The notes beneath the pieces were generated by a model, which did not search any database, had not been told where the DNA came from, and saw nothing but the letters and a program-made list of their open reading frames with translations. From contig NVVD01000002.1 in assembly GCA_002402105.1 (NCBI GenBank), forward strand, positions 71,203 through 135,202: DNA of 64,000 bases, written 5' to 3'. The translations under genes were made by a program, and so were the position numbers. The DNA comes from Candidatus Cloacimonadota bacterium (lineage in GTDB: Bacteria; Muiribacteriota; UBA6191). This document shows positions 1-64,000 of the stretch, piece after piece (position 1 is the stretch's first letter; each line of letters opens with the position of its first letter).

Positions 1-336
1 ATAGAAAAATTATTTAGCCTATTACGTATGCATGATGGAGATTGGTTTTCAAAATCGGTTAGAATGGGTGCTAGTGTTGTAAGTGGAAGACTTTGGTGTG
101 GAACTTTAGGAACAGGTTTTCAAGTTTATCGGACGATGGGGCATAAGGTAAAAACATCTGAGGCTTTGGCCGAGGCAACAGGCTGGGAAGAAATTTATTT
201 AGACGAATATTCATTAAATACCATTGATAAAATAGCAATCACAAGTGATAAAGAACCTGTTTTTTTACGTTCTACTAGTGAGCTAATTTCTGTACATCAA
301 TTTATTACTTGGAGAGGTGGAAAAAGTGGCATTTGA
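1..336 (+). CDS. C-terminal end of an unrecognised protein (5' end outside the window)
   Basis: The reading frame is open from base 1, so this is the last 111 codons of a gene that begins upstream; the ATG at 28 is probably an internal methionine. I do not recognise the family. The visible part is soluble in character, with a glycine-rich stretch (GTLGTGFQVYR), several tryptophans and no clear membrane segment. It ends 11 bases inside the following HEAT-repeat gene, so the two are probably translationally coupled and in one operon. No function is proposed. Confidence 0.6.
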   Translation: MEKLFSLLRMHDGDWFSKSVRMGASVVSGRLWCGTLGTGFQVYRTMGHKVKTSEALAEATGWEEIYLDEYSLNTIDKIAITSDKEPVFLRSTSELISVHQFITWRGGKSGI

Positions 337-2215
337 ATTAAGTGAATCAGAACAGTATGACTTATTTTATGAATTAGCGAAGAGTTTATCCCATCCATCA
401 AGAGAGGTTAGAGTTTCTACAGTTGCTGCTATTTCTCGTATAGCCAATAGAAGATGTACTAATTTATTATTAGATAAATTAGATTTAGAAAAAGATATTT
501 TTATTAAAGCTTCTTTAATTAGAATTTTAGGAGAAATTGGTACTCCAAATTTAATTGATGCATTAGAAAAGTATCAAATTCATTCAGAACCTAGAATCAG
601 AGCAAATGCTATTGAAAGCATGGTAAAGCTTCAAATTAAAAATAAGGAAGAATTAGTAAAAAGAATTATCCCTTGTGTACATGATGAAAATAATAGAGTT
701 TCATCAACAGCTTTGAAAGAGCTATTATCTTTAGGAGAAACTCGTTTTGTGCCTTATTTAAAACTATTACTAAAAGGTACTGATACAAATAGAAAGTCAT
801 CAGCTATTTGGGTAGTGGGTGAATTAGGTTTAGTAGAGTTTGTAGAAGATGTTGTTTTTTCTTTATATTCTGAAAATTATCAAGTGCATTCTATTGCTGA
901 AAGAGTTCTGATAAAATTTAAGGATAAAGCCTTACCTATATTATTTGAAAATCTTTTTATGGGTGACTCAATGGTAAAAGTTTATACTTTTTTATTTTTA
1001 TCTAAGCACTTAGATGAAATAAGTGAAGAGCAAAATGATATTTTATTTAACTTTGTAGAAACAGAAAATGATTTTATTGTTTCATTTGTATTAAAAATAT
1101 TATATAAATTTAAATCAGATAAAGCTTTTAATTTAATGAAATCTTACTTGTTTGCTGAAGATGAAGCCCTAAGAAAAGTATCAATAGAAGGAATATCAAA
1201 CTTTGTAGATAGAGATGAAATTGATGCTTTATTGGTAAAAGCTATTCAATCTGAAAAAGAGCCAAGACTTTTGGCTAGTTTAATTAAGTGTTTAAGTGCC
1301 TTTCCTCAACAGATTTCAGAAGATTTATTAAAAGGTTTTTTAGATCATGAGGATGATCGAGTTTGTGCAAATGCTATTGAGCTTTTTGGAAATAAAGGTG
1401 ATGAAAAACTGTTATCCCTCATTACTCCACATGTAAAAAGTTCTAATAACAGGATTATGGCTAATGCTGCTATCGCTTGTTTTAGATTAGGCGAGAAAAA
1501 AGTATTGGGTCATTTAAAAGAAGCTTTAGTTTCATCAAATGTAAAGATGAGAGCTTCTGCTGCTTTTGCACTAGGAGAAATAGGTTCATCAGATGTAGTA
1601 GAAATTCTTATTGAGCGTTTATTAAAAGATGTTCAATCTGTAAGAAAACATATTATAAATGGTCTATTACAACAAGATAAGGGTATTTATCAAAAGTTAA
1701 TTGATATATTAAAAGAATCAAACTCGATGCAATCAAGAGAAGTATTAGCTGAAATATCTCATAAAGTTAAGACACCTCAAGAGCAAATACAAAAGTTACT
1801 TGAATACTATAGTGATGAAGTTACTGCATTTGAAATTCCAGAAAAAATGTCAGATCAAGAAATTGATGAAGTAATGGAGTTATTATTTTGTAATGATCAA
1901 AAATTAAAAACTTATGGCATCTATATTATGGGTGAGAAAAAGGTTTATAAAAGCGTTTCTAGGTTAATTTGTTTGCTGTATGAAAGAAATGATGACGTAG
2001 TTGGAGAGACTCTTTTGGCTCTTGAAAAATTAAATAAAGAAGAAACTTTAGTTTTTTTAAGAGATGTTTATCCTTGGATGAACAATGAGAATATAGATTT
2101 ATGTGCAAAGGTAATGCAACACTTTGCCAAAGGAAAATTAGACGACTCTTATTTTACAGGTCGTTTGAAAGAAAAACATTTAATTTGCTTAGAAACTTAT
2201 AAAGTGGGTAAATAA
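326..2215 (+). CDS. HEAT-repeat protein
   Basis: A protein of about 630 residues built almost entirely of paired helices with the HEAT/PBS-lyase-type pattern (for example VRVSTVAAISRIA, IRANAIESMVKL, MRASAAFALGEIG). These repeats usually form curved scaffolds for protein-protein contacts. There is no signal peptide or membrane segment, so it is likely cytoplasmic. A GTG at 317 is also possible, but GTG 326 is preferred because the purine-rich GGAGAGG at 311-317 then sits at normal distance. The stop abuts the TTG start of the prepilin-peptidase/prepilin fusion gene, so a scaffolding or assembly role for that pilin-like system is a reasonable inference, but nothing in the sequence shows the partner. 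Confidence 0.8.
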   Translation: MAFELSESEQYDLFYELAKSLSHPSREVRVSTVAAISRIANRRCTNLLLDKLDLEKDIFIKASLIRILGEIGTPNLIDALEKYQIHSEPRIRANAIESMVKLQIKNKEELVKRIIPCVHDENNRVSSTALKELLSLGETRFVPYLKLLLKGTDTNRKSSAIWVVGELGLVEFVEDVVFSLYSENYQVHSIAERVLIKFKDKALPILFENLFMGDSMVKVYTFLFLSKHLDEISEEQNDILFNFVETENDFIVSFVLKILYKFKSDKAFNLMKSYLFAEDEALRKVSIEGISNFVDRDEIDALLVKAIQSEKEPRLLASLIKCLSAFPQQISEDLLKGFLDHEDDRVCANAIELFGNKGDEKLLSLITPHVKSSNNRIMANAAIACFRLGEKKVLGHLKEALVSSNVKMRASAAFALGEIGSSDVVEILIERLLKDVQSVRKHIINGLLQQDKGIYQKLIDILKESNSMQSREVLAEISHKVKTPQEQIQKLLEYYSDEVTAFEIPEKMSDQEIDEVMELLFCNDQKLKTYGIYIMGEKKVYKSVSRLICLLYERNDDVVGETLLALEKLNKEETLVFLRDVYPWMNNENIDLCAKVMQHFAKGKLDDSYFTGRLKEKHLICLETYKVGK

Positions 2216-3268
2216 TTGAATGATTTATTTCTTCAAATATTAGAAATTCGCAGTAATTTATCTTTGTTGCCAACAGAGGTAATAGCTTTTGTAATAGCTT
2301 TATTGGCTGGTATGTCTGGTTCTTTTATTAATATGGCAGTTTGGAGAGTTCCTAGAAAAGAGTCAATTGTTTTTCCAAGGTCTCATTGTCCTGTTTGTAA
2401 TCATGTACTTGGGCTAAGTGATTTGATACCCGTTTTGAGTTATATTTTCTTAAGAGGAAAATGCCAATATTGCAAAACTCCTTATGGCCCAAGATATATG
2501 TATATCGAGTTAATACTAGTATCGATTGCTTTAATTTTATATTTTTCTTTGGGTTTATCTATATATTCTCTTTCTATTTTTGTGATAATATCTATTAGTA
2601 CTTTTTTAATTGGAATAAAAAATTCAAAAAAATTGGATCAAAATATTATTAGTTTAAGTGAAAATACTAAAGGTTTTACTTTTTTAGAAGTAATGATGAC
2701 AATGGTTATTGTTGGGGTGATTATTATTCCATTTGGTAATTTATTTATTAGTTCGTACGGGAGAGTAATTAAGAATAAAAACTATTTAATCGCCTATAAT
2801 TTAGCAGAAGAAAAAATGGAAGAACTACTCTTAGTCGACTTTTCAAAACTTAAATCAGATTTTGAGCTTTATGCTCATACTGCTGAAAATAAAGATTCTA
2901 TTTTTGCTGATGAGCACAATGGTATTTATCAAAAAATGAAAGAAGACGAAGCTTTTTTTGAAAAAAACTTTTCTGACATATATACAAAAAAAATTCAACT
3001 ACCAGTAACTATTATGAAATATTTTAAGAAAAGGTATAAGTTTTATTTTGAAAGAAGCTACGAACTTTACCCAAAGGGATACGAAAACTTTAAGCGAACG
3101 GTTAAAATTACCCCAGTGTATATTGAGCATAATAAAAAATTTAGAAAAGAGTATTTACAAAAACTAGATAAAGAGATTACAAATCTTTTAAAAATGACAG
3201 TAACTGTTTGGATAAAAACAAAATCATTTGAAAGAAAAATAGTTTTATCAAGGTATAGAAAGCGTTGA
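2216..3268 (+). CDS. Fusion of a prepilin-peptidase N-terminal (DiS_P_DiS) domain with a prepilin-like protein
   Basis: Residues about 22-105 match the N-terminal domain of type IV prepilin peptidases (PilD/GspO): a first membrane helix, a GSFINMAVWRVPR-type motif, and two cysteine pairs (C58/C61 and C83/C86) around the conserved LIPVLSY motif. One or two further hydrophobic segments follow up to about residue 134. The aspartyl-protease (A24) half with its catalytic aspartates is absent. Instead residues 152-178 form a textbook class III prepilin start: KG, then FTFLEV with Glu at +5, then a hydrophobic helix. About 170 polar residues follow, as in a minor pilin or pseudopilin. Translation starts at TTG directly after the upstream stop. 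An internal start giving a free prepilin (TTG near 2635) cannot be excluded, but I see no well-placed Shine-Dalgarno for it. Confidence 0.75.
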   Translation: MNDLFLQILEIRSNLSLLPTEVIAFVIALLAGMSGSFINMAVWRVPRKESIVFPRSHCPVCNHVLGLSDLIPVLSYIFLRGKCQYCKTPYGPRYMYIELILVSIALILYFSLGLSIYSLSIFVIISISTFLIGIKNSKKLDQNIISLSENTKGFTFLEVMMTMVIVGVIIIPFGNLFISSYGRVIKNKNYLIAYNLAEEKMEELLLVDFSKLKSDFELYAHTAENKDSIFADEHNGIYQKMKEDEAFFEKNFSDIYTKKIQLPVTIMKYFKKRYKFYFERSYELYPKGYENFKRTVKITPVYIEHNKKFRKEYLQKLDKEITNLLKMTVTVWIKTKSFERKIVLSRYRKR

Positions 3269-3269
3269 T

Positions 3270-3878
3270 ATGAAACTACTAAAATCTAAGGCTTTTACTT
3301 TATTAGAAACCATGATGGTGGCTTCTATTATGATTATGGTTTCTGGTATGATTTATACTTTTCATATCAATCTAGTAAGAACATATTATCGTGGTTCTGA
3401 GATGTTACTAGATGTGCAAGAAGCGCAAACAATTTTAGAAGTAATGACAAAAGAACTTCGTAGTGCTTCTGTATTAGTGAAGCTAACACCAGATTATTTA
3501 GAGTTTTTAAGGTTTTATGATGCTGATTTATTACAAGAAAATGATCCTGTTAAAGATCTCAACAGAATCCAGGTGAAAAAAATAGCTTACAGAATTAGAA
3601 AAGATGATGAAGACTTTTATATTGTTGAAAGACAAGAAGGTTCATCAGCCTTTTTACCACTATCTGGAGGGCTACGCTCTAAAGTGTTAAATCCTAATGT
3701 ATTTAAAGGCTGGAAAAAAACAAGAAAAGGTTACTTTGTTTTTGATCCTAATCGTTCAGGGCCCGATAGAGTTCCATTGATTCAAATCACTCTTGCCTTA
3801 CAAAAAGAAAAAAATCCAATAACTTTGATTAAAAAAGTTTTTTTGCCTGTGCCTTATGGGGCGACTCCTAAATTATAA
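3270..3878 (+). CDS. Prepilin-like protein (PulG/GspJ-type N-terminus)
   Basis: A 202-residue protein with a short basic leader (MKLLKSKA) followed by FTLLETMM, the type III prepilin signal with Glu at +5, and one hydrophobic helix (about residues 9-30). The residue before the cleavage site is Ala instead of the usual Gly; Ala is known to be tolerated by some prepilin peptidases. The C-terminal globular part contains a GspJ-like strand/helix pattern (EAQTILEVMTKELRSASVL), which suggests a minor pseudopilin. It starts one base after the stop of the fusion gene, so the two pilin-like products are co-translated. Confidence 0.7.
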   Translation: MKLLKSKAFTLLETMMVASIMIMVSGMIYTFHINLVRTYYRGSEMLLDVQEAQTILEVMTKELRSASVLVKLTPDYLEFLRFYDADLLQENDPVKDLNRIQVKKIAYRIRKDDEDFYIVERQEGSSAFLPLSGGLRSKVLNPNVFKGWKKTRKGYFVFDPNRSGPDRVPLIQITLALQKEKNPITLIKKVFLPVPYGATPKL

Positions 3879-4024
3879 TAATTTTTTAAAGGTTTTTAAC
3901 TCTTATAGACCCTTTCTTCATACAAAAAAATGTATGTGCTTATCATTTTGTTTAGGCTTCAAAATATATCAATTTTCAAATAAATAGTCTTATTAAAGGC
4001 ATATCTTATAACTCCGAAGACTAA

Positions 4025-4055
4025 TTGACATGTATAAATTAATTAATTTATACAT
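4025..4055 (+). promoter_or_regulatory. Candidate sigma-70 promoter overlapped by a 26-bp perfect palindrome
   Basis: TTGACA at 4025-4030 and TATACA at 4049-4054 (18-bp spacer) form a candidate promoter 36 bases before the ATPase start codon at 4091. Bases 4030-4055 are a perfect palindrome: the half-site ATGTATAAATTAA is followed by its exact reverse complement, filling the spacer and the -10. A symmetric dimeric regulator bound there would block RNA polymerase, so an operator is the natural reading. The regulator is unknown. Confidence 0.55.
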
Positions 4056-4090
4056 AAACTTTAATTTAGTTTATTTGGAGAAGTGTAATC

Positions 4091-5794
4091 ATGGCTGAAG
4101 CCGTTGATAAGTCAAAAATGAGAATTGGTGATGTGCTCGAATATAGAGGGTATGTTACTAAAGTTCAGATGGATGCTGCATTTAAGAAGCAAAAAGAAAC
4201 AGGTCTTCGACTAGGAGAACAGTTAATTGCTTCTGGAGTGGTTTCTGAAGAAATCATGCTTGAATGTCTATGTTGGCAAAAAGATGTTGCTATGATGTCG
4301 GTTGTAGGTTTAGAGATTTCGCCAACTGCATATGGTATGTTGAGTGAAGATTACATCGAGCAAAACCTAGTTTTACCTATTGATATAAAAGGTAAAATAA
4401 TTACTGTGGTACATAGTGACCCATTAAACTTGAGTTTTATTGCTGATGAAGTTGGTCATAAAACAAATTGTAAAGTAGAGATGTTTGCAGCTACAGAAGG
4501 TGGCATTAGAAAATGTATTGAAGAGTATCGAGAAAAAATGAGAGAGTTTCAACCTCTTATTGATGCTTTAGATGGTGAGTCTCCCGATAAACCAAATCCA
4601 ATGACTGATTTAGTTTATGATCTTGATGATGCTGCTACTCCAATGATTTCTTTTTGTAATATGATTTTAAAGACTGGTATGCAAAAAGGTGCCACAGATA
4701 TTTTTATTGAATTTCATGCAGATCAATTACAAATACGCTATAAGTTAGATGGTGAGGTACAAGAGCTATTAAAATTTCCATCTCTTTTTGATAAACATAA
4801 AGAAAAAGTAGTTGCTAGATTAAAAACTATGGCAAATATGGATATTTCGGAGAAACGTGTACCTCAAGATAGTAAGTTTAAAGCTGTTTATTTAAAGAAG
4901 TCGATGGATTGTAGAATCAGTACTTTACCAACTGTAGAAGGAGAAAGAGTTGTTTTGAGACTTTTACAAAAAGACCGTCTCAATGTGACTTTATCTAATG
5001 CTGGTTTTTCTAATTATTCTTTTAAAGTAATGACACAGCTTTTGGCAAAACCTTATGGACTACTTTTAGTAACAGGCCCAACGGGCTCTGGTAAAACTAC
5101 AACTTTGTATGCATCATTGGCTCATGTTTGGACTCCTAAAAAATCTGTTGTTACTGTAGAAGACCCCGTTGAATATGAGATATTAAACTATGCACAGGTT
5201 CAAGTAAACACTGATGTTGGTTTAGGTTTTGCTGAAAGTTTAAGGGCAATTTTAAGACAGGCTCCAGATATTATTTTAGTGGGTGAAATTAGAGATGGTG
5301 AAACAGCAAAAATAGCCTGTGAAGCTGCTATGACTGGTCATATGGTCTTATCTACACTTCATGCGAATACTGCTGCTAGTTCTGTTATGCGTTTAACAGA
5401 AATTGGTGTAGACCATTATTTAATGTCATCTGTTTTAATAGGGGCTCTTTCACAAAGATTAGTAAGAAAACTTTGTGTTCGATGTAGAAAAAAGGTTCCT
5501 TTGGTAAAAGAGATTCAATTATTTGCAAATAGATATAAGCTTAAGTCGCAGTTTGTATATGATAGTAAAGGCTGTGAGTATTGCCGAGGTAGTGGTTATG
5601 TCGGTCGTTTAGGTATTCATGAGGTTTTAGTAAATACTCCTGAGGTTGGAGATGCTATTACTAGAAAAGTGCCTCCTATGGACCTAGAAGCAGTAGCAAG
5701 AAAAAAGGGATTTATCTCTTTAAAAGATGATGCATATTTAAAAGTATTACAAGGTTTAACAGATTTAAAACAGGTATTAAAAGCCGCAGGTTAA
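4091..5794 (+). CDS. GspE/PilB-family type II secretion/type IV pilus assembly ATPase
   Basis: A 567-residue hexameric secretion ATPase that would power pilin or pseudopilin assembly on the cytoplasmic face of the inner membrane. An N-terminal MshEN/GspE_N-type domain (about 10-145) is followed by the NTPase: Walker A GPTGSGKT at 329-336, an Asp box (VTVEDPVEYE), Walker B DIILVGEIRD near 393-402, a His box (STLHANTA) and a zinc-binding tetracysteine (C462, C465, C495, C498). A second ATPase of this family lies at 49685, inside the T2SS operon. This copy is next to two prepilin-like genes but has no GspF/PilC partner in its cluster, so it may serve a pilus or a variant system. The Shine-Dalgarno TTGGAGAAG lies just upstream of the ATG. 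Confidence 0.9.
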   Translation: MAEAVDKSKMRIGDVLEYRGYVTKVQMDAAFKKQKETGLRLGEQLIASGVVSEEIMLECLCWQKDVAMMSVVGLEISPTAYGMLSEDYIEQNLVLPIDIKGKIITVVHSDPLNLSFIADEVGHKTNCKVEMFAATEGGIRKCIEEYREKMREFQPLIDALDGESPDKPNPMTDLVYDLDDAATPMISFCNMILKTGMQKGATDIFIEFHADQLQIRYKLDGEVQELLKFPSLFDKHKEKVVARLKTMANMDISEKRVPQDSKFKAVYLKKSMDCRISTLPTVEGERVVLRLLQKDRLNVTLSNAGFSNYSFKVMTQLLAKPYGLLLVTGPTGSGKTTTLYASLAHVWTPKKSVVTVEDPVEYEILNYAQVQVNTDVGLGFAESLRAILRQAPDIILVGEIRDGETAKIACEAAMTGHMVLSTLHANTAASSVMRLTEIGVDHYLMSSVLIGALSQRLVRKLCVRCRKKVPLVKEIQLFANRYKLKSQFVYDSKGCEYCRGSGYVGRLGIHEVLVNTPEVGDAITRKVPPMDLEAVARKKGFISLKDDAYLKVLQGLTDLKQVLKAAG

Positions 5795-5806
5795 AGGAGA
5801 GGGATT

Positions 5807-7261
5807 ATGAGATTCCGTTTAAATACAATGGCTATTTTATTGGCCCTAAGTCCAGGAATGTACACAACTTGGTCATCAAGTTCATTAGAAGAGGGTTTAT
5901 CAGATAGACTGTTTGAAAAACATGTAAAATCGGATAAGCAAAGAATAGTAAGGCATAGCAAAGTTGATTTAGAAAACTCTCCATTTGTTGTTAGTGATCA
6001 GATGAGGGGTGTTCGTACTCCTAAAATGATGCGAAGAACAATGCGAGGTGAAGTATCCCAATACCATACTGATTTTTATGCAAAGCCAGTAGAAATTGGA
6101 GATGAAGTTTCTATTATGAGAACTAGTATGACTAGAAATCTTAGCATTAAAACGTCTTATGATAAAAAGGGTAATATAGTTGCTATTCATGCTTGGAAAA
6201 GAGATTCAGGTCAGGCTTTACAAATGAGCTTAGATGTTTTGGCAGAGCCTATAGTAAAAGATGAAATTGAATCATCTGTAGCTAAACTAAGAATTGTTTA
6301 TAATGCTTATGGAGAAGTAATTTCAAAAGCTGCGTGGAATAAGATTACTGGTGAAAAGATTGCCGTACCTGCTTCTGTGCCGTTTACTAATTATGTAAAT
6401 GAAGATAAGTACTGGGCTCATGTTGAAAGACAAAAACTTTTTGATAGAAATTATGAAGATCTTTATGTAGATAGGGGTCATGTAGCAACAAGGCGTATGA
6501 AAAAGATTGTTCGACATGATAATCCTTTTGGAGTGCCAGAAGAGGTTGTAGTCTATGAAGAACGACCAATTATTGAGAGACACTATGAAGATGCTCATTA
6601 TAGAGCAGATGCAAAAGTAGGAGTATTTAGTGCGACCATGAGTGGTGGGGCTTCTTCAAAAACAGGTAAAGCAACTTTTAAAGATTCTAGTGCAACTCAC
6701 TTTGAGGTATCAGTTGATGCAGATATATTTGGTCAGCCAATAGAGGTTGGATATACTAATATGAGTAATAAAAGTACTCTTTCAAGTGCTACTGGCTTTA
6801 CTTTTGACAATAAGGCATATCTAGCAGGTTCATCTATTAACACTGACTTGTCTCAATTTGACTTTACTCTTAGAAGAGAGTTTAGAAGAAGTGAAGAAGG
6901 TGACTTTGGTATTAACTGGTTGTTTTCAATAAAGTACTTAGACATGGATTTAAGCATTGCTAATGCAGCAACAAAATCAAGAATAAAAGGTCAAGCTATT
7001 TTACCTCAAATTGGTATTGAAGTTGTCAAAAATATGACAGATCATATTGACTTACATGGTTATGCTAAATACTTTTCTTTATCAGACACTACTTTATCAG
7101 AAGGGTATTTTGGAGGAAAGTATTACTTTCATCCAGAAAATGTAGATGAATGGAGAGCTAGTCTTGGTTATAAATTTTATGACTTAACTGCTAAGAATGG
7201 TACAGATGAGTTTAACTTAAAGCAATCTGGACTAAAGGTAGCACTAGAGCGTTCCTTCTAA
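5807..7261 (+). CDS. Probable outer-membrane beta-barrel protein of unknown function
   Basis: A 484-residue protein with an N-terminal hydrophobic segment after two arginines (residues about 3-22), consistent with export. Residues about 30-270 are polar and rich in charged residues. The second half (about 275-484) shows alternating hydrophobic/polar strands, for example HFEVSVDADIFGQPIEVGYT and WRASLGYKFYDL, and the chain ends in phenylalanine (LKVALERSF), the common C-terminal signature of outer-membrane barrels. It follows the ATPase gene by 12 bases behind a strong AAAGGAGAGG ribosome-binding site, so the two are probably co-transcribed and it may be the outer-membrane partner of that system. 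I cannot assign a family. Confidence 0.6.
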   Translation: MRFRLNTMAILLALSPGMYTTWSSSSLEEGLSDRLFEKHVKSDKQRIVRHSKVDLENSPFVVSDQMRGVRTPKMMRRTMRGEVSQYHTDFYAKPVEIGDEVSIMRTSMTRNLSIKTSYDKKGNIVAIHAWKRDSGQALQMSLDVLAEPIVKDEIESSVAKLRIVYNAYGEVISKAAWNKITGEKIAVPASVPFTNYVNEDKYWAHVERQKLFDRNYEDLYVDRGHVATRRMKKIVRHDNPFGVPEEVVVYEERPIIERHYEDAHYRADAKVGVFSATMSGGASSKTGKATFKDSSATHFEVSVDADIFGQPIEVGYTNMSNKSTLSSATGFTFDNKAYLAGSSINTDLSQFDFTLRREFRRSEEGDFGINWLFSIKYLDMDLSIANAATKSRIKGQAILPQIGIEVVKNMTDHIDLHGYAKYFSLSDTTLSEGYFGGKYYFHPENVDEWRASLGYKFYDLTAKNGTDEFNLKQSGLKVALERSF

Positions 7262-7289
7262 GTTAAAATAAAAAACAAAATTATATGTA

Positions 7290-7328
7290 CCCTGATTTAT
7301 CTATTGACTAGATGAGTTGGGGTTTTTT
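7290..7328 (+). terminator. Rho-independent terminator
   Basis: A 14-bp stem (several G-U pairs) with a short loop, ending in GGGG and a run of six T at 7323-7328. It lies directly after the outer-membrane protein gene and before the convergent lipoprotein gene, so it closes the forward unit. Confidence 0.6.
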
Positions 7329-8232
7329 AATTGTCTTGATTAACATCAGAGAAAGAGAGCTCAGCTTCTAAATCAGTAGTGCTTTGTTCATCTAAAATTT
7401 GATTGTCTGTATTAGAAGTTTCTTTTATAATAGATTTAACTCTATCGTATACTTTTTTATTTTTAGCTAAACCGACATGTCCAGTATTTAGTATTTGTAT
7501 ATTTTCTGCTCCTTTAACGCCATATCCACGTAAGCCTCTTTTTTGCCAAAAATTAACAAAGAGATTAACGTGTTCAGGCTTTTGAAAGTGCATAAACTCA
7601 CCACTAAAACCGCCATTAGAGCCTGTTCTTGGATCTAAGGTAATTACATTGTTTACTTGGATATCAGAAACTTTAAGTTTATCTAGCAATTTAAAGGTAG
7701 CAATGCCAGCTCCGAAACTATGCCCTATGATTGTAAGTTTTAGGGTTTCTTTCATGACTTTAGACCATTTAGTAATACATTCGTGAGCAGCATTAGTGTC
7801 AGTCCATCCGTAACCTTTTGTGGCAAAACTATAGTTGAGTTCTTTTTGAATTTTTCTAGTGATATTTCTTTTTACAAAACCGGCAAATTTAGAGCCAAGT
7901 CCTTCAAAAGAAATAACTAAATGACTAACATTTGCTTTTTTTGAGTCGTAAGCTAAAACTTCGCAACTCGCTCTAGGAGATAAAATTTGTCTATTTGTAT
8001 TGGGGGTAGATTCGGCTCTAGTTGTTTGCGGGGTAATTACGGGAGCTTTTATATTTTCGTTACTTGTTGGTAGGTTTGGGACAATAAAAGGAGTTTCTTG
8101 ATCTTTTGCACTTAGAGTTGGTCTAGGAGACTTAGGGTCAAGACCTTGATTATTATTAGTCTCGCAACCGCAAAGAGCAAATAGAAAAAAGATTGAAAGG
8201 GTTCTTAAAATAGAGTTAAAAAATATTCTCAT
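7327..8232 (-). CDS. Lipase-like alpha/beta-hydrolase lipoprotein
   Basis: A 301-residue protein. The signal peptide ends in a lipobox (L20-C-G-C23), so it should be lipid-anchored outside the inner membrane. After a proline/threonine-rich linker (about 28-88) comes a compact hydrolase domain with a complete visible triad: the nucleophile elbow GHSFG (Ser172), Asp200 in VITLDPRTG and His252 in NTGHVGL. The SFEGLGSKF loop near residue 109 resembles a lipase oxyanion segment. The natural substrate (lipid, ester or amide) cannot be told from sequence. It is the last gene of a reverse-strand run, 47 bases after the LPS permease gene, so a role at the envelope fits, but participation in LPS export is not implied. 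Confidence 0.75.
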   Translation of the reverse strand: MRIFFNSILRTLSIFFLFALCGCETNNNQGLDPKSPRPTLSAKDQETPFIVPNLPTSNENIKAPVITPQTTRAESTPNTNRQILSPRASCEVLAYDSKKANVSHLVISFEGLGSKFAGFVKRNITRKIQKELNYSFATKGYGWTDTNAAHECITKWSKVMKETLKLTIIGHSFGAGIATFKLLDKLKVSDIQVNNVITLDPRTGSNGGFSGEFMHFQKPEHVNLFVNFWQKRGLRGYGVKGAENIQILNTGHVGLAKNKKVYDRVKSIIKETSNTDNQILDEQSTTDLEAELSFSDVNQDN

Positions 8233-8279
8233 ACAAGTGTATACGATAAAATCAGAAATTTGTTTCAGATCTTATTTAT

Positions 8280-9371
8280 TTAATATCTACTTTTATAAAG
8301 AAGTATCAAGCCAATAAAAAAACTGACAGTATTGGGAATCCAGTTAGCTATGAATGGGTCTAGTGTACCGTTACCACCTAATGATTTACCCGTAGCTAAA
8401 AGTACGTAATATAAAATCATGATTAGTAATCCCATACCAAAACCGTTGGCTTTACCACTTCTTGTGGGTTTCATTGCTAATGGTGCTCCTACTAAAATCA
8501 TAAAAATTGTGGCAAAGGGAAAGGAGCTTCTCCAATAATATTGAGTTTGAAACTCTTTGGCTGAAAGCTTATTTTGTTTTCTTATTAAAATCTGTTTTTT
8601 AAGCTCTTTCATGTTCATTTCAGAAGGAGATTTATTTTCAGGGTTTCTAACAATATTTTGAGCGTAGCGATCAGATATTGGATAAATCCATTCTTCAAAG
8701 CGGATAATGTACTCGGTTTTACCTGTTTTATCAAAATAGATGGTTTTACCATTTTTAAATGTCCATAAACTACCATCTTTAATTTGAGCTGTTTTTGCTT
8801 TAGTAATTTGTGGATATATAGTGCCAAATTGAAAGAGTGTAACGTCTTTCATAACCTCAGCTTTAGCATCGTATTGTCTAATAAAGAGTTTAAACTTTTT
8901 ACCACCATCAATAAAAATGTCTTTTACGATTTTAGGGAGAGGTTTTTTTAAGGTTATTTCGTTGATATAGACCTCTTGCATCAAAAATCGTCCTTGAGGA
9001 ACAACGATTTCATTTAAGAAAAAAACACCTGTAGAAATAAATGCTCCACAAATTAATAGGGGTAGTATTAATCTAAAAGGAGAAATGCCAGCAGCTTTAA
9101 TAGCGGTAAGCTCTGAATCATTATTGAGTCTTGTTATGCCAAGCATAGTACCCATTAAAACAGCCATAGGAACAGATGTAACTATAATAGACGGTAGTTG
9201 ATAGATAATAATTTTAAATAAGGCTTCTAGTCCGACACCTTTTTGTACAACAAGATTAAGAATATGAATTAGCAAATTAACAATCCAAAGACTTGCAAAA
9301 ATAAAAAAAGAAAAAATGACTGGTGATTTTACTTGTTGTAATACGTACCAATCAATTCGTTTTAAAAACAT
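8280..9371 (-). CDS. LptF/LptG-family LPS export permease
   Basis: A 363-residue YjgP/YjgQ-family inner-membrane permease. There are three N-terminal membrane helices (about 12-125), a periplasmic beta-jellyroll-like region (about 130-265) and three C-terminal helices beginning at YYWRSSFPFATIFMIL, the usual six-helix plan. With LptB this family extracts LPS from the inner membrane toward the LptA/C bridge, which implies an outer membrane carrying LPS or a related glycolipid. Sequence alone does not separate LptF from LptG, and only one copy is in the window. A good Shine-Dalgarno (AAGGAAACAA) precedes the ATG. It lies eight bases after the UPF0210 gene in the same direction. Confidence 0.88.
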   Translation of the reverse strand: MFLKRIDWYVLQQVKSPVIFSFFIFASLWIVNLLIHILNLVVQKGVGLEALFKIIIYQLPSIIVTSVPMAVLMGTMLGITRLNNDSELTAIKAAGISPFRLILPLLICGAFISTGVFFLNEIVVPQGRFLMQEVYINEITLKKPLPKIVKDIFIDGGKKFKLFIRQYDAKAEVMKDVTLFQFGTIYPQITKAKTAQIKDGSLWTFKNGKTIYFDKTGKTEYIIRFEEWIYPISDRYAQNIVRNPENKSPSEMNMKELKKQILIRKQNKLSAKEFQTQYYWRSSFPFATIFMILVGAPLAMKPTRSGKANGFGMGLLIMILYYVLLATGKSLGGNGTLDPFIANWIPNTVSFFIGLILLYKSRY

Positions 9372-9379
9372 TTGTTTCC

Positions 9380-10744
9380 TTAGTTGCGAAAACCTTGTAC
9401 AGGGGTTGGTATATAACCACCTCTGTTTAGAAGTCCTGTTGCTTGTTTGTCATGGACTGCAATAATTGGTGCTTCACCTAGTAGGCCCCCAAAAACTGCA
9501 ATATCTCCTGTTGTTTTACCAGGAACAGGAATAATACGAACGCCTGTAGTTTTGTTATTAACCATACCAAGAGCACATTCATCAGCAATAATACCAACGA
9601 GTGTTGCTAAAGGTATGTCACCAGGAACTGCAACCATATCTAGCCCAACACTACAAACACAGGTCATTGCTTCTAGCTTGTCTAGTGTTAGTGTGCCTGC
9701 TTTTGCAGCTTCAATCATAGCTGCGTCTTCACTTAGGGGTATAAAAGCTCCACTAAGTCCACCAACTTTTGAAGTGGCCATAGTGCCACCTTTTTTGATT
9801 GCATCATTTAAAAGAGCTAACGCAGCAGTAGTACCATGAGTACCAACTTGGTCAACACCAATGAGTTCAAGTATTTCTCCTACACTATCTCCAGGTGTTG
9901 GTGTTGGTGCTAAAGAGATGTCTATGATACCTTGTTTACAAGAGAGTCTTTTGGCAGCTTCTGTTAAAAATAAATCTCCTACTCGAGTCATTTTGAAGCT
10001 AGTTTTTTTAATTAATGAGTAGATATCTTGAAGAGGTAAGTCTTTAGAGGCTTCTGCTAATACTTGTCGTACAACCCCAGGGCCAGAAATACCAACACTA
10101 ACGGTCTTATCTCCAAGTGACATACCATGAAATGCCCCAGCCATAAAAGGGTTGTCTTCTACGGCATTAGCAAATATAACTAGTTTTGCACATCCAATAG
10201 CATCTCTGTCTTTGGTCATTTCAGCTGTTTCTAAGATTTTTTTACTCAGTAATATAATAGCATCTAAGTTAAGACCTGTTCTTGTGGTTGCTACATTAAA
10301 CGAAGCGCAAAGTCGATCAGTTTGTGCTAAAACTTCGGGTAATGCATCGATTAAATTTTGTTCACCTTGTGTAATGCCTTTATCAATTAAGGCTGAAAAG
10401 CCTCCAATAAAATCTAAGCCGAGTTCTTTTGCGGCTTTATCAATAGCTAGGGCAATTAGTAGCGGAGCTTTTGGAGATTTACCATCACATAAAATAGAGA
10501 CTGGAGTAATAGCCATTCGTTTGTTGGCGACAGGGATATTAAATTTTTGAGAAATATTATTGACTTCACTGACTAAATCTTTAGCTTCAAAACATAATTT
10601 ATCATAAACAGCATCAGCGGTTTCTTGGTCTGTTGAACGATGGCAATCTCTTAAGCTTAGACCCATAGTTACTGTGCGTATATCAAAATGATTTAAATAA
10701 GGAAATGAAATTGTTTCTAAAATTTCGTTGAGTTGAAAGGTCAT
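9380..10744 (-). CDS. PFL-family protein UPF0210 (DUF711)
   Basis: A 454-residue soluble protein recognised as the DUF711/PFL family by its overall sequence and typical length: an N-terminal block with IRTVTMGLSLRDC, a central MAGAFHGMSLGDKTVSVGISGPGVV segment, GTHGTTAALALLNDAIKKGG and a C-terminal IPVPGKTTGDIAVFGG. The biochemical role of the family is not established. It is almost always encoded next to a small ACT-domain protein (UPF0237), and that partner lies directly upstream here, two bases away. The pair is common in Bacillota and archaea. A Shine-Dalgarno AGGA lies seven bases before the ATG. Two long reverse-complement frames inside this gene are composition shadows. Confidence 0.9.
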   Translation of the reverse strand: MTFQLNEILETISFPYLNHFDIRTVTMGLSLRDCHRSTDQETADAVYDKLCFEAKDLVSEVNNISQKFNIPVANKRMAITPVSILCDGKSPKAPLLIALAIDKAAKELGLDFIGGFSALIDKGITQGEQNLIDALPEVLAQTDRLCASFNVATTRTGLNLDAIILLSKKILETAEMTKDRDAIGCAKLVIFANAVEDNPFMAGAFHGMSLGDKTVSVGISGPGVVRQVLAEASKDLPLQDIYSLIKKTSFKMTRVGDLFLTEAAKRLSCKQGIIDISLAPTPTPGDSVGEILELIGVDQVGTHGTTAALALLNDAIKKGGTMATSKVGGLSGAFIPLSEDAAMIEAAKAGTLTLDKLEAMTCVCSVGLDMVAVPGDIPLATLVGIIADECALGMVNNKTTGVRIIPVPGKTTGDIAVFGGLLGEAPIIAVHDKQATGLLNRGGYIPTPVQGFRN

Positions 10745-10746
10745 TT

Positions 10747-11019
10747 TTAAATCCTGTGCATGGCATTGAATAAGTTTTCATGGGCCAACATGATTTGTAG
10801 TCTAAAGTTTTTAGTATTTTGCTCTAAGTGAGTCTTTAAATGTTGTATGTCAAGACTTGTATTTGACTCAAGCTCCATGAATAGGACAAACTTTTCATCT
10901 AAAATTTTTTGAGTAATATCATTAATTGAGAGCTGAAAAGTTTGGAGGTTATTTGCTAATGTAGCTATAATACCAGGTTCGTTTTTACCGATAACGGTTA
11001 AATAAATTTTTTCTTTCAT
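10747..11019 (-). CDS. ACT-domain protein UPF0237
   Basis: A 90-residue single ACT domain: TVIGKNEPGIIATLANNLQ is the ligand-binding first strand/helix, and a second helix ends in NLFNAMHRI. ACT domains usually bind amino acids or other small ligands and act as regulatory subunits. The conserved pairing with the UPF0210 gene two bases downstream suggests this is its regulator. The ATG lacks a clear Shine-Dalgarno. Confidence 0.88.
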   Translation of the reverse strand: MKEKIYLTVIGKNEPGIIATLANNLQTFQLSINDITQKILDEKFVLFMELESNTSLDIQHLKTHLEQNTKNFRLQIMLAHENLFNAMHRI

Positions 11020-11082
11020 ATGATTTTGGTTGATGTTTTTTGTAACAAAAAAAAGTAAAAAGATTAGTTTGAAATATGGATT

Positions 11083-11277
11083 TTAGGCAAATATTTTTTG
11101 TAGGATATTAACAATGGCTCCACAGGCTAAAAGTCCAAAGAAAAATAAAAAAAAGTTTTTAAAAACTTCTGTTTTAATTTCGTTTAGATGATGATTATCA
11201 ACAAAAGAATAAACAGTAGAAAAGATAAAACACGCTATAAATAAGAAAATTAATTGAGCTATTTGAAGACTAAGCAT
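11083..11277 (-). CDS. Small two-helix membrane protein of unknown function
   Basis: The likely product is 64 residues, starting MLSLQIAQL, with two hydrophobic helices (about residues 4-22 and 38-58) separated by a short charged segment. An upstream ATG at 11316 is possible. The start at 11277 is chosen because GAGGAG sits seven bases before it and it overlaps the end of the preceding membrane-protein gene by eight bases, a typical coupled start. No family is recognised; it probably acts with the larger membrane protein. Confidence 0.6.
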   Translation of the reverse strand: MLSLQIAQLIFLFIACFIFSTVYSFVDNHHLNEIKTEVFKNFFLFFFGLLACGAIVNILQKIFA

Positions 11278-12070
11278 TTTTAGACTCCTCATTGTGGGCA
11301 GTATCAAAACCATCAAATAATATGATTAAGTTGAGCATACAGGCCATAACTAAAAAGTAAAAACCAATATCTTTTAATGGAGAAGGAATACTTTTATTAT
11401 TTTTTGTTATAGGGAATTTATCCCACCAGTTAATAAAGATACTTTGGAAGGTCCCACCCGTAAAATGAAGAACAGGCGTTGATAAAATCGGAAAAATAAC
11501 CAAATAGGTAAAGTGCCACATTTTTTCAAGAGTTCCGGGTCTATATCTAGCTTTAGCATCATCATAACTAGCGACGTTGATTTCTCTGTTAGCTGGTAGA
11601 GCAAAAAAATTATTTGCTGCTCCATAGATGATTTCGTTTTTACCTTCTTGAAGAGATAGGGGAGGAAAATTAAAAAATCCTTTGTAATCTGATTGAGTTT
11701 GAACTTTTGTACCGAGAGTTTTATTTGAAATCTCAAGTGTTAATCCAGGCTTTGTATGACCTTTAAATGCAACTTTTGAAGATGAACTTATTTTATTTAA
11801 ATTAAAAAAGTGTATGCTTTCGTTCCATTGGGGGTTTATTGAAGAAGATAGAGGAATTTCTTTTTTAGAATTTTGATCAAATGATATGTCGATACTATTT
11901 GTTTTAATATCTTTGTACCAATAGTAGTGATCAAAGTCTAAGGATAAGCCTAAATAGAAACTAAAAGAGATAGTAATAAAAAATACGACTGCTTTTAGTT
12001 TTTGTCCTAGATAATAGTGACCAAGACCAGGGGCACAAAGGTTGAATAATAATGAATAATACTTTTTCAT
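11270..12070 (-). CDS. Multi-pass membrane protein with an N-terminal PGLGHYYLG motif
   Basis: A 266-residue protein. The first 45 residues carry APGLGHYYLGQK followed by a hydrophobic helix, the pattern of small TM2-like/DUF6677-type membrane proteins. Residues about 50-170 are extracytoplasmic and contain a beta-rich stretch (KPGLTLEISN, LQEGKNEIIYGA) resembling an Ig-like fold. Further membrane helices lie near residues 185-205 and 235-255. Function is unknown. It is followed with an eight-base overlap by a small membrane protein. The region between it and the L27 gene contains several inverted repeats. Confidence 0.65.
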   Translation of the reverse strand: MKKYYSLLFNLCAPGLGHYYLGQKLKAVVFFITISFSFYLGLSLDFDHYYWYKDIKTNSIDISFDQNSKKEIPLSSSINPQWNESIHFFNLNKISSSSKVAFKGHTKPGLTLEISNKTLGTKVQTQSDYKGFFNFPPLSLQEGKNEIIYGAANNFFALPANREINVASYDDAKARYRPGTLEKMWHFTYLVIFPILSTPVLHFTGGTFQSIFINWWDKFPITKNNKSIPSPLKDIGFYFLVMACMLNLIILFDGFDTAHNEESKNA

Positions 12071-12123
12071 GACTTTGTTAAACTCCGAGCATATAAGCGT
12101 TAAAATTACTTATAGTTAGTGTC

Positions 12124-12209
12124 TTGGGTAAAATCTAATAACATAACCCAAATTATAAAAGTGGGTTTATGACTAGTTCAGTGGTTTTACATATAAGAGT
12201 AAAACCACT
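12124..12209. other. Cluster of inverted repeats between L27 and the downstream membrane-protein gene
   Basis: AGTGGTTTTAC (12180-12190) and its exact complement GTAAAACCACT (12199-12209) form a perfect 11-bp stem with an 8-base loop. Next to it, ACCCA within 12144-12151 can pair either with TTGGGT at 12124-12129 or with TGGGTT at 12162-12167. On the reverse strand these lie after the L27 stop and before the 12070 start. A terminator/attenuator role is plausible, although the perfect stem lacks a long U-tract on the reverse strand. Confidence 0.5.
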
Positions 12210-12225
12210 TTTGCTTGCTATATAT

Positions 12226-12483
12226 TTATGCTGCTGGATAGACAGAAACTTTTTTTCTGTTTTTTCCTAGTCTTTCAAATGTTACAACGCCTTCTGTTAA
12301 AGCGTACAATGTGTAATCTTTACCCATTCCAACATTTGCACCAGGATGGACTCTTGAACCTCGTTGACGAATAATAATATTTCCGCCAACTACGCTTTGT
12401 CCACCACTCTTTTTAACGCCTAAATATTTTGGGTTTGAGTCACGACCGTTGGACGAACTTCCTACACCTTTTTTATGTGCCAT
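12226..12483 (-). CDS. rpmA: 50S ribosomal protein L27
   Basis: An 85-residue protein with the full L27 signature: [34 protein letters not shown] and [11 protein letters not shown]. The N-terminus that reaches the peptidyl-transferase centre (AHKKG) follows the start methionine directly. The ATG is fixed by AAGGAG six bases upstream, so there is no cleavable N-terminal extension of the kind seen in Bacillota. It is the third gene of the L21-Prp-L27 operon. Confidence 0.97.
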
Positions 12484-12520
12484 CAGAAACTCCTTAGTTT
12501 CAAAGCGGTATTTACCACAT

Positions 12521-12850
12521 TTACGATGAAGTGCTTATGTTAAGCTTAATTTCATCTGTATGAATTCTTTTAATTTTTTCAACACCAATTAAAAAACTTT
12601 TTAACAAAATTTCACAAGTTAAAAAACTTTCTTTACTATGACTCAGAGCAGTAATTTCAAGAAGTCCTGAATTACTTTTTAAACTATACTTACTTTTTGG
12701 GGTTAATACCAATAAAGATTCAGCAAAGTTTTGTCCCAATATGGATACAGAGTTACAAACAAGAGCCAATTGACTTTTTTTTATTTCATGTCCAGATATT
12801 TTTAGACTATGAAAACGTGTGTTTCTGATATCCAAATGGATATGAATCAT
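12521..12850 (-). CDS. prp: Prp-family cysteine protease (YsxB-like), between L21 and L27
   Basis: A 109-residue protein in the position where Bacillota, Fusobacteria and others encode Prp, the cysteine protease that removes the N-terminal extension of L27. The catalytic pattern is present: His21 in SGHE and Cys32 in LVCNSVS, with the expected spacing of about eleven residues. The start codon overlaps the L21 stop by one base, giving coupled translation. The neighbouring L27 has no extension to cleave, so the substrate here is unclear. The first helix is more diverged than in well-studied homologues. Confidence 0.85.
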
Positions 12851-13158
12851 TAGTTTATAGAGATACCAGTGATTTCAACAGCAGTATAAGACTGTCTGTG
12901 ACCTTTGATTCTTCTATATCTTTTTCTTCTTCTTTGCTTGAAAACTAGAATTTTTTTAGCTCTTTTTTGAATGATGATTTTACCAGTTACGCTAACTTTA
13001 ATGTCGCTACCTGTAACTAATTTGTCTCCATCAGATGCCATGATAACATCAGTAAAAGTAACTTCTTCGCCAGCTTCCTGGTCTAGTTTTTCAACTCTTA
13101 TTTCTACACCTTCAGAAACTTTATATTGTTTTCCGCCAGTTCTAATAATTGCTAACAT
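12850..13158 (-). CDS. rplU: 50S ribosomal protein L21
   Basis: A 102-residue protein matching L21 along its full length: [17 protein letters not shown] at the start, a basic [19 protein letters not shown] segment that binds 23S rRNA, and [14 protein letters not shown] at the end. It is the first gene of the L21-Prp-L27 operon, read from a consensus promoter about 145 bases upstream, with a Shine-Dalgarno AAGGAG before the ATG. Confidence 0.97.
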
Positions 13159-13303
13159 CTTAAATCTCCTTAATCAGATCAGTATTATCTGACATATCAA
13201 ATTGGACCCAGTGACTTAAGATAACTAGGATCCATCTATTTTATCGCTAACGATTTGCAGGATAAAACTCTCAAAACATCGGCTTGACCGAAGAGAGTGG
13301 GGA
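13159..13303 (-). promoter_or_regulatory. Long structured 5' leader of the L21 operon (candidate L21 autoregulatory leader)
   Basis: Between the promoter and the rplU start the transcript has about 140 untranslated bases. It contains a nested hairpin (CTCTC ... CGG-loop-CCG ... GAGAG followed by TTTT) and a second short inverted repeat (ATCG-TTA-GCGAT). Ribosomal-protein leaders that bind the encoded protein are known for L21 in Bacillota. I cannot confirm that this one matches that family. Confidence 0.4.
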
Positions 13304-13332
13304 ATTATATGCTTCTTACTCTAGAATGTCAA
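13304..13332 (-). promoter_or_regulatory. Consensus sigma-70 promoter of the L21-Prp-L27 operon
   Basis: On the reverse strand there is a perfect TTGACA (13332-13327), a 17-bp spacer and a perfect TATAAT (13309-13304). This is the strongest vegetative promoter in the window and fits a highly expressed ribosomal operon. Confidence 0.85.
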
Positions 13333-13438
13333 AGATTTTTTCAATTTTTAATAAAAAAAACTATTCATGAAAAAATACATACAAAAGTTTATAAAAATAA
13401 GAACTTTGTGTATTGAAAAACTAAAGACAAGAGCTGTT

Positions 13439-14962
13439 TTATGAAAATCTATATTTTTCGTAGTGAAAAGTGGCGTCTCCTCTAATAAAAATAGAGGTAT
13501 TGGTTTCTTCTTCTAGTTGTTTAAATTTAGACTGATCTCTCTCTAATAAAATAGAGGCAACTTCTGGATGGCAAGTAGCAAGCACTACAGAAGAGTTTTT
13601 TCGAGATTTACAGAGTCTTCGTAGCTCAGAGTGTATTTTATTACAAATGTAGTCTTTAGAGGTGATACGACCTTTACCTTTACAATAAGGACATGTTTCT
13701 AATAGATGATAACTGAGTGTACGCCCAATTCTTTGGCGAGTCATTTGTAAGATGCCAAGTTCACTAATTGGTTGGATATTATATTTTGTTTTATCAAATT
13801 TTACTTCATTAGAGAGGGTTTGGAAGACGGTGTCTTTGTGTTCTTGGCTAATCATATCAATGAAATCAATAATGATTATACCCCCGAGGTTTCGCAGTTT
13901 TAATTGGCGTGCAATTTCAATTGCTGCTTCTAAATTTGTTTGGTAAACTGTTTCTTCTAGGTTGCTTGTACCTAAAAATGAGCCTGTATTTACATCAATT
14001 GAAATTAAGGCTTCTGTTTCTTCGATAATGGCGTAACCACCAGATGGAAAAGGGACTCTTTTATCGATTGCTTTATGGATTTCTTCTTCGATTGAATATT
14101 TATTAAAGATGGGTTCAGTAGTATGTTGAATCACATCTTTTAAATTTTGAGGTAAAAATTTACAAACTGACATTATTTTTTCGTATTCTTCTTTAGAATC
14201 GATTAAAAAGGTGTCAACGCTGCTATTAAAATGATCTCTAATTACTTTTAGTAAAAGTGAAGATTCGCTGTGTATTAAAGAAGGGGTTGGAGAGCATATT
14301 TCTTCATTTTGAACGTTTTCCCAAAGATTGAGTAAAAAAAGTAAATCTTGTTCGATTTCTAGTTTGCTTTTACTTTCTGCTTCTGTTCGGATGATAAAAC
14401 CGATGTTATTGGGTTTTATGCTTGTGCCGATTTCATGAAGTCTTGCAATTTCGATTGGGTCTTCAATTCTTCTTGAAATACCTACATGATTGGAGGTTGG
14501 CATTAAAACTAGGTATCGTCCAGGTAATGTTAAAAATGTTGTCCCTCTTGGTCCTTTGTTGGCAATGGGCTCTTTTATGACTTGTACAGTGATTTCTTGA
14601 CCATTTTTTAAAACATCGGTGATTGATATTTTATTAAGAGTTTCTGGGTCAAGTTTAGAGATTTCTTGGAAGGGGTCGTCATCTTCTATTTCTTGACGAC
14701 CTGAGTCGTCATCATTAGAAAAGTAGTCTTCGGGAGAATCTAATTGAATATCAGATAAGGGTAGAAATAAGTCTCTGTCTGTTCCGATGTCTACAAATGC
14801 ACATTGCATTCCTGGGATAATGTTACTTACCCTTCCTTTTAAGATGCTTCCTATTAGTCGACGAGTGCTTTGTCTTTCTATGAAAATTCTTACTAATTTG
14901 TTATCTTCAAGGATTGCTACTCGGTTTTCAGAACTTGTACAGCTAACTAATATTTGTTTCAT
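13439..14962 (-). CDS. rng: Ribonuclease G/E family endoribonuclease
   Basis: A 507-residue protein with the RNase E/G catalytic core. It has an N-terminal KQILVS strand and an S1 RNA-binding region (RLIGSILKGRVSNIIPG, MQCAFVDIG), an RNase H-like part, and the DNase I-like part with metal-binding aspartates in ALISIDVNTGSF and GGIIIIDFIDM. A Zn-link CPYCKGKG follows. Its length suits RNase G, which cleaves single-stranded RNA in rRNA maturation and mRNA decay, rather than a full RNase E with a scaffold tail. An acidic insert sits in the S1 region (about residues 80-100). ATG 14962 lies just past the hpt stop; an in-frame TTG at 14971 is less likely. Confidence 0.93.
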   Translation of the reverse strand: MKQILVSCTSSENRVAILEDNKLVRIFIERQSTRRLIGSILKGRVSNIIPGMQCAFVDIGTDRDLFLPLSDIQLDSPEDYFSNDDDSGRQEIEDDDPFQEISKLDPETLNKISITDVLKNGQEITVQVIKEPIANKGPRGTTFLTLPGRYLVLMPTSNHVGISRRIEDPIEIARLHEIGTSIKPNNIGFIIRTEAESKSKLEIEQDLLFLLNLWENVQNEEICSPTPSLIHSESSLLLKVIRDHFNSSVDTFLIDSKEEYEKIMSVCKFLPQNLKDVIQHTTEPIFNKYSIEEEIHKAIDKRVPFPSGGYAIIEETEALISIDVNTGSFLGTSNLEETVYQTNLEAAIEIARQLKLRNLGGIIIIDFIDMISQEHKDTVFQTLSNEVKFDKTKYNIQPISELGILQMTRQRIGRTLSYHLLETCPYCKGKGRITSKDYICNKIHSELRRLCKSRKNSSVVLATCHPEVASILLERDQSKFKQLEEETNTSIFIRGDATFHYEKYRFS

Positions 14963-14963
14963 G

Positions 14964-15536
14964 CTACTCAAATTTTTCTAAGAATTTATCTAGTTCAGGT
15001 TGTTTACCATCAATTAATTTTCCAATAAATGGCATATTTCGATAAAACTGCTTATAATCTAAGCCATAGCCTACAACAAAACAGTCATCAATATCAAAGG
15101 CACTAAATTTAACATCGACAAAAGATTCTCTTTTAGCTTTTTTATCAAGCATGGTACAAAACTCGATTGATTTAGGATTTCTAGCTTGTAGCATTTCTTT
15201 GAGGTTTGCCAAAGTTTTACCAGTATCAATAATATCATCAATTAAAAGAACGTGTTTGTTTTTAATATTGGTTTCAAGATCTTTTTCTATTTTTACAACT
15301 CCACTAGAAACCATTTCATTGCCATAAGAACTTACAAACATAAAGTCAAAAACAAGGGGACAATGAATGTGCTTTACAAGCTCGGTGTAAAAAAGGGTGC
15401 ATCCTCTTAAGATTCCGACAGCTACGAGCCCATCTTCTTTATATTTTTCTGTGATGAGAGCACCTAACTCCTCACATCTTTTTAATATCTCTTTTTCAGA
15501 AATTAAGGGTTCAAAAAAATTATCATAGATATCCAT
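14964..15536 (-). CDS. hpt: Hypoxanthine phosphoribosyltransferase
   Basis: A 190-residue type I phosphoribosyltransferase that converts hypoxanthine or guanine plus PRPP to IMP or GMP in purine salvage. The PRPP-binding loop VLLIDDIIDTGKT (about 97-109) is intact, as are the GILRGCTLF pyrophosphate loop and the flexible-loop segment SSYGNEMVSSG. FVVGYGLDYKQFYRNMPFIG is the purine-binding C-terminal segment typical of bacterial Hpt. It is adjacent to and upstream of RNase G on the same strand, with the two coding regions nearly touching. Confidence 0.94.
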   Translation of the reverse strand: MDIYDNFFEPLISEKEILKRCEELGALITEKYKEDGLVAVGILRGCTLFYTELVKHIHCPLVFDFMFVSSYGNEMVSSGVVKIEKDLETNIKNKHVLLIDDIIDTGKTLANLKEMLQARNPKSIEFCTMLDKKAKRESFVDVKFSAFDIDDCFVVGYGLDYKQFYRNMPFIGKLIDGKQPELDKFLEKFE

Positions 15537-15615
15537 TGGATTTATCCTTTTTTATGCTATTGGGTATAAGTAAGATGGCATGATACAAAATGTAGAGAAA
15601 TTTGGCACTTGTTTT

Positions 15616-15643
15616 TTGTTAAATTTTTGTTAGATGATATAAT
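15616..15643 (+). promoter_or_regulatory. Candidate sigma-70 promoter for the RNase HII operon
   Basis: TTGTTA at 15616-15621, a 16-bp spacer and a perfect TATAAT at 15638-15643 lie 41 bases before the rnhB ATG, in the 148-bp divergent gap with hpt. Confidence 0.55.
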
Positions 15644-15684
15644 AAATGAAAAAAATGCTTTAATTATCCAAAAATGAGAAAAAA

Positions 15685-16440
15685 ATGATTGAATATGAAA
15701 TTGGTATGAGACAAAAATTTCTTTTTAAAAAATATGCACTAATAGGCGGAATTGATGAGGTGGGTCGTGGCCCTTTAGCTGGTCCAGTAGTGGCAGCAAT
15801 GGTAATTTTTGATAAAAATACTAAAATTGAGGGTTTAAAAGATTCAAAAAAATTATCGGCTAAAAAAAGAGCTTTTTTAAAACCCGAAATTATAGAAAAA
15901 GCTGTAGCTTATGAAGTGTGTTTTATTGATGAAATGACAATTGACCAAAGAAATATTCTACAAGCTTCTATTTTAGCCATGAAAACTTGCGTGGAAAAAT
16001 GTAAAGTAACTCCTAATTATATGTTAGTTGATGCGGTTGATTTATCTTCAACTGGTATTGAATGTGAAGCTATCATAAAAGGGGATTCAAAAGAACCTAC
16101 TATTATGGCAGCATCAATTTTAGCAAAAGAGTTTCGTGATGATTACATGAAAAAGCTAGCTTTAGAGTTTCCTTCTTATGGCTTAGAAAAACATATGGGA
16201 TATGGCACAAAACAGCATATGGAGGCTTTAAGCGAACATGGAGTTTTAGATTGTCATCGAAGAAGTTTTAGACCCGTAATGAAAACCATTGTTTCACATG
16301 AAGAAAGTTTGAAAAAAGAGATAAGTTATTTAAGTAGAGAGGGTGTAATACAATTTATGGCTCGATTAAAAAAAATGGACCTCATGGTTGAACTTGGAGA
16401 GAGAGTTTCAATTGTTAATGATGTTTTGAGGTCGTTTTGA
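15685..16440 (+). CDS. rnhB: Ribonuclease HII
   Basis: A 251-residue enzyme that removes ribonucleotides from DNA and degrades RNA in RNA-DNA hybrids. The family signature GGIDEVGRGPLAGPVVAA (residues 21-38) contains the catalytic Asp24-Glu25. The later metal ligands are in MLVDAVDL and the ILAKEFRDDYM helix, and the conserved YGLEKHMGYGTKQHMEAL segment is present. The C-terminus runs about 40 residues past the core. It begins a three-gene unit with YlqG- and YlqH-like genes, the same order as in Bacillus subtilis. Confidence 0.95.
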   Translation: MIEYEIGMRQKFLFKKYALIGGIDEVGRGPLAGPVVAAMVIFDKNTKIEGLKDSKKLSAKKRAFLKPEIIEKAVAYEVCFIDEMTIDQRNILQASILAMKTCVEKCKVTPNYMLVDAVDLSSTGIECEAIIKGDSKEPTIMAASILAKEFRDDYMKKLALEFPSYGLEKHMGYGTKQHMEALSEHGVLDCHRRSFRPVMKTIVSHEESLKKEISYLSREGVIQFMARLKKMDLMVELGERVSIVNDVLRSF

Positions 16441-17546
16441 GTGTTTCTTTAAACGCAAATATGTCTCCCTTGTTAAAAGCAAAAGTTTTGGGACAGGTAG
16501 GTAAAAAGGCAATTTTACTAGTTGGTGGAAAAACTCATAGTGTAAATGTTGATAAATCTTTGTTAGAGGGCTCAAGAGTACATGGACGATTTTCTAAACT
16601 AACGGGAAATTTTGAAATAACAAAGTTAGGGCAAACTGCTGCTGGTGGAAAAAACCACTTAAATTCATATTTTCAAAGTCAGGGTATAGCTATGACTGAG
16701 TTAAACTTTTTGACAGGATCAAAGTTGATGGAAATGGGTAAAGCTTTAGATCCTAAAATATTTAGTGATATGAGCCGTTTTGCTCATTTATTAGGCGATA
16801 CAAGTGAGTTAAGTATAGAAGCGATGTTGATTGCTATGCAAAGAAAACTACCTATGTCTAAGGGTATCTTGTCTTTATTGATGCAGTTTTTGCCTTTTAC
16901 TAGTTTAAAAAAAGAATTATCTGATGGCGGAAAAGCTAAAATAAGCGATAAAGCTTTATTAAAGTTAAAATCATTATTGCCAGAGTTGAGAGGCAAGGGA
17001 ATAGACATAAAGTCTTTTTTATTAGATATAGGTATTGATGAAGAAATATTATTACAAAAAAATATATTTGAGTCAGATATATTAAGGGGCTTAGAACTAA
17101 AAAATGAAAGTTCAATAAGTAAACTTTTAAAAGATTTATTTAGTTTTTATAAGATTTTTACAGAAAAAAAAGAGGATTCTTTAGACCTATTTTTACAGGT
17201 CCCTTTTGTTGTAGACGAAGAATTAGAAGAGCTGTCGATTAGATATAAAAAAGAAAGCGTGAATAAAGCAGGTTCTATAGAAGATAGGCATAGTTTAGAA
17301 GTTTTACTTGATATGTCAAAACTAGGGAAAACTTATATACAATTTATTTTGAGCAATAAAAACCTATCGGTTTTATTAAGGTTAGAAAATATGCCAAAAG
17401 AGGCTCATTTAGAAGAGCTTGAAAAAGAATTTTTAGAGATTGATGATATTGAGATTGTTCGTGTAAAAATGACGACGGGTATTGTTGAGAGTATTGGTCG
17501 TACAAAACAAAAAATAGAAGCAATCAATTTGGATGTAAAAGCATGA
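16437..17546 (+). CDS. YlqG/FliK-like protein of unknown function
   Basis: A 369-residue protein with no signal peptide. The N-terminal 60 residues form a small beta domain (KAKVLGQVGKKAILLVGGKTH). A helical middle part includes KLKSLLPELRGKGIDIKSFLLDIG, and the last 80 residues (LEVLLDMSKLGKTYIQFILSNKNLSVLL) resemble the C-terminal part of flagellar hook-length proteins. The assignment rests mainly on position, between rnhB and a FlhB C-terminal-like gene, exactly where Bacillus subtilis carries ylqG. TTG is the start, supported by GAGG five bases upstream and overlap with the rnhB stop. Its role in bacteria is unclear. Confidence 0.55.
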   Translation: MSVSLNANMSPLLKAKVLGQVGKKAILLVGGKTHSVNVDKSLLEGSRVHGRFSKLTGNFEITKLGQTAAGGKNHLNSYFQSQGIAMTELNFLTGSKLMEMGKALDPKIFSDMSRFAHLLGDTSELSIEAMLIAMQRKLPMSKGILSLLMQFLPFTSLKKELSDGGKAKISDKALLKLKSLLPELRGKGIDIKSFLLDIGIDEEILLQKNIFESDILRGLELKNESSISKLLKDLFSFYKIFTEKKEDSLDLFLQVPFVVDEELEELSIRYKKESVNKAGSIEDRHSLEVLLDMSKLGKTYIQFILSNKNLSVLLRLENMPKEAHLEELEKEFLEIDDIEIVRVKMTTGIVESIGRTKQKIEAINLDVKA

Positions 17547-17800
17547 GAAAAAAAAGTGTTGCTTTAACTTACGATTCAAAAAATAAAGAAAATATTGCTC
17601 CTACTATTGTTGCAAAAGGTTCTGGTTTAATAGCAGAAAAAATCAACGAAATTGCAAAAGAAAATGATGTATATATTCATGAAGACTCTGATTTAGTAGA
17701 AGTTTTAGTTAAGCTTGAGGTTGGGTCTGAAATTCCAGAAGAGTTATTTGCAGCAGTAGCAAAAGTTTTGGCTTTTATTTACAAAATGAATAAAAAATAA
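17543..17800 (+). CDS. FlhB C-terminal-domain-like protein (YlqH-like)
   Basis: An 85-residue soluble protein equivalent to the cytoplasmic C-terminal domain of FlhB/EscU without the membrane part. Recognisable features are VALTYDSKNKENIAPTIVAKG, LIAEKINEIAKENDV, and EDSDLVEVLVKLEVGSEIPEELF. The NPTH autocleavage site of true FlhB is replaced by APTI, so self-cleavage is not expected. ATGA overlap couples it to the YlqG-like gene. No flagellar or type III secretion genes appear in the window, so it is an orphan of unknown function. Confidence 0.82.
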   Translation: MRKKSVALTYDSKNKENIAPTIVAKGSGLIAEKINEIAKENDVYIHEDSDLVEVLVKLEVGSEIPEELFAAVAKVLAFIYKMNKK

Positions 17801-17801
17801 A

Positions 17802-18437
17802 TTATCCCATAAAATTAGAGATACTAAAATACTGAATGTAGTCCCAATTTAAAAGAATCTTAAATTGATTTTGGTCTTTATATTTTTTTAGGTAATTTAA
17901 AATGTTGGGCTGAGCTTTTATATTGCTATATTTTTTGTCTAGTTGAAATTTAATGGTTCTTTTAATCTTTCTTTTGTCGTTTAAATACAAAGATAAAAGA
18001 GGAACTTTTATTGAATTTTGAATGGGTGACTCTTGTTGTATGTTTAAATTTACTTTTTGTAACGAGGAGAGGTAAATAGGGATTAAAATAGATTGTTTTT
18101 TATCTAGGTAAATGTTTGTTTGTAATTTATTTAAAAGAGTATGAAAAGTACTTTTTTGTTGAATAAATGTTTTGATTTTAGAGTTTATATTGATGCCAGA
18201 TAATCTTAATAGTTTAATTTGAGGTATCCATGAATGATTTTGGATTAAAATATTAAACTTTTGTTTTCCTTGGTATTTATAACATTGAACTTTTTGTTCA
18301 ATAGAGATTATTTGACTTTTACCTCTTGTCATGAGTAAAGATAAGGTGATTAAAAATAAAAGTAAAAAAGTACAAATAGGTACAAATTTTGTCAAATTAC
18401 TACGAAAAGTGAGATAAATCTTGTTTGTTTTGGTCAT
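17802..18437 (-). CDS. Single-pass membrane protein of unknown function
   Basis: A 211-residue protein with a basic N-terminus, one hydrophobic helix (about residues 19-36, PICTFLLLFLITLSLLM) and a lysine- and glutamine-rich extracytoplasmic part with beta character (KFNILIQNHSWIPQIKLLRL; KVNLNIQQES). No family is recognised. It converges with the YlqH-like gene, leaving one base between stops, and diverges from the first giant secreted protein, with 39 bases between the two starts. The promoters of the two divergent genes must therefore overlap, and the two could be co-regulated. Confidence 0.6.
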   Translation of the reverse strand: MTKTNKIYLTFRSNLTKFVPICTFLLLFLITLSLLMTRGKSQIISIEQKVQCYKYQGKQKFNILIQNHSWIPQIKLLRLSGININSKIKTFIQQKSTFHTLLNKLQTNIYLDKKQSILIPIYLSSLQKVNLNIQQESPIQNSIKVPLLSLYLNDKRKIKRTIKFQLDKKYSNIKAQPNILNYLKKYKDQNQFKILLNWDYIQYFSISNFMG

Positions 18438-18440
18438 TTT

Positions 18441-18468
18441 TTGTTAGTATTCCCGCATTAATTATATA
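18441..18468 (+). promoter_or_regulatory. Candidate promoter placing the transcription start at or next to the start codon
   Basis: TTGTTA (18441-18446), a 16-bp spacer and TATATA (18463-18468) lie so close to the ATG at 18477 that transcription would begin within a base or two of it. No Shine-Dalgarno is present. This would give a leaderless message. The call is inferred from spacing only. Confidence 0.35.
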
Positions 18469-18476
18469 AAAAAACT

Positions 18477-21400
18477 ATGAACAAATTTATTACTATTATT
18501 TTTTATACCCTGATTCTTGTTTTGATGCAAGCAAATTTGTCTATTTCTTACGCTATTTGTACTAAATCTGAGGGGTCAGCAGGTGCTTGTGATGCAACAG
18601 ACAATGCAGACCCTGATTGTGCTTTAACAAAAGTTGCCGTTGGTACTAGCATAACAGGGGCAGAAGATATAGAACCAGATGGCAAAAGAACCTCTTTTGA
18701 TAAGTATAACATTGACTATCGAAATGATGGAGGAGCTGAGCGTGGATACCAAGCCCAAATTATAGGTTTAAGTGGAAACGATTTAGGTTCTACTGATAGT
18801 CAGCGAACTTGTGAGGGTAAATTAATTGCGTTTTTTAATGATCCTGGCGAAAAACAAGTTCGTGTTCAAGTAACTCAAACACCAAGTAATTTACAAGCTA
18901 CGTCTTCAAATGCGTTTAAAGTTACTTATGATATAAGTCCTCCTGAACTACGAATCACTAGAGTGTTTGTAGGAGCTTCTAGTGAAGGAGAAGGGTTACC
19001 TTACTCTGCTGGTTCGATGTATTTTACATCAGGAGAAATAACAATTTTGGCGAATGTATCAGATGTTGCTCCTGCTCAAGATATTAAACTACTTGGTATG
19101 CAAGTAGTGAGTGGCTTGCCAGATACTCAGACGGTTCAAACCAGTGCAAACTTAGATGGTAAGTTTGATTTTGCATTAGGGCTTGGAGGCAAAGAAGAAG
19201 GTACGTTTCAAATACGAATTTCTGGCATTGATTCAGATAAAATAACATTTGGAGATGGTTCTCCAGCAAACTTTTCGTCTCCTCAATTGATTCAAGTGAC
19301 TTTAGATCAAACCTCTCCAGTATTATTAAAATTAGAAATTATTACAAACCCTTCTAAACCAGAGCAAAAAACTCAAGATGTGCCGGGGGTTTTTATCCCA
19401 CCAGGAGAGTTTAGAGTTCGGGCAACTTTTTCAGAAGATTTAGCAAAACCACCCACTTTATTAATAACACAGCAGGGCTTGGGTATTGGTGACCCATCAG
19501 ACCCCTATCCAGTTGGTTTTGATGCCGCTTTATTTGCATCCAGTAAATCAATCATTGAATATACTGTAACGCCATTAGTTGCAGATAAAGATATTGGGCC
19601 AATTGATTTCTCTTTTAGAGAAGATGGAACCGATAGAGCAGGAAACCCAATAGATGCAAATTCAGGTGTTTTTACGGGTAGCTCAGGGATGTCTATTGCA
19701 AGAGCTGTTATTTTAGATACAATACCACCAGACATCAATAGAGTTGCCGAAAATAGCGTGGGAGAAGTACAAAGTATCCCTGCAAATAATGAAAAAATAG
19801 CAAAAGGCTTTTTTCCTGATAGAATCACCATTATTACAAGAGATTATGATTTACCAGAAAGAGTAGGAGAAGACTCTGGTGGTGATTTAGCAAGTACTGC
19901 AAACGCTTCTGGAGTAGACTTTAATAAAATTTTAGGAAGTGCTGAATCATCAGAAGATGGTATAAAAGTAGAGGTCACTGACCCAAATGATAGAAAAATA
20001 CCAGGTACTTTAGTAACTCAGCCTCCTAATGGCCTGCAATTGATATTGCCAGACCCCTTAATTTTTTATTCTGATTTAGGTGGTGTGCCTCCAGAAGGAG
20101 TATACACTGTAAAAACAACTTTAATTGATAAGGTTGGCAACTTAGGAATTGAAACTTTCTTTTTTACGATGGATAATACAAATATTAGAGGAGATACGAT
20201 TCAAGTTTCTTTGTCTCCTCCATCAGATGGTACAGGTAATATAGGGACTCCCAACCCGTTTTTAGTAAACCCTATTAATGATAATATTTTACCAGATAGC
20301 CCCGACTTGATATCGGATCTAAGTACTTTAAACTCAGTGAATACTTTAGATGGTTTCAAGGTTTGCTCGTCTGACCCAAGTTTTAATTTAACTCGTTCGA
20401 CCTTTCTTTTAAAAGCAAGATTAAATGGACCCGATACCATTGGTAGAACGATGGTTGTTACTGGTGCGCCAAATATTAATGATGATGATAATAGCTGTAA
20501 TGTACAGGGGGCAACAGAGATTAGAGTAGATAAAGATCAACGATCTATATTCCCTAATTTAAATTTTGACTTTCCAAATCCTGATGGTGTTGGAGAAGCT
20601 GTTCCAGAAGGTGAAGTTGATCCAAGATTTGGACAGTTTGATGGGCCATATTTTGTTGAAATTGTTGCTGTTGATGAAGCAGGCAATTTTTCTGATCCAA
20701 TAAGAAAAGAGTTTTTACTTGATACAACGGCCCCTTATACAGAGTCAACTTTTCCAAAAAATAATGGTAAAATTGGTGGAGCTCTAAGACATGTTTCTGC
20801 TGTTGTTGTTGATCCTCATCCACCCAGATTACATGTTTTTGATGCAGAAGGTCATATTAATTATGGCTCTGGAATTTCAAAAGACCATACAACGATTAAA
20901 CTTTTTTTACAGACACAATATAAAAACGGTACCTTAGACCCAGATGTTTTTGGGGCAGAAAATGTGCTTAGAGGTGCTTTGAGGTTTGTACATAATCCAA
21001 ACTCAAGTAATCCCGATTTACCAAGTTTTAACCCAAATGATGACTCGTTTAGAGTTTTATTAGAGTTTGTAGATAAAGATTCAACACCTGTTGAACTACC
21101 AAGTGATGGTAGTGCTGATGGTATTTATAAAATAGAAGTGGTACCAGCAGATAATGCAGGTAACTCTTTAACAGATGCTCTAGCAGAGACAACAGGTTAT
21201 AAAGTACCAGCAGAAAATCCAAATAAAGTTTTAGAACTAAGAAAAGACTGGTTCTTTTTATACGACTCTGTTGCACCAAACTTAAAAGTAGATCCAATTG
21301 GTGGAAGAGACTTTGTTGATGAAATTAAAGTAAACGGAAATAAATTTGGATTGACAGGAAAAATTCAAGACCTTTCTGCAAAAGCTGCTGATCCGACTCA

Positions 21401-23648
21401 AGGTGGCTCTGGTATAGAAAGAGTAGAGTACTCCGTTGTTTATAAAACTACCGATGGTGCTTTGGTTCAAACTCAAACAGTAAATGGAAGAGAAAGAAAA
21501 AATCCTATTATTGATTCAGCACATGCAATATTAGCTGCATATGGTGATCCATCAAATGATCCAACACTTTCATCTACAAAACCATTAGACCCAGTTTCAT
21601 ATGCTATATTTCCAATGGAAGAACTAGCTTGGACGATTCAAGATTCTTTTCCTGATGTTTTAGATTTAATTGGTCCATCAGATGTAGCAGACGGAAAAGA
21701 AGCCAACTACTGGCTAGAAATTAAAGCGATTGACCAAGCAGGAAACGAAACAAAAAGAGAAATAAAGTTGATGGTTAGTTTTGGAGGGATACCTGCCCCA
21801 CAAATTATAGAACCAAAAATTAATGAATTTTTTAAAAAGAGCGTAATAGATTTTGAGTTTTCAGCTATTGAACAAGCAAATGATTATGTTATGACTATCA
21901 CGCATCCAAATGCTTCTATAACAACAAGAGCGATACCAATTGGTAAACCCAATGAAAACGTAAAGTTTATCGATATTCTCTCTAAAGAAGGAGAATATAA
22001 ATGGAAAATAGTAGCTAGAGACTCTGTCGGAAATTTAGGCACAGAGAGCTTTTTACAGACATTTACCATAGATAGACAAGTACCTAAGATAAACTTGGTG
22101 AGTTGGACTGACTTGAGTCCTCAATCTCAGGGTAAATTAACAAGAGGTATATTTAAATTAAGTCTGTTGTTTAACGAGCCTTTAGAGACTTTTCCTTATG
22201 TTGTTTTTCAACCGTTTAATGGTTCAGCTGTTCAGCCTCAATTACTTGTTACATCAAATAGTGAAGGTAACTTATGGGAAGGTGTTGCAACTATTCCTGA
22301 AACTGCTACAGCGATTTGGGATGGCTTTGCAACGGTTGAAGTGTCAAAAGCTAAAGATTTTGCTGGTAATGAGTTAAGAAAAGATAGGAGCATTACTTTT
22401 GAAATTGATACAGGGCCATCTTATGAAGTCAAAATGTTTGAAAACCCAATCAACCATGAAGAGATTTTATTGGTGATAAAGTCTTCTGAGCAATTACTAG
22501 GAGATATTAGCCTCTTAGAACCTAGCGGAATTAAATTTTTATCTCATGATGTTTTGAAAATACCTGGTAGAGTTAATAGCTATCAAAACTCATTTACATT
22601 AATTAACTCATCAGTTGATGAGGCTAGTGTAAAAATTGTAGGTGAAGATATTAATGGTAATAGCTCTTCTAGAGTAGTTAGATTTCCTTTAATTAAAGTG
22701 AACCCAAAGCAAAGTAGTATATTACGGTCAAAAAGTTTACTTGTAAGTATACCTAAAAATGCTGTAGCAGTTGAGAGGTCAATAGCTTTACTACCTCCTA
22801 GTGAGTTTGCTTTGAGTGAGAGTAAGGGCGATGAGTTAATTAAGGTACAAGAGTTGGGTTTATTGAGCCCTACAAATATAGAGTTTTTAACTCCAAGTTT
22901 TGGCAAGTTGACTATCAATAGACCACTAGCAAAAAAAGAAGCTTTGTTTATACAAGGTAGATCTAGTCGTCAATACTTAGCTGTAACCTACTTAAACGGA
23001 GAACTTTTATTTGATGTAAATCATGGCGGAAGCTTTGCTATTTTTAAAGATATTAAAGCTCCAAAAATTACTTTAGATAATGAAAATGAAGATGAGCTAT
23101 TATTATCTGGTTTTAATGCAAAGTTTACTTTTAGTATGCAAGACTTAGGTACCGGACTAGGTGACTTTAGTGTTAAAATTGGTGCAAAAGAAATGAAGGT
23201 AGTCTCTTTAGGTGGGGATAGCTATGAAGCTAGCTATCAAGGTCATTTACCAAGAGGTCAACATAGCATTTCAATTGTTTCAAATGACAAAGTTGGTAAC
23301 AAGTCAATATTAAAAGCAAGTGCAAGTGTTAGTGGGCCAATTAGATTGAGCGCTCAGGTTTATCCAAACCCAGCTAGATCAACTCTAAAGGTTAGATATA
23401 AACTTAGTAGGTCAGCAAGAAACCTATCATTTAAAATTTATGATAGTGCTGGTGATCGTGTTTTTATGAGTTCACTAAAAACTGACATTAGTATAACAGC
23501 TGTTGCTGGGACAAACGAATTTGAATGGGAATTAGAAAACTCAAGAGGACTTGAAGTTGCTAATGGAGTATATATATTGCAAATTGATGCAGAAGATAAC
23601 CAGGGCTATCGTGATAGGATACGTATAAAAATAGCTGTATTGCGTTAA
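18477..23648 (+). CDS. Giant secreted Ig-like repeat protein with FlgD/type-9-sorting-like C-terminus (paralogue 1)
   Basis: A 1,723-residue protein with a signal peptide (residues about 1-26, ending ISYA) and a cysteine-containing N-terminal block. It consists of many beta-sandwich modules with bacterial Ig-like signatures such as LDQTSP, LDTIPPD, LDTTAP, DKVGN and DEAGN at intervals. The last 102 residues (1622-1723) form a FlgD-Ig/type A sorting-like domain: VYPNPARS, FKIYDSAGDRV, FEWELENSRG, VANGVYILQI and a terminal KIAVLR. It is adjacent to and clearly paralogous with the next gene (23672). It is likely secreted or surface-displayed, and adhesion or structural roles are typical of such architectures. 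No catalytic domain is recognised. The leaderless-like start is unusual. Confidence 0.8.
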   Translation: MNKFITIIFYTLILVLMQANLSISYAICTKSEGSAGACDATDNADPDCALTKVAVGTSITGAEDIEPDGKRTSFDKYNIDYRNDGGAERGYQAQIIGLSGNDLGSTDSQRTCEGKLIAFFNDPGEKQVRVQVTQTPSNLQATSSNAFKVTYDISPPELRITRVFVGASSEGEGLPYSAGSMYFTSGEITILANVSDVAPAQDIKLLGMQVVSGLPDTQTVQTSANLDGKFDFALGLGGKEEGTFQIRISGIDSDKITFGDGSPANFSSPQLIQVTLDQTSPVLLKLEIITNPSKPEQKTQDVPGVFIPPGEFRVRATFSEDLAKPPTLLITQQGLGIGDPSDPYPVGFDAALFASSKSIIEYTVTPLVADKDIGPIDFSFREDGTDRAGNPIDANSGVFTGSSGMSIARAVILDTIPPDINRVAENSVGEVQSIPANNEKIAKGFFPDRITIITRDYDLPERVGEDSGGDLASTANASGVDFNKILGSAESSEDGIKVEVTDPNDRKIPGTLVTQPPNGLQLILPDPLIFYSDLGGVPPEGVYTVKTTLIDKVGNLGIETFFFTMDNTNIRGDTIQVSLSPPSDGTGNIGTPNPFLVNPINDNILPDSPDLISDLSTLNSVNTLDGFKVCSSDPSFNLTRSTFLLKARLNGPDTIGRTMVVTGAPNINDDDNSCNVQGATEIRVDKDQRSIFPNLNFDFPNPDGVGEAVPEGEVDPRFGQFDGPYFVEIVAVDEAGNFSDPIRKEFLLDTTAPYTESTFPKNNGKIGGALRHVSAVVVDPHPPRLHVFDAEGHINYGSGISKDHTTIKLFLQTQYKNGTLDPDVFGAENVLRGALRFVHNPNSSNPDLPSFNPNDDSFRVLLEFVDKDSTPVELPSDGSADGIYKIEVVPADNAGNSLTDALAETTGYKVPAENPNKVLELRKDWFFLYDSVAPNLKVDPIGGRDFVDEIKVNGNKFGLTGKIQDLSAKAADPTQGGSGIERVEYSVVYKTTDGALVQTQTVNGRERKNPIIDSAHAILAAYGDPSNDPTLSSTKPLDPVSYAIFPMEELAWTIQDSFPDVLDLIGPSDVADGKEANYWLEIKAIDQAGNETKREIKLMVSFGGIPAPQIIEPKINEFFKKSVIDFEFSAIEQANDYVMTITHPNASITTRAIPIGKPNENVKFIDILSKEGEYKWKIVARDSVGNLGTESFLQTFTIDRQVPKINLVSWTDLSPQSQGKLTRGIFKLSLLFNEPLETFPYVVFQPFNGSAVQPQLLVTSNSEGNLWEGVATIPETATAIWDGFATVEVSKAKDFAGNELRKDRSITFEIDTGPSYEVKMFENPINHEEILLVIKSSEQLLGDISLLEPSGIKFLSHDVLKIPGRVNSYQNSFTLINSSVDEASVKIVGEDINGNSSSRVVRFPLIKVNPKQSSILRSKSLLVSIPKNAVAVERSIALLPPSEFALSESKGDELIKVQELGLLSPTNIEFLTPSFGKLTINRPLAKKEALFIQGRSSRQYLAVTYLNGELLFDVNHGGSFAIFKDIKAPKITLDNENEDELLLSGFNAKFTFSMQDLGTGLGDFSVKIGAKEMKVVSLGGDSYEASYQGHLPRGQHSISIVSNDKVGNKSILKASASVSGPIRLSAQVYPNPARSTLKVRYKLSRSARNLSFKIYDSAGDRVFMSSLKTDISITAVAGTNEFEWELENSRGLEVANGVYILQIDAEDNQGYRDRIRIKIAVLR

Positions 23649-23671
23649 TGATTTATGGATTATTTTAAGAT

Positions 23672-26600
23672 ATGAATTTTTCTAAGACCTTTTTAATTTC
23701 TTTGATTGCGATGTATTTTTTACTAGCAAAAGGTTTTTGTGTATGCGTAGGAAATGAACGGGGTGCCTGTCTTGGAGATGACCCTGTTACTTGTACTATT
23801 ACTAGACTGGTAGTAGGCCCAAGCTTAGCAGCAACAGAAGATGTAGATAAAGGTCGAACCTCTTTTACAAGGTATCCAATCGAATTTACACACAATGGAG
23901 CTAGCGCATCTTTTACAGTTAGACCCCTTACTAGTGATAAAGATGCTGGTTTGTCAGCTACAGAAAATGTTTGTGACGGAAAAGTCATTGCTTTTTTTAA
24001 TATACCAGGCGAAAAAAATATAGGCTTAGAAGCCCATCAAAGTGGTGTTACAAGTGAAACAACAATTTCAAGTTCAAACTCTTTTAAAATTATTTATGAT
24101 AATGTAGCTCCAGAAATAACAATTACAGAAATTTTTTTAGGGCCAGATACATCTGCTAAAAGAGAGATATTTTCAGCTGGATCTACTTATTTCACATCGA
24201 ACGAAATAACAATCAAAGCAAGAATTGTTGATTTGGCGCCAGCTGTACCGAGTGACCAATTAGCAATTCAAGTTATAGCAGGATTAAGAGAAAAAGGACC
24301 AATTATTCCTCCTTCTGCACAGGGTAATGGTTTGTTTGAATTAACTTTAGGTCTATCAGGAGAAAATGACGGTGAATACAATATAGAAGTGGCAGGCTTA
24401 GATGCAATAGGTGGAAAATTTCCTGATGATAGTCCTGCTAATGTTTCAAGAGGGGTCCCTTTTAGAGTAATCAAAGATTCTACATCCCCTGTATTAATAA
24501 AAATTGAAATCATTAGAGACCCAAATGGACCAGCAAGAAAAACTTTTGATGTTCCTAATGTATTTGTTTCTGCTGGAACATTTAAAATTAGAGCAAGTTT
24601 TTCAGAAGATATGGGGGTTCCTCCAAATGTTATTGTTCAAAGTGAGGGCTCTGGTTTTGGTGAACCTTCGGCCTCAAGTATTGCTTTATTAGATACCTCT
24701 TTGTTTCCTGCTAGCAGAAAAATAATTGAGTATAATTTTACTCCTTTGCTTGGTTTAAATGATCTAGGAGCGTTAACAATTGCTTTTTCTTCAAATGGTC
24801 AAGATTTGGCAGGTAATCCATTAGATTTATCAAAAGGTGCATTGTCTGGTGCTGTTGGTTTAGGGGATGCTAGCGGAATCAAATCAGCTGTGATACTTGA
24901 TATTATACCTCCTGATCTAAAAAGAATTGTCGCAGGTGATATTGGTTCTATTCAGTCAATTCCTAAAAATGGGCAAAAGCTGCCAAAACAAGGGTTTCCA
25001 AAAGAAATTACAATAATAGTAGCAGATTATAACTTTTCAGAAACTGGTATTCCAAGTGGCTCAGAAGAAGAAATATTTAAGACAAATAATGCTTCTGGTG
25101 TTGATTTTGATAGATTATTAGATAGTGGTTCAGCCCAAGACTCTTTAGGCATTAAAGTAGAGGTTTTAGACCCAGAAGGAAAGGCTATTAATGGTACAAT
25201 TTCAACAAAACCACCCAACGGTTTAGTTTATTTATTCTCAAATTTAATAGAACTTTTTCCGCCAAATGGGTTTGCACCAGCGGGTGCATACACTGTAAAA
25301 GTTTCTTTAATTGATAAGGTTGGTAATACTTCAATTGAAACTTTCTTTTTTAATATTGATGCTACAGACGTTGACCCAAATACAATCGAGGTTTCATTAC
25401 TTCCAGAAAAACCAGCACTTGGTTTTACTCCAGATAGCGGAAACCCCCTACATGAAAATCCACTTACAGGCATTTTAGTCCCTGATAATCCGGCATTAGT
25501 AGATTTGGCTCTGGTTGAATCTGTTCGTGAACTAGCTAGTTTTAAGGTTTGTTCAAGTGATACAACTATTAATTTAACTCAAACTGAGGTTAAATTGAAA
25601 GCTAGATTAAATGGACCTGATACTGTTGCAAAAACTATGATTATTACGGGTTCTGTAAATGTCAATGATGAAGAAAATACCTGTAATGTAAAAGGTGCTT
25701 TTAGTTTTGATGTTTTAAGAGATCAATTAAAACCTTTTCCAAATTTAAATTTTGATTTCCCTAATCCAACTCAAGTAGGCAATGGTGTATTGCCAGGAGA
25801 GAGAGACCCTCGTTTTGGGAGATTTGATGGGCCATATCAAGTTGAAGTCATTGGGGTTGATGATGCTGGCAATATTTCATCTCCGATTTTAAAGGAGTTT
25901 TTATTAGATACAACTCCTCCTTTAACTTGGGATACCTTTCCTCGTTTATATGCAAAAATAAAAAGTCCTTTGAGACATGTATCGGCTGAAATAAAAGATC
26001 CTCATCCTCCGAGATTACATACTTTTGATGCTGATGCTAAATTAAACTTTGGTTCTGGCATCTCACAAACCCATAGTTCGATGAAACTATTTTTAGATGA
26101 GCCCTATAGAGAGGCTGCTTTGAGTCCAGACTTATTTAAAGGTTCAGAAAGAGAATTAGCTTCGTTTTTGACATATACTCATAGGCCAAATGCTGTTGAC
26201 CCAGAGGCAGCAGGGTATAACCCAAGAGATGATGCTTATAAAGTTTTACTTGAGTTTACAAACTTAACTTCAAAAGTAGAGACTTTACCGATTGATGGAA
26301 GTGCTGATGGTATTTATAGAATACAGGTTGTTCCTGTTGATAATGCTGGAAACAGTATACAAGCAGCTATTGATGGAAAATCAGGCTTTCAACCATCACA
26401 GGACTCAAAAGATATTACAACAGAAACAAGAAAAGATTTTGTTTTTTTATTGGACTCAATTGCTCCTGTCATGTCTTTTAAAGAAGTTAATGGTAAGCAA
26501 CCACAAAAGTTACAAATATCTGGTGATAACTTTCACCTTGAGGGTGAAATTCAAGATTTATCAGCAAGATTAGACGATGCAACAAAAGGTGGTTCTGGTA

Positions 26601-28819
26601 TTGATAGGGTTGAATATCGCTTAGTATTATTAACAGAAAGTGGAGCTTTGGTCCCTGAGGTAACAGTTTTAGAGCGCTTAAGAAAAAACCCAATTTTAAC
26701 TGGTATTGCTAAATTAGATCCAATTCTAAAAGAAGCAAATGACCCTAGTGTTTCTTTGACAAAACCACTTGACCCTGCTACTTATAAAAATATTACTTTA
26801 TTAAAAAGAGGCTTTTCAATCAATAAAATTTTGCCAAACTTTAATGATATTATAAAATCAGGTGATGCTCCAAATGGAGGTATCAGTAATTATTTCCTAG
26901 AGGTAATTGGTTATGATTACTCAGGTAATGAAATAAAAAAGACTTTGCCTGTTGAAATGAATTTTGGAGTCTTGGCTTCTCCGCAACAAATAAATCCAAC
27001 TTTTGATCTACATTCTAATAAGACAACTTTTAATTTTGAATTTGAAAAGATTTCTTTTGCAAGTGATTATATATTATCGATTTCAAGACCAGATGGTATA
27101 ATAACGACTCAAGTTGTAAAACCTAGTATAAGCGAAGAAACTGTAAAACAACTTATTTTATTATCAGATAATGGTGAGTACTTTTGGTGGGTACAAGCAA
27201 GAGATTCTGTAGGCAACGTTGGTTCAAAAAGCTTGAAGTTTCGGTTTTTTTTAGATTTAATAAGGCCTAAAGTAACCCAAATTTTTTGGACTGATTTGAC
27301 CCCAGGATCAAATAATGGAAAACTAACTTTAGGTGAATTTAGAATTAATCTCAGGTTTTCAGAAAATCTAAAAGAAGCTCCTTTTGTTACTTATAAACCA
27401 TTAGCTGAGTCTATTGAAAATCAAGTTGTAGTCACTGAGTCAATGAAAGATAATATTTGGCAAGGACGCGTTTCTATTCCAAGAGATGCTAATTATGAGT
27501 GGGACGGAACAGCAACCTTAGATGTATCAAAAGCAAAAGATGAAGCGCTCAATGAAATGTTTGTTGATAGAAATACAACCTTTGAAATTGAAACAGGGCC
27601 TGATTATGAAATTAGAATGTTTGAAAATCCAATATCTTCTCAAGAAATTATTTTAGTTTTAAAGGCTTCTGAGTCATTATTTGAAAACCCAGTAATTTAT
27701 GAGACTGCTGGAGTTCAACTTATTAGTGATGAGGTAATAAAGATAAAAGATAAATCTTATTCAGCAATTTTTAAAGTTCCGAGTAATTTTACAGGTATAG
27801 CTTCTTTTAAAATTGTTGGAAAAGATTTAGATAGTAATCCATCAACAAGGATTATAACTTTCCCTATAGCTTCTGTTTCTCCAACAAATTCATCTATTTT
27901 AAAAACAAGAAATACACGTTTAGTGATACCTATTAATGCCGTAAATAAAGAAGTTACAGTTGGTCTATTGCCTCAAAAGAGTTTGAGTTTAGGTAGTACT
28001 AATAAAGATGGCATGCTTAAAATAAAAGAATTAGATACATTGTATCCAAGCTCGGTGCAGTTAAACTCTTCTTTATCCTTAAGTTTGGTTTTAGATGAGC
28101 CATTAAAAAAACAACAAGCTTTATTTTTACAAACTAAAGATTCATTGGATTTTTTATCTTCTTCTCGTTCTAAAGTATTGACTGCAAGCCTAAAAAAAAT
28201 GGGACAATTAGTAGTTTATGAAGATACAGTAGCTCCATTTATTGAAGTAGAAAACGAACAAGATTTATTTTTTTATTCAAGAGGAGATAAGTTACAAATA
28301 TCAATTGAAGATTTTGGTTCTGGTGTTGATTTATCACAATTAAAGATATCAATAGATGGTAACTTAATGACTTGGGTTCAAACTTCGTCTTCTAACTTTG
28401 AAGTTATTATACCTTCATTGAGTGAAGGAAAGCATGAACTTGAAGTGTATGTTGCAGATAGGGTAAGAAATACTAGTATTTCAAAAGCTATAGCAACTGT
28501 AGGAGGGTCATTAAAGTTAAAGGCTTTTATTTTTCCAAATCCGGCAAGGTCATTTGCAAAAATACAATATGATTTAAATGTAAATGTGTCTTTTTTGAAA
28601 TTATCTATTTATGATACGTCTGGTGGCTTAGTTTATCATACAAACTCTAAAGAAGACTTCTTGTTAAGTACTAATAGAGGAAGACACTTTTTTGATTGGA
28701 GCCTAGAAAGCACTATGGGTGATGATATCAAAAATGGTGTGTATTTTATTAAGATAGTAGGCGTTGACTTATCAGGAAACTCTCACAAAGTTATATTGAA
28801 ACTCGCTGTATTAAAATAA
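23672..28819 (+). CDS. Giant secreted Ig-like repeat protein with FlgD/type-9-sorting-like C-terminus (paralogue 2)
   Basis: A 1,715-residue tandem paralogue of the preceding protein, collinear over its whole length. The signal peptide is followed by cysteines (FCVCVGNERGAC). Shared landmarks include GRTSF near the start, FKVCSSD, LKARLNGPDT, RHVSAE-IKDPHPPRLH, and DGSADGIYRIQVVP with its equivalent in paralogue 1. The final 102 residues (1614-1715) again form the sorting-like domain: IFPNPARS, LSIYDTSGG, FDWSLES, KNGVYFIKI, ending KLAVLK. It starts 23 bases after paralogue 1, with only a weak AAGA before the ATG, so the two are co-transcribed. The degree of divergence points to an old duplication. 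Probable extracellular or surface protein; ligand unknown. Confidence 0.8.
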   Translation: MNFSKTFLISLIAMYFLLAKGFCVCVGNERGACLGDDPVTCTITRLVVGPSLAATEDVDKGRTSFTRYPIEFTHNGASASFTVRPLTSDKDAGLSATENVCDGKVIAFFNIPGEKNIGLEAHQSGVTSETTISSSNSFKIIYDNVAPEITITEIFLGPDTSAKREIFSAGSTYFTSNEITIKARIVDLAPAVPSDQLAIQVIAGLREKGPIIPPSAQGNGLFELTLGLSGENDGEYNIEVAGLDAIGGKFPDDSPANVSRGVPFRVIKDSTSPVLIKIEIIRDPNGPARKTFDVPNVFVSAGTFKIRASFSEDMGVPPNVIVQSEGSGFGEPSASSIALLDTSLFPASRKIIEYNFTPLLGLNDLGALTIAFSSNGQDLAGNPLDLSKGALSGAVGLGDASGIKSAVILDIIPPDLKRIVAGDIGSIQSIPKNGQKLPKQGFPKEITIIVADYNFSETGIPSGSEEEIFKTNNASGVDFDRLLDSGSAQDSLGIKVEVLDPEGKAINGTISTKPPNGLVYLFSNLIELFPPNGFAPAGAYTVKVSLIDKVGNTSIETFFFNIDATDVDPNTIEVSLLPEKPALGFTPDSGNPLHENPLTGILVPDNPALVDLALVESVRELASFKVCSSDTTINLTQTEVKLKARLNGPDTVAKTMIITGSVNVNDEENTCNVKGAFSFDVLRDQLKPFPNLNFDFPNPTQVGNGVLPGERDPRFGRFDGPYQVEVIGVDDAGNISSPILKEFLLDTTPPLTWDTFPRLYAKIKSPLRHVSAEIKDPHPPRLHTFDADAKLNFGSGISQTHSSMKLFLDEPYREAALSPDLFKGSERELASFLTYTHRPNAVDPEAAGYNPRDDAYKVLLEFTNLTSKVETLPIDGSADGIYRIQVVPVDNAGNSIQAAIDGKSGFQPSQDSKDITTETRKDFVFLLDSIAPVMSFKEVNGKQPQKLQISGDNFHLEGEIQDLSARLDDATKGGSGIDRVEYRLVLLTESGALVPEVTVLERLRKNPILTGIAKLDPILKEANDPSVSLTKPLDPATYKNITLLKRGFSINKILPNFNDIIKSGDAPNGGISNYFLEVIGYDYSGNEIKKTLPVEMNFGVLASPQQINPTFDLHSNKTTFNFEFEKISFASDYILSISRPDGIITTQVVKPSISEETVKQLILLSDNGEYFWWVQARDSVGNVGSKSLKFRFFLDLIRPKVTQIFWTDLTPGSNNGKLTLGEFRINLRFSENLKEAPFVTYKPLAESIENQVVVTESMKDNIWQGRVSIPRDANYEWDGTATLDVSKAKDEALNEMFVDRNTTFEIETGPDYEIRMFENPISSQEIILVLKASESLFENPVIYETAGVQLISDEVIKIKDKSYSAIFKVPSNFTGIASFKIVGKDLDSNPSTRIITFPIASVSPTNSSILKTRNTRLVIPINAVNKEVTVGLLPQKSLSLGSTNKDGMLKIKELDTLYPSSVQLNSSLSLSLVLDEPLKKQQALFLQTKDSLDFLSSSRSKVLTASLKKMGQLVVYEDTVAPFIEVENEQDLFFYSRGDKLQISIEDFGSGVDLSQLKISIDGNLMTWVQTSSSNFEVIIPSLSEGKHELEVYVADRVRNTSISKAIATVGGSLKLKAFIFPNPARSFAKIQYDLNVNVSFLKLSIYDTSGGLVYHTNSKEDFLLSTNRGRHFFDWSLESTMGDDIKNGVYFIKIVGVDLSGNSHKVILKLAVLK

Positions 28820-28851
28820 CTATTTTTAAACATTTCTCTAGTCGAGATAAA

Positions 28852-28876
28852 TTGTTTCTAATTTGAAACATTTTTT
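28852..28876 (+). terminator. Weak rho-independent terminator after the giant paralogue pair
   Basis: A 6-bp stem TGTTTC/GAAACA with a 6-base loop, followed by six T. It lies 34 bases past the stop of paralogue 2. A second short perfect inverted repeat, ATACTA-TCG-TAGTAT, follows at 28879-28893 and could be an operator or part of the next promoter. Confidence 0.5.
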
Positions 28877-28948
28877 AGATACTATCGTAGTATTTAGTAG
28901 TCAATCATTTATTTAAAGTGATTATTCTTTGTATTTTTGAGGTTATCT

Positions 28949-30526
28949 ATGATTTTTAATATAAAAAAAATATTGTCAATAGCAGTTGTAGGGCTTGTAA
29001 CTAGTGCCCAGTTGAGTTTTTCTAATCCAAGTTTAGAGCTAGAAGACGCTATTTTAAACTCTGAAAACAGTGAAGTTAAAATATCTAGCTTAAGTGCATA
29101 TAAAACAGGTAGTAAAAAAGTTAAAAATGCTTTAGATCAGGCTAAAGCTTTACAAGAGCATGGTGATATAGATTTGAGAGATCAATTTTTATCTCTAGCT
29201 TTAATAACCCTTGAAAACGAAAATACAGATATTTATAAAAAAAGAAGCGGTCCACGAGCAGCTAAATCTTCTAAGGTAAATAAATTTGAGTCTTTGTATG
29301 GTCAAGGTGGAATTTTAGACAAAAAAACTCAGGGTGTTATAAGTGATGCTGTAGATGCAACCATTGAAAGTGATCAATGGTTTGTGTCAATGCTTGAAAA
29401 GTTAGGTCTTTTAGCTAAAGATTATCCAGAGTTAAATAATAAATTAAGAAAAAAGTACCCTCATTTAAATAATGATGAGTTAGCAGATTATTTAATTAAA
29501 CAATCAGCAAGATTAACAGCAGGTGTTGGTTTTGCCGCAGCCCTGCCTGGTATCATACCAGGGGCTGGTACAGCCGTTCAGGTTTATGTGAATGTTGGAA
29601 CAATGATTCCTGATATGATTTATCTATTTAAAAAACAGGCAACTTTAATTTTTAGAATAGCAGAGTTATATGGTAAAGACATGGATGATGAAGATCGTGT
29701 AACAGAGGCTCTTATTTTATTTGGTGTTGCTTCTGGTGTAGCTGGAGCTTCAAGAGCATTAGAGCAATTTATGGAAAATAAAATTGCAAAATATGTTCAA
29801 CAAGCAATTACACAAAAAGGTTTAACTAATATTGGCTCAAAAATAGCGACTCTTGCTCCACAAAACTTTTTAGGTGATATCATTAGAATGATAGCGAAAG
29901 ATCTTTTATCAGCAGGTACAGTTGAAAAGGGTTTGACGAGTTTGATCCCACTAGTTGGTGCAGGTATTTCTGCTAGCATGAACTACATTTTTACAAAAAA
30001 AGTAGGACAAATCGCAAAGACCTTTTATTCAGACGAAAGCGTTTCAAGACTAGAAGCTATCAATAATTTAAGTTTACCAAAAGTTGAACTTGCAATGTTT
30101 AGGGCTATTGTAAAGGTTATTAATGCTGATGGTGTCCAAAAACCAATTGAAATTGTGGCATTAAAAAAACTTGTAGGTAAGTTTGAGCATAACCGTAAAA
30201 TTGTAGATAGAATGCTTGCTGGAGATGAAGAGTTAATGAAAAAAGTTGATTATGATATTTCTGGTGAAACAGCCATAGTAAAAGACCAAATATTACATGC
30301 TATTACAATCATGGAATATATCGATCTTGAAAAAGGACCAGAAGAAATTGAACTTCATGAAAAGATTTTAAAAAAGTTTGGAATTTCAGAAAAAGAAGCA
30401 AATCTTGTTGAGATTCGAGTAAAAAAACAAAGGAAAGTTTCTTCAAATTCTTTTAAAGGTTTTTTTACAGGTGTTTATAGAAAATATCAAAAATGGGTTG
30501 GTTCAAAAGAAGAACTTAAATTCTAA
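28949..30526 (+). CDS. Exported protein with EcsC-like glycine-rich region and TerB-like C-terminus
   Basis: About 525 residues with a signal peptide (IKKILSIAVVGLVTSAQLSFS). Residues about 190-270 contain AALPGIIPGAGTAVQVYVNV, then IPDMIYLFKKQ and IAELYGKD, a pattern like EcsC/DUF697-type membrane-associated domains. A second glycine-rich helix pair (SLIPLVGAGISASMNYIF) follows. The C-terminal 150 residues (MFRAIVKVINADGVQKP ... LEKGPEEIELHEKIL) resemble the acidic helical TerB tellurite-resistance fold. This combination behind a signal peptide is unusual, because both domains are normally cytoplasmic. ATG 28949, with GAGG six bases upstream, is preferred to TTG 28937. Function unknown. Confidence 0.6.
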   Translation: MIFNIKKILSIAVVGLVTSAQLSFSNPSLELEDAILNSENSEVKISSLSAYKTGSKKVKNALDQAKALQEHGDIDLRDQFLSLALITLENENTDIYKKRSGPRAAKSSKVNKFESLYGQGGILDKKTQGVISDAVDATIESDQWFVSMLEKLGLLAKDYPELNNKLRKKYPHLNNDELADYLIKQSARLTAGVGFAAALPGIIPGAGTAVQVYVNVGTMIPDMIYLFKKQATLIFRIAELYGKDMDDEDRVTEALILFGVASGVAGASRALEQFMENKIAKYVQQAITQKGLTNIGSKIATLAPQNFLGDIIRMIAKDLLSAGTVEKGLTSLIPLVGAGISASMNYIFTKKVGQIAKTFYSDESVSRLEAINNLSLPKVELAMFRAIVKVINADGVQKPIEIVALKKLVGKFEHNRKIVDRMLAGDEELMKKVDYDISGETAIVKDQILHAITIMEYIDLEKGPEEIELHEKILKKFGISEKEANLVEIRVKKQRKVSSNSFKGFFTGVYRKYQKWVGSKEELKF

Positions 30527-30548
30527 TAAATCTTTTATAAAAATGTTA

Positions 30549-30582
30549 AAAATAGCCTAGAAATTCTAGGTTATTTTTTTTT
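30549..30582 (+). terminator. Rho-independent terminator
   Basis: Stem AATAGCCTAG / CTAGGTTATT (10 pairs, one G-U) around a 5-base loop, followed by a run of T to 30582. It lies 22 bases after the EcsC/TerB-like gene and is a strong candidate. Confidence 0.8.
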
Positions 30583-30616
30583 CTAAGAGTGATATAGGAG
30601 ATATAGAGTTCTGAAA

Positions 30617-30625
30617 TGTTATAAT
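30617..30625 (+). promoter_or_regulatory. Extended -10 promoter for the HAD nucleotidase gene
   Basis: TG-T-TATAAT is a perfect extended -10 element 35 bases before the ATG at 30661. No good -35 is visible at the usual distance, as expected for this promoter class. Confidence 0.55.
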
Positions 30626-30660
30626 AGAGTTTCACCTAACATATGGGAAAGGTATTAAAT

Positions 30661-32166
30661 ATGATACAGCGTTATGAGTATGTAAAAAGAGCAGCACAAG
30701 AAAGCGAACTAAAGCCTTGGCAAAGAGTATATACCAATAGAAACCTAAAATTAGATACAGTTACTCATATGGGATTTGATATGGATCATACCTTAGCTGT
30801 TTATCATGAAAAACTTGAAAAACTTGCTTTTGATTTAAGTATTAAAGAATTGGTATCAAAATTTGGATATGACCAAAAAATTCTTGATTTTGAATATGAA
30901 TATGGTGGAGTTATCAGAGGATTAGTTGTTGATAAAGTTCGTGGAAATGTTATAAAGCTAGATACTCATAAATACGTTGAGATCGCTTATCATGGAGAAA
31001 AACGCTTAACTCGAGATGAAAGAAAAGTGATCTATGCAAAACCCGGTGAATCTTATAGGCCAGATGGTGATGAATACCGTTATTTGGATACTTTATTTTG
31101 TTTGCCTGAGGCTTATTTATTTTTAAGAATGGTATCTTTTATAGACGAAACAGAAGGACAAAGAGAAGATTATACCCAATTGGCTTCAGAAATTAGAACA
31201 AGCATTGATACAATCCATCGCAATGGTTCTTTAAAAAAAGAAATAGCAGATAATATTAACTCTTATGTTAATAAAAGTGCTCAATTGGCAAAGACTCTGC
31301 ATCATTTTATACAGGGTGGTAAAAAACTCTTTTTACTAACAAATTCAGAATACTATTTTACTGATTTAGTGTTGACTCATCTTTTAAGTAATGAATTGTC
31401 AGAATATACAAGATGGCAAGATTATTTTGAGATTATTGTTGTTTCCTCAAGAAAACCAGGTTTCTTTTTAAAAGATACAGAAATGGAATCCATCAAGGTT
31501 GACGAATTAGGGGTAAAAATTTCAAAAGACGTATCTTATAAAGTTTTTCGTGGTGGTTACTATGCAAAAATTGAAGAGTTAATTGGTTCTTCTGGTGAAA
31601 ATATAATGTATTTTGGTGACCATACTTTTGGCGATATTTTAAAATCAAAACAGACTTGTGGCTGGAGAACAGCCATGATTATTGAAGAACTCGAAAAAGA
31701 ACTAAAAACTATTGACTCCCATAAGGATAAAAATGCAAAACTCTCAGGGATGAGGGGTGAGCTTTATGACCTTCAAGAGGAGCTTCATCTATACGAAGAA
31801 AAAATTCATAGTTTAAGAGACAGAAAAATAGATTGTTTTGATGACTTAACAAAAAAAGAACTTGAAAATATGGATATTAAGATTAGTGAGTCTCAATGTA
31901 TCTTATCTCAATTAGAGATACAATTGAGTGAAACCGTCTGGAAAATAAAATCTCTTGAAGAAGAATTGTTAGAGGATTATAATCCTAAATGGGGATGTTT
32001 GTTTAAATCATCTCGTAGAAAAAGTAGACTTGGTGATCAAGTTGAAGATTTTGCTTGTGTTTATACATCAAGTATAACTAACTTTTATTATTATCCTACT
32101 ACTAAGTACTATAGGATTAGCAGGGACTTAATGGCGCATGAAAGGTATGACTCAAATTCGTATTAA
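30661..32166 (+). CDS. HAD-superfamily 5'-nucleotidase (IMP/GMP-specific cN-II type)
   Basis: A 501-residue cytoplasmic enzyme of the cytosolic purine 5'-nucleotidase family, which dephosphorylates IMP and GMP. Motif I is GFDMDHTLAVY with the nucleophile Asp40 and acid Asp42. Motif II is KLFLLTNSEYYFT, and motif IV is MYFGDHTFGDIL. A long helical insert, LSGMRGELYDLQEELHLYEEK and what follows, is predicted coiled coil. ATG 30661 is chosen over ATG 30643 because GGGAAAGG lies about eight bases upstream. The last 29 bases overlap the start of the 12.4-kb lipoprotein gene, so the two are in one transcript. Exact substrate preference cannot be read from sequence. Confidence 0.88.
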   Translation: MIQRYEYVKRAAQESELKPWQRVYTNRNLKLDTVTHMGFDMDHTLAVYHEKLEKLAFDLSIKELVSKFGYDQKILDFEYEYGGVIRGLVVDKVRGNVIKLDTHKYVEIAYHGEKRLTRDERKVIYAKPGESYRPDGDEYRYLDTLFCLPEAYLFLRMVSFIDETEGQREDYTQLASEIRTSIDTIHRNGSLKKEIADNINSYVNKSAQLAKTLHHFIQGGKKLFLLTNSEYYFTDLVLTHLLSNELSEYTRWQDYFEIIVVSSRKPGFFLKDTEMESIKVDELGVKISKDVSYKVFRGGYYAKIEELIGSSGENIMYFGDHTFGDILKSKQTCGWRTAMIIEELEKELKTIDSHKDKNAKLSGMRGELYDLQEELHLYEEKIHSLRDRKIDCFDDLTKKELENMDIKISESQCILSQLEIQLSETVWKIKSLEEELLEDYNPKWGCLFKSSRRKSRLGDQVEDFACVYTSSITNFYYYPTTKYYRISRDLMAHERYDSNSY

Positions 32167-35100
32167 ACTTTTATATATAACTTTTTTATTGTATGTGTCT
32201 TTCGCTTTGCTTGGGTGTGGTGCGGGCACATCTGACTCAGGGTTTCCAACTCAAGTAAGCATAACCCCAACTAGTGGTACAATTTCAGGTATTTTAAAAT
32301 TACCTACTGTTACAGATGGTGTACAGCAGTCAAAATCTAAAATTAGTAAAGCTTTGTCTAATTTAAGCGACTTTTCAAGATTTACAATTTTTGCAAAATA
32401 TAAAGTAAACGGGATTGAAAAAAAAATACCTGGTATTGTTTTATCTGGAGGAGCTTACGAAATATTAGGTATTCCATTTGGGCAAGAGGTAATAATAGAA
32501 GCAACTTTGGGTAAGATTATTCTAAAGGGTGTAGTCTCTGCACTAAGTATAGAAAATGTTTTCGCAGATATGAGTATGGACCTTAAAACAACCGCTCAAT
32601 CGGTTTTATACGAAGGTATTAAAAGAAATGCCGAGTTAAATAACCTACCAAAAGTTGTATTTAATGATTTGAGGCGATCAGAAACTTTCATAAGAAATAT
32701 AGAGGCTTTAGCTTCGATTTTAGAGGTGCAAATTCAAGATGAAAACTTTGATGCAACAAATACTTCTATATTAGATAGTTCAGTTGTGATCAATGAAGTA
32801 AATGCTGTTGTGGCTACTACTGCATCAAATGGTACTTTTAATCATTTACCATTTTTACAAATTTCTAAAATTGATACAAATCAACAAGGTCGGGTATCTA
32901 TTAAATTTAGATTATTTGACCAAGAGCGAGATTTGTCAAAAGTTGACTTTTATTTTTCAACTGATAATGGACAAAGTTTTTTACCAGGAAGCCAAAGTCA
33001 AGATAGTTTTATTAATATGAACAGTTTGTCGATTAGTTCAGATGATATAAATTCGGCTAATTTTGAGTATTTGTTTTTTTGGGAATCAGTAGCAGATTTA
33101 CAGGTTGGAGCTTCTCATAATATTATTGTAAGATTTGATGTATATGATGTATCAAAAGTAAACCCGAGTGCTCAAGATTTAAACTCTATAAGAAGTGTTT
33201 TATTTGTGGTTGACAATAGAGGTTTGCCTTCTATTTTAACAATATCTCCAAGTAATTATAATATGGGTGGAAACATCCCAAGCAAAATGGTAATTACGGG
33301 CACAAATTTTACAAGAGTGCAAGGTGGAAGTAATATAACTAAGGTAGCTTTAGAGTATTTTGGTGCAAACTTGGCGATTGTCCCTAGAAAATTCACTTTT
33401 GAGCTAGGTCAATTTATAGTTGTTTCAGATAACATAATAGAGGTAACCTTACCGTCTATTGGTTCAACTACAACAAAAGAACTTTTATTTCCTGTTGAGT
33501 ATCGAATTTCAGTTACAGGACTCGAAGAAGCTTTAAAAAGTTTATCTCCTATTACTCAAACCTTAACTGTAAAAGAAAATAAAATTGCAGATTTCACTGG
33601 AATTTTTCAAAAATTTACTCCTATAACTGGTAAAACTGATCAAGACAATATTATACAAATTAATGGTAGACATTTATCAGGAGCTTATTTAGGTGGAGTG
33701 GTTTTAAAAAATCAAACAAGCCCTAATTCTGATATTATTTTGACCCCAATTGATGTAAAAATGTCTTCTGGTATAGACCCTTCAATTATGGAGTGGAGAG
33801 GGCGGTTAACATCACCTGTTCAAACAGGTACTTACCGACTATATATTAAAAACTCTTGTACAACTTGTAGTCCAGCATCAGATATTACAATCAATACACA
33901 AACTTTTAGTGTAAGTGAAGATGTTCCTATAATAACAAATGTATTTCCATTTTCTTCGTCTACTGTTTTTAATAAAGTAAAATCAAAAATTATAATCTCA
34001 GGGACTCGTTTTTATTCGGCTTTTGAAGTGAGAATATCTACCAATAGAAATAGTTTATTATCGGCAAGCTCCTTTGCTTCTCAACAGTCAGTTTCTATAG
34101 CTGCAACGACGACTTTTGATCGTATAGAAGTTGAATTTCCTATAGGTTTAGAGCCAAATAGTTATTATATTGGGGTTAAAAATTTAAGTGGATTAGTTGG
34201 AGTGTCTAATAATACAATTATTGTTCAAGAGGGTGAAATAACTGTAACAAATATTAGTTCAAGAGTTTCTAGTACGGGTACGGTTGATCTTCCTAACCCA
34301 ATTTTAAATTCTCAAGCATTTTTTGTACATATCAATGGAGATAGTTTAGCTAGTTTGTCTAAGGTAAACTTTATTTCTAGTAATGCTACTTATTCAAAGA
34401 GTGCACCATTTATTTTTACGAGTTTCAATAAAGCCGTAATTGAGTTTCCTTTATTTACAAAGCCAAGCTTATCTGAATATACAATTGTACTTGAAAATAG
34501 TTTTAATGCAATTTCTGCTGGTTGTGCAAGTGCATCTATCACTTGTCCTCAAATATCAGAAGCTCCCCCTATAATGAGTTCATTTCAAAGATTAGAAGCT
34601 CAAGGTACAAGCATTATTTTAACAGCACACGAGGTTTTAGCTGATGAAGCTTTTAACTTAATGATATCAGGTACATCTTTGATTGGAGCAAACAAAGTTG
34701 AAATCTGTAAAACACCTGTTAATTGTCCATACTTTACAGATATTGTTTTATTAATTGATGATGACCCTAATACAAATAGAGTACAAGCTTCATTTAGATC
34801 TCAAAGTTATTTAGAACCAGGTACTTATACTTTAAAATTAACAAATACTGCTGGTAGTCATAGCGCTTTTATTAATAATCCATTAATTGTAGTAGAGCCT
34901 CCTCCTATTTTAAGCTTTTTTAACCCACAAACTCTTTCAAGTAAAGATATTCAAGAGGGGTCTCAAACTGTTTCTTTTACTGGTGATAGGCTTTTTGGGG
35001 TTCATCATATCTATTTATTTAGTTTGGATAATACTAATCCTTTAAGTACTTGTAATGTTTTAACATCAAATGCTACTTATACTTATTTTGGTTTCCCGGT

Positions 35101-38100
35101 GACTCCTGTAAATCGTCAAAATGTTGAACTTCGTTTGAGTGGAGATGTATTAGTACCAGGTAAATACTTAGTTCGACTTGAAAATAGGGGCTCATTTAAC
35201 TCAACAAATTTAGCGAATAATTTATCAGCATGTAATGTTAATGATTTAAATTCTCAAGTTATAACTATTACTGAACCTCCTTTAATATTTAATTTTTTTA
35301 ATGATGGTAGTGGCTCTACAACATCTACTACAAAATCATTAGAGCTTACCTCAGAGGTTGCAATTGATGGGCGATTTTTATTTGGTTTGGATAAAGTAGA
35401 GTTTCGTTTATCTTCAATTTTTGAGCAAATAACAAACTTAGATACTACTTATACCTTATTAACAACAGGTACAGTCAGTAATACAGCAGCAACATTTATT
35501 ATCCCATCTGGTTTAATACCTGCACATTATGATTTATATTTAAAAAACGCTTCGATGTCAGAGCCAAGATATGTTGGTGCTAGTGTTCATATGATTGAAG
35601 TTAGCACTCCTGAAGTTCAAAGTATTGCATTGCTTGGTCAAGGTGATACAAACCTAATAGACAGAACATACAGGCTTGAGGGTAAAAATCTTGATGGTGT
35701 TGGTCTAATTACAAAAGATATGCGTTTGATTGATGAAAGAGAATCAAGTCATGTTATTCAAATAGCTTTAGATGATATAGCTTTTAAAGTTGATGTAGAT
35801 AAGAGTCGTTATATATCATTTAAAGTAAAGCAAAATACTCATGGTGGAAATTATTTTTTATCTATAAAAAATAGTGCATTATTAACTAATACTTTGTCAT
35901 TAACCCCAGATGTAAGAATTGGAGAGTTAAAGCCTGTTTTTTCATCATTAGCGGTTCAAGGGCCATTTGATAATGAATATGGCTTTGGAGAAAATAGTAA
36001 AAAACTTAGAGTAGAGCTCATTGGTGAAAACCTATCTTCTGTTACTAAGGTTCAACTTGTTAGAGAGGGTAGTACAGGTGATCCTTTGTGTAGTGGGATA
36101 CAAGGCCCGTCTTCAGATCAAATTATTTTAGAAACAAGTTCTATTATAAGAAATTTTTCATCACAGAGTGTTAGTTTATCTGTAACAATACCAAAGTTTT
36201 TACGTCCAGGGTTTTGGGATATTCGTATATTAAATAACTCTGGTGAATGTTCAGATAAAATAAGCCCTATTAATTCTCCATTTTTTGAGCAGGTTTTAAT
36301 TAGAGAAGGAGCTCCAAAAATAAATAGTATGTGTGAATATTCCTCTACTTTAGGTTTAATAAACTGTGGCAGCCTTTTTCAAAGAAATGTTGAAGATCTA
36401 AAAAAAGTAGGTTTTAAGGGTGAAAACTTTTATTCATTAAGCAAAGTTAGACTTTTTAAGCAGGGTTTAACAATAGCAGATAAAGAATACAATTTATCTT
36501 TTGGAAACACATCAGCAGATATTTTAATACATACTTCTGATACTGTTGCATTAAATTTAGACTTTCGATTTAAAAATGTTGGTTTTTTTGATTTAGAATT
36601 AACAAATTTAGTAGCAAAGCGAAAAGAAGTAGCAGCTATTGAGAGCATAGAAATCAATGCTCCAAATATTGACTCTTTATCTCCTTCTACTATTTCAAAT
36701 GTTAATAACCAAACAATTTTAATGAGTGGAAGCAGCATGACTGGTACTACTGATGTTGCTCTTTGGAGCCTTAGTGGTGATAGTTTAGTTACTGAGATAG
36801 TAAATACTAACTTTATACGTAATTCATTTTCTCCTCATGCTAGTTTAACTTTTGATGTACCTAAGGGTTTGTTTCCAGGTACCTATGGGGTAAAAATAAC
36901 AAATTCATCTTCAGATCAGGCTGGTTTTGATCAAATAGGTAGTGAAAGATATTTAACTGTAATCGAACCTATTCCGAGCATTTCTTCTATGTCTTCAGCT
37001 GAAGCTAGAAATCATCAAACAAATACCATCGAATTACTTGGAGAAGGATTCATGGGAGTTTCTCAAGTAAGTTTATTACCAGCTTCCTCAGGAGCAGATA
37101 AAAATGCTAATGATATTTTTGGTTTAACTTACTCAGAAATACCTTTATCATACTCTATTACATCTCGAACTCTAATGCAGGTGACAATACCTCCATTTAA
37201 AAATCCAGGTTTTTATCGTTTTAAGTTAAAAAATACAAACACTACTTTGTACACCCATAATATTTCATTGCGAATAAGAGAAAATACACCTGTGATTCTT
37301 TCTTTAAATCCAAGTGAGATTTTTTACTCTAGTGACTCTACAGTTTTAATTTCAGGGACGGGTTTTTTAGGAGTAGCAGGTACTACTCTTTCAAATACTG
37401 ATGTAGAGCTTTTTTCTGATGCTGACATAAGTGAGGGTAAACTAGATATTTTACAAAGAAAATATGAAGAGTTAACTGTATTAGTTCCTAAAAATAAAAC
37501 AATAGGACTTCATAAAATTGTTATTACAAATCAAGAGGGTAATGCTTCTTCCAAAATTGTTACAGTTTTTGAAATCAAAGAGGGTTTAGTTGAGCTTGAC
37601 GAAGTAAGTCCTTTAACGTTTGCTTATGATGTTGATTTTTCAAATAGTGTAAATCGTTTATTAATTAAAGGTAGACATCTACAAGGTGTAAAAAGTATAA
37701 AAATTCAAACGATTTATAGTGGAACTTTATATTCATATGATGTAAATTTTAGTTTGTGTACTATAGCTCCTTATGTTTCTTTAAGTAACTGTCCTATAGA
37801 GACAACAGAGATGTTTCCGGCTAAATACCTTTTACAGATTGAAAATTCTGCAGGTATAATAACACCTGTAACTCCTGTATTTGATGTTACGATTCCACCA
37901 TCTGTTATTACTAACTTTACTCCTGATAAAGGGCCATTTAATGCAGCAACAAAAGTGACATTAACAGGTACAAATTTAAGACGTTTTGAGGTGCTAAACT
38001 TTAGAAGAGCAAACCAAGCAGGTCCATTTAATGACAATACTGTAGACTTTATGTCTCAACCAAGTTATCAAGCTCCAAAATTTATAGATAAAAATACAGT

Positions 38101-41100
38101 TGAAGTGCTGATGAAATCAGTAAACTCAGGAGGGTTTGATATTTCTCCAGCTGAGCATCAGTTTATATTGCAATGGAAAACCTATGGTGATTCAAGCTCA
38201 AAAATATTTGGTCCTTTTAAATTTACTCTTGATAGTAACGCACCTGTTATAACAAGTTTTGCTTCTTATAATTTATTGATACCTTGGGGTAAAACCACCA
38301 ATTTTTCAGATGATTCTGTTGTTGCAAATTTACCAACGACTTCTGTTGTTAGTGGTTTAGATACTACTTTTACATTGCTTGGACAAAACTTATCTGGGGC
38401 AAATAAAATTAGAATTGTAAGAGAGTTTGATAGTATGGATTTTACTATTGCTTGTACTACAGGTATTTTTACAAACTCAAATGGGCAAAGCTCTTCGACC
38501 TCTCTTGAGGTTTTTGTAGCAAAAAGTTTATTTGATCCTAATGGTGCTTATGTAGATACTTGTAGCAATAATGTATCTGTTTTACCGTTATTACCTGGAG
38601 TTTACTCTTTTATTATTGAAAGAAACGATGGTCTCAAATCTAATATTGGCTCGGGTGAATTTTATTTTGCTGAAGATTTAGCTCCAGGTGGTTTAGATAT
38701 ATCAATTATTTCTAGTAATAAGTCAAATATTAATACAGTAAGAGCGAAATTAACCAGTACAAACCCAGATGGTATGTTTGGTGTAAAGAAAGTTTCATTT
38801 TCTATGGGATCTTCTGTTGTTTTAACTTTAAACCTTCCAAGAGGTGGTCCAGATGGTGTAGCAATACCTCGTGCTTACAAAGAAATATATTTTGATATCC
38901 CAGCTGAGAGTTTACGTGGAAATAAAGACTTTTACTCAGCAAACGGTACTGTTTTATCAACTAATAACTACGAGATAAATGCTTTAAATTCAAGAGGGTG
39001 GGGTACAGCAGTTGGTAATAAGTCTTTTATGCTAGAAGACGAAGTAAATATTATCTCCATTGGTCCAAAAAATGGAGTAAACTTTATAGATACACTTGTT
39101 GATGTTGGTGGCTCTAATTTATTTGGAATAGGAAAGTCAGTCGGGTTATTACCAACAATGTCTTTTGCTGATTTTGGTGGAATAAATAGCTTTGTTTTAA
39201 TTCATAAAGAAAGTTTTGAAAATAGTTCTTTAACGACTGAGTCGATTGATTTAACTTCTAGTGTTACTCATCAAACAGGGTTTGGTTTTCAGTTTACGAT
39301 GCCAAAAGAGTTGAGGCCTGGAAAATGGTTTATACTTACTCAAAATGATCATAAAGCTTCTGTAGCTGGCCAAAACCCAAGGTCTTTTGCTGGTTTTCAA
39401 AACTTATTATTTGATGTAGTGAGTTCATCTCCAGTTGTAACATCAGTAACTCCAATATTATCTACATTCGATCAATTAACAACGACTATGGTGATTACAG
39501 GCGCTTTTCTTTCTGGAATCAGAACAGCTCAGCTAGAGTTATTAGACTCAAGTACAGAGTTTAGTAGATTTTTAACTCTAACTAGTGCGCCAGACTTTAT
39601 TGCTTCAACCTTTGGAAGCCTTTCTTTTACTCTTCCTCAATCTCCAGATTATTTAATACCAGGTGATTATCAAATCCATTTAGGAGATGGCTCAAGTGAT
39701 ATTTTGGTTCCGATAGGTAACTTTTTATTTAAAATTGAAGAAAAAATACCAATTTTGACAACCATAAACCCAGCTATTGTAGATAATAATGATGATGTGA
39801 GTATTTCTTTACTTGGAGATAATTTATTTGGAAGTCCTAAAATTACGATTACAAATGGTAGTGAAACAATTCAAATAAATACATCAGCATTACAAATGAG
39901 TGTGAATCAATTGCAAAATTTGACAATTCCAAAAAGCTTGTTTCCACAAGATTGGATTTTAAGTATCCAAAACTCAAAGGGCTCTACATCTAAAACTTTT
40001 ATCATCACTGAAAGAGTTCCAATTATTTCATCAATTGTACCAAATGAAGTTCCTTTTAACGCCAGAACCCCAATTACTTTACATGGGGATCATTTTATTA
40101 GTGCATTCTCTGTTTTAGGTTCACTACGGATAACGGATGAACTAAAAACTGCTTTAGAAGAAGTTAAATTAGTTAGCAGAACTGAAATTACTGCGGTTGT
40201 ACCAGAAGGTATTCAACTAGGTAAATATGAACTCATTCTCTCTAATAAAGGTGGTAAAAATACGACTTCTGCTAAATTAACAATTGAAGGCGGTGGATTA
40301 AACTTAACAAGTATTACCCCAAATGCAGGTTTTTCTACAGGCAACGACTTTATTAAAGTTGCTGGGGGCGGTTTTGTCCAAGGAAGTAAACTAATTATAG
40401 GTGGTTTATTGGCTTGGAATGTTCTTGCTACTGAGGATGAACTACAAGCTTTTACTCCTCCTGTTAGTGCTTCTCAAGATATGACAGGTGGTTCTACAAC
40501 AATTGAGGTTTTTGTTATTAACCCAGATGGAGCACAAAGTAATAGTTTAAGTTTTACTTATTTACAAGAGCCTAATAAATTACCAAAACTATTGATGGTT
40601 TATCCTGGTGCTATTGATGTAGATACTATTGGTGGGGAGCTAAATACAAAAATAGCATTTAAGTTTTCAGAACCAATGAATGTAGATAGCTTAAATATTG
40701 AGGTTGATTTAGTAAATAATTTTAAAGCAGTTTCATCTTTTAAAGATTCTGCTCCAATGGCTGGAGTGATACGATCAGACTCAAGCAGTAGAGTTTTTGT
40801 ATTTGAGCCAGTTCCGGGTAATAATTACCAAACAAATAAAAGAGCTTCGATTGGTTTCTCATCAGAAATTAAGAGCATGCAAGATGAAAATTTAATAGCA
40901 AATATTGGTGAAACGATACAATCAAATAGTGTTTATTTTAGCTTAAATACCTTTATTGAAGATTGGGGTTTTGTACCTAATAAAACGACTGTAGATACAG
41001 CAAATTTAGCTATAGTTTTACCTGTGAGCTCTACAGCTCCAGTTTTAGAGCTAAGTAAGTCAATTGTAGTTGAATTTAATAAATTTGTGAATCCTTTAAC

Positions 41101-44100
41101 CGTTTTTGAAAATGATTTTATTTTAAAAGATGTTACTCAATCCAAAATATTAGATATCACTATTGAAATTGACGGAAGTGGAGATAAGGTAATTGTAAAT
41201 CCTCTGGAGCTTTTATTGCCTTCTCATGAGTATCAACTACAAGTAAGAAGCGCAAAACTAGAAAGTTTAACTTCAAATCCAATGGGTAGTGATCGCTTTA
41301 TACAACTAAAAACTGTTGAAAGTGGTCCAAAGGTTTTACAAACAATTCCATTTAACAATCAAACGAACTTAGCTGTAAATATTAATTATATTGTTGAGTT
41401 TGACCAATCTATTGATCAAATAACGGTGACAAGTTCTAATTTGATTATTAAAAATCATTTGAATGCTGAGTTGTTATGGACTTATGAGCTTGATGAGAGC
41501 AAAAAATGGTTAACTTTAACTTTTGATGAGTCTTTAAGTCCTAATAACTTTGTAGATGTAGCATTAAGTCGTCGAATCAAATCAATTGTTGGTATTCCAA
41601 TGTCTTTTCATACGACCTCTCGTTTTAAAATATCATCAGATTCAGAGGCAGACTTATCAGAGCCAGTGATTAGGTTTATTACTCCATCAAACTTGGCTAC
41701 AGATGTATCAACTGATGTTATAATTATTGTGAGTTATTCTGAATCGATTCACCCTGTTGATATAACAAAAAGTAATTTTACGATTAAAAAAATAAACAAT
41801 GGCATCGAAGAAGACTTGTCTTATACTTTACAATTAGATTCAAATCAAAAAACAGTATATTTAACAGCAGTTAATGGTTTGTCTAATGATGCTACTTATC
41901 GAGTAACAGCACATCTAGGAGTAAGAGATTTAGCGGGTAACCATTCAACAATATCTGTTGGTACTCAATTTACTGTAACCTCATTTTTTGATAATTTTGG
42001 GCCTAATTTACAGCAGGTATCTCCATTTGATGGAGAAGAGGGTGTAAATATTACAACTACTGTTATTTTGGTATTTAATGAAAACTTATCTCCAAGTACG
42101 GTCATTGACTCTAACTTTAGATTGATTCATTTAAGTAATTATAGTCCTTCTTTACCTAAAGATCAGTTGGTGGGTACAACTTTACCAGCAGCAATTAATT
42201 TAGTGACTGACAATCAAGTTCAAATAAACTCTGTAAGTGCTTTAGCTAAAGCAACTTTTTATATGATAGAATTTACATCAGATGTACAAGATCAATTTGG
42301 AAACCCAGCGGCTTCATTTAGGTCTGTTTTTAAAACAGAGGTTAGAGTAGATAATACTCGTCCAATAATAACGTTGTTAACTGTTAATAGTTTACCTCAT
42401 CACTTAAATGGTGATGGTAATACAATAGGTACATCTAACTCTATTCCAAGAATAGAGGTCAATGGACAAGGATTTACCATTGATATTTACTATGAAGACC
42501 CTTTAGTTTCTGGTTATGCTTCTGGTGTAGATACTTCAACATTAAATGTAACAACAGAAAAAGAAGTTAATGGGCTTAATTTTGGAGAAAATCTAGTTAC
42601 AAAAGCAACTCAGCTTGGTAATATTATGCATGAAGATGGTCATACTAGGTTGTATTTCCCAAGAGGTAAACAATTAACTTTTGCTCAAGCAAAACATACT
42701 TTAACAGCAACGATTCAAGATTTTCCAGACCCTTTAGCTAATAACCAGTCTTTAGCTGTAAACTATGCTTTTCATGTAGAAAACGACTCACCTGTTTTTA
42801 TACAAAATAAATTATATTTTTTAGACTTTAGTGGAGACTTTTTTGTTCAAAACCCTGATGTAAAATTAGATGGAGAGCTTACGATTCAAACTGACTTTAA
42901 AAATCCTCCAGCTGATAGCATAAATGATTTTGATAGAGACTTGATTATTATGGGGCTTACGGTTGACCCAAATCTTGATATGTCTGAAGCCTTAAGAAAT
43001 ATAGCTTTTGGAGTTAGAACGTTAATAAGAGGTGAAATCTTAAGAGAGTCTCGAAAACTATTTCACTTAAATCCAGATACTGGTGTAGCTATGAATAGTT
43101 TAGAAGCCATGAATGTACGTTTGACTACAAACCCTTCTGAAACTGTTTTAGGTTTAAGAAGTATTATTCGTATTGGTGGGGATAATGGTGAAGAAACAGA
43201 TACTACTTTTGTACCAAATAAACCAATAGATAGAGGTTTTTATTCAGAAAAAAATAAAGATTCTCAATTAGATTTAAGTGCGAGAAGTAGGGATAGAGAC
43301 TCAAGTTTAGGGGTTTTTACAACTCATTTAATTAGAAAATATGCAAATGATGCTGGTGCTAGTTCTGACTGGAATTTTAAATTTGGCGCTTTTGCACCTC
43401 TTGGCTTTTCGGGTAGTGGGGGACAAAATGGACAACCTATAGGTACTTTTTTTAGCGATCAAAATATTTTGGATCTTTGGCATTTTGAAGAGAATGAAAT
43501 TACGTCAGAAATAACAATTGAATTTGATAAAATTCGTTTTGGAAAAATGAAACGAGCCATTCAATCTTTTGCCAAATTAGTAGCTGTTGGAGTTGCTAGA
43601 GTTGCTGCAATTGGTACTGGTGCAAATGCTATTGGTGTTCCTGAGCAAGGGTACTTTGGTGGAGTAATTGACTCTTCTTTTTTTGTAGCTTCTCAAACAG
43701 AAACTCACTTTTTACAAAGAATTTTAGAAAACTCTCAAGCAGAAAATAATTTATTGAGAAAAGAAATTGATTATCATTCAAATTTTAATGGTATTCACTT
43801 TTCTGATTTAGCTAAAAATTACTTAGAAAACCGAGTGCTTGTTACTCCACAAATATCGGGGTCATTACCAGATCAGATAACAAATGTGGTAGCAATTGGA
43901 GGAGATGGGGTGGCAGATTTAACCTGGAGTCAGTCTATTACGGCTACTCAATATAATATTTATTATGGTTTAAATAATTTAGTAACTACAAGTAATTTTG
44001 TAGGTAAAGTGTCGTTTACTAATAACTCAGGTACGATTACTGGTCTGAATAATGGACAAACTTATTTCTTTTTTGTAACAGGACAAAACTCTCAAGGTGA

Positions 44101-44584
44101 AGGGCCGGCATCAGCAATTGTTTCAGCAGATGTGAGTGCTTCTAGTTTGTTTAAAATTTCATCAAGTCAACTTCAACCAAATGTAGAAATGCCAAATATT
44201 TATACATGTAGTAATTTAAGCCCACCTTTAACTTTTGAAGGAGTTCCTCCTAATACTTTATCTTTAGTTTTGGTTGTTAAAAATACTTCAACAAATAATT
44301 CGATTTGGAATGTTTATAATATTTCAAAACTATCTACTGGTACTAGTGCTGGTGTGATTCCTGGCTTTGGTATTCAAGGGCGTAATGGTAGCGGGAGCAT
44401 TGGTTATGAAGGGCCGTGTCCAAGTCAAGGGACAACTCAATTTGTTGATTTTAAACTTTATGCTTTAAATATTTCATTAGGTTTATCTACAGGAGCTGCT
44501 GATAACTTTTTAGATACTGTAGACAGTGGTCATATTATTGCCCAAGATACTGATAGTTTAAAAAATATAAAAATAACAAAATAA
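32138..44584 (+). CDS. 4,148-residue lipoprotein with IPT/TIG repeats, Big_5-type domains, FN3 and a C-terminal PEBP domain
   Basis: The signal peptide ends in a lipobox (L24-L-G-C27), so the chain is lipid-anchored. After a 350-residue N-terminal part come about twenty IPT/TIG-like Ig modules (bases about 33230-40560), each with a variant of SISP...V.ISG.NF.G...V. Four or five Big_5-like domains follow (about 40570-42340; for example VLQTIPFNNQTNLAVNINYIVEFDQ). An unrecognised module of about 500 residues comes next (42350-43850), then a fibronectin type III domain (43860-44140). The last 145 residues are a PEBP/YbhB-like domain (YTCSNLSPPLTFEGVP, GYEGPCPSQG, FKLYALNISLGL, GHIIAQ). The PEBP pocket is degenerate: the DPDAP-type aspartates and the His of the HW motif are missing. 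Probably a long surface stalk presenting C-terminal modules. The gene overlaps the nucleotidase gene. Confidence 0.85.
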   Translation: MKGMTQIRIKLLYITFLLYVSFALLGCGAGTSDSGFPTQVSITPTSGTISGILKLPTVTDGVQQSKSKISKALSNLSDFSRFTIFAKYKVNGIEKKIPGIVLSGGAYEILGIPFGQEVIIEATLGKIILKGVVSALSIENVFADMSMDLKTTAQSVLYEGIKRNAELNNLPKVVFNDLRRSETFIRNIEALASILEVQIQDENFDATNTSILDSSVVINEVNAVVATTASNGTFNHLPFLQISKIDTNQQGRVSIKFRLFDQERDLSKVDFYFSTDNGQSFLPGSQSQDSFINMNSLSISSDDINSANFEYLFFWESVADLQVGASHNIIVRFDVYDVSKVNPSAQDLNSIRSVLFVVDNRGLPSILTISPSNYNMGGNIPSKMVITGTNFTRVQGGSNITKVALEYFGANLAIVPRKFTFELGQFIVVSDNIIEVTLPSIGSTTTKELLFPVEYRISVTGLEEALKSLSPITQTLTVKENKIADFTGIFQKFTPITGKTDQDNIIQINGRHLSGAYLGGVVLKNQTSPNSDIILTPIDVKMSSGIDPSIMEWRGRLTSPVQTGTYRLYIKNSCTTCSPASDITINTQTFSVSEDVPIITNVFPFSSSTVFNKVKSKIIISGTRFYSAFEVRISTNRNSLLSASSFASQQSVSIAATTTFDRIEVEFPIGLEPNSYYIGVKNLSGLVGVSNNTIIVQEGEITVTNISSRVSSTGTVDLPNPILNSQAFFVHINGDSLASLSKVNFISSNATYSKSAPFIFTSFNKAVIEFPLFTKPSLSEYTIVLENSFNAISAGCASASITCPQISEAPPIMSSFQRLEAQGTSIILTAHEVLADEAFNLMISGTSLIGANKVEICKTPVNCPYFTDIVLLIDDDPNTNRVQASFRSQSYLEPGTYTLKLTNTAGSHSAFINNPLIVVEPPPILSFFNPQTLSSKDIQEGSQTVSFTGDRLFGVHHIYLFSLDNTNPLSTCNVLTSNATYTYFGFPVTPVNRQNVELRLSGDVLVPGKYLVRLENRGSFNSTNLANNLSACNVNDLNSQVITITEPPLIFNFFNDGSGSTTSTTKSLELTSEVAIDGRFLFGLDKVEFRLSSIFEQITNLDTTYTLLTTGTVSNTAATFIIPSGLIPAHYDLYLKNASMSEPRYVGASVHMIEVSTPEVQSIALLGQGDTNLIDRTYRLEGKNLDGVGLITKDMRLIDERESSHVIQIALDDIAFKVDVDKSRYISFKVKQNTHGGNYFLSIKNSALLTNTLSLTPDVRIGELKPVFSSLAVQGPFDNEYGFGENSKKLRVELIGENLSSVTKVQLVREGSTGDPLCSGIQGPSSDQIILETSSIIRNFSSQSVSLSVTIPKFLRPGFWDIRILNNSGECSDKISPINSPFFEQVLIREGAPKINSMCEYSSTLGLINCGSLFQRNVEDLKKVGFKGENFYSLSKVRLFKQGLTIADKEYNLSFGNTSADILIHTSDTVALNLDFRFKNVGFFDLELTNLVAKRKEVAAIESIEINAPNIDSLSPSTISNVNNQTILMSGSSMTGTTDVALWSLSGDSLVTEIVNTNFIRNSFSPHASLTFDVPKGLFPGTYGVKITNSSSDQAGFDQIGSERYLTVIEPIPSISSMSSAEARNHQTNTIELLGEGFMGVSQVSLLPASSGADKNANDIFGLTYSEIPLSYSITSRTLMQVTIPPFKNPGFYRFKLKNTNTTLYTHNISLRIRENTPVILSLNPSEIFYSSDSTVLISGTGFLGVAGTTLSNTDVELFSDADISEGKLDILQRKYEELTVLVPKNKTIGLHKIVITNQEGNASSKIVTVFEIKEGLVELDEVSPLTFAYDVDFSNSVNRLLIKGRHLQGVKSIKIQTIYSGTLYSYDVNFSLCTIAPYVSLSNCPIETTEMFPAKYLLQIENSAGIITPVTPVFDVTIPPSVITNFTPDKGPFNAATKVTLTGTNLRRFEVLNFRRANQAGPFNDNTVDFMSQPSYQAPKFIDKNTVEVLMKSVNSGGFDISPAEHQFILQWKTYGDSSSKIFGPFKFTLDSNAPVITSFASYNLLIPWGKTTNFSDDSVVANLPTTSVVSGLDTTFTLLGQNLSGANKIRIVREFDSMDFTIACTTGIFTNSNGQSSSTSLEVFVAKSLFDPNGAYVDTCSNNVSVLPLLPGVYSFIIERNDGLKSNIGSGEFYFAEDLAPGGLDISIISSNKSNINTVRAKLTSTNPDGMFGVKKVSFSMGSSVVLTLNLPRGGPDGVAIPRAYKEIYFDIPAESLRGNKDFYSANGTVLSTNNYEINALNSRGWGTAVGNKSFMLEDEVNIISIGPKNGVNFIDTLVDVGGSNLFGIGKSVGLLPTMSFADFGGINSFVLIHKESFENSSLTTESIDLTSSVTHQTGFGFQFTMPKELRPGKWFILTQNDHKASVAGQNPRSFAGFQNLLFDVVSSSPVVTSVTPILSTFDQLTTTMVITGAFLSGIRTAQLELLDSSTEFSRFLTLTSAPDFIASTFGSLSFTLPQSPDYLIPGDYQIHLGDGSSDILVPIGNFLFKIEEKIPILTTINPAIVDNNDDVSISLLGDNLFGSPKITITNGSETIQINTSALQMSVNQLQNLTIPKSLFPQDWILSIQNSKGSTSKTFIITERVPIISSIVPNEVPFNARTPITLHGDHFISAFSVLGSLRITDELKTALEEVKLVSRTEITAVVPEGIQLGKYELILSNKGGKNTTSAKLTIEGGGLNLTSITPNAGFSTGNDFIKVAGGGFVQGSKLIIGGLLAWNVLATEDELQAFTPPVSASQDMTGGSTTIEVFVINPDGAQSNSLSFTYLQEPNKLPKLLMVYPGAIDVDTIGGELNTKIAFKFSEPMNVDSLNIEVDLVNNFKAVSSFKDSAPMAGVIRSDSSSRVFVFEPVPGNNYQTNKRASIGFSSEIKSMQDENLIANIGETIQSNSVYFSLNTFIEDWGFVPNKTTVDTANLAIVLPVSSTAPVLELSKSIVVEFNKFVNPLTVFENDFILKDVTQSKILDITIEIDGSGDKVIVNPLELLLPSHEYQLQVRSAKLESLTSNPMGSDRFIQLKTVESGPKVLQTIPFNNQTNLAVNINYIVEFDQSIDQITVTSSNLIIKNHLNAELLWTYELDESKKWLTLTFDESLSPNNFVDVALSRRIKSIVGIPMSFHTTSRFKISSDSEADLSEPVIRFITPSNLATDVSTDVIIIVSYSESIHPVDITKSNFTIKKINNGIEEDLSYTLQLDSNQKTVYLTAVNGLSNDATYRVTAHLGVRDLAGNHSTISVGTQFTVTSFFDNFGPNLQQVSPFDGEEGVNITTTVILVFNENLSPSTVIDSNFRLIHLSNYSPSLPKDQLVGTTLPAAINLVTDNQVQINSVSALAKATFYMIEFTSDVQDQFGNPAASFRSVFKTEVRVDNTRPIITLLTVNSLPHHLNGDGNTIGTSNSIPRIEVNGQGFTIDIYYEDPLVSGYASGVDTSTLNVTTEKEVNGLNFGENLVTKATQLGNIMHEDGHTRLYFPRGKQLTFAQAKHTLTATIQDFPDPLANNQSLAVNYAFHVENDSPVFIQNKLYFLDFSGDFFVQNPDVKLDGELTIQTDFKNPPADSINDFDRDLIIMGLTVDPNLDMSEALRNIAFGVRTLIRGEILRESRKLFHLNPDTGVAMNSLEAMNVRLTTNPSETVLGLRSIIRIGGDNGEETDTTFVPNKPIDRGFYSEKNKDSQLDLSARSRDRDSSLGVFTTHLIRKYANDAGASSDWNFKFGAFAPLGFSGSGGQNGQPIGTFFSDQNILDLWHFEENEITSEITIEFDKIRFGKMKRAIQSFAKLVAVGVARVAAIGTGANAIGVPEQGYFGGVIDSSFFVASQTETHFLQRILENSQAENNLLRKEIDYHSNFNGIHFSDLAKNYLENRVLVTPQISGSLPDQITNVVAIGGDGVADLTWSQSITATQYNIYYGLNNLVTTSNFVGKVSFTNNSGTITGLNNGQTYFFFVTGQNSQGEGPASAIVSADVSASSLFKISSSQLQPNVEMPNIYTCSNLSPPLTFEGVPPNTLSLVLVVKNTSTNNSIWNVYNISKLSTGTSAGVIPGFGIQGRNGSGSIGYEGPCPSQGTTQFVDFKLYALNISLGLSTGAADNFLDTVDSGHIIAQDTDSLKNIKITK

Positions 44585-44591
44585 TATAAAA

Positions 44592-44630
44592 AATAGATTA
44601 CAAATTATTTTTATTTGTGGTCTATTTTTT
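44592..44630 (+). terminator. Rho-independent terminator abutting the surE ribosome-binding site
   Basis: A 14-bp stem (44592-44605 with 44613-44626, two G-U pairs) and 7-base loop run into TTTTTT at 44625-44630. The surE Shine-Dalgarno AAGGAA begins four bases later, at 44634. It ends the 12.4-kb gene and could act as an attenuator for surE. Confidence 0.75.
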
Positions 44631-44643
44631 ATTAAGGAATAAA

Positions 44644-45417
44644 ATGAAAATATTATTAACCAATGATGATGGGTATAGATCAGAAGCTTATCAGCTTTTA
44701 GGTAAAGAATTACAAAAAAAACATGATGTAACAATGATTGCACCAGAAAAAAACTGTAGTGGAATATCTCATGCTTTTACTCTACTTGAACCTTTGTTTT
44801 CAACAGATATGCAAGAGGTTGAAAACTCTTTTAATCTAAAACAGTTTTCTCATTTATCTGGTACTCCCGTTGATTGTGTTAAATTTTGTTTGTTAGAAAC
44901 AATGAAAAAAGATTTACCCGATTTAGTGATTTCTGGTATTAATTATGGAGCTAATTTAGCTTGTGATGTATTGTATTCAGGTACAGTTGGTGCGGCTGTT
45001 GAAAGCTATATTCATGGGGTTTCATCTATTGCTTTATCTTATAAAGAACATGATTTTCCAAAAGAGAGAGTTCTTGAAATGCTTGAATGGTTCACTCCTT
45101 TTTTAGATAAAATAGAGTCTCATATGCTAGAAAAGCCAAGGTTACTAAATATTAACTACCCGCCTGTACCGAAAAAAGAGATTAGAGGTGTAAAAGCTTG
45201 TGAAATAGGGACAGTTGGTTATAAAGATTTTTATGATAAAAGAGTTAGTCCTTTGGGTAAAACTTACTTTTGGTTATCTGGGGTAATGGAAGAAGAAAAA
45301 GAAAATAAAAATTCAGATAAATATGCTATTCAGCATAATTATATTTCTGTTTCTCCATTAAAAATTGATTTTACAAATTATGAAGAATTAAACTCATTAA
45401 AGTCGGTATTGAAATAA
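44644..45417 (+). CDS. surE: 5'/3'-nucleotidase SurE
   Basis: A 257-residue survival protein SurE, a metal-dependent nucleoside monophosphatase. MKILLTNDDGYRSEAY supplies the conserved Asn7-Asp8-Asp9 metal site. VTMIAPEKNCSGISHAFT, LSGTPVDCVKFCL and SGINYGANLACDVLYSGTVGAA are the other family blocks. ATG 44644 is chosen because AAGGAA lies four bases upstream; the longer frame from 44617 would start inside the terminator hairpin. It stands next to a second purine-nucleotidase gene if the giant lipoprotein gene between them is ignored, but no link is proven. Confidence 0.94.
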   Translation: MKILLTNDDGYRSEAYQLLGKELQKKHDVTMIAPEKNCSGISHAFTLLEPLFSTDMQEVENSFNLKQFSHLSGTPVDCVKFCLLETMKKDLPDLVISGINYGANLACDVLYSGTVGAAVESYIHGVSSIALSYKEHDFPKERVLEMLEWFTPFLDKIESHMLEKPRLLNINYPPVPKKEIRGVKACEIGTVGYKDFYDKRVSPLGKTYFWLSGVMEEEKENKNSDKYAIQHNYISVSPLKIDFTNYEELNSLKSVLK

Positions 45418-45513
45418 GAAATCTAATAAATGTGGAAACTTTTTTCTTCTTCTATCGTATTATATGGTAGAACGAAAAAAGCGTTCACAGTAATAGACTA
45501 TAAGGGGCCTCCC

Positions 45514-46743
45514 ATGAGTATAACAAATGTATTAGAGTCATCAGGTATTAAAAAATTTACATTTTTAACAATGTTTTTATTTGTATTTTCAATTGTACAG
45601 CCAGCATTAATGGTGAGTTTTGCTTCAGAAGCAGACTTTTATGATGGGCCAAATGGATATATGTCTCAAAGTAAAGGTCAAAGTAAATATCGATCGTATG
45701 ATCGAATCCAAAACGAAGGAATGGCTAAAGCTAATAAGCTTGTTGGCATGACTTTAGGTGGAATTGTTGGTGGAGGACTTGTATTAGCTCTTGGTTTAGC
45801 AGCAAGCCCGATATTAGCTGTAGCTACTTTAGTTGGTTCGATACTAGCGGGTGGTTTTCTAGGAAGCGCAGTTGGTAACCCAGTAAGAAACGGTATAAAC
45901 CGTACTACAAGTAGTTCAAATATGATGTCTTGGATTGGTGGAATAGCTGGTGGAACATTAGGTTTTATGATTCCTGGCGGTTCAATCATTGGTGCTGCTG
46001 TTGGTTCAACCTTAGGTGGTGTAGCTGGTAGTTATTTAGCTGATAATAAAGATAGAATTTTAGACGCTCCATCAAGAATGATTAGAGGTGGCTTTGCTAG
46101 AATGTCTGGTGGAATGATGGGGCCTATGGGTGCTATGATGGGTGTTCCTAATGCTATGAGTAGCATGATGGTTGGTACTGGTAATCGAATGTATCCAGGT
46201 AACTGGTACGGTCCAAATGGTGTTGTAAATACAGAGCCAAGACAAATGGTACTGGATCAATATGGTCAAGAGATTACTCCAGATAGTCATTATGTATGGC
46301 ATGATGATAATGGAGATTATAATTATCCAGGTTGGAAAAACGACTTATATAAAGCAGATAATAGTTCAAGTTTTTATAGAAGAAATTCATCAGCAGGATG
46401 GACGACTGGTGTAGGTACTCAAGCATCTAGAGTTTCTGATATTTCTAGCCCACAATGGGGAAGAGGTGGATCGTCATCAAAGTCACCAAGCGGACGAACA
46501 AGAATCAATTATTCAGATGGAGATGTATATAGCACATATACAACTACAGATGGTGAAACGTTTAATCCTGACTATGAAGCAGGTTCTGGTGATAGTTTGG
46601 TTGGTTTAACTCAAAGATATCAAGATGCTGTTGAAGAACTACGAACTCTAAGTTTAAACAACGCTTCTGACTTACAAAGAAGAGAAGCACACAGAGAAGT
46701 TCAAAGACTTGAAAGAATGTTACATCAAGGTTTAAATAGATAA
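45514..46743 (+). CDS. Secreted glycine-zipper protein (unknown function) 1
   Basis: A 409-residue protein with an N-terminal export signal (hydrophobic core FLTMFLFVFSIVQPALMV). Two long glycine-zipper hydrophobic regions follow, GMTLGGIVGGGLVLALGLAA and GGIAGGTLGFMIPGGSIIG with GSTLGGVAGSYLAD, of the kind that inserts into or oligomerises in membranes. A methionine/glycine-rich patch (MSGGMMGPMGAMMGVPNAM) comes next, then a tyrosine- and serine-rich polar tail and a C-terminal coiled coil. No family is recognised. ATG 45514, behind AAGGGG, fits the signal peptide better than ATG 45430. A nearby inverted repeat GAACG/CGTTC (45470-45486) may belong to its promoter region. Confidence 0.6.
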   Translation: MSITNVLESSGIKKFTFLTMFLFVFSIVQPALMVSFASEADFYDGPNGYMSQSKGQSKYRSYDRIQNEGMAKANKLVGMTLGGIVGGGLVLALGLAASPILAVATLVGSILAGGFLGSAVGNPVRNGINRTTSSSNMMSWIGGIAGGTLGFMIPGGSIIGAAVGSTLGGVAGSYLADNKDRILDAPSRMIRGGFARMSGGMMGPMGAMMGVPNAMSSMMVGTGNRMYPGNWYGPNGVVNTEPRQMVLDQYGQEITPDSHYVWHDDNGDYNYPGWKNDLYKADNSSSFYRRNSSAGWTTGVGTQASRVSDISSPQWGRGGSSSKSPSGRTRINYSDGDVYSTYTTTDGETFNPDYEAGSGDSLVGLTQRYQDAVEELRTLSLNNASDLQRREAHREVQRLERMLHQGLNR

Positions 46744-46775
46744 GACTCAAACTTTAAACTGAACTTTAAATAAAA

Positions 46776-46806
46776 TACCCTGTTTTTAGTCAAGCAGGGT
46801 TTTTTA
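46776..46806 (+). terminator. Rho-independent terminator
   Basis: Stem ACCCTG (46777-46782) and CAGGGT (46795-46800) with a 12-base loop, followed by TTTTTT. It separates the two secreted glycine-zipper genes. Confidence 0.8.
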
Positions 46807-46828
46807 TTATCTGAAAGTAGGAGAAAAA

Positions 46829-48328
46829 ATGAAACGATTGATACTTATATTATTACTTCAATTGAACTTATTTACATTAATAGATGCAGAGGCTGTTGCA
46901 GCGAATATATCTTTGTCTTCTTTAACTCAAAAAATAAAGAGTATCTTTAAGCCAAATGCTATAGTTTCAGCAAATCACGCAGCAAATTTTTTAGGAAAAT
47001 CTGGTGCAAGCGTATCACAGACACAAACAGTTTTAGCTAATGAAGTCAGCAAAGGCACTGTAAGTGCTCCTGTAAAGATTCAAAATTTCTTTTCAAAAAT
47101 AGGAGATCAGTTTAAAGCCTTAAAATATACTGGAGCAAATGCTAAAATATCTATGAATAAAGTTGCTTCAATAGTTGATTATAAGCCATATACTGAGGTG
47201 CAACTTAGATCAGGAAGTAAAATATTATTGAATCAAAGTACGGTTGATTCGTATCAAGTAAAATCAGCTGAAGGTAAAGTTTTATTTAGAGGCTCAGAAA
47301 AAAGAAGTCCAAAATTAAAGCTAAAAGGTAAAGTTGATGCTAATGCTCTTGCAAAATTTAAAGGTCAGTTAGCTGAGTCAGCAGCCCGAATAGACATAGC
47401 AAAAGCAGAGTATCAAGGCTTGAAACTAAAAGTAAAAGCAAATCAAGCAAGCCCTGCTGATAAATTACGAATCACTAAGCTTGGTAAAAACATTCCAAAA
47501 TATGAAAAAGCCTATAAATCCTTAGAAAAACAAACAAGTTTAAAAAGTTCTTCATTAAAAGGAGCGTTTGGTGATGCAGCTAAATTTGCTTTAACCTCAA
47601 TTGGTATTAGAGCGGGTATTAATATATTATCTCAAGCGATTCAAAATGACGGTAAAGTTGATTTTAAAAATGCTTTGTCATTTATGGCAGATAAGTCTTT
47701 TTGGGGCGGTACAGCAGGTGGTTTTTTAGGCTCTATGATTGCTTCAACTGTTGGTAGTATGATAATACCTGGTGGGGGAGCATTAATGCGTGCTTTGCCT
47801 GGATTTATTGGGGCAGCTGCTGGTTTTGAAGTTGGCTCAGGTAGCTTAGAAAAAACAAATTGGGTTCAACTATTAGCTTCAACTGGTGCATCAGCTGCTG
47901 CTTTTGCTTTAATTGGTGGCCCTGTAGGTATTGGAGCTTCAATTTTGGCTGGTATGGTAGTAAATAAATTATTTGAAAAAGATGATCCATTTAGTGAAAT
48001 GGATATATACTCTGAAAAATGGAATGATGTTGCACACCCAGATATTATGATGCAAGGGCCAAGTAACCAAGATTTTCAACAATTTACAAAGCTTGATGCA
48101 CCTGCCGTTGCGAGTTTAGCCCCAATAGTTATTAATAAAAAGAAAATAACTGTAATTAATACAAATACTGAGTTACTTGATATAGTTGAAATTTCAGCAA
48201 AAATGAAAGTTCATTATAAGAGTTATATTAACTTCTTAAAAGAAAAGCAGGCTTTAGATGCCGCGGCTGAATTTGAAAAATATAATAGGCTACGAAAACA
48301 AATTCAAAGAGCTAAAGGTGAGATTTAA
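46829..48328 (+). CDS. Secreted glycine-zipper protein (unknown function) 2
   Basis: A 499-residue protein with a signal peptide (RLILILLLQLNLFTLIDAEA). The first half is lysine- and alanine-rich with helical stretches. Residues about 285-395 form a long glycine-zipper region (FWGGTAGGFLGSMIASTVGS, PGGGALMRALPGFIGAAAG, IGGPVGIGASILAGMVVNKL). The C-terminal 100 residues are polar with a terminal coiled coil. The design parallels the preceding gene, but I see no clear sequence homology outside the zippers. Both could be membrane-active secreted proteins, which is inference. A good TAGGAG ribosome-binding site precedes the ATG. The stop overlaps the convergent response-regulator gene by four bases. 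Confidence 0.6.
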   Translation: MKRLILILLLQLNLFTLIDAEAVAANISLSSLTQKIKSIFKPNAIVSANHAANFLGKSGASVSQTQTVLANEVSKGTVSAPVKIQNFFSKIGDQFKALKYTGANAKISMNKVASIVDYKPYTEVQLRSGSKILLNQSTVDSYQVKSAEGKVLFRGSEKRSPKLKLKGKVDANALAKFKGQLAESAARIDIAKAEYQGLKLKVKANQASPADKLRITKLGKNIPKYEKAYKSLEKQTSLKSSSLKGAFGDAAKFALTSIGIRAGINILSQAIQNDGKVDFKNALSFMADKSFWGGTAGGFLGSMIASTVGSMIIPGGGALMRALPGFIGAAAGFEVGSGSLEKTNWVQLLASTGASAAAFALIGGPVGIGASILAGMVVNKLFEKDDPFSEMDIYSEKWNDVAHPDIMMQGPSNQDFQQFTKLDAPAVASLAPIVINKKKITVINTNTELLDIVEISAKMKVHYKSYINFLKEKQALDAAAEFEKYNRLRKQIQRAKGEI

Positions 48329-49572
48329 TCATCAGATTTATGTAGAAGTCTTTTAAGTAGCTGACTTAACTTTTCTAGAGAAAAGGGCTTGTTTAAAAAA
48401 CCATCTAAGTTTAAATCTTTAATAGATTGAATGGTGTATTCATTTTGCAAGCCTGTCATAGCAACGATTTTTGCATCTTTGTTATATTTTGATTTTTTAA
48501 TAGTATTAATGACCTGAAATCCAGAAAAGTTTGGGATATTTATATCTGTTAATATTAAGTCATATTTGAATCTATCAATAGCTTCTGCTGCTTCAACTGA
48601 GTTTGAAAATCCCTCTGCTATAAACCCCTCTGACTCTAGGGTTGTTAGAATCATTTCTAACATTAGTTCTTCATCTTCTACAATTAAAATTTTTGGCTGA
48701 GTGCTACTTCTGATACTTTGATGAGTTGTTGGAGGTTCTCCCTCTGGAGTATTTAAAATAACTTGTGTCGAAGAATCATTTGTAATGATGTTAAGGTCTC
48801 TATTTGACTCAAGTATTTTATCAGTAATTTTAGAATGTAATATTTTAATAATACATTGTTTGTAAGCACTACTAATATTAACCTGTATAAAAGAGTATCC
48901 TTTTCCACCAATTTTAGAAATTAAAAATTGAATATGTTCTGTTATAAATGTACTCAATAAATCTTTATTTTCAACGATTGTAATAGATTGTTCGGGTAGA
49001 CTAATTTTTAATTGTACATTTTGTTGTTCAATTTGGTTTAATAAAGAATAAAGAGTAGATTTTACCAGTTTTTTGATGTCTATTGGGTGGCGCTCTCTTA
49101 TAATTACTTCTTTAGCTATTGGCATAGGTTCGAGAGTTTTTTTCTTTTTAGTAGAAGTTTGGATAGTTTTTTTTGTATTACTTTTTAAGATCCTAGAAAT
49201 GTGTAGAATTAATAAATCTTGAGGGTCATCGCACTTTATACAAATACAAATAGATTGAGGAAATTTTTTAAAAAATTTAATCCAACTTTGATCAAAGGCA
49301 TAGATCAGCTGAGAAGATGGAAACTTATTTAAAATATTTTGGAATAAGGTATCGGCACCATTTTTTGTTAAAATATTTTTAACAAAAGAATCGTCAATAA
49401 TGATAATAGGAGCAGATACATTTTTATTTTCTAATAGAGTAATTAATTCAGGATTCTTTAGAATCCAAGAAAAAATATGAAGTTCAATGTTTGAAAAACA
49501 TTGCTTCCATAAAGATTGAATTCTATTTGTAAAGTTGGCTTGATTAGATAAAATTAAAACTATTTGTTTCAT
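48325..49572 (-). CDS. Response regulator with degenerate kinase-like N-terminus and C-terminal receiver
   Basis: A 415-residue cytoplasmic protein. Residues 293-415 are a complete receiver domain: acidic pocket VEDEE, phosphoacceptor Asp343 in LILTDINIP, Thr in VAMTG and Lys in NKPF. The first 125 residues look like a degenerate receiver without the Asp/Lys set. Residues about 165-280 show a weak GHKL ATPase-like pattern (LVKSTLYSLLNQIEQQNVQLKI ... LLSTFITEHIQFLISKIG) that lacks clear N and G boxes. There is no DNA-binding domain, so it probably signals by protein contact. It is transcribed divergently from the T2SS operon (112 bases between starts), suggesting a link to secretion control. 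Confidence 0.7.
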   Translation of the reverse strand: MKQIVLILSNQANFTNRIQSLWKQCFSNIELHIFSWILKNPELITLLENKNVSAPIIIIDDSFVKNILTKNGADTLFQNILNKFPSSQLIYAFDQSWIKFFKKFPQSICICIKCDDPQDLLILHISRILKSNTKKTIQTSTKKKKTLEPMPIAKEVIIRERHPIDIKKLVKSTLYSLLNQIEQQNVQLKISLPEQSITIVENKDLLSTFITEHIQFLISKIGGKGYSFIQVNISSAYKQCIIKILHSKITDKILESNRDLNIITNDSSTQVILNTPEGEPPTTHQSIRSSTQPKILIVEDEELMLEMILTTLESEGFIAEGFSNSVEAAEAIDRFKYDLILTDINIPNFSGFQVINTIKKSKYNKDAKIVAMTGLQNEYTIQSIKDLNLDGFLNKPFSLEKLSQLLKRLLHKSDD

Positions 49573-49627
49573 GTTATGTTTTTCGGTTTAGAATATATAT
49601 CATTTTAGTCTATTCAGAGTAATAATA

Positions 49628-49656
49628 TTGTGACGAATAAATATATGTAGTTATAA
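49628..49656 (+). promoter_or_regulatory. Candidate sigma-70 promoter of the T2SS operon
   Basis: TTGTGA (49628-49633), a 17-bp spacer and TTATAA (49651-49656) lie 28 bases before the gspE ATG. It is of moderate match and lies in the divergent gap with the response-regulator gene. Confidence 0.4.
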
Positions 49657-49684
49657 AAACACATCGATATAAAGGTTCAGGTTA

Positions 49685-51340
49685 ATGAGTGAAAAGTTTT
49701 TAGAACAGTTTGCAGTTTCCAATAATGTAATAACTTCAATTCAATTAAAAGAATTACAATCATTACAAGAGCAAACGAATGCTTCATTTGAATCTGTCTT
49801 ACATGAGACTGGTTTATTTAAAATAGATGATTTGTATGGGATGATTGCTGCTACATTTGGCTTACATTTTTTACCAGAGTTATCAGATGATTATATAAAT
49901 GTGGCTTTAAACTCAAGATTACCCATTGATTATTTAGAATTGAACTCAATTTTATTATTAGAAGAAGGGGGGACAACTCTTACTGTGGGGGTTTCTAGTC
50001 CAAAAAGTTTAGAGGTTAAAAATGAACTAGAATTGAAGTTTTCAAAACATGTTCAATTTGCTTTGGTAAAAGAGTCAGAACTAAATAAAGCACTTTTAAA
50101 AATAAAAAGTCAGCATCAAAGAACTATGGGTGATCTTTTAGAAGATTTAGAGAGTTTTTCAGATGGTGGTTTACATCAAGATGAAACAGAATTTTTGATG
50201 GATATTGCAAATAAAGCTCCGATTGTTCGTTTGGTTAATATGTTGATTCTACAGGCAATTAATGAAAATGGCTCTGATGTTCATATTGAACCTTTTGAAA
50301 AAAGTTTAGAGATTAGATTTCGCATTGATGGTGTTTTAAGAAAAATACAATCGAGCCCCAAAAACTTAGCACAAGCGATTACCTCAAGAATCAAATTATT
50401 AGCAAATATGGATATCACAGAGAAACGACTACCTCAAGATGGTAAATTTAAAATGAGAATCCAAGAAAAAGAATATGATATTAGAGTCTCAACTTTACCT
50501 TCTTTTCATGGAGAATCTATTGTACTCAGAATCTTAAGAGGAGAGCATGATCGCTATTCTATGAAAACAACTGGTTTATCGGGTTGGAATTTACAAAAAG
50601 TACAAAGTTTTATGAAAAGTACAACAGGAGTAATTTTAATAACTGGACCTACTGGTAGTGGTAAAACAACAACTTTATACTCTATTTTGTCGGAGCTAAA
50701 TGAGCCAGATAGAAAATTAATAACTATTGAAGACCCTGTTGAATATCAGATGCAGGGAATTATTCAAATGAATGTAAACTCAAGAATTGGAATGACCTTT
50801 GCGAGTGCATTAAGAAGTATTTTAAGACAAGATCCTGATATTATCATGGTAGGAGAGATTAGAGATTTAGAAACAGCCGAAACTGCTATTCAAGCAGCTT
50901 TAACTGGGCATTTAGTTTTATCGACACTGCATACAAATGATGCTCCATCTGCTGTTACAAGATTAATGGAAATGGGAGTAGAGCCTTACTTGATTTCGAC
51001 TTCGGTTGTTGGGGTTATTGCACAAAGATTGGTCAGAACCTTGTGTGAAGAATGTAAAAGACCAATAACTCAAGATGAATTTGTAAATCATGGAGCTTCT
51101 AAGGGCTGCGAACCAGTTGGATGCGAACTTTGCCGAAAATCTGGATACTTAGGGAGAGTAGGCGTATTTGAGGTCTTAGAATTTGATGAGGTAATTAGAG
51201 AAATGATTATGTCTCAACGGGGGCCACAAAAACTTTATGAAGGCTGTATTGAACAAGGAATGGTAGCCTTAAAAACAGATGGGTTAGATAAAGTAAGGCT
51301 TGGTCTGACTACAATTGATGAAGTGTTTAAGGTAATCTGA
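49685..51340 (+). CDS. gspE: Type II secretion ATPase GspE
   Basis: A 551-residue ATPase that drives pseudopilus assembly. The N-terminal GspE_N/MshEN region (about 5-140) binds the GspL cytoplasmic domain in known systems. The catalytic half has Walker A GPTGSGKT (321-328), an Asp box (ITIEDPVEYQ), Walker B PDIIMVGEIRD (about 384-394), a His box (STLHTNDAPS) and a zinc tetracysteine (LCEEC ... GCELC). It opens a run of eight T2SS genes, and its stop overlaps the gspF start (TGATG). Confidence 0.95.
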   Translation: MSEKFLEQFAVSNNVITSIQLKELQSLQEQTNASFESVLHETGLFKIDDLYGMIAATFGLHFLPELSDDYINVALNSRLPIDYLELNSILLLEEGGTTLTVGVSSPKSLEVKNELELKFSKHVQFALVKESELNKALLKIKSQHQRTMGDLLEDLESFSDGGLHQDETEFLMDIANKAPIVRLVNMLILQAINENGSDVHIEPFEKSLEIRFRIDGVLRKIQSSPKNLAQAITSRIKLLANMDITEKRLPQDGKFKMRIQEKEYDIRVSTLPSFHGESIVLRILRGEHDRYSMKTTGLSGWNLQKVQSFMKSTTGVILITGPTGSGKTTTLYSILSELNEPDRKLITIEDPVEYQMQGIIQMNVNSRIGMTFASALRSILRQDPDIIMVGEIRDLETAETAIQAALTGHLVLSTLHTNDAPSAVTRLMEMGVEPYLISTSVVGVIAQRLVRTLCEECKRPITQDEFVNHGASKGCEPVGCELCRKSGYLGRVGVFEVLEFDEVIREMIMSQRGPQKLYEGCIEQGMVALKTDGLDKVRLGLTTIDEVFKVI

Positions 51341-52557
51341 TGCCTAAATATAAATATAAGTCTTTATCAAAGAGCGGTGAAATTTTTTCAGGAGTTATGG
51401 AGGCTGATACTAAGTTTGAGGTTTTACAAAGAATAAAGCAAGAAAACCAGATTCCTGTTGAAGTAGAGAAATACCTTGAGAGCTCTAAAAAAATAGAATT
51501 TACTTTTTTTGGCTTATTGGATAAAAAGAAACTTTCGTCTAAAGAGGTGCATTGGTTTACTCAGCAGTTTTATAGAATGATAAAGTCTGGATTTACTATT
51601 GACAGGTCTTTAGAAATCTTATTAAAGCAAGTTAAAACTCATTCATTAAAAAAGTTAGTAATGGACTTAAGGATTCAAGTACAAGAAGGAAAAAGTCTTC
51701 ATGAAGCTTTATCAATGTATAGTGAATACTTTGATAGCTATTATGTACACATGATAGAAGCTGGTGAAATGGGAGGGATACTAGGTGAGTGTTTATCTCA
51801 AATTGTAAATCTAAAAGATAGGCAAGCAAAAATTCAAAAAAAACTAGTTTCAGCCATGACCTACCCAGCTATTATGAGCTTGACTCTTTTTGCGACAAGT
51901 ACTATTTTTCTTTTTTTTATTATTCCTGAATTTGCCATTATGTTTAAGGATTTAAACCGAGAGCTACCCATTGTTACTCAAATGGTTTTAACAATTTCAG
52001 ATATTTTTTTAAATTATTACTTAGAAGTTTGTATCGTTTTTTTTGCTATGATTTTGGCTTTTAATTTTTATAATAGAGAAAACTTATCCTTAATTGTAGA
52101 TAGATTTTTATTAAAAAGTGCTCGTATTAGTGATTTATATACTGATTTTTTATCAGAAAGGTTTTCAAGGATTTTGGGAAGTTTATTACAAAGTGGAGTA
52201 TCTTTATATCAAAGTTTAGAAATTGTAAAAAAAAGTATTGAAAATAAAGTGGTAAAAGATCATGTGTCTTCACTACAGTTAGGCTTACAAAAGGGAAATG
52301 GTTTAGCTCAACAACTTTGGGAGCAAACAATCTTCTCAGAAATTATGATTCAAGCTGTTCACTTAGGTGAAGAAAACGGTAAATTAGGAGAAATTTTGTC
52401 TCAAACTGCAGATCAGTTTGAAGAAAATATTAGTAGTAATGTGGATATATTTCTGGGCTTTATTGAGCCTTTTATGACCTTGGTAGTAGCTGTGTTTGTA
52501 GTTTTAATGATTATTGCTATGGTTTTACCTATGATGCAAGCTTCAACCATGGTGTAG
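51340..52557 (+). CDS. gspF: Type II secretion inner-membrane protein GspF
   Basis: A 405-residue polytopic inner-membrane core protein with the PulF/GspF plan: a short N-terminal KYKYKSLSKSGEIFSG segment, two homologous cytoplasmic helical bundles (HWFTQQFYRMIKSGFTI..., FSRILGSLLQSGVSL...), and membrane helices near residues 170-195, 225-245 and 375-400. The conserved EAGEMGG and the second-copy equivalent LGEENGKLGE are both present. It sits between GspE and the pseudopilins as usual and is translationally coupled to gspE. Confidence 0.95.
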   Translation: MPKYKYKSLSKSGEIFSGVMEADTKFEVLQRIKQENQIPVEVEKYLESSKKIEFTFFGLLDKKKLSSKEVHWFTQQFYRMIKSGFTIDRSLEILLKQVKTHSLKKLVMDLRIQVQEGKSLHEALSMYSEYFDSYYVHMIEAGEMGGILGECLSQIVNLKDRQAKIQKKLVSAMTYPAIMSLTLFATSTIFLFFIIPEFAIMFKDLNRELPIVTQMVLTISDIFLNYYLEVCIVFFAMILAFNFYNRENLSLIVDRFLLKSARISDLYTDFLSERFSRILGSLLQSGVSLYQSLEIVKKSIENKVVKDHVSSLQLGLQKGNGLAQQLWEQTIFSEIMIQAVHLGEENGKLGEILSQTADQFEENISSNVDIFLGFIEPFMTLVVAVFVVLMIIAMVLPMMQASTMV

Positions 52558-52559
52558 TC

Positions 52560-53036
52560 GTGAAATTAGATAAAAAAGGTTTTTTATTAGTAGATATGAT
52601 GATTGCTGTCAGTATCTTATTTTTAATGGTAGTTATTGTGAGCCCATCTTTTACTTTAATTAGTGACTACCGCTATAAACAATTTATCTATCATCTAGAA
52701 AAAGTAATTAAAACTTGTAAAAACTTATCAATTTTAAGGCAAAGAACAATAGTATTGCATTTAGAAAATTCAAAAATTTATATGAAGCAGCAAATAAATA
52801 AAAAAAACAATTATTATTTTTTTGAAAATATCAGTAAATCTCCTTTAAAAATACCCTCTTTTGTTCAACTTAAAATTAGTTTATTAGAGGGAGAGATACA
52901 TCAACAAAAAGGTAATAATCTATTTTTTTACCCTGGTGGTCGTTTTGATAAAGCAAAGATTGAAATGCTTGTAAATGGTAAAGAAAAAAACTTTGAAATA
53001 TTACTTTCAGATTCTTTAAAAGAGGTTAAAGAATGA
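52560..53036 (+). CDS. gspH: Minor pseudopilin, GspH-like
   Basis: A 158-residue prepilin with leader MKLDKKG, then FLLVDMMIAVSILFLMVVIV. The prepilin peptidase site is clear, but the residue at +5 is Asp instead of the near-invariant Glu. The rest has the beta-rich GspH pattern (IVLHLENSKIYMKQ, LFFYPGGRFDKAKIEM). It starts with GTG three bases after gspF and overlaps gspI by ATGA. GspH fits size and position better than GspG, because no calcium-binding GspG C-terminus is seen. Confidence 0.75.
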   Translation: MKLDKKGFLLVDMMIAVSILFLMVVIVSPSFTLISDYRYKQFIYHLEKVIKTCKNLSILRQRTIVLHLENSKIYMKQQINKKNNYYFFENISKSPLKIPSFVQLKISLLEGEIHQQKGNNLFFYPGGRFDKAKIEMLVNGKEKNFEILLSDSLKEVKE

Positions 53037-53416
53037 GAAAAAAAAGATTAAAAAAAGGTTTTACTTTTATAGAGTTAATGTTTGCAATTGCCTTATTTGG
53101 AGTAAACTTTCATTTAATTTATGGTCAAGTGTCTAGTTCTATAAGGTCTATTGCTAGATTAAAAAAAAGACAGAGACTATATTATCAAGTTCAAAATCAT
53201 ATTCAATTTGAACTAATGTCTCCCTATGAACTAACGACTAGTTCAACAATAAGTTTAAGTAAAGGCTTAAATGGTTTTATAGCTAAGCAAGTGGTAGAGG
53301 TTTTAGAATTTGGTTTAAAAAAAGTAAAAGTTGATGTCATTGAAAAAAGGACTTCAATTAATATTTTATCTTTAGTTTTTTTGAAATCAGAGTCTATAAG
53401 AAAGAAAAGCTTATAG
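53033..53416 (+). CDS. gspI: Minor pseudopilin, GspI-like
   Basis: A 127-residue prepilin with leader MRKKRLKKG followed by FTFIELMFAIALFG (Glu at +5) and a single hydrophobic helix. The short C-terminal domain, length and position between the GspH- and GspJ-like genes fit GspI, which with J and K forms the pseudopilus tip. Start overlaps the previous stop (ATGA). Confidence 0.78.
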   Translation: MRKKRLKKGFTFIELMFAIALFGVNFHLIYGQVSSSIRSIARLKKRQRLYYQVQNHIQFELMSPYELTTSSTISLSKGLNGFIAKQVVEVLEFGLKKVKVDVIEKRTSINILSLVFLKSESIRKKSL

Positions 53417-53418
53417 TT

Positions 53419-54048
53419 ATGCAAAATGTAAAAAGTAAGGGTTTTTTAACTTTAGAGCTATTATTAACAATAACTATTTTTTCTATGATTTTGATGGCTT
53501 TTCAAGATGCTTTAAGACTATCTCTTAGGTCTCAAAGAAAACTAGAACTTATAACAGAGAAAATACAAGAAAAGAGTATGTTTATTGAGGCTTTACAAAG
53601 AGATTTAATGTATTTAGTACCTTTAAAAGATGGAAAGCAAATATACTTTATAAATGATAGTGATTCTTTTACTTTGAGATTTATATCTCAAAGGCCGATT
53701 ACATATCCACCACGAAAAGTAAAATCAAGGATACTGCTAATTGAATATTCTTTTAATAAATTAAAAAAAAATGAGCCTGTTCTTAATAGAAGAGTTCAAG
53801 AAATTTTTGGCTATAATGAGTTTACTTTAGAAAAAGAAATTAAAGATGCTTATTTGAGCTCCTACATGCAAGGAGGGATTTTATTAGATTATAAATTTGA
53901 AGGTAAAATAAACTTGTCATGGTTTGAAGAGTCAAAATATATAGATTTAAGATGGAAAAAGTCAATAAAATCAGATGAAATAGACTTTTATAGATTTTAT
54001 TTTTTACCCTTCAAAATAAGTGAGAAAAATGAAAAAAAGTCTATATAA
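53419..54048 (+). CDS. gspJ: Minor pseudopilin, GspJ-like
   Basis: A 209-residue prepilin. Leader MQNVKSKG precedes FLTLELLLTITIFSMILMAF, with Glu at +5. The following segment (RKLELITEKIQEKSMFIEALQRDLMYLV) and a strand-rich remainder (FTLRFISQRP, ILLIEYSFNK) match the GspJ layout of a long helix plus beta domain. It overlaps the start of gspK by 20 bases. Confidence 0.82.
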   Translation: MQNVKSKGFLTLELLLTITIFSMILMAFQDALRLSLRSQRKLELITEKIQEKSMFIEALQRDLMYLVPLKDGKQIYFINDSDSFTLRFISQRPITYPPRKVKSRILLIEYSFNKLKKNEPVLNRRVQEIFGYNEFTLEKEIKDAYLSSYMQGGILLDYKFEGKINLSWFEESKYIDLRWKKSIKSDEIDFYRFYFLPFKISEKNEKKSI

Positions 54049-54955
54049 AAGAGGCTCTATTCTTATTGTTTTATTGTGGGTTTTGACGTTTTTATTTTTT
54101 GTTGGGGTTGAGATTCAACTGTTAGTTCAAAGAACTAAAGAGTTAGTGAGGTTTGAAAAAAATCAGTTGATTGCAAAAGTAGCAAGTTTATCAGGGGTTG
54201 AGTATTCAAAATATCTATTATTGAGTGATAAAGAGCCTTTAGATACCCTACATGAAAAATGGTCAAATCAAGAAATAGTCGAATATAAATTAAGTAAAGA
54301 CATATCTTTTACTTTAAATAATAAAAATAAATCTACAAATTATAAATTTAGTTTTGGCTTAAAAGACTTAGAGAGTAAAATTTCTTTGGTGTCTCTTCCG
54401 ATTGATCGTTGGAGTTCTATTTTAAATTTGAATGAAAGTCAGCAAAAAACTTTAGAAAGCTTTAGAGAGGGTGTACGTAAATTTGAAGATTTATTGCAAC
54501 TTAGTAGTATTTTGAATTTAAGCAATAAGCAGATGATGGGGGAAGATCAAAATGACGATGGTCTACTCAATGAAAATGAAAATGATGGAGACTTTTCTTT
54601 GCCTAAAGATAATTTTGATAATATTTTGAACTTTGGTATTTCAGATTTAGTTTCTTGGCAAGCTAAAGAAATGAATGTTAATACGATTGGAGCTTATCAA
54701 TTAAAAAAGCTTTATCCTCAAAAAAAAGATGAAATAGATCAGTTCATTATAGCAAGGTCTCAAAAAACTAGTGGATATAGTACAATACCAAGTAATTTTC
54801 AAACTATTTTTCAACCAAAAAAATGGTTTGGTGTACATTCTAACTTTTTTATAACAAGATCAAAAGGCCAGGTTAAGAGTCATGTATATAGAAGTAAGTT
54901 TCTATTGTATAGAGATGATAAAAAAGTTTATATTTTACGTCCTTTAGTTTGGTAA
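54029..54955 (+). CDS. gspK: Minor pseudopilin GspK
   Basis: About 308 residues, the longest pseudopilin, as expected for GspK at the pseudopilus tip. After KRG comes SILIVLLWVLTFLFFV, which naturally lacks Glu at +5, a GspK hallmark. The large alpha domain includes FREGVRKFEDLLQLSSIL, an acidic DQNDDGLLNENENDGD loop that resembles a calcium site, and the late VNTIGAYQLKKLYP helix-hairpin-helix-like region. ATG 54029 is preferred to GTG 54020. About 106 untranslated bases separate it from gspL. Confidence 0.88.
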   Translation: MKKSLYKRGSILIVLLWVLTFLFFVGVEIQLLVQRTKELVRFEKNQLIAKVASLSGVEYSKYLLLSDKEPLDTLHEKWSNQEIVEYKLSKDISFTLNNKNKSTNYKFSFGLKDLESKISLVSLPIDRWSSILNLNESQQKTLESFREGVRKFEDLLQLSSILNLSNKQMMGEDQNDDGLLNENENDGDFSLPKDNFDNILNFGISDLVSWQAKEMNVNTIGAYQLKKLYPQKKDEIDQFIIARSQKTSGYSTIPSNFQTIFQPKKWFGVHSNFFITRSKGQVKSHVYRSKFLLYRDDKKVYILRPLVW

Positions 54956-55061
54956 TAACTTTTCATGATGGTTTAAAAAATATTAAAGACCTGAAACTAT
55001 ATACTTTGCCTTGAGAGTTTTCGATGAATAAAGTAAAAATAGAAAAAAAGTTTTAAATGAA

Positions 55062-56564
55062 ATGAAGTTAGAAAAAATAGACATAGGTTTCTTGAAAAAA
55101 AAAGTAATTGAAGATTATTTTTATAGTACCACCCTTGTAGTTTTACAATCATCCTTTCAAGTGGTATGCGCTAGAAAGGTTTGGTCTAAAATAGTCATTC
55201 TATGGAAAGAAAACCACTTTTTTGTATCTGAAAATAATCAAGAAAGAGTAGATCAAATATCAGACTATTTACATGATAAAGTCTCTAAAAATGAGATGAT
55301 GGGAAGCGAAATATCTATAACTTGGTATCCAGGTACGGTGATATATAAATCCATTGTTTATCCAAAAACTAATATTGATATAATAGTACAATCAGTAAAT
55401 TTAGCTTTAGTTGAGTTGTTTCAATTAAATTATAGGCAACTTTGTTTTTCTCATCAGTTAACTGAGGGTGGTTCTACAATTGATGCTTTGATAGTAGCAA
55501 CTGAAAATATTTCTATTGATTTAATAAAAAATATAAAGTTAGAGGAGCCTTATAAAATAACACGGATTAGCTCATTAGCCTCAAGTGTTATCAGGCTTTA
55601 TCAATCAAGTAAATACTACTCAACAAAAGATCCTACAATAATTATTTTAGAGGTGGAAAATCAATTACAACTATTTTTATTGCTAGGTAACCAATTGTTA
55701 AATCATCATGAAGAGCCAACTTGTTTTTTAGATTTCAATCAAGGTTTTGAGACATTTGAATGGGCTATTTTTTTAAAAGGTAAATTTAAGTCTTTATTTT
55801 TTCATTCATTAGGGCAGGAGTTTCCAGAAAAGGTAGATGTAAAAAACATTTTTTATTTGACCTCTCAAAAGTTTATGATGTCAGCTAGTTTAGAAGTGAG
55901 TAAACAATTTAGCTTGAGTCAAAGAGCTTTAGAGATAAAGCAATCTTTTTTAAATAAAAAAGAAGACTTCAAAACTCCAATTGATTTTTTACAATTTGGA
56001 TTAATAGAACAATCTTTTACCTCTGTAGTTGGAGAAAATAATTATTTACGTCCTTTAGATTATCAATTTTTATATACAAGGGTTCATAAGATTTATTTGA
56101 AGCATTTGTTGATGTTGGTTTTCTTTTTATTAATTTTGCTAAATGTGCAACTTTATTTTCAAGAATCAAACTTTTACTTACAGCTAAAATCATTAGATGT
56201 AAAAGTTAAGCAAGAAACAATTAGGGTTGAGAGAATTGAAAAAGAATATAAAAAAGTTTTGTATATAGAAGCTAAACTAAAAAAAGTACAGGCTATTTTG
56301 AAATCAAAAATTCATCCGACATATTGGTATTATATAATTTCAAAGCATTTGAAAAAAGAAACTTATCTTAAAGAGATAAAGGTAAGTTCTAATCGAGTAG
56401 ATTTGTCAGGAGAGGCAAAATCTCAAGAAGATATTACTGATTTTTTAAGAGGTTTATCAAGTGAAAGAGAAGTTTCGGGGATTCAATTAGATCAAATTGT
56501 AAGAGACAATAAAGGTTTATTTCTTTTTAATATTGATTTTTTTTGGAAAAAGAAAGAGGAGTAA
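55062..56564 (+). CDS. gspL: Type II secretion protein GspL-like
   Basis: A 500-residue bitopic inner-membrane protein. Residues 1-340 form a diverged actin-like cytoplasmic domain of the PilM/GspL kind. One membrane helix (about 350-366, LLMLVFFLLILLNVQLYF) is followed by a coiled coil and a small ferredoxin-like periplasmic domain (ETYLKEIKVSSNRVDLSGEA). The family links GspE to the membrane platform. Position before a GspM-like gene supports the call. No clear Shine-Dalgarno is visible before the ATG. Confidence 0.8.
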   Translation: MKLEKIDIGFLKKKVIEDYFYSTTLVVLQSSFQVVCARKVWSKIVILWKENHFFVSENNQERVDQISDYLHDKVSKNEMMGSEISITWYPGTVIYKSIVYPKTNIDIIVQSVNLALVELFQLNYRQLCFSHQLTEGGSTIDALIVATENISIDLIKNIKLEEPYKITRISSLASSVIRLYQSSKYYSTKDPTIIILEVENQLQLFLLLGNQLLNHHEEPTCFLDFNQGFETFEWAIFLKGKFKSLFFHSLGQEFPEKVDVKNIFYLTSQKFMMSASLEVSKQFSLSQRALEIKQSFLNKKEDFKTPIDFLQFGLIEQSFTSVVGENNYLRPLDYQFLYTRVHKIYLKHLLMLVFFLLILLNVQLYFQESNFYLQLKSLDVKVKQETIRVERIEKEYKKVLYIEAKLKKVQAILKSKIHPTYWYYIISKHLKKETYLKEIKVSSNRVDLSGEAKSQEDITDFLRGLSSEREVSGIQLDQIVRDNKGLFLFNIDFFWKKKEE

Positions 56565-56569
56565 TTAAA

Positions 56570-57091
56570 ATGATATTTTTTTTAGGAAAAAGGTTTTCAA
56601 TTTACTTTTTTTTGCTATTTACTTTATTGTTTACTAAAGTACTTTATACTTATTTTGAAATAATAGAGCATAAAAAACAAATTAAATCTCAAAAAGAACT
56701 TTTTAATTTACGCTTAGAAAAAACAAAAGAATTAGAAGGTGTAATAGAGGCTAGAAAAAAATTAGAACAAAATTTAGAGTTTTATAAGTATAATTTTTTA
56801 AACCCTTTAAAGTCTGGAACAAATGTTTTATTTGTAATGAAACAATTACAGTATTTGTCAAAAAAATATAATTTTGTGATAGGAAACCTACAGGTAAATA
56901 GTGGTGGAGATAATAAAGAAATTTTCTCAATAAAAATTTCAGGAGAAGAAGATAAGATCTTATTTTTTTTACGTGAAATGGAAAATAATTATCCAAATTT
57001 AGATTTTTTGGATGTGGTATTATTTGCTAAGAAAAAAACAAGATTATTGAGTGGAAATATAAACTTAATTGTTCATAGTCAGGAGAATTGA
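56570..57091 (+). CDS. gspM: Type II secretion protein GspM-like
   Basis: About 173 residues with a single N-terminal membrane helix (FSIYFFLLFTLLFTKVLYTYF), a long coiled coil (QIKSQKELFNLRLEKTKELEGVIEARKKL) and a small C-terminal ferredoxin-like domain, the GspM/PilO layout. ATG 56570 behind AGAGGAG is chosen over an upstream TTG. The last base of its stop codon is the first base of the histidine-kinase ATG, with AGGAG just before. Confidence 0.8.
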   Translation: MIFFLGKRFSIYFFLLFTLLFTKVLYTYFEIIEHKKQIKSQKELFNLRLEKTKELEGVIEARKKLEQNLEFYKYNFLNPLKSGTNVLFVMKQLQYLSKKYNFVIGNLQVNSGGDNKEIFSIKISGEEDKILFFLREMENNYPNLDFLDVVLFAKKKTRLLSGNINLIVHSQEN

Positions 57092-58209
57092 TGTTAATAC
57101 AAAAGAAAACTTCGATTTTATTAATAGATGATGACCTAGAGACTTTACTTTTATTTAAAAGCTTTTTTAAAGAAACTGAATTGACTATAGAAATTTGCTC
57201 AAAATTTGAAGACTTTACAGAGTTGTTATTAGAAACTGATTTTGATTTAATTATTAGTGACTTAAATATGCCTGAAGTTTCAGGCTTAGATATTGTATCT
57301 TATGTTAAATCAAATGTTGAGTACCAATGGATACCAGTGGTTATAATTACTGGTCATAGTGTTGATGAAAGATTATTGGAATGTATTCATGCAGGTGCTG
57401 AAAATTATTTTATTAAGCCATTTGATTTTGATCTTTTAAAAGCAACTATAGAGTCTTTAATTAAAAGAAAAAATCATGAAGAAAGCTTATTTGGTAAAAT
57501 CCAATCTTTTAGAGATTTGGCTAATAATAGAGGAGACTTTTTTACAAGAGCCTCGCATGAATTAAAAACTCCTATAAATGCAATTATGGGTTATGTTTCT
57601 TTATTAACAAAACAGGTTGAAAATAATTTAACAGCTCAACAAATTGGATATTTAGAAAGAATAGGGGTAAATACTCAAACTTTATTAAAAGCAATTAATG
57701 GTCTTTTAGACTTTGAAAAGCTAGAAGAAAAACAATCCAATGTTAGTTTAGAGCCAGTTTATATAAAAAAACTAATCTCAGGAGTTGTAGATCAATATCA
57801 AAGCTTATTGATTCAAAAAAAGATTGAAATTAGTACAAAGTATGATTTTGTGGGTGGACCAGTTTTTATGGACCGTGAAAAGTTTTTATTAATCGTAACA
57901 AACCTTTTATCAAATGCGATTAAAAATACAGAAAATGGAAAAATATCTATTTGTGTAAAGGCTCAATTGTCAGAAGGTGAAAACTTTTTATTGCTTGATA
58001 TTTTAGATACAGGTAAAGGCATTGAAGATGACGTTAGAGATAGTTTGTATCAAATGTTTTATGGAAGAGAACTGCCTCAAGTGACTAAAGCTTTTGGAAT
58101 TGGTTTGAGTAATGTTAAAAAATCTTTAGATTTGCTGGGTGGAAGTATTTATTTTGATAGTAAACTTAAAGAGGGAACAAAGTTTTCTTTAGGTTTTCCT
58201 TTAGATTAA
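57091..58209 (+). CDS. Receiver-histidine kinase hybrid
   Basis: A 372-residue soluble sensor kinase with the order receiver (about 6-125), HisKA, HATPase. The receiver has the DDD acidic pocket, phosphoacceptor Asp57 in LIISDLNMP, Thr87 and Lys109. The H-box is RASHELKTPINAIMGY with His156. The ATPase has an N box (LLSNAIKN), DTGKGI and the GIGLSNVKKSLDLLGG lid. There is no membrane segment or periplasmic sensor, so it reads a cytoplasmic signal or its own receiver. It lies inside the T2SS operon between gspM and an NtrC-type regulator, its probable partner. Confidence 0.93.
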   Translation: MLIQKKTSILLIDDDLETLLLFKSFFKETELTIEICSKFEDFTELLLETDFDLIISDLNMPEVSGLDIVSYVKSNVEYQWIPVVIITGHSVDERLLECIHAGAENYFIKPFDFDLLKATIESLIKRKNHEESLFGKIQSFRDLANNRGDFFTRASHELKTPINAIMGYVSLLTKQVENNLTAQQIGYLERIGVNTQTLLKAINGLLDFEKLEEKQSNVSLEPVYIKKLISGVVDQYQSLLIQKKIEISTKYDFVGGPVFMDREKFLLIVTNLLSNAIKNTENGKISICVKAQLSEGENFLLLDILDTGKGIEDDVRDSLYQMFYGRELPQVTKAFGIGLSNVKKSLDLLGGSIYFDSKLKEGTKFSLGFPLD

Positions 58210-58221
58210 TAGGATAATTAT

Positions 58222-59598
58222 ATGGAATATATAAAAAACATTGTATTTGTTTTAGAGGATGACTTTGACTCAGCACTAGTATTAAGAGGGCATTTAGAGT
58301 TAGCAGGTTACTCTGTCATCCTTGCAAATAGTATTAAAAAATTTAAATTATTACTATCAAATATGAAAGAAACTCCAGTGGTGTTTATTTTAGATGTAAT
58401 GTTACCAGATGGTAGTGGTTTTGAAATTTTAGATTTAGTAAAAAAAGAAAACTATAATTGTAGTTGTATTATGATGACTGCTGCTAGCTCACTTGGAGAT
58501 GCAACAAAAGCCATGAAACTTGGCGCATTTGATTATGTATCTAAACCTCTTGATTTTGATAGGTTAAATTTAATAGTTGATCATGCTTTTGAAAAGTGGC
58601 ATTTAAAAAATGAAACAAAAGTTTTAAAAAGTAAATTAGATCCGAGTTATTCAGATTTATATGTAGGAGATTCAGAAGCAATTCAAAAAGTTTACTATTT
58701 AATTGATCGCTTTGCTCCATCAACATCTAATATTTTAGTGACTGGAGAAAGTGGTACAGGAAAAGAACTTATAGCAAAGCTGATTCATAAAAAGAGTGAT
58801 AGAAGGCAAAAGCCCTACATTGTAATAGATTGTGGCTCTTTAACAGAAAACTTTTTAGAAAGTGAACTATTTGGTCATGTTAAAGGGGCCTTTACTGGTG
58901 CTATCCAAAATAAGCTTGGTTTATTAAAAGAAGCTGATGGGGGCACATTATTTTTAGATGAGATTGGAGAAATTCCACTCGCTTTACAAACTAAATTATT
59001 GAGGTTTCTCCAAGAAAAAGAGTTTCGACCGATTGGTTCTAATCACTTAATAAAAGTAGATGTAAGAATAATTTTTGCAACTAACAGGGATTTATTAGAA
59101 GAAGTAGAAGAGGCAAAATTTAGAAAAGACCTTTATTACAGAATTCATACCTGTAATATTCACTTGCCTCCTTTAAGAAATAGAGAAAGAGACGTACCTT
59201 TGTTGATTTCTCATTTCATCAAAAAATTTGCAAATGGAAGAGATTTAGAAATTGAGACAAAAGCTATGAAAGCTTTGATGGAGTATGACTGGCCTGGAAA
59301 TGTTAGAGAACTACAACATGTAATAGAGCATATGATTTTATTAACTTCAGAAAATACTCTGACTTATGAGGAGATTCCTAGATTAAAAGGAGGGCTAAGA
59401 ACAAACTTAGATTATTTATTTGATGAATTTTTATCTGGAGATAAGTCTTTAAAAGAGATTGTGGCTCATTTTGAAATGTCTTTAATTGATAGAGTATTAC
59501 AAAAAAATAATAATAATATTACAAAAGCAGCTAATGTTTTAAAAATTAATAGAACTACTTTAAGTAAAAAACTTACCCGAGTAGCTACAGGAAAATAA
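58222..59598 (+). CDS. NtrC-family sigma-54-dependent response regulator
   Basis: A 458-residue enhancer-binding activator. The receiver has Asp58 in VFILDVMLP and Lys108 in SKPL. The AAA+ domain (about 145-380) carries Walker A GESGTGKE (175-182), the sigma-54-contacting GAFTGA loop (222-227), Walker B GTLFLDEIGE and the R-finger region. The C-terminal Fis-type helix-turn-helix (NNNITKAANVLKINRTTLSKKL) binds DNA. It lies 12 bases after the histidine kinase and before gspC. A sigma-54 promoter at 63276 precedes the first gene after the T2SS operon, an obvious candidate target. Confidence 0.95.
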   Translation: MEYIKNIVFVLEDDFDSALVLRGHLELAGYSVILANSIKKFKLLLSNMKETPVVFILDVMLPDGSGFEILDLVKKENYNCSCIMMTAASSLGDATKAMKLGAFDYVSKPLDFDRLNLIVDHAFEKWHLKNETKVLKSKLDPSYSDLYVGDSEAIQKVYYLIDRFAPSTSNILVTGESGTGKELIAKLIHKKSDRRQKPYIVIDCGSLTENFLESELFGHVKGAFTGAIQNKLGLLKEADGGTLFLDEIGEIPLALQTKLLRFLQEKEFRPIGSNHLIKVDVRIIFATNRDLLEEVEEAKFRKDLYYRIHTCNIHLPPLRNRERDVPLLISHFIKKFANGRDLEIETKAMKALMEYDWPGNVRELQHVIEHMILLTSENTLTYEEIPRLKGGLRTNLDYLFDEFLSGDKSLKEIVAHFEMSLIDRVLQKNNNNITKAANVLKINRTTLSKKLTRVATGK

Positions 59599-59602
59599 AA
59601 AA

Positions 59603-60154
59603 ATGAACGAGAAAGTTTATAAATTATCTTTATTTATTTTATTTATTTCATGTTTATTTGGAGTGTCTATTATTAGTAACTATAGACCTCATGATTTAGT
59701 TAGCTCTTCTTATCAGCAAAAAAAAGTAGATTATGATTTGTCAATGTTAGAAAATGATGAAAATGATGACATTAGAGAATCAAAAAATATTTTACGTTCT
59801 TTATTTTTCTCCAAAAAGAAAAAACTATTGTTTGCAGATAAACCTAAAAAAAAAAGTGTAGAAAAATTAAAGGTAAAAAAAAATGTTCCCTTTCCTAAAA
59901 TTAAAATCAAAGGAATAGTTTATTCAAGTGTTCCTAAAGCTATTTTATTAATTTCAAATAAAGAAAGAATATTAACAGAAGGTGAAAAAGTTTCTAAATG
60001 GGAGCTTTATAAAATTTTAAAAGATGAACTTTTTTTTAGACTAGGTGAAGAAGAAAAAAGTGTTTCTTTTGGAGCAAAAGATTTTTCTCAGGGCTCTGGT
60101 TCCCCAAGAAGAACTAGAGGTAGGTCTTTAGGTGGTCCATCTAGTTTTTTCTAA
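59603..60154 (+). CDS. gspC: Type II secretion protein GspC-like
   Basis: A 183-residue bitopic protein with an N-terminal membrane helix (LSLFILFISCLFGVSIIS), a lysine-rich linker and an HR-type domain (PFPKIKIKGIVYSSVPKAILLISNKERILTEGEKVSKWELYKI), the part of GspC that contacts the secretin N0 domain. There is no PDZ or coiled-coil domain after it, only a basic serine/glycine tail. Located directly before gspD, as in most T2SS loci, but separated from gspE-M by the two regulatory genes. Confidence 0.8.
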   Translation: MNEKVYKLSLFILFISCLFGVSIISNYRPHDLVSSSYQQKKVDYDLSMLENDENDDIRESKNILRSLFFSKKKKLLFADKPKKKSVEKLKVKKNVPFPKIKIKGIVYSSVPKAILLISNKERILTEGEKVSKWELYKILKDELFFRLGEEEKSVSFGAKDFSQGSGSPRRTRGRSLGGPSSFF

Positions 60155-60262
60155 CAGTTTGTAAGTTCAAAACAGTAAAACTGTTTGCATTTGAGTACAT
60201 AACTATTATTGTTTTAGTCAATTATTCCGATACAAAACATGAGATAAACCCTCATTTTTTGT

Positions 60263-63052
60263 ATGATAACTATATTACGTGACATAATAATACTAATTTT
60301 TTTCTGTATAGGCCTTGGTTTTTTGCAAGGGGCAGATAAAGAGTCGTTTCCAAATGTAGCTAGTGACTCTTTTTTGCAAAGTATCAGAGATAGTGAAGCT
60401 TTAGATAATAAAGACCCACTTCTAATGGATATTCAAAAAACATTAAACTTTTCAGGAATGAATACTCCAGACTTATCAGCTCCAGCTTCAGTAGAATTAT
60501 TATCAGAGCCTTTAGTAGACGCAAGTTTTGCCGAACCTCAAGAGGAGACTTTTGCTTTACCAGAAAATACGATTGTACTTCCTCCTACTACAACAATTTC
60601 CTTTCCAAAAACTCCAAAGAAAAAAGTTATTACTAAGAAAAAGCTTAGAAAAACTCCAAATGAAGTAAATAAGAGTTTCAAATCAAAAAAAGCAGTTAAA
60701 ACAGTCGGTCCAAGCTTGCCTCCTGGGTTTAACTCTTTTCAAAGATCTAATAATAAAAAAAGAATGAATAGAGTACCTAAAAAGCGATTTCATAAATTAA
60801 AAGGTGTAACTCAATTAGAAGACTCAATATTACTAAACTTTATTGATACAGGGTTAGGAGTAATACTTAAAACATTAAGTGATTTTTTAGAAAAAACTTT
60901 TATATTATCTCCAAAGGTAAAGTCAAAAATAACAGTAATTAATCCAAATGAATTAAATAAAGAAGAAGCTTATGAGGTTCTATTGTCTATTTTAGAGTTA
61001 AGCGACTTTGGAGTAATAGAAAAAGGTAATGTAGTTAAGATTTTCCCTAAAAAAGATGCTAAAAATTTTATGACCTCAATTTATGAAGATAAATCTAAAG
61101 GAGATAATTCTTTAGTAACTAAAATTATAGAGTTAAAGTATCTAACCCCAGAAAAAGTAAGCCAGCTTTTAAAGCAATTTATAAGTAAGGATACTGAGCA
61201 AATTTCATTAGATAATTTGGGGAATAAAATTATTATTTCAGGTTTTAAAAGTCATGTAAATCGTTTTGAAGAGTTGATAAAAAAATTAGATAAAGATTAC
61301 TTATTAGTGTTTAAACCTCACTTTATTCGTTTAAAATACGGCAATGCAGATAAATTAATAGAAACAATTCAGCAATTTTACTCTTTTGAGTCTGGTTCAT
61401 CCTCTAAAGGAGGCCCGACATCGGCAAGGTTTTCTCAATCAAAATCATCTTCAAAAAACATGGGTAATATTAAATCTATGTTTAGTTTGAATAATGGAGA
61501 CATATTAGTTGTTTTGGCTCATCAAAGAGAGATTAAAAGGGTAAAAGAGCTAATAAATCATTTAGACCAAGATGAAAACGAAAAGAAAAATTTTTATGAA
61601 ATTTATTTGAAAAAAGCAAGAGTACATAAAGTTTTAAATTTATTGGTAAACTTTTTACAAAATAAAGATAAAAAAGGTGCTAATGGAATACCTGGTAGGA
61701 GTTCTATAAACGAAATATCAAAAATTAATGAAAATAACTATATTATTTTAGAAGATGTAAAACAAAATAAATTAATTTTGTATTCAAATGTGTATTACCA
61801 TAATTTAATTAAGTCTTATATAGACTTATTAGATCAAAAATCTTTTGGTGACCCGATTGTTAAATACTTTCCTCTTTATCACATTTTACCGAAAGATATT
61901 TCTCAAAAATTAATTAAAGTTTACCAAAATGAAATAAAAACAAATTCATCAGTACAGTTAAAGATAATACCAGATGAAAAGTTAAATGGGATAGTTGTAA
62001 GCTCTTTGTCAGATAAAACAATTAGAGATGTTGAGAAAATGATTTTATTTTTAGATAAGGGGCAGTCTCACTTTTTAATGGAAGAGAAAATTTATGTTTT
62101 GGATAATGCCAATGCTAAAAATGTAGCAACAGTTTTAGAATCTTTTTATCTTAAAAGTGGTTCAGCAGGGGGAGCAATTTCAAAGATAGTTGCAGATGAA
62201 GAAACAAACTCAATTTTAGTATCTTCTTCTCCTGAGTTATTGTTAAAAATAGAAACTATGATTAAAAAGCTAGATAAAGAATCAAGTCAAATTTTGGTAG
62301 AGGTATTAATTATAGAGGCATTATTAGATAAGAGCAGTGTTTTTGGAATTGAATGGGAATTTACAGAGGGAGGGAATACTCATGCTACAAACTTTGGTAT
62401 TGAAACCTCTAGTTCTACAGGGGCAGACTTATTTTCTCAATTAACAGGTTTTAAGCAAAGTATTTTAGATCCAAATAGATTCAAGGGAATCATAAATGCT
62501 ATTAATAAAAAAGAAAATGTGAGAATTGTAGCAACACCTCGTTTATGGGCATCTAATAAAAAAGAAGCAAGCTTCTTGATTGGTGATAAGGTTCCTATAA
62601 AAACATCAGAGTCACAAAATACTGTTGGTACTGTTAATAGTTTCTCATATCAAGATGTGGGTATAAAGTTGGTTTTGACTCCAAATATTACTAAAAATAA
62701 AAATATTACTTTAGAGATTGCGCAAGAAATTAAAACTCTAAGGTCAATTGGTTCATCAGATACTGGTGGAAATCCTATTATTCAAACAAGAGAAGTAAAG
62801 ACAACAGCAACAGTAGAAAACAAACATACTATTGTTTTGGGTGGATTGATTAGAGAAGATACTAATGATACTATAAGCGGTGTACCTGTCTTATCTAAAC
62901 TACCTTTTTTGGGGTCTTTATTTAGAAAGAAAAATAAAACAAAAGTAAGAACAGAGATGTTGATATTTTTTACTCCGACTATTGTTTCTAAAAAAGGTGT
63001 AAAAAATATTTCAAACATTAGTTTAAGACAGTTTTCAAAAGTTATGGATTAG
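60263..63052 (+). CDS. gspD: Type II secretion secretin GspD
   Basis: A 929-residue outer-membrane secretin. Signal peptide about 1-23, then an unusual polar linker of about 170 residues rich in Pro, Lys and Ser (KKKVITKKKLRK...). Next are N0 (FIDTGLGVILKTLSDFLEKTFILSPKV), N1-N3 repeats (about 275-650; KIIELKYLTPEKVSQLLKQF, VYVLDNANAKNVATVLESF) with a Gly/Ser insert, and the secretin core: VEVLIIEALLD, RIVATPRLWASNKKEASFLIGDKVP, YQDVGIKLVLTPNI, IVLGGLIREDT, PFLGSLFRKKNKTKVRTEMLIFFTPTIV. No convincing Shine-Dalgarno precedes the ATG. It ends the T2SS cluster. Confidence 0.95.
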   Translation: MITILRDIIILIFFCIGLGFLQGADKESFPNVASDSFLQSIRDSEALDNKDPLLMDIQKTLNFSGMNTPDLSAPASVELLSEPLVDASFAEPQEETFALPENTIVLPPTTTISFPKTPKKKVITKKKLRKTPNEVNKSFKSKKAVKTVGPSLPPGFNSFQRSNNKKRMNRVPKKRFHKLKGVTQLEDSILLNFIDTGLGVILKTLSDFLEKTFILSPKVKSKITVINPNELNKEEAYEVLLSILELSDFGVIEKGNVVKIFPKKDAKNFMTSIYEDKSKGDNSLVTKIIELKYLTPEKVSQLLKQFISKDTEQISLDNLGNKIIISGFKSHVNRFEELIKKLDKDYLLVFKPHFIRLKYGNADKLIETIQQFYSFESGSSSKGGPTSARFSQSKSSSKNMGNIKSMFSLNNGDILVVLAHQREIKRVKELINHLDQDENEKKNFYEIYLKKARVHKVLNLLVNFLQNKDKKGANGIPGRSSINEISKINENNYIILEDVKQNKLILYSNVYYHNLIKSYIDLLDQKSFGDPIVKYFPLYHILPKDISQKLIKVYQNEIKTNSSVQLKIIPDEKLNGIVVSSLSDKTIRDVEKMILFLDKGQSHFLMEEKIYVLDNANAKNVATVLESFYLKSGSAGGAISKIVADEETNSILVSSSPELLLKIETMIKKLDKESSQILVEVLIIEALLDKSSVFGIEWEFTEGGNTHATNFGIETSSSTGADLFSQLTGFKQSILDPNRFKGIINAINKKENVRIVATPRLWASNKKEASFLIGDKVPIKTSESQNTVGTVNSFSYQDVGIKLVLTPNITKNKNITLEIAQEIKTLRSIGSSDTGGNPIIQTREVKTTATVENKHTIVLGGLIREDTNDTISGVPVLSKLPFLGSLFRKKNKTKVRTEMLIFFTPTIVSKKGVKNISNISLRQFSKVMD

Positions 63053-63440
63053 TTTTAATACTAAATTAGAGATTAGTGGAGGATTATCGTAGACCTTTTG
63101 ATAACTAATAGTATATATTAATAGCAGAAATTAAAAAAATGAATACCATGTAGAGTGAATTTAGACACATTAAAGGTGAATAATTGCACGCAACTGGTTG
63201 AAGTTTTAAGGGTTTATACAAAAAAGTTTGAAATTTTCATTCTTTTTGTATGGTGTAGATGGTTATATCATCTTTTGGCATTTTTTTTGCAAGGATGTAG
63301 ATGGTAGAAGTTTGTTCAAGCTAGTTTGTATGCTTGCTTGTATGTTGAAGTTGATTTGAACAGCTTTTGTTTGATTTTGTAGTCGTGATATTTTTCACTG
63401 GGTAATGATTAAAACTTTCGATTTAGGAAAGGGAAATAGT
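63053..63440. other. 388-base intergenic region with a sigma-54 promoter and inverted repeats
   Basis: No gene is visible here. It contains an imperfect hairpin just after gspD (arms ATTAG...TTATC and GATAA-CTAAT, 63072-63109), which may end the T2SS transcript. A near-perfect inverted repeat (ATACAAAAAAG at 63216-63226 and CTTTTTGTAT at 63242-63251) lies 25 bases upstream of a sigma-54 promoter. A 5' leader of about 140 bases follows, with inverted repeats TGTTCAA/TTGAACA and GTGA/TCAC. Confidence 0.6.
63276..63291 (+). promoter_or_regulatory. Sigma-54 (-24/-12) promoter
   Basis: TGGCA followed by a T-tract and TTGCA. The -24 GG (63277-63278) and the -12 GC (63289-63290) are exactly ten bases apart, as required for RpoN recognition. 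It reads toward the repeat-protein gene at 63441. The NtrC-type activator encoded 3.7 kb upstream is a candidate regulator. Confidence 0.75.
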
Positions 63441-64000
63441 ATGGGAACTTTAATACGTAGTTTCGTTGCATTTATTTTATTCACTTTATTTACTGGTTTG
63501 GTTCATTCTAGAGATGTCTTAATTGACGCCTCTTTAGATGCTGAGCGCTTAAATAAGATAAGAATTTATGTTTTTAATGAAAAAGGGCAGTATCAAAATA
63601 AGTGGAAAGCTTTCAATGAAGAAGGTATCGTTAAATTTACCTTAATAGAAGGTGCTTATAAGTATAGAGTAGATTATCATGGCCAACATTTTACTAAAGT
63701 CACAAAATCAAGTGAAGTCAAAATAAGTTTAAAAGACTTTGGCTTTAGAAATGTAACTATCAAAGGTGATAAAAAATTAAGCAAAAGCCGTATCTATGCA
63801 TTTAATGAAAAATCTCAATATCAAAATGCTTATGCAGTTTTTAATGAAGAGGGTGTAGCAGAGATTGACCTAGTAGAAGGTGCCTATAAATATCGTGTAG
63901 ATTATCACGGTCAGCATTATACTGATTTAACAAAGTCATCAGAAGTTGAAGTAGATTTAAAAGCTTTAGGTTTTCGAGATGTTGTAATTTATGGTGATAA
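63441..64000 (+). CDS. Secreted protein with 76-residue repeats (3' end outside the window)
   Basis: The gene runs off the window after 186 codons with no stop. A signal peptide (LIRSFVAFILFTLFTGLVHS) is followed by near-identical repeats with a period of 76 residues (41-116 and 117 onward). Each has RIY-FNEK-QYQN, a central EGAYKYRVDYHGQH, TKSSEV, then L-GFR-V-I-GD. The repeat looks like a small beta-sandwich module, but I recognise no named family. AGGAAAGGGA supplies a strong ribosome-binding site. It is expressed from a sigma-54 promoter directly after the T2SS operon, so it is a plausible T2SS substrate or surface protein under control of the embedded two-component system; that link is inference. 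Confidence 0.8.
   Translation, partial: MGTLIRSFVAFILFTLFTGLVHSRDVLIDASLDAERLNKIRIYVFNEKGQYQNKWKAFNEEGIVKFTLIEGAYKYRVDYHGQHFTKVTKSSEVKISLKDFGFRNVTIKGDKKLSKSRIYAFNEKSQYQNAYAVFNEEGVAEIDLVEGAYKYRVDYHGQHYTDLTKSSEVEVDLKALGFRDVVIYGD

Follow-up and report, generated by a model that had tools for sequence, protein, structure and literature searches.

A PilD-type N-terminal domain fused to a GspI-like prepilin in Muiribacteriota, and the possible division of prepilin peptidase

PilD (GspO) is treated as one bifunctional enzyme, in which a four-cysteine N-terminal domain (PF06750) is followed by an A24 protease part (PF01478). Residue E5 of prepilins has a role in methylation. To our knowledge, the location of the PilD methylase site, and whether the N-terminal domain (N-domain) can act alone, are not settled in the field. 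In the available sections of PMC3584216, the PilD cysteines, together with the Gly and basic residue beside the third Cys, are described as serving methylation, zinc is required for methylation and not for cleavage, and the role of the four-Cys domain is called less fully explored. An interaction between PF06750 and PF07963 has been predicted, according to the accessible text of PMC6822775. TadV and archaeal FlaK are A24 peptidases without the four-Cys domain, as given in the accessible parts of PMC10191384 and PMC3584216. No report of a fusion between a PilD N-domain and a pilin was found in searches of open-licence PMC papers, including the available portions of PMC3584216, PMC10191384, PMC6822775 and PMC6668835.

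Here, we describe such a fusion in a window of 64,000 nucleotides from a Candidatus Cloacimonadota bacterium (GTDB phylum Muiribacteriota; contig NVVD01000002.1). From sequence comparison, we see an even chance that PilD is divided in this lineage, with a pilin bearing the methylase half as a leader of 153 residues that would be cut in trans and is predicted to serve as a methylase in trans.

Architecture of the fused gene

The initial annotation had described one continuous frame joining a cysteine domain to a pilin, with the prepilin signal KG/FTFLEV and without the A24 protease domain, and each of these observations was borne out. PF06750 and PF07963 lie in a single 350-residue frame (Table 1), which starts with a TTG immediately 3' of the upstream gene's stop and has its own stop at 3266-3268. 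PF07963 (N_methyl) covers residues 151-171 at 22.3 bits (Pfam cut-off 21.2), and TIGR02532 also scores above its cut-off. The cleavage signal, K152 G153 / F154 T F L E158 V, is of class III type, with G-1, F+1 and E+5 present and a hydrophobic helix following. Among 25 aligned rows (A3), T155 never varies, and G153 and F154 almost never do. The leader is not the short hydrophilic segment of class III prepilins; it spans 153 residues with membrane helices, as judged from hydropathy and the AF2 model.

A motif scan found neither GxGD nor D..(I/L)PD in the window protein. In the alignment, the PilD part ends near the cytoplasmic end of TM3, which is approximately the place of PilD's first catalytic Asp, and the corresponding column holds K in the window protein. 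A hidden A24 site in residues 100-150, which the initial annotation had named as a possible objection, is excluded by the alignment and the motif scan.

Table 1. Features of the fused gene, its neighbours in the window and the separate peptidase
Feature	Position	Strand	Basis or remark
HEAT-repeat protein, directly upstream of fusion	317..2215	+	Pfam; immediately 5' of the fusion in G033 and G035 too
Fusion gene, PilD N-terminal part + GspI-like prepilin	2216..3268	+	Open reading frame, 350 aa
TM1, residues 20-44	2273..2347	+	AF2 helix 20-44, hydropathy
PF06750 A24_N_bact domain, residues 31-110	2306..2545	+	Pfam, 97.4 bits (cut-off 23)
Cys loop C58-x2-C61-x21-C83-x2-C86, with G81-K82 before C83 (predicted zinc site)	2387..2473	+	Sequence
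TM2 (residues 92-112) and TM3 (116-135)	2489..2620	+	Alignment, AF2, hydropathy
Variable linker / leader end, residues 136-153, ending K152-G153	2621..2674	+	pLDDT <50 at 148-165; length varies among relatives
GspI-like minor pilin, residues 154-350, predicted mature start F154	2675..3265	+	PF07963; homology to stand-alone pilin I
Second prepilin-like gene (pilin II, AFTLLE)	3270..3878	+	GspJ-like from position only; N_methyl 19.3 bits, under cut-off
MshEN + T2SSE assembly ATPase	4091..5794	+	Pfam
Partner A24 peptidase of G000	contig C23, about 8035-8955	-	D..IIPD and GGGD present

The pilin half was modelled (AF2) with a long N-terminal helix and small C-terminal strands. The GspI equivalog TIGR01707 did not match the window protein (P0001) at E <= 0.001, and the relative P0021 scored 19.9 bits, the cut-off being 44.35. 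Foldseek with both models returned no match at E <= 0.001, and no PilD-type chain was present among PDB sequence matches at E <= 1. A separate internal start for the pilin was considered at an in-frame TTG (L137) and rejected because it is not conserved, several relatives holding F, I or W there.

The last base of the HEAT-repeat gene (2215) abuts the TTG of the fusion. A different gene, with a site-2 protease-like HEFAH motif, takes this place in three other fusion genomes (G029, G031 and G032). Pilin II is the next gene after the fusion in the window and in five of the seven other fusion genomes; a scan of the fusion loci did not find it after the fusion in G031 and G032.

Distribution and origin of the fusion

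Among 39 genomes of the phylum, the fusion occurs in all eight members of three families: f1, to which the window belongs (four genomes), f2 (three) and f3 (one). At least seven of the eight are MAGs. The search for homologues of the same domain order that the initial annotation had proposed thus succeeded in these genomes, as well as in 19 other full-length database rows (P0003-P0021) that are 40-78% identical, although the two sets overlap, with P0021 lying on the contig of G030 and P0004 resembling the protein of G033. One more database row, P0022, is a fragment without the N-domain. Across the 84,980 genomes of the GTDB species collection, 172 relatives were recovered; the best 80 include seven fusions (L003-L009), 71 proteins with GxGD, one with AFGD (L025) and one read out of frame (L021). 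The linker before the cleavage site differs in length among relatives.

The fused N-domains may share a single origin, which is tenable because they form one group (98/95 support) in a tree of 38 rows for which the tool warns of long branches. Where they branch with respect to the intact and partner domains is weakly supported (84/59).

Variation is also seen at the mature N-terminus. The fusions of G029, G031 and G032 (L126, L130 and L132), three of the four f2/f3 genomes, have Ser in place of Glu at mature position 5. Across all fusion genomes this change is found in three of eight, and the window keeps E5.

Sister families carry the same components as separate genes. In G003 (f5), G004 (f6) and G037 (f8), stand-alone genes for pilin I and pilin II come after an intact pilD. 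In G001 (f4), the gap between intact pilD and pilin II holds pilin I, and in G002 (f5) pilin I comes after pilD. The fused pilin half matches stand-alone pilin I with up to 107 bits and 38-40% identity (G000 and G033 against G001), the BLAST E-values referring to a five-sequence database; the remaining comparisons score lower than 107 bits, and the profile probability is 99.9%. Counting strong long matches only, pilin I is found in 36 of the 39 genomes, 8 of them with the fused form and 28 with a separate gene, and there are only weak matches in G007, G036 and G038. A profile built from fused and unfused pilin I matches at E <= 0.001 in all 39 genomes because prepilins share their first helix. 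Since this pilin has its own gene behind an intact pilD in sister families, the fusion looks like the product of a deletion. The simplest reading is that the protease part of pilD and the gene boundary would have been lost together.

A possible division of PilD in fusion genomes

The retention of PilD residues was assessed against 91 aligned database proteins that carry both domains according to their listing (ordinary PilDs); conservation reaches at least 90% in 27 columns of this alignment. The fusions were represented by 26 rows, one for each of the 8 genomes and 18 from the database, some of them near copies. Fifteen of the 27 columns are identical in 26/26 fusion rows, and the Cys quartet and G81 are likewise present in all of them. 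At the third-Cys site, the Gly and the Cys are each present in 26/26 fusion rows and in 0/22 rows of the partner, the A24 peptidase encoded elsewhere in fusion genomes. In the genomes, this Gly is kept in 8/8 and the neighbouring residue is K, R or, once, H. Seven PilD-conserved columns are poorly kept by the fusions (G54, V63, I65, N116, R130, I136 and S137), with N116 and I136 each found in 0/26. Mean retention of the 27 columns is 0.74 in fusions, 0.86 in the N-only proteins of family f7 (described below), 0.27 in partners and 0.37 in f7 peptidases, the figure for partners being affected by an unsure alignment of their diverged loops. The catalytic Asp column is filled in the opposite manner: 0/26 fusions, 0/22 f7 N-only proteins, 22/22 partners and 21/21 f7 peptidases.

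The fused N-domain is under strong purifying selection. Its pN/pS (Nei-Gojobori), used instead of dN/dS because synonymous sites are saturated in two pairs, is 0.10, 0.09, 0.02 and 0.06 in four genome pairs. In the same pairs, values are 0.13-0.53 for TM3 and linker and 0.07-0.31 for the pilin, which in the G034-G035 pair lies slightly below the N-domain. The N-terminal part of the partner is also under purifying selection (0.34, 0.22 and 0.13).

The division of PilD appears clearest in f1. In each of its four genomes, PF06750 matches exactly once, in the fusion, and PF01478 exactly once, in an A24 peptidase elsewhere whose N-terminal part lacks most of the conserved N-domain residues. The initial annotation had suggested searching the rest of the genome for an intact GspO/PilD: an A24 peptidase with both catalytic motifs is encoded elsewhere, and its Cys loop is rearranged. 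Contamination as the source of the partner contig was considered (8.6% contamination in the window genome) and is unlikely because orthologs occur in 4/4 f1 genomes. The peptidases of f1-f3 form one group (85/86 support, below the level that the tool marks with a star). The window's genome, G000, has 34 N_methyl matches above the Pfam cut-off, including the fusion, and a single PF06750 and a single A24 peptidase were found in it.

Together, these comparisons suggest how a divided PilD might work. The fusion would be a prepilin with an oversized three-helix leader, and with three TMs in this leader the site of cleavage would face the cytoplasm. The cut, between G153 and F154, would be made in trans by a separate A24 peptidase. 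The freed N-domain, predicted to bind zinc through its four-Cys loop, would be the candidate pilin N-methylase, acting in trans on its own and other prepilins of the cell. Of three options put forward in the initial annotation, namely a tethered modifying or chaperone domain, removal by an in-trans peptidase and a decayed peptidase, the second seems to fit best because an A24 peptidase with both catalytic motifs is present elsewhere in the genome. In the three f2/f3 genomes with S5, the fused pilin itself may be unmethylated because Ser replaces E5.

The Cys loops of the partners bear on a different reading, in which the partner, despite its diverged loop, still has both PilD activities and the fused domain is a zinc or redox sensor, a chaperone of pilin I or similar. 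The f1 partners keep four Cys in 4/4 genomes, with the spacing C-x14-C-x2-C-x18-C. Among partner relatives (22 database rows, A2), almost no variation is seen at C63, C66, H70 and C85, and 15 of the rows have the first Cys (C48). Counting from the conserved Glu, C85 takes the position of PilD's fourth Cys, and therefore the third Cys and the Gly before it would be those lost. This altered Cys/His loop is possibly a working altered metal site. In f2/f3, C-x2-C-x21-C-x2-C is kept in 3/3 complete partners, a count that excludes the G030 partner, which lies in two contig pieces; of these, the f3 partner retains the Gly that precedes the third Cys, whereas both f2 rows have lost it. The f2/f3 partner may still be bifunctional because it keeps the canonical four-Cys spacing. 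However, the absence of the Gly and Cys of the third-Cys site from all 22 partner rows, and an average retention of 27% of the 27 columns versus 74% in fusions (again subject to the unsure alignment of partner loops), make a fully bifunctional partner unlikely.

Alternatively, the fusion may remain uncut, with the N-domain acting as a membrane anchor that turns the minor pilin into a fixed base or nucleation point, or as a docking module that recruits the pilin to the peptidase. The very long and hydrophobic leader would suit such a role, as would the loss of E5 in three of the four f2/f3 genomes. Nevertheless, the cleavage-site residues G153, F154 and T155 are conserved as described for the 25 rows, and the linker before them varies in length and is modelled at pLDDT <50, so that we consider an uncut fusion improbable.

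That a functionless, decayed peptidase was captured by a pilin gene, the third option of the initial annotation, would agree with the missing A24 part but is very hard to reconcile with pN/pS of 0.02-0.10 in four genome pairs and a Cys quartet kept in 26/26 rows. A sequencing error, frameshift or assembly artefact joining two genes can practically be dismissed given the identical architecture in 8/8 f1-f3 genomes and in further database proteins.

An apparent second uncoupling and comparison with known systems

Family f7 (24 genomes, G005-G028) appears to represent a second uncoupling of PilD's halves by a route different from the fusion. A PF06750 protein without A24 residues is found in 22 of its genomes, a separate non-TadV peptidase in 21, and both in 19. 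The peptidases have the spacing C-x4-C-x2-C-x7-C in 15/21. The N-only proteins (for example, L140 and L155) end in an inert membrane tail and often adjoin pilus genes. When this tail was compared with A24 (hhalign), only 47 columns aligned, at a probability of 80.5. The N-only protein of G016 shows an apparent GxGD, but this falls at position 27 of a frame that was extended too far, and it was rejected as an active site. Three relevant frames occur in G024: one for an N-only protein, one for a peptidase that is interrupted by Ns and, on contig C206, one with both PF06750 and A24 (L157), the last of which counts against a strict split in that genome. The C206 frame, itself containing runs of N, is possibly a contaminant.

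An f7 N-only query matched 820 database proteins. Among the best 120 of these, the first 107 have no A24 domain, and 13 name an organism: Riflebacteria/Ozemobacter (10), Erysipelotrichia (2) and Gammaproteobacteria (1). Several of the proteins described here, for example P0003, P0021, P0201 and P0206, have database names such as 'prepilin peptidase' despite lacking a protease site, and automatic annotation therefore misreads them.

It can be proposed tentatively, at somewhat less than even chances, that PilD has split at least twice in one phylum and that in one lineage its methylase subunit has become the detachable leader of a pilin polyprotein, each minor pilin bringing one unit to the membrane to act in trans on the cell's prepilins. 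With the PilD halves on two proteins and their residue losses largely complementary, the fused N-domain would offer a candidate minimal methylase that can be assayed without the protease.

Compared with known systems, the f7 N-only proteins share with the fusion a PF06750 domain without the A24 active site and, in most genomes, a separate A24 peptidase, but they continue into the inert membrane tail where the fusion continues into a pilin. Minor prepilins of the GspI/PilV type share the class III signal and, in the model, the long N-terminal helix and small C-terminal strands. However, known prepilins have short hydrophilic leaders, which in the fusion are replaced by a far longer, three-helix membrane domain of 153 residues, and the fusion scores under the GspI model cut-off. 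TadV and FlaK keep the protease without the methylase domain, whereas here the opposite half is kept and is fused to a protein of the substrate type. Finally, the fusion shares with PilD/GspO (PF06750 + PF01478) TM1, the C-x2-C-x21-C-x2-C loop with Gly and a basic residue before the third Cys, the RYxxxE motif, TM2 and TM3; it differs in lacking the A24 protease part, in place of which a pilin follows in the same chain.
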